Notes under the pieces: generated by a model
The model's database searches: none
Told to the model about the DNA's origin: nothing
What the model saw: only the letters and a program-made list of their open reading frames with translations
Shown here: piece after piece, positions 1 to 6,398 of the stretch
Layout of the letters: each line of letters begins with the position of its first letter
How positions within the stretch are numbered: position 1 is the stretch's first letter
Assembly: GCA_030037185.1 (NCBI GenBank)
Contig: JASHRR010000058.1
Coordinates: 1 to 6,398, forward strand
Source of the DNA: Xanthobacteraceae bacterium
GTDB taxonomy: Bacteria > Pseudomonadota > Alphaproteobacteria > Rhizobiales > Xanthobacteraceae
Reading direction: 5' to 3'
DNA length: 6,398 bases
Program-made: the position numbers and the translations under genes

Positions 1-1152
1 CAAGATCGTCTCGGCAGAAGCAAGCTCGCCCTCGGCTTGCGAAACCTTAGCTTCGATGTCGCTGCGTCGACCCGCGCTCTCTTCCGCCTCGCTCCGGAGC
101 GTCTTTTCCTCGGTGGTAAGGCGCGCCAGCGCGGCTTCAGCATCTGCGGCAAGTGCCTGCTCTCGTTCGCTGTCGGTGACGAGCTGCGTCAGCTGCAAGG
201 CGAGTTCGGCAAGCCGATCCTTGGTGCGCTCTTCCTCGCGGTCGAGCTCCTGCCTGGCAACATTGAGCCGATGCACCGTGGCCCCGGCGCGCGCTTCTGC
301 CTCGCGCAGGCTGGGTAGCTCCGCCGCGACCAGCGCCTGGCGCTTGGAGGCTTCCGCCTCTGTTGCGGTGCGCTGCGCAACGGAACGCAGGCACAGGTCT
401 TTTGCGTGTTGGGCTTCGGCCACCTCAACTTTCGCCGCCGTCCACCGCACGTGATAAAGCGTTGCCTCGCACTTGCGCACTTCGGCAGAGACCGCGCGAT
501 ACCGCGCTGCCTCCCGCGCTCGTTTCTTCAACTCGTCCACCTGGTCGGCGAGTTGGCCGATGACGTCTTCGAGGCGCAAGAGGTTGGCTTCCGTCGCTTT
601 GATGCGTAGTTCGGCCTCGTAGCGACGCGCGCGTAGGCCAGCAACGCCGGCCGCTTCCTCCAGCACGTGGCGGCGCTGCTCAGGCTTGGCCTGGATGATT
701 TCACCGATACGCCCCTGGTGCACCAGCGCCGGCGATCGTGCCCCGGTGCAGGCGTCGGCGAACACCACTTGCACGTCGTGGGCGCGTACCTCGCGGCTAT
801 TGATGCTGTAGGTAGAGCCGCCCTCGCGGTCGATGCGGCGCGCGATCTCGAGAGTGTCAGAGTCGTTGAAAGCGGCCGGCGCGGAACGATCAGAATTGTC
901 AATCCGGACCGCTACCTCGGCGTTGTTGCGGGCTGCACGGCTGCTCGAGCCGGAGAAAATCACATCATCCATGGAGGAGGCCCGCATCGATTTGAACGAG
1001 GATTCGCCCATGACCCACTTGATCGCTTCAACCAGGTTTGATTTGCCACAGCCATTCGGCCCGACCACGCCGGTGAGCCCTGGCTCTATAAGGAAATCGG
1101 TCGGATCGGCGAATGACTTGAATCCGACCAAACGCAACTGCGTAAGCTTCAT
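1..1152 (-). CDS. smc: SMC chromosome-segregation ATPase, N-terminal part (runs off the left edge)
   Basis: This is the first 384 residues of an SMC protein. The frame is open to base 1, so the C-terminal part (hinge, returning coil, Walker B/signature head) lies outside. SMC dimers form the core of bacterial condensin and organise and segregate DNA using ATP. Visible parts: the N-terminal head strand with FKSF at about residues 11-14, Walker A GPNGCGKSN at 31-39, an R-loop-like segment with Arg57, MDDVIFSGS at 61-69, and the Q-loop region LVHQGRIGEII at 143-153. EAAGVAGLRARR at 166-177 marks the exit from the head. From about residue 178 on, the chain is rich in Ala, Glu, Arg, Leu and Gln, as expected for the ascending coiled coil. 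The ATG is preceded by GAGG about 8 nt upstream. Family identity is near certain. Whether it is the organism's only SMC is unknown. The stretch looks GC-richer than the genes to its right. A fluoride riboswitch and terminators lie upstream on the same strand. Confidence 0.95.
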   Translation of the reverse strand, partial: MKLTQLRLVGFKSFADPTDFLIEPGLTGVVGPNGCGKSNLVEAIKWVMGESSFKSMRASSMDDVIFSGSSSRAARNNAEVAVRIDNSDRSAPAAFNDSDTLEIARRIDREGGSTYSINSREVRAHDVQVVFADACTGARSPALVHQGRIGEIIQAKPEQRRHVLEEAAGVAGLRARRYEAELRIKATEANLLRLEDVIGQLADQVDELKKRAREAARYRAVSAEVRKCEATLYHVRWTAAKVEVAEAQHAKDLCLRSVAQRTATEAEASKRQALVAAELPSLREAEARAGATVHRLNVARQELDREEERTKDRLAELALQLTQLVTDSEREQALAADAEAALARLTTEEKTLRSEAEESAGRRSDIEAKVSQAEGELASAETIL

Positions 1153-1353
1153 GCTGCTTGCCTCGGAGGCTTCCTACCGCGTTCGCCGGCCGATGGCTGA
1201 CATCGACCACACGAGCGCCGGTTGGGCCCATCTTTCTTTCGAGGCGGATATGCGTGGGAACTTTCGCCCGATCGCTGATCGAGCGTTGCCTTACGTGCGA
1301 GGGATAAGCAATCGCATGGCGACGCTCTCCAACGATGGCTCTCAGCCAGCGGC

Positions 1354-1379
1354 AAACAAAACCCACCTTTCGGTGGGTT
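1354..1379 (-). terminator. Second rho-independent terminator in the smc leader
   Basis: On the minus strand AACCCACC (1379-1372) pairs perfectly with GGTGGGTT (1367-1360) around a GAAA tetraloop. It is followed by a T-rich run (TTTTGTTT, overlapping the stem end). This is a textbook intrinsic terminator in the minus direction. It lies about 10 nt past the riboswitch's own terminator hairpin and about 200 nt before the smc start, so transcripts reaching smc from the riboswitch promoter must pass two terminators. It could instead be a general stop for readthrough from the genes to the right. Confidence 0.75.
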
Positions 1380-1380
1380 C

Positions 1381-1418
1381 CGAAAATGACCCCACCGCGA
1401 CTATCCGCGGTAGGAGTC
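1381..1418 (-). terminator. Riboswitch expression-platform terminator, mutually exclusive with the aptamer
   Basis: GACTCC-T-ACCGCG (1418-1406) can pair with CGCGGT-GGGGTC (1399-1388): 12 base pairs including one G·T, with one bulged T and a GATAGT loop. ATTTTCG follows. The 5' arm begins with the GACTCC that forms the aptamer pseudoknot, so aptamer and terminator cannot both form. Fluoride riboswitches are known as ON switches in which bound fluoride blocks a terminator, and this geometry fits. The T run is short (four), so termination may be incomplete. Confidence 0.75.
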
Positions 1419-1454
1419 ATCAGCCTTTCGGCACGTTAGGGCGACTCCATGCCC
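1410..1454 (-). ncRNA. Fluoride riboswitch (crcB RNA motif) upstream of smc
   Basis: The minus strand matches the fluoride aptamer layout. Stem GGGC (1454-1451)/GCCC (1442-1439) closes the 8-nt loop ATGGAGTC. A TAACG linker follows, then stem GCC/GGC (1432-1430/1425-1423) with a GAAA loop, then the conserved TGATGACTCCTAC end (1422-1410). The loop GGAGTC is perfectly complementary to GACTCC (1418-1413), giving the defining pseudoknot. A terminator overlapping the 3' arm follows. Known role: binds fluoride (through Mg2+) and turns on downstream genes. The first gene downstream on the strand is smc, about 260 nt away, which is an unusual target. The core 15 nt are identical to the second aptamer at 4057-4105. 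Confidence 0.9.
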
Positions 1455-1461
1455 GATTCGC

Positions 1462-1489
1462 ACGCTATCAAATTCGACTTAATCGTCAA
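1462..1489 (-). promoter_or_regulatory. Candidate promoter of the smc-side fluoride riboswitch
   Basis: On the minus strand TTGACG (1489-1484) is followed after 16 nt by TAGCGT (1467-1462). The -35 matches the housekeeping consensus at 5 of 6 positions. The -10 is poor (3 of 6). The predicted start falls near 1455, immediately before the first aptamer stem, which supports a dedicated promoter between the 145-aa gene and the aptamer. Inferred from position and consensus only. Confidence 0.4.
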
Positions 1490-1519
1490 GATGGGCGAGA
1501 ACATGGCCGCGCATCGTCA

Positions 1520-1957
1520 CTAAGGCGAAATCGGCCTTGTACTGTAGCAGATCGTCATCATATCAGCGGCGATCCGGCTTAACTCGTCAATGAGGCGCGT
1601 GATTTCGATTGCACCTTCAGGGCTGAGCGCACCATACCCACTCAAGTCTCTCGAGGACATTTCATCCAACGATATCTGCACGAACTCGATCGCGGTCTTG
1701 ATGGCAACGAGCGCGCTCGTTGAAGGTTTGACTCCAATCTGTTGCCGTACGAGGAAAAGTCGCAACACATCGCGAAAGCGCGCAATTTGCTCTCTCAGGG
1801 CAAGTTGCTGGCCTGTCGGGACGTCCAGCACATATTCGGGGCACAGTGCTCGAGCGTTCGCTTCGTCGGTCGTGGCCCTCAATGCGTTCTCCAGACTATG
1901 ATCCATATACTTGAAAGTTGCAAGCAGATGACGGGTTTGCGCCTCATTGAAGATCAT
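1520..1957 (-). CDS. Uncharacterised helical 145-aa protein
   Basis: I do not recognise a named family. The protein has 145 residues, is probably cytosolic (no signal peptide or membrane segment), and looks largely alpha-helical. Charged and hydrophobic residues alternate: an N-terminal helix (about 4-30), ALREQIARFRDVLRLFLVRQ (about 53-72), a helix around SALVAIKTAIEFVQISLDEM (about 81-100), a short GYGALSP turn (about 107-113), and a final helix EITRLIDELSRIAADMM. A strong Shine-Dalgarno, GGGAGGG (1969-1963), sits 5 nt before the ATG and decides the start. Codon use and the good ribosome site support a real gene. It lies between the usp gene (305-nt gap) and the smc-side riboswitch, so it may belong to the same stress region. 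That is a positional inference, not a function. Confidence 0.8.
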   Translation of the reverse strand: MIFNEAQTRHLLATFKYMDHSLENALRATTDEANARALCPEYVLDVPTGQQLALREQIARFRDVLRLFLVRQQIGVKPSTSALVAIKTAIEFVQISLDEMSSRDLSGYGALSPEGAIEITRLIDELSRIAADMMTICYSTRPISP

Positions 1958-2262
1958 GATTGCCCTCCCTTCGTGCCTTGTCTATCCGGGTGGGGTATTT
2001 CAGTGAATGCCGTCTGAATTGTCGATTATAAGGTCCGTGCAAAATAAGAGCAGAGCCGAAGGCCAAGAAACTCCCGGCAACGCAGCTGGCGAAGTTGGCA
2101 AACAGCCGTTGCATAGGAATATCCGTCTAAGATGACGACCCGTAATCGACAGATGATCAGTGAGCACTTTCGTTCCGACCATTCTCAGCGCGGGTCGGTA
2201 TGCAGCCGGGTGCGGGCGAGCACTCCCAAGCTCGGGACGCGCAATCTCCAATTGTCAGGTGC
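1958..2262. other. 305-nt gap between usp and the 145-aa gene
   Basis: No convincing gene is seen on either strand. On the minus strand it holds the end of the usp hairpin, an imperfect hairpin at 2077-2112 (GCAACG and GCTG paired with CAGC and CGTTGC around a 14-nt loop, two bases bulged, no clear T run), and a good -10 at 2025-2030. The likely reading is the 3' end of one transcription unit and the start of the next. Confidence 0.6.
2025..2030 (-). promoter_or_regulatory. Candidate -10 element for the 145-aa gene
   Basis: A perfect TATAAT reads on the minus strand about 68 nt before the ATG at 1957. No good TTGACA-like -35 is seen 16-18 nt upstream, so this is a weak call. It would give a leader of roughly 60 nt. 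Confidence 0.3.
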
Positions 2263-2281
2263 TCACTTCGCAATGAGCACC
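2258..2281 (-). terminator. Hairpin across the usp stop codon
   Basis: GGTGCTCA and TGAGCACC form a perfect 8-bp inverted repeat with an 8-nt loop. It includes the usp stop codon (2263-2265) and its last sense codons. On the minus strand no T run follows (TGACAATTGG), so it is not a standard intrinsic terminator. It may protect the 3' end or assist a factor-dependent stop. Confidence 0.35.
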
Positions 2282-2682
2282 GGACATGGAGCCAAGTTAA
2301 CGAGCCGGTCAGCGCGGCTGCCGATGAGCCTCTCGTACAGTGCTGAATGGCCTCGGGCGCCGATAACCAGTAGGTCCGCCTCAAGCTCGGTGGCAAGCTG
2401 GACGATATCGCGTACGGGGTGGCCTGCAACCACATGGGTGCGAAGCTTCACGTGGCGTTCCTCCGCCATCGCCCGGGCACGGTGAATGACATTGTGGAAG
2501 CGGCGGGCACCACTACCGGTTTCTTCTCTTACTTCTTCGATGAATTCAGGCATGTAGTCGATCTCTTCCACCGAGACCATGTGAAGCTCGGAATCATTCT
2601 GCTGAGCGATTGCCAGTGCGAGTGACAACGCATGGAACGCGGATTCAGAGCCGTCATTAGCATGCAGAATCTTGCTGAACAT
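2263..2682 (-). CDS. Universal stress protein, UspA family
   Basis: A single-domain UspA protein of 139 residues, the usual length. It starts MFSKILHANDGSESA, the first strand and Asp (residue 10) of the nucleotide-binding fold. Near the C-terminus it carries the ATP-binding pattern G-x2-G-x9-G-S: Gly108, Gly111, Gly121, Ser122 (GARGHSALYERLIGS). It ends in the last strand APCPVLIAK. The family consists of cytosolic dimeric proteins that raise survival under varied stresses, and those with this motif usually bind ATP. The chosen ATG has GGAG 7 nt upstream. An in-frame extension to 2805 exists but would overlap the antiporter gene. The gap to the antiporter stop is 52 nt on the same strand, so the two are probably cotranscribed from the fluoride-riboswitch leader. 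Usp genes are known neighbours of fluoride riboswitches. Confidence 0.95.
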   Translation of the reverse strand: MFSKILHANDGSESAFHALSLALAIAQQNDSELHMVSVEEIDYMPEFIEEVREETGSGARRFHNVIHRARAMAEERHVKLRTHVVAGHPVRDIVQLATELEADLLVIGARGHSALYERLIGSRADRLVNLAPCPVLIAK

Positions 2683-2734
2683 CGGATGTCTCCCGGTCAA
2701 TCGGCTTTTCTCCAAATCTGTCGTAGTGGGGTTA

Positions 2735-3919
2735 TCACGTCGGTTCGACCAGCTCTCTCGCGGACCCGGCTTGGGGCATGAGGTGCTGCGGAAGATAGTA
2801 AGCATTGGCGATGACCGTCGGAATCACGGCGGTCGCAATGACAGCGGCCACCAACGCCGAGTATTGACCCTGATTGATAATATCGTGGGACAAGCCGAAC
2901 AGGGCTGAGATCGTGCCGAAGGTGAGGCCCGTCGACATCAGGAGGGTGGTGTACATGGCCTCGTTGTGTCGCGAACCGAATTGCTTTGTCAGGGGATAAA
3001 CGCCGACGATCTTCGTGACGACTTTGACGACGAGAAAGAAAATAAAGGCCGCGGGCGCCGCAATCAGGGCCGGCACGGAGACGAACGACCCCGCGCGGAT
3101 GAAGTAGAACGGCGTCAGCAGTCCGAACGTGAGTGTGCGCAATCGTCTGACCAGGGCATGGTCCTTTCCTACAGTGCCGGCGAGAACCATTCCGATGAGA
3201 TAAGCTGGAAGCACGGCCTCGCTGTCGGCCCAAGTGGCAAGCGCTCCCATGCCAAGGAGACACAGAAGGAGAAATTTCGTTTCCATTTCAGAGGGTCGCT
3301 TGCCGTATAGTCTGAAAAAGTGCCGCGTGAGCCAGGGAAGAACCGCAAAAACCAACACGCCAGCAACAGCGAAGATCACCGTCTTCATTGTGAAGGGAGC
3401 AAAGATGAGCCCAAGCGCAACGACGGTGCCGAGATCGGTGACAAAGCACGCCGCCAAGATAGTCTTGCCATATTCGGTCGTATTGAAGCCGAATTCGATC
3501 ATCACAGCGTACACGACGGCTACCGAAGTTGTCGACATAGCGACGCCGGCAAGCCAACTTGCCATCAAGTCCCATCCAAGCAGAAAATGAGCGGCCCCGG
3601 CGCACCCTAGGAAGGGAAGAAAGAAGCTCCCGAGCCCAACGGCGGCCGCTTCTTTCCACTTTAGCCTGAAAACCTCCGGATCGAGCTCCGCGCCGGCCAG
3701 GAAGGTCAGGACTATAGCAGCAATACCGGCCAGGAATTTGACCCAAGACTCATCGGTGCCTAGCACGGACGAGCCGACCGCACCGCCGACAATCAATTGC
3801 GCGACCGTCCCGACGACGATCTCCGACAATGCGGTCGAGATGCGGAGCCAGACCGATAGCAGGCCCGCGATTATAGCGAGGCCTAACCACAACGTCGCAA
3901 GCGTCCAAACGTTCGTCAT
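2735..3919 (-). CDS. CPA2-type cation:proton antiporter (Na+/H+ exchanger family)
   Basis: 394 residues with about 11-13 hydrophobic membrane segments, the length of a core exchanger domain with no C-terminal nucleotide-binding (TrkA-N) domain such as KefB/KefC carry. Marks of the family: an N-terminal segment followed by SEIVVGTVAQLIVGG (about 32-46), FLAGAELDPEVF (73-84), the unwound-helix region STTSVAVVYAVM (129-140), the ion-site segment ACFVTDLGTVVALG (157-170), PFYFIRAGSFV (270-280), and lysines at 299 and 303 in the helix near the ion site. At the position where electrogenic relatives have Asp-Asp, this protein reads Thr161-Asp162. The ATG is set by GGAGG 7 nt upstream (in CTTGGAGGCTTG). 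An upstream in-frame ATG at 3973 has no such site and lies in the leader hairpin. It is the first gene after the fluoride riboswitch and is followed 52 nt later by usp. The substrate (Na+, K+ or another ion) cannot be read from sequence. Confidence 0.93.
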   Translation of the reverse strand: MTNVWTLATLWLGLAIIAGLLSVWLRISTALSEIVVGTVAQLIVGGAVGSSVLGTDESWVKFLAGIAAIVLTFLAGAELDPEVFRLKWKEAAAVGLGSFFLPFLGCAGAAHFLLGWDLMASWLAGVAMSTTSVAVVYAVMIEFGFNTTEYGKTILAACFVTDLGTVVALGLIFAPFTMKTVIFAVAGVLVFAVLPWLTRHFFRLYGKRPSEMETKFLLLCLLGMGALATWADSEAVLPAYLIGMVLAGTVGKDHALVRRLRTLTFGLLTPFYFIRAGSFVSVPALIAAPAAFIFFLVVKVVTKIVGVYPLTKQFGSRHNEAMYTTLLMSTGLTFGTISALFGLSHDIINQGQYSALVAAVIATAVIPTVIANAYYLPQHLMPQAGSARELVEPT

Positions 3920-3946
3920 GTACAAGCCTCCAAGCCGGTCGGAGTT

Positions 3947-3973
3947 AAATAACAAACACGCGCGCCCGCGCAC
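3947..3973 (-). terminator. Terminator-like hairpin in the antiporter leader
   Basis: On the minus strand GTGCGC (3973-3968) pairs with GCGCGT (3963-3958) around GGGC, using two G·T pairs. The T-rich GTTTGTTATTT follows. It sits between the aptamer and the antiporter start, and parallels the second terminator of the smc-side leader. It could be a second intrinsic stop or only a GC-rich leader structure. Confidence 0.4.
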
Positions 3974-4034
3974 TCGTTGCGGATACGCGCTCCATACAGT
4001 GCAGGCTCAGAGGCAGTGGGAGTACAAAGGAAGT

Positions 4035-4064
4035 CTCCTACCGACGCCAAGCGCCCGGCAGGAG
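4035..4064 (-). promoter_or_regulatory. Alternative hairpin competing with the fluoride aptamer (antiporter side)
   Basis: CTCCTGCCG (4064-4056) pairs over 9 bp, with one G·T, to CGGTAGGAG (4043-4035). A short inner stem (GCGC/GCGT) fits inside. The 5' arm overlaps the GACTCC pseudoknot arm of the aptamer, so the two structures exclude each other. Only a weak pyrimidine run (ACTTCCTTTG) follows. It is either a modest terminator or an arm of a multi-step switch. Confidence 0.6.
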
Positions 4065-4105
4065 TCATCAGCCTCATCGGCGGTTGCGGGGGGACCCCTT
4101 CCCTC
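4057..4105 (-). ncRNA. Fluoride riboswitch (crcB RNA motif) upstream of the antiporter-usp operon
   Basis: Minus-strand layout: stem GAGGG (4105-4101)/CCCCC (4092-4088), with one A·C mismatch, closes the 8-nt loop AAGGGGTC. GCAACC follows, then stem GCC/GGC (4081-4079/4073-4071) around GATGA, then TGATGACTCCTGCC (4070-4057). The loop GGGGTC pairs with GACTCC (4066-4061) with one G·U, giving the pseudoknot. The AACCGCC linker and GGCTGATGACTCCT end are close to the known consensus. The antiporter ATG lies about 140 nt downstream. Na+/H+ antiporters are known members of fluoride-riboswitch regulons, which supports both the RNA call and a fluoride-induced operon. Confidence 0.9.
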
Positions 4106-4353
4106 TCGTGTGAATTTATTTAGGGCAATAATTCTACGAAAGCAAGACTCGATTGGTTAGTGTTGGTCATGGGGGAATGCTTCATACGTTTAAGAGCCTG
4201 ACGGCGGTATAAAGCACATTTCTCCACGAACCAGGATGCGCCGACGCAGTGCTCGTCAGGAACCACGTCGGCGTAGCAGTAGGGCCAGGATTGTGGTGCG
4301 AAAGTTGCCGAGTTAACACTCGCGCCGTGCTATCATGTCGCGCTCAAATTTCG
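4106..4353. other. Gap between the ATPase gene and the antiporter riboswitch
   Basis: About 250 nt with no supportable gene. It holds a perfect 8-bp inverted repeat CGCCGACG/CGTCGGCG (4239-4246 and 4266-4273) with a 19-nt spacer. A short CGAGT/ACTCG hairpin lies nearer the ATPase stop. Neither is followed by a T run. The left end holds the candidate promoter of the antiporter leader. Confidence 0.5.
4131..4136 (-). promoter_or_regulatory. Candidate -10 of the antiporter-usp operon
   Basis: TAGAAT on the minus strand matches TATAAT at 5 of 6 positions and lies about 25 nt upstream of the first aptamer stem. No strong -35 is visible at 16-18 nt. An alternative pair, TTGCTT with TAAATA 17 nt apart, lies slightly downstream. 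Either would start the transcript just before the aptamer. Confidence 0.3.
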
Positions 4354-6398
4354 TCAATTGACCTTCTTGCGTCCCCGCGCATTGCGTTTCGTCGCGGGAA
4401 ACTCGACCGCCTTGCGTTTTGCCCATGCTGCCAATCCCTCATCGTTTATAGCTTCTGCCGCTTCCGCTGCACGCCCAAAGTATATTTGGCTGCGAAAACG
4501 GCGAGCAAGTGCGACCCACGCATAAGGAAGGTCGTTAAAACTAACGCTCGGCGCGTCGTCCAGGTTTCGCTCTTCCGCGATTGCATAGATTTCGTTATCA
4601 TCTTCAATGGTTTTGCGCGCGCGGCGACGGCATTGGTCGAGCCGACGGCTGATCTCATCAGCACGCCAGGGCCTTGCTGTCGCATAAGCCAGTTCATAGA
4701 ATTCTTGAGCCTGAGACCAATTAAAAACCTGAAAAAGGGCGTCTCCGGTTCGTTCTGCCTGTCGAGAGATATCTTCATTGCCGACCGAGGATCCAGTAAC
4801 TCGAGACCTGATGTCCGTGAGAATTTGATCGGCGCTACCAAGCGCGAGGCGGTCGATTGCTTCTCGCAACCGGCTTGACCTGGGTCGCGGTCGGCCCGCG
4901 AGCATACTGGTGATGAAAATCTCATAGTCGAGGCGCTCCAGCTGAGCAAGATGATGCGCCGCCTCGACCCGATCCGCGTAATCTCCTGTCTCGAGTCGAT
5001 CCAGCCAGAGACCGACCTGAGTTTCAAGTTGGTCCAGATCGTCGTTGACTGTCTGTCGCTCCCAAGACCGCCCCCAGCGCAAGCGCTGCCGGATCTCCGC
5101 GATACGGGCGTGTAATAAATTTGCGATCCGCGCGGCAACGAGTTGATGGAGGCTGCGCGGACCGGTTTCGTCGCCTTGATAGCTTGTCTCAGCCGCCCAA
5201 GCAGCAAATTGCTCGATGAACAGCGGATTACCTTTCGAGCGCACCGCCGCGACGGCCGCAACCGAATCGGATTTGATCAATCGCGTGGCCAGCTCTTTGG
5301 CGCGGGATGCCCGGAGCGGCTGCAATGTAAGTTCAACAGCAGGTTGCAACGTGTCTAACGCCTGCCGGGCGCTCGGGCGCGATGCCAAAATGACAAACGT
5401 CGTAGCATGCACGGCAGCTATGAGAGCATGAACAAAGGCGAGTCCCGCAGCGCCCGCCCAGTGAATATCGTCTAGCACCAAAAGGTCGAATTTTTCTTTG
5501 CGGATACGATCAACAACCGCTTGCGTGAATGTGCGAGGATCAGGCTGATCGGAAGGGAGGTCTGCGAGCTGGCCGGCAAAGTCTTCGCAATCTCCGCCGA
5601 ACATGCTAAAACTCGCGGTGATTGCCCGCAGTTCTGGATGCCTTGCTAACCATTCCTTTATCAGGCGAGTCTTACCTGATCCCGGCTTCGCGACGATCGC
5701 CAAGGTGACCTTTGTGGTGCATTTCCAGCAATCCTCGATCCGGGAGAGCTGATGCTCCCTGCCTACGAACGGACTTCGGTGTCCAATCTCGTCGTGATCC
5801 AAGGCAGACGGGCGTTTGTGACCAATCATGCGATATTGATACTCCTCGCTTCCGTCGAGGAAGCGACGCGGGGCGCCCACAAAGTACTCCCGATGACGGT
5901 TACTCCGATAAATAATCTCCGGCGAGAGCAGCATGTTGTCAGGTTCGAATTTGAAGATCGCGCGCGCCGTGGGGCCGCGGATCATCGGATGGCCCCGCCG
6001 ATCGAATGAGAGGACGTACTGATCGGTCCAAATACCCCAACGAATGTTGGCGTCACGCCCAAAGATGCGTTCGAGTCGCGGCAGCGAAGCGACGACCTGA
6101 CGCTCGAGATCGCATGCGCGACGAAAGGCTGTTCGCAGCCCTTCCTGGGTCCAGGCAAGCCAGCCATGCTCGGCTACTCCGCATGTCGCGGTGCCAAATA
6201 TAGCCGCAAGAATCTTCTCGATGACACTGATCGACTCGAGGAGGTCCTTGCCGGCAGGAGGACGAGCGTGCACAAGGCGCAAAACCAGCGCGCTCGCACC
6301 GACAAGCTCGTATCGTTTCGATCCGGCCGCCGGGCAACGAGCATTGGTTGGCACGAGCTGCCATTCGGTCCGCCCCAGAGGTTGTTCACCGAGCCAAT
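4354..6398 (-). CDS. Degenerate cyclase-like / P-loop predicted ATPase, C-terminal part (runs off the right edge)
   Basis: The frame is open to the right edge, so the N-terminus is missing. A GTG at 6354 is in frame but there is no stop before the edge. Residues are counted from that GTG. About 14-180 resembles a class III nucleotide-cyclase homology region (IRWGIWTDQYV near 104-114, then TARAIF and LLSPEIIYRS), but the metal-binding Asp pattern is not recognisable, so it is probably inactive. FVGREHQL at 196-203 opens a STAND/AAA-type NTPase. Walker A is AKPGSGKT (222-229), Walker B is DLLVLDDIHWAG (290-301), a sensor-like strand is TFVILASRPS (319-328), and GNPLFIEQF lies at 375-383. Residues about 400-650 are helical and charged, perhaps TPR-like, and the end is basic (RNARGRKKVN). 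Such cyclase-ATPase-repeat proteins are thought to be signalling or regulatory switches. No DNA-binding domain is seen in this part. The stop is 434 nt before the antiporter. Confidence 0.88.
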   Translation of the reverse strand, partial: WLGEQPLGRTEWQLVPTNARCPAAGSKRYELVGASALVLRLVHARPPAGKDLLESISVIEKILAAIFGTATCGVAEHGWLAWTQEGLRTAFRRACDLERQVVASLPRLERIFGRDANIRWGIWTDQYVLSFDRRGHPMIRGPTARAIFKFEPDNMLLSPEIIYRSNRHREYFVGAPRRFLDGSEEYQYRMIGHKRPSALDHDEIGHRSPFVGREHQLSRIEDCWKCTTKVTLAIVAKPGSGKTRLIKEWLARHPELRAITASFSMFGGDCEDFAGQLADLPSDQPDPRTFTQAVVDRIRKEKFDLLVLDDIHWAGAAGLAFVHALIAAVHATTFVILASRPSARQALDTLQPAVELTLQPLRASRAKELATRLIKSDSVAAVAAVRSKGNPLFIEQFAAWAAETSYQGDETGPRSLHQLVAARIANLLHARIAEIRQRLRWGRSWERQTVNDDLDQLETQVGLWLDRLETGDYADRVEAAHHLAQLERLDYEIFITSMLAGRPRPRSSRLREAIDRLALGSADQILTDIRSRVTGSSVGNEDISRQAERTGDALFQVFNWSQAQEFYELAYATARPWRADEISRRLDQCRRRARKTIEDDNEIYAIAEERNLDDAPSVSFNDLPYAWVALARRFRSQIYFGRAAEAAEAINDEGLAAWAKRKAVEFPATKRNARGRKKVN

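Follow-up and report, generated by a model that had tools for sequence, protein, structure and literature searches.

The window, by which we mean the whole 6,398-nt stretch of DNA analyzed here, reads along its minus strand as an AAA_16 ATPase gene, a fluoride aptamer, an antiporter gene, a universal stress protein (Usp) gene, a small gene, another fluoride aptamer and smc. Both aptamers lie on the minus strand and match the Rfam fluoride riboswitch model RF01734 above its gathering score of 34 (cmscan). One of them (4052-4112, 37.5 bits) precedes the genes for an antiporter of the Na_H_Exchanger family (2735-3919, minus strand) and the Usp (2263-2682, minus strand; Pfam Usp, 101 bits). The antiporter has a counterpart with 82% identity that follows a fluoride riboswitch in G001, the genome of Hyphomicrobiales bacterium isolate Centralia_MAG_73, and the AAA_16 ATPase (4354-6396, minus strand), whose gene is open at the window end, shows 58% identity to a gene on the island contig of that genome. 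The small gene (MIFNEAQ..., 1520-1957, minus strand) encodes a product that has no match in Pfam or NCBIfam and is 61% identical to the product of positions 2784-3227 of L014, the smc locus on contig G001:C139. The window is best read as a piece of a fluoride-defence island: two aptamers, the antiporter and Usp are island features that it holds itself, and an extra enolase and FtsH are seen only in the related G001.

The smc-side aptamer (1404-1463, minus strand) scores 38.6 bits (E = 3.9e-8) over model positions 1-64 of 64. Read from the sequence, P1 joins GGGC (1454-1451) to GCCC (1442-1439), the long-range pseudoknot joins GGAGTC (1448-1443) to GACTCC (1418-1413), and P3 joins GCC (1432-1430) to GGC (1425-1423) around a GAAA loop (1429-1426); all three are able to pair, and every pair is Watson-Crick. 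An earlier note on this DNA had described a complete aptamer with this pseudoknot and a GAAA-loop P3 and had named the Rfam fluoride model as a check. The match at 1463-1404, above the gathering score, bears the description out; the span given there ends at 1454, nine bases short of the match. A model of our own, R1, gives the same aptamer 57.4 bits, a score for a sequence that was itself among the 29 aptamers from which R1 was built (both window aptamers and that of L014 included). At 1462-1489 on the minus strand lies a possible leader promoter, TTGACG (1489-1484) and TAGCGT (1467-1462) separated by 16 nt, whose TTGACGAT is shared with L014 in the alignment; a sigma-70 scan did not call it. 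The same scan, which misses other promoter types, found no promoter-like site between 1360 and 1153.

The next gene on the minus strand after this aptamer is smc, as the earlier note had it: the two other minus-strand frames of at least 60 aa between them (1420-1028 and 1355-1149) both overlap the smc start out of frame. What the window contains of smc, which we read as an island-type copy, is its first 384 codons (1-1152, minus strand), stop-free from the ATG at 1152 to the window end. A Shine-Dalgarno-like GAGG (1161-1164, minus strand) precedes the start and is present in 16 of the 19 rows of an upstream alignment. The translation matches Pfam SMC_N with 115 bits and NCBIfam TIGR02168 with 371 bits, below the whole-protein cut-off of 567 because the window holds only a third of the Smc protein; the full-length Smc of L014 reaches 826 bits. 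The Walker A motif, GPNGCGKSN, is intact. The hinge, signature motif and Walker B regions belong to the two thirds of the gene that lie outside the window, and the L014 protein has a hinge match.

Hairpins between the aptamer and smc

Scanning both strands of 1100-1560 revealed two terminator-like hairpins (against a shuffle mean of 0.5, sd 0.8), both on the minus strand, at 1415-1390 and 1386-1367. The first, H2 (1390-1415, minus strand), uses the aptamer 3' strand and is followed by the tail TCATTTTCGG. The second corresponds to H4 (1361-1378, minus strand), in which ACCCACC and GGTGGGT close a GAAA loop ahead of TTTGTTTG; past it, the scan finds no further terminator-like site up to smc. 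A match to sroH at 1382-1358 (E = 0.23, 19 of 80 bits) was set aside as the H4 hairpin itself. Between the two we propose an antiterminator, H3 (1372-1396, minus strand), in which GGTGGG (1396-1391) pairs with CCCACC (1377-1372).

To compare leaders of the same build, we folded 14 of them: that of the window, that of L014 and 12 others chosen by eye. When no base is constrained, H2 takes up the aptamer 3' strand in every leader. The platform is exclusive with the aptamer, as the 5' arm of H2 consists of aptamer 3' bases and folds once these are free. Because a T-rich tail follows H4 in all 14 leaders (weakest in L121) and a run of at least five consecutive T follows H2 in L014 only, we regard H4 as the likely terminator and H2 as an anti-antiterminator; H2 of the window is followed by fewer T in a row (TCATTTTCGG) than that of L014 (TCTTTTTTTG). 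The hairpin at 1415-1390, which the earlier note had taken for a competing terminator, is thus better read as an anti-antiterminator, the working terminator being the second hairpin with its stem at 1378-1361.

We then blocked the first nine bases as a stand-in for fluoride binding. In a transcript that ends at the 5' arm of H4, H3 is at least partly paired in 14 of 14 leaders under this constraint. Once the platform is complete, the lowest-energy blocked fold is H3 in eight leaders and H4 in six, and because the window is among these six, H3 would there have to win by timing. The duplex energy of H3 is reached by 6 of 300 shuffles for the window and by 3 of 300 for L014; both belong to the nine leaders in which H3 stands above shuffled sequence (at most 14 of 300). 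It is weak by this measure in the other five (L107, 40 of 300; L121, 37; L132, 59; L171, 139; L136, 191).

These folds suggest how the leader might work. Without fluoride, the aptamer 3' strand would pass into H2 (1415-1390), H4 (1378-1361) would be free to form, and transcription would halt before smc. With fluoride, the aptamer would retain its 3' strand and the 3' arm of H2 would be freed; that arm could then capture the 5' arm of the still incomplete H4, forming H3 and allowing polymerase to continue into smc. The leader would accordingly act in the ON direction, as modeled, and smc would lie on the leader transcript. With aptamer, pseudoknot, H2 and terminator all intact, the leader looks functional.

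Like other members of RF01734, the leader has a full aptamer, shares the aptamer 3' strand with a downstream hairpin and adjoins defence genes; it differs in having smc as its first downstream gene. Its platform also seems to place an antiterminator after the hairpin that overlaps the aptamer and before the terminator, whereas a 2026 study of whole fluoride riboswitches (PMC13273304) sets aptamer against terminator and does not use the word antiterminator in its main text. If confirmed, the three-helix platform would extend fluoride riboswitches by an antiterminator design; we claim no priority for an antiterminator in fluoride riboswitches, as other open-access papers contain both terms.

A related leader and smc in a fluoride island

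The closest counterpart of this arrangement is L014, whose smc sits inside a fluoride island of G001, a genome with 20 RF01734 matches, all above the cut-off. There, the aptamer (4934-4993) and both hairpins are followed by the gene for MCDYSL (5277-5705), a small protein without match in Pfam or NCBIfam, and then by smc (6001), which is therefore the second gene behind a leader of the window's type. A PAP2 gene and the MIFNEAQ relative lie upstream of smc on this contig; farther downstream, by the crude home-made caller that we used on fetched contigs, come riboswitches, CrcB, a Proton_antipo_M protein, FtsH and the AAA_16 relative. G001 encodes two riboswitch-linked enolases and a third, and two FtsH proteins besides the one on the smc contig (L102 15895-17820).

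The window aligns with L014 over 1507-1239, continuing for about 120 bases after the terminator, and then diverges. Within the post-terminator stretch (1239-1360, minus strand), the departure at 1239 would mark a deletion of MCDYSL. A search of 391 genomes of the family and 397 of the order, in which two candidates were scored for each genome, gave G001:C139 as the only alignment to continue from the aptamer across this stretch; the leader matches of other genomes end at the terminator, apart from one weak 44-base later match in G679 (E = 7.7e-4). On plasmids, the leader finds only two Mesorhizobium records, covering 18% of the query, and a 23-base piece of it has no exact match in viral contigs.

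Fifteen leader matches reach at least 78 bits, one of them G001:C139. Among the other 14, the leader type precedes MCDYSL followed by enolase in four (G210, G233, G226 and G240) and MutS-type genes in seven: pairs in G001:C134, G003, G146 and G175, in G233 the first gene, in G210 a partial match at the start of a contig, and G226:C257, where the assignment rests on reading the translation. One of the remaining matches precedes an antiporter (G058), and two, both in G097, have no assignable gene. The MutS-type gene pairs behind this leader type lie at L107 2918-6213, L212, L215 and L216.

Given the leader-MCDYSL-enolase order in four other genomes, smc of G001 stands in the enolase slot. Of 100 family genomes, 48 contain MCDYSL, and G001 has nine matches to it. 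In the window, tblastn finds nothing meaningful for MCDYSL (best E = 1.3), and its absence places smc first behind the leader. Most simply, leader-MCDYSL would be the older state, from which the window lost MCDYSL; we rejected the converse, an insertion of MCDYSL in L014, since MCDYSL also follows this leader type in the same four genomes.

In ordinary smc loci of the clade, which encode the same Smc family, dsbA lies upstream and lemA and M48 often lie downstream; the window has none of DsbA, LemA, M48 and the usual upstream block. We collected 80 related loci, 79 of which (L036 lacks upstream DNA) could be scored for DsbA and the upstream block. DsbA lies within 1,300 bases upstream of smc in 78 of the 79, the exception being L014. 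At the 36 Pseudolabrys-type loci (L001-L035, L037 and L038, minus L014), the upstream block contains motif A in 33, motif C in 33 and at least one of the two in all 36. Neither motif is present in the window or L014, and DsbA, LemA and M48 have no match in the window or on the L014 contig. The earlier note had proposed comparing smc upstream regions across related genomes for conservation of the aptamer; nearness of riboswitch and smc was tested in the 80 loci, short of all 296 genomes, and R1 (E <= 1e-3) finds the aptamer at L014 and at no other.

The second smc of G001, on contig C192, is normally placed and flanked by DsbA, LemA and M48. At E <= 1e-80, 280 family genomes have an smc match; 279 have a single one and G001 alone has two. 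G001 is a draft bin of uncertain purity; it shows a single RecA above the cut-off and a single rpoC, which gives no sign that two genomes are mixed, two markers being a thin test. Its one ScpA match, to part of the model only, means that the island Smc may share the partners of its host. In the bin Pseudolabrys TGS_PRO23, loci L016 and L017, on two contigs, have identical smc N-terminal sequences and the same neighbours, possibly an assembly duplicate. Smc matches also occur in 43 plasmid records, all below 60% identity; the one such region examined, from a Methylobacterium aquaticum plasmid, has no RF01734 match at gathering.

The smc genes of the window and L014 are probably sisters, a grouping that is supported, not certain. 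A tree of 45 rows (43 of the 80 loci, the window and G001:C192) puts them together at 98/95, on branches of 0.26 and 0.15, and a denser one of 55 rows (the window, 14 loci and 40 of 120 listed proteins, the best 120 of 7,991 matches) does so at 83/89, on branches of 0.41 and 0.14. Since both branches are long, long-branch attraction is possible, and because support fell once nearer proteins were added, we rely on synteny and shared residues as well. Among 153 rows (those shorter than 375 aa excluded), five residues are exclusive to the window and L014, and no other row shares more than two with the window alone. By overall identity, P0007 (78.9%) and L006 (78.6%) lie slightly nearer to the window Smc than L014 does (76.8%). 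Between the window and L014 genes, simple counting gives dN of 0.139 and dS of 1.065, which is near saturation; the resulting dN/dS of about 0.13 indicates that purifying selection acts on both genes, or did so for long.

Both proteins depart from their relatives at conserved positions. Within its 384 residues, the window Smc carries 23 changes at positions that are at least 99% conserved in relatives, which could reflect relaxed constraint. L014 carries 24 at positions with the same conservation in the 120 listed relatives; the only row to match that number is a shorter one, P0081, with 25, and the next has 11. Among the L014 changes is one at residues 1079-1080, where VDAPLD after the Walker B glutamate, present in 120 of 120 listed relatives, has become AEAPLD.

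A probable accessory smc and its alternatives

Smc is usually regarded as a single-copy housekeeping ATPase. We consider it probable that the smc of the window is instead a fluoride-induced accessory copy carried by a fluoride-defence island, a reading that combines a known riboswitch and a known island type with a new cargo. The earlier note had offered fluoride-responsive SMC dosage as one explanation for the coupling. Because this smc lies outside the normal setting and has a probable sister in the island of a two-smc genome, dosage most likely takes the form of an inducible accessory copy, and not of control over an only smc.

Such a copy would top up or replace a housekeeping Smc ATPase inhibited by fluoride, either through metal-fluoride mimics of phosphate or via Mg-ATP. 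We think of it as a backup because islands of this type also carry extra enolase, and in its history smc may have taken the enolase slot behind leader and MCDYSL before the window line lost MCDYSL. Island GI3 of Enterobacter cloacae FRM has riboswitch-controlled uspA and crcB together with additional copies of the fluoride-inhibited enzymes phosphoglycerate mutase, enolase and pyrophosphatase (PMC5533749); G001 differs from it in having 20 riboswitches and genes for Smc, MutS-domain proteins and FtsH. Fluoride is described as an inhibitor of enzymes that depend on metal-ATP complexes (PMC11139923). For SMC ATPases in particular, beryllium fluoride poisons MukBEF in vitro (PMC7617805), and cohesin can be loaded without hydrolysis when ADP is combined with BeF or AlF analogues (PMC6205631). 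In fluoride-resistant Streptococcus mutans, one of the eight SNPs listed in Table 3 of PMC4391945 is a nonsynonymous change in smc, a hint of a link between Smc and fluoride that is suggestive only.

It is possible, if doubtful, that the islands carry a dedicated, fluoride-tolerant Smc, made by way of the riboswitch only under fluoride, which drives chromosome segregation in place of housekeeping Smc trapped on DNA by metal-fluoride complexes. Were this true, the AEAPLD change after Walker B in the G001 copy would be part of the tolerance.

As an alternative to an accessory copy, the island could have landed beside, or been rearranged onto, the sole smc of the genome, with the leader reading into the gene weakly at most, another promoter driving it and the link being accidental. 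The single smc match of 279 of the 280 family genomes fits this account, as does the GC3 of the window smc, 0.73 against 0.59-0.70 for three neighbouring genes. We nevertheless find it unlikely: the leader-smc neighbourhood recurs in a separate assembly that has another smc in the normal setting, neither the window nor L014 shows DsbA or the upstream block, and both smc genes sit on long branches.

More unlikely still is a relic leader, the other explanation put forward in the earlier note, under which the riboswitch has had no useful target since MCDYSL was lost and smc is separately transcribed or decaying. That the usual first gene is missing is correct, and the shorter T run after H2, the 23 changes at conserved Smc positions and the preference of the complete window leader for H4 even with the aptamer strand blocked would all suit such decay. 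However, the short T run is not a sign of it, because L014 is the only one of the 14 leaders with at least five T after H2, and the aptamer with its pseudoknot, H2 and H4 are all intact. The 384 codons are open, with the low dN/dS given above, and the scans find no terminator-like site past H4 and no promoter-like site before smc. The leader is therefore more likely working than a relic.

An assembly chimera that joined an island leader to an unrelated smc is very improbable, even in a window of just 6.4 kb, because L014 comes from a different assembly and shows this leader too, likewise oriented and about 1 kb ahead of a related smc, with an alignment to the window that extends some 120 bases beyond the terminator.

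If smc is indeed an accessory copy, its place in the enolase slot would put chromosome maintenance among the fluoride-sensitive processes for which bacteria keep a backup, and whether Smc is a physiological fluoride target becomes a testable question. We found no paper that couples a fluoride riboswitch to smc or mutS in the open-access literature, the scope of our search, with subscription papers outside it. Baker's gene list of 2012 is said to include mutS. Fluoride riboswitches in Methylobacterium DM4 number near ten. The riboswitch-based regulation of that strain is called extensive in a review (PMC11139923), a point of similarity with the system described here, and the account given there draws no link to smc. 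In the family studied here, most genomes with any fluoride riboswitch show one, in a survey whose per-genome counts are lower bounds (17 candidates scored per genome). Fluoride riboswitches are clustered on few contigs in G001 (20, L101-L107) and on G258:C49 (at least 17, L167-L170). The pairs of MutS-domain genes that follow this leader type, like smc, point to DNA-acting ATPases.
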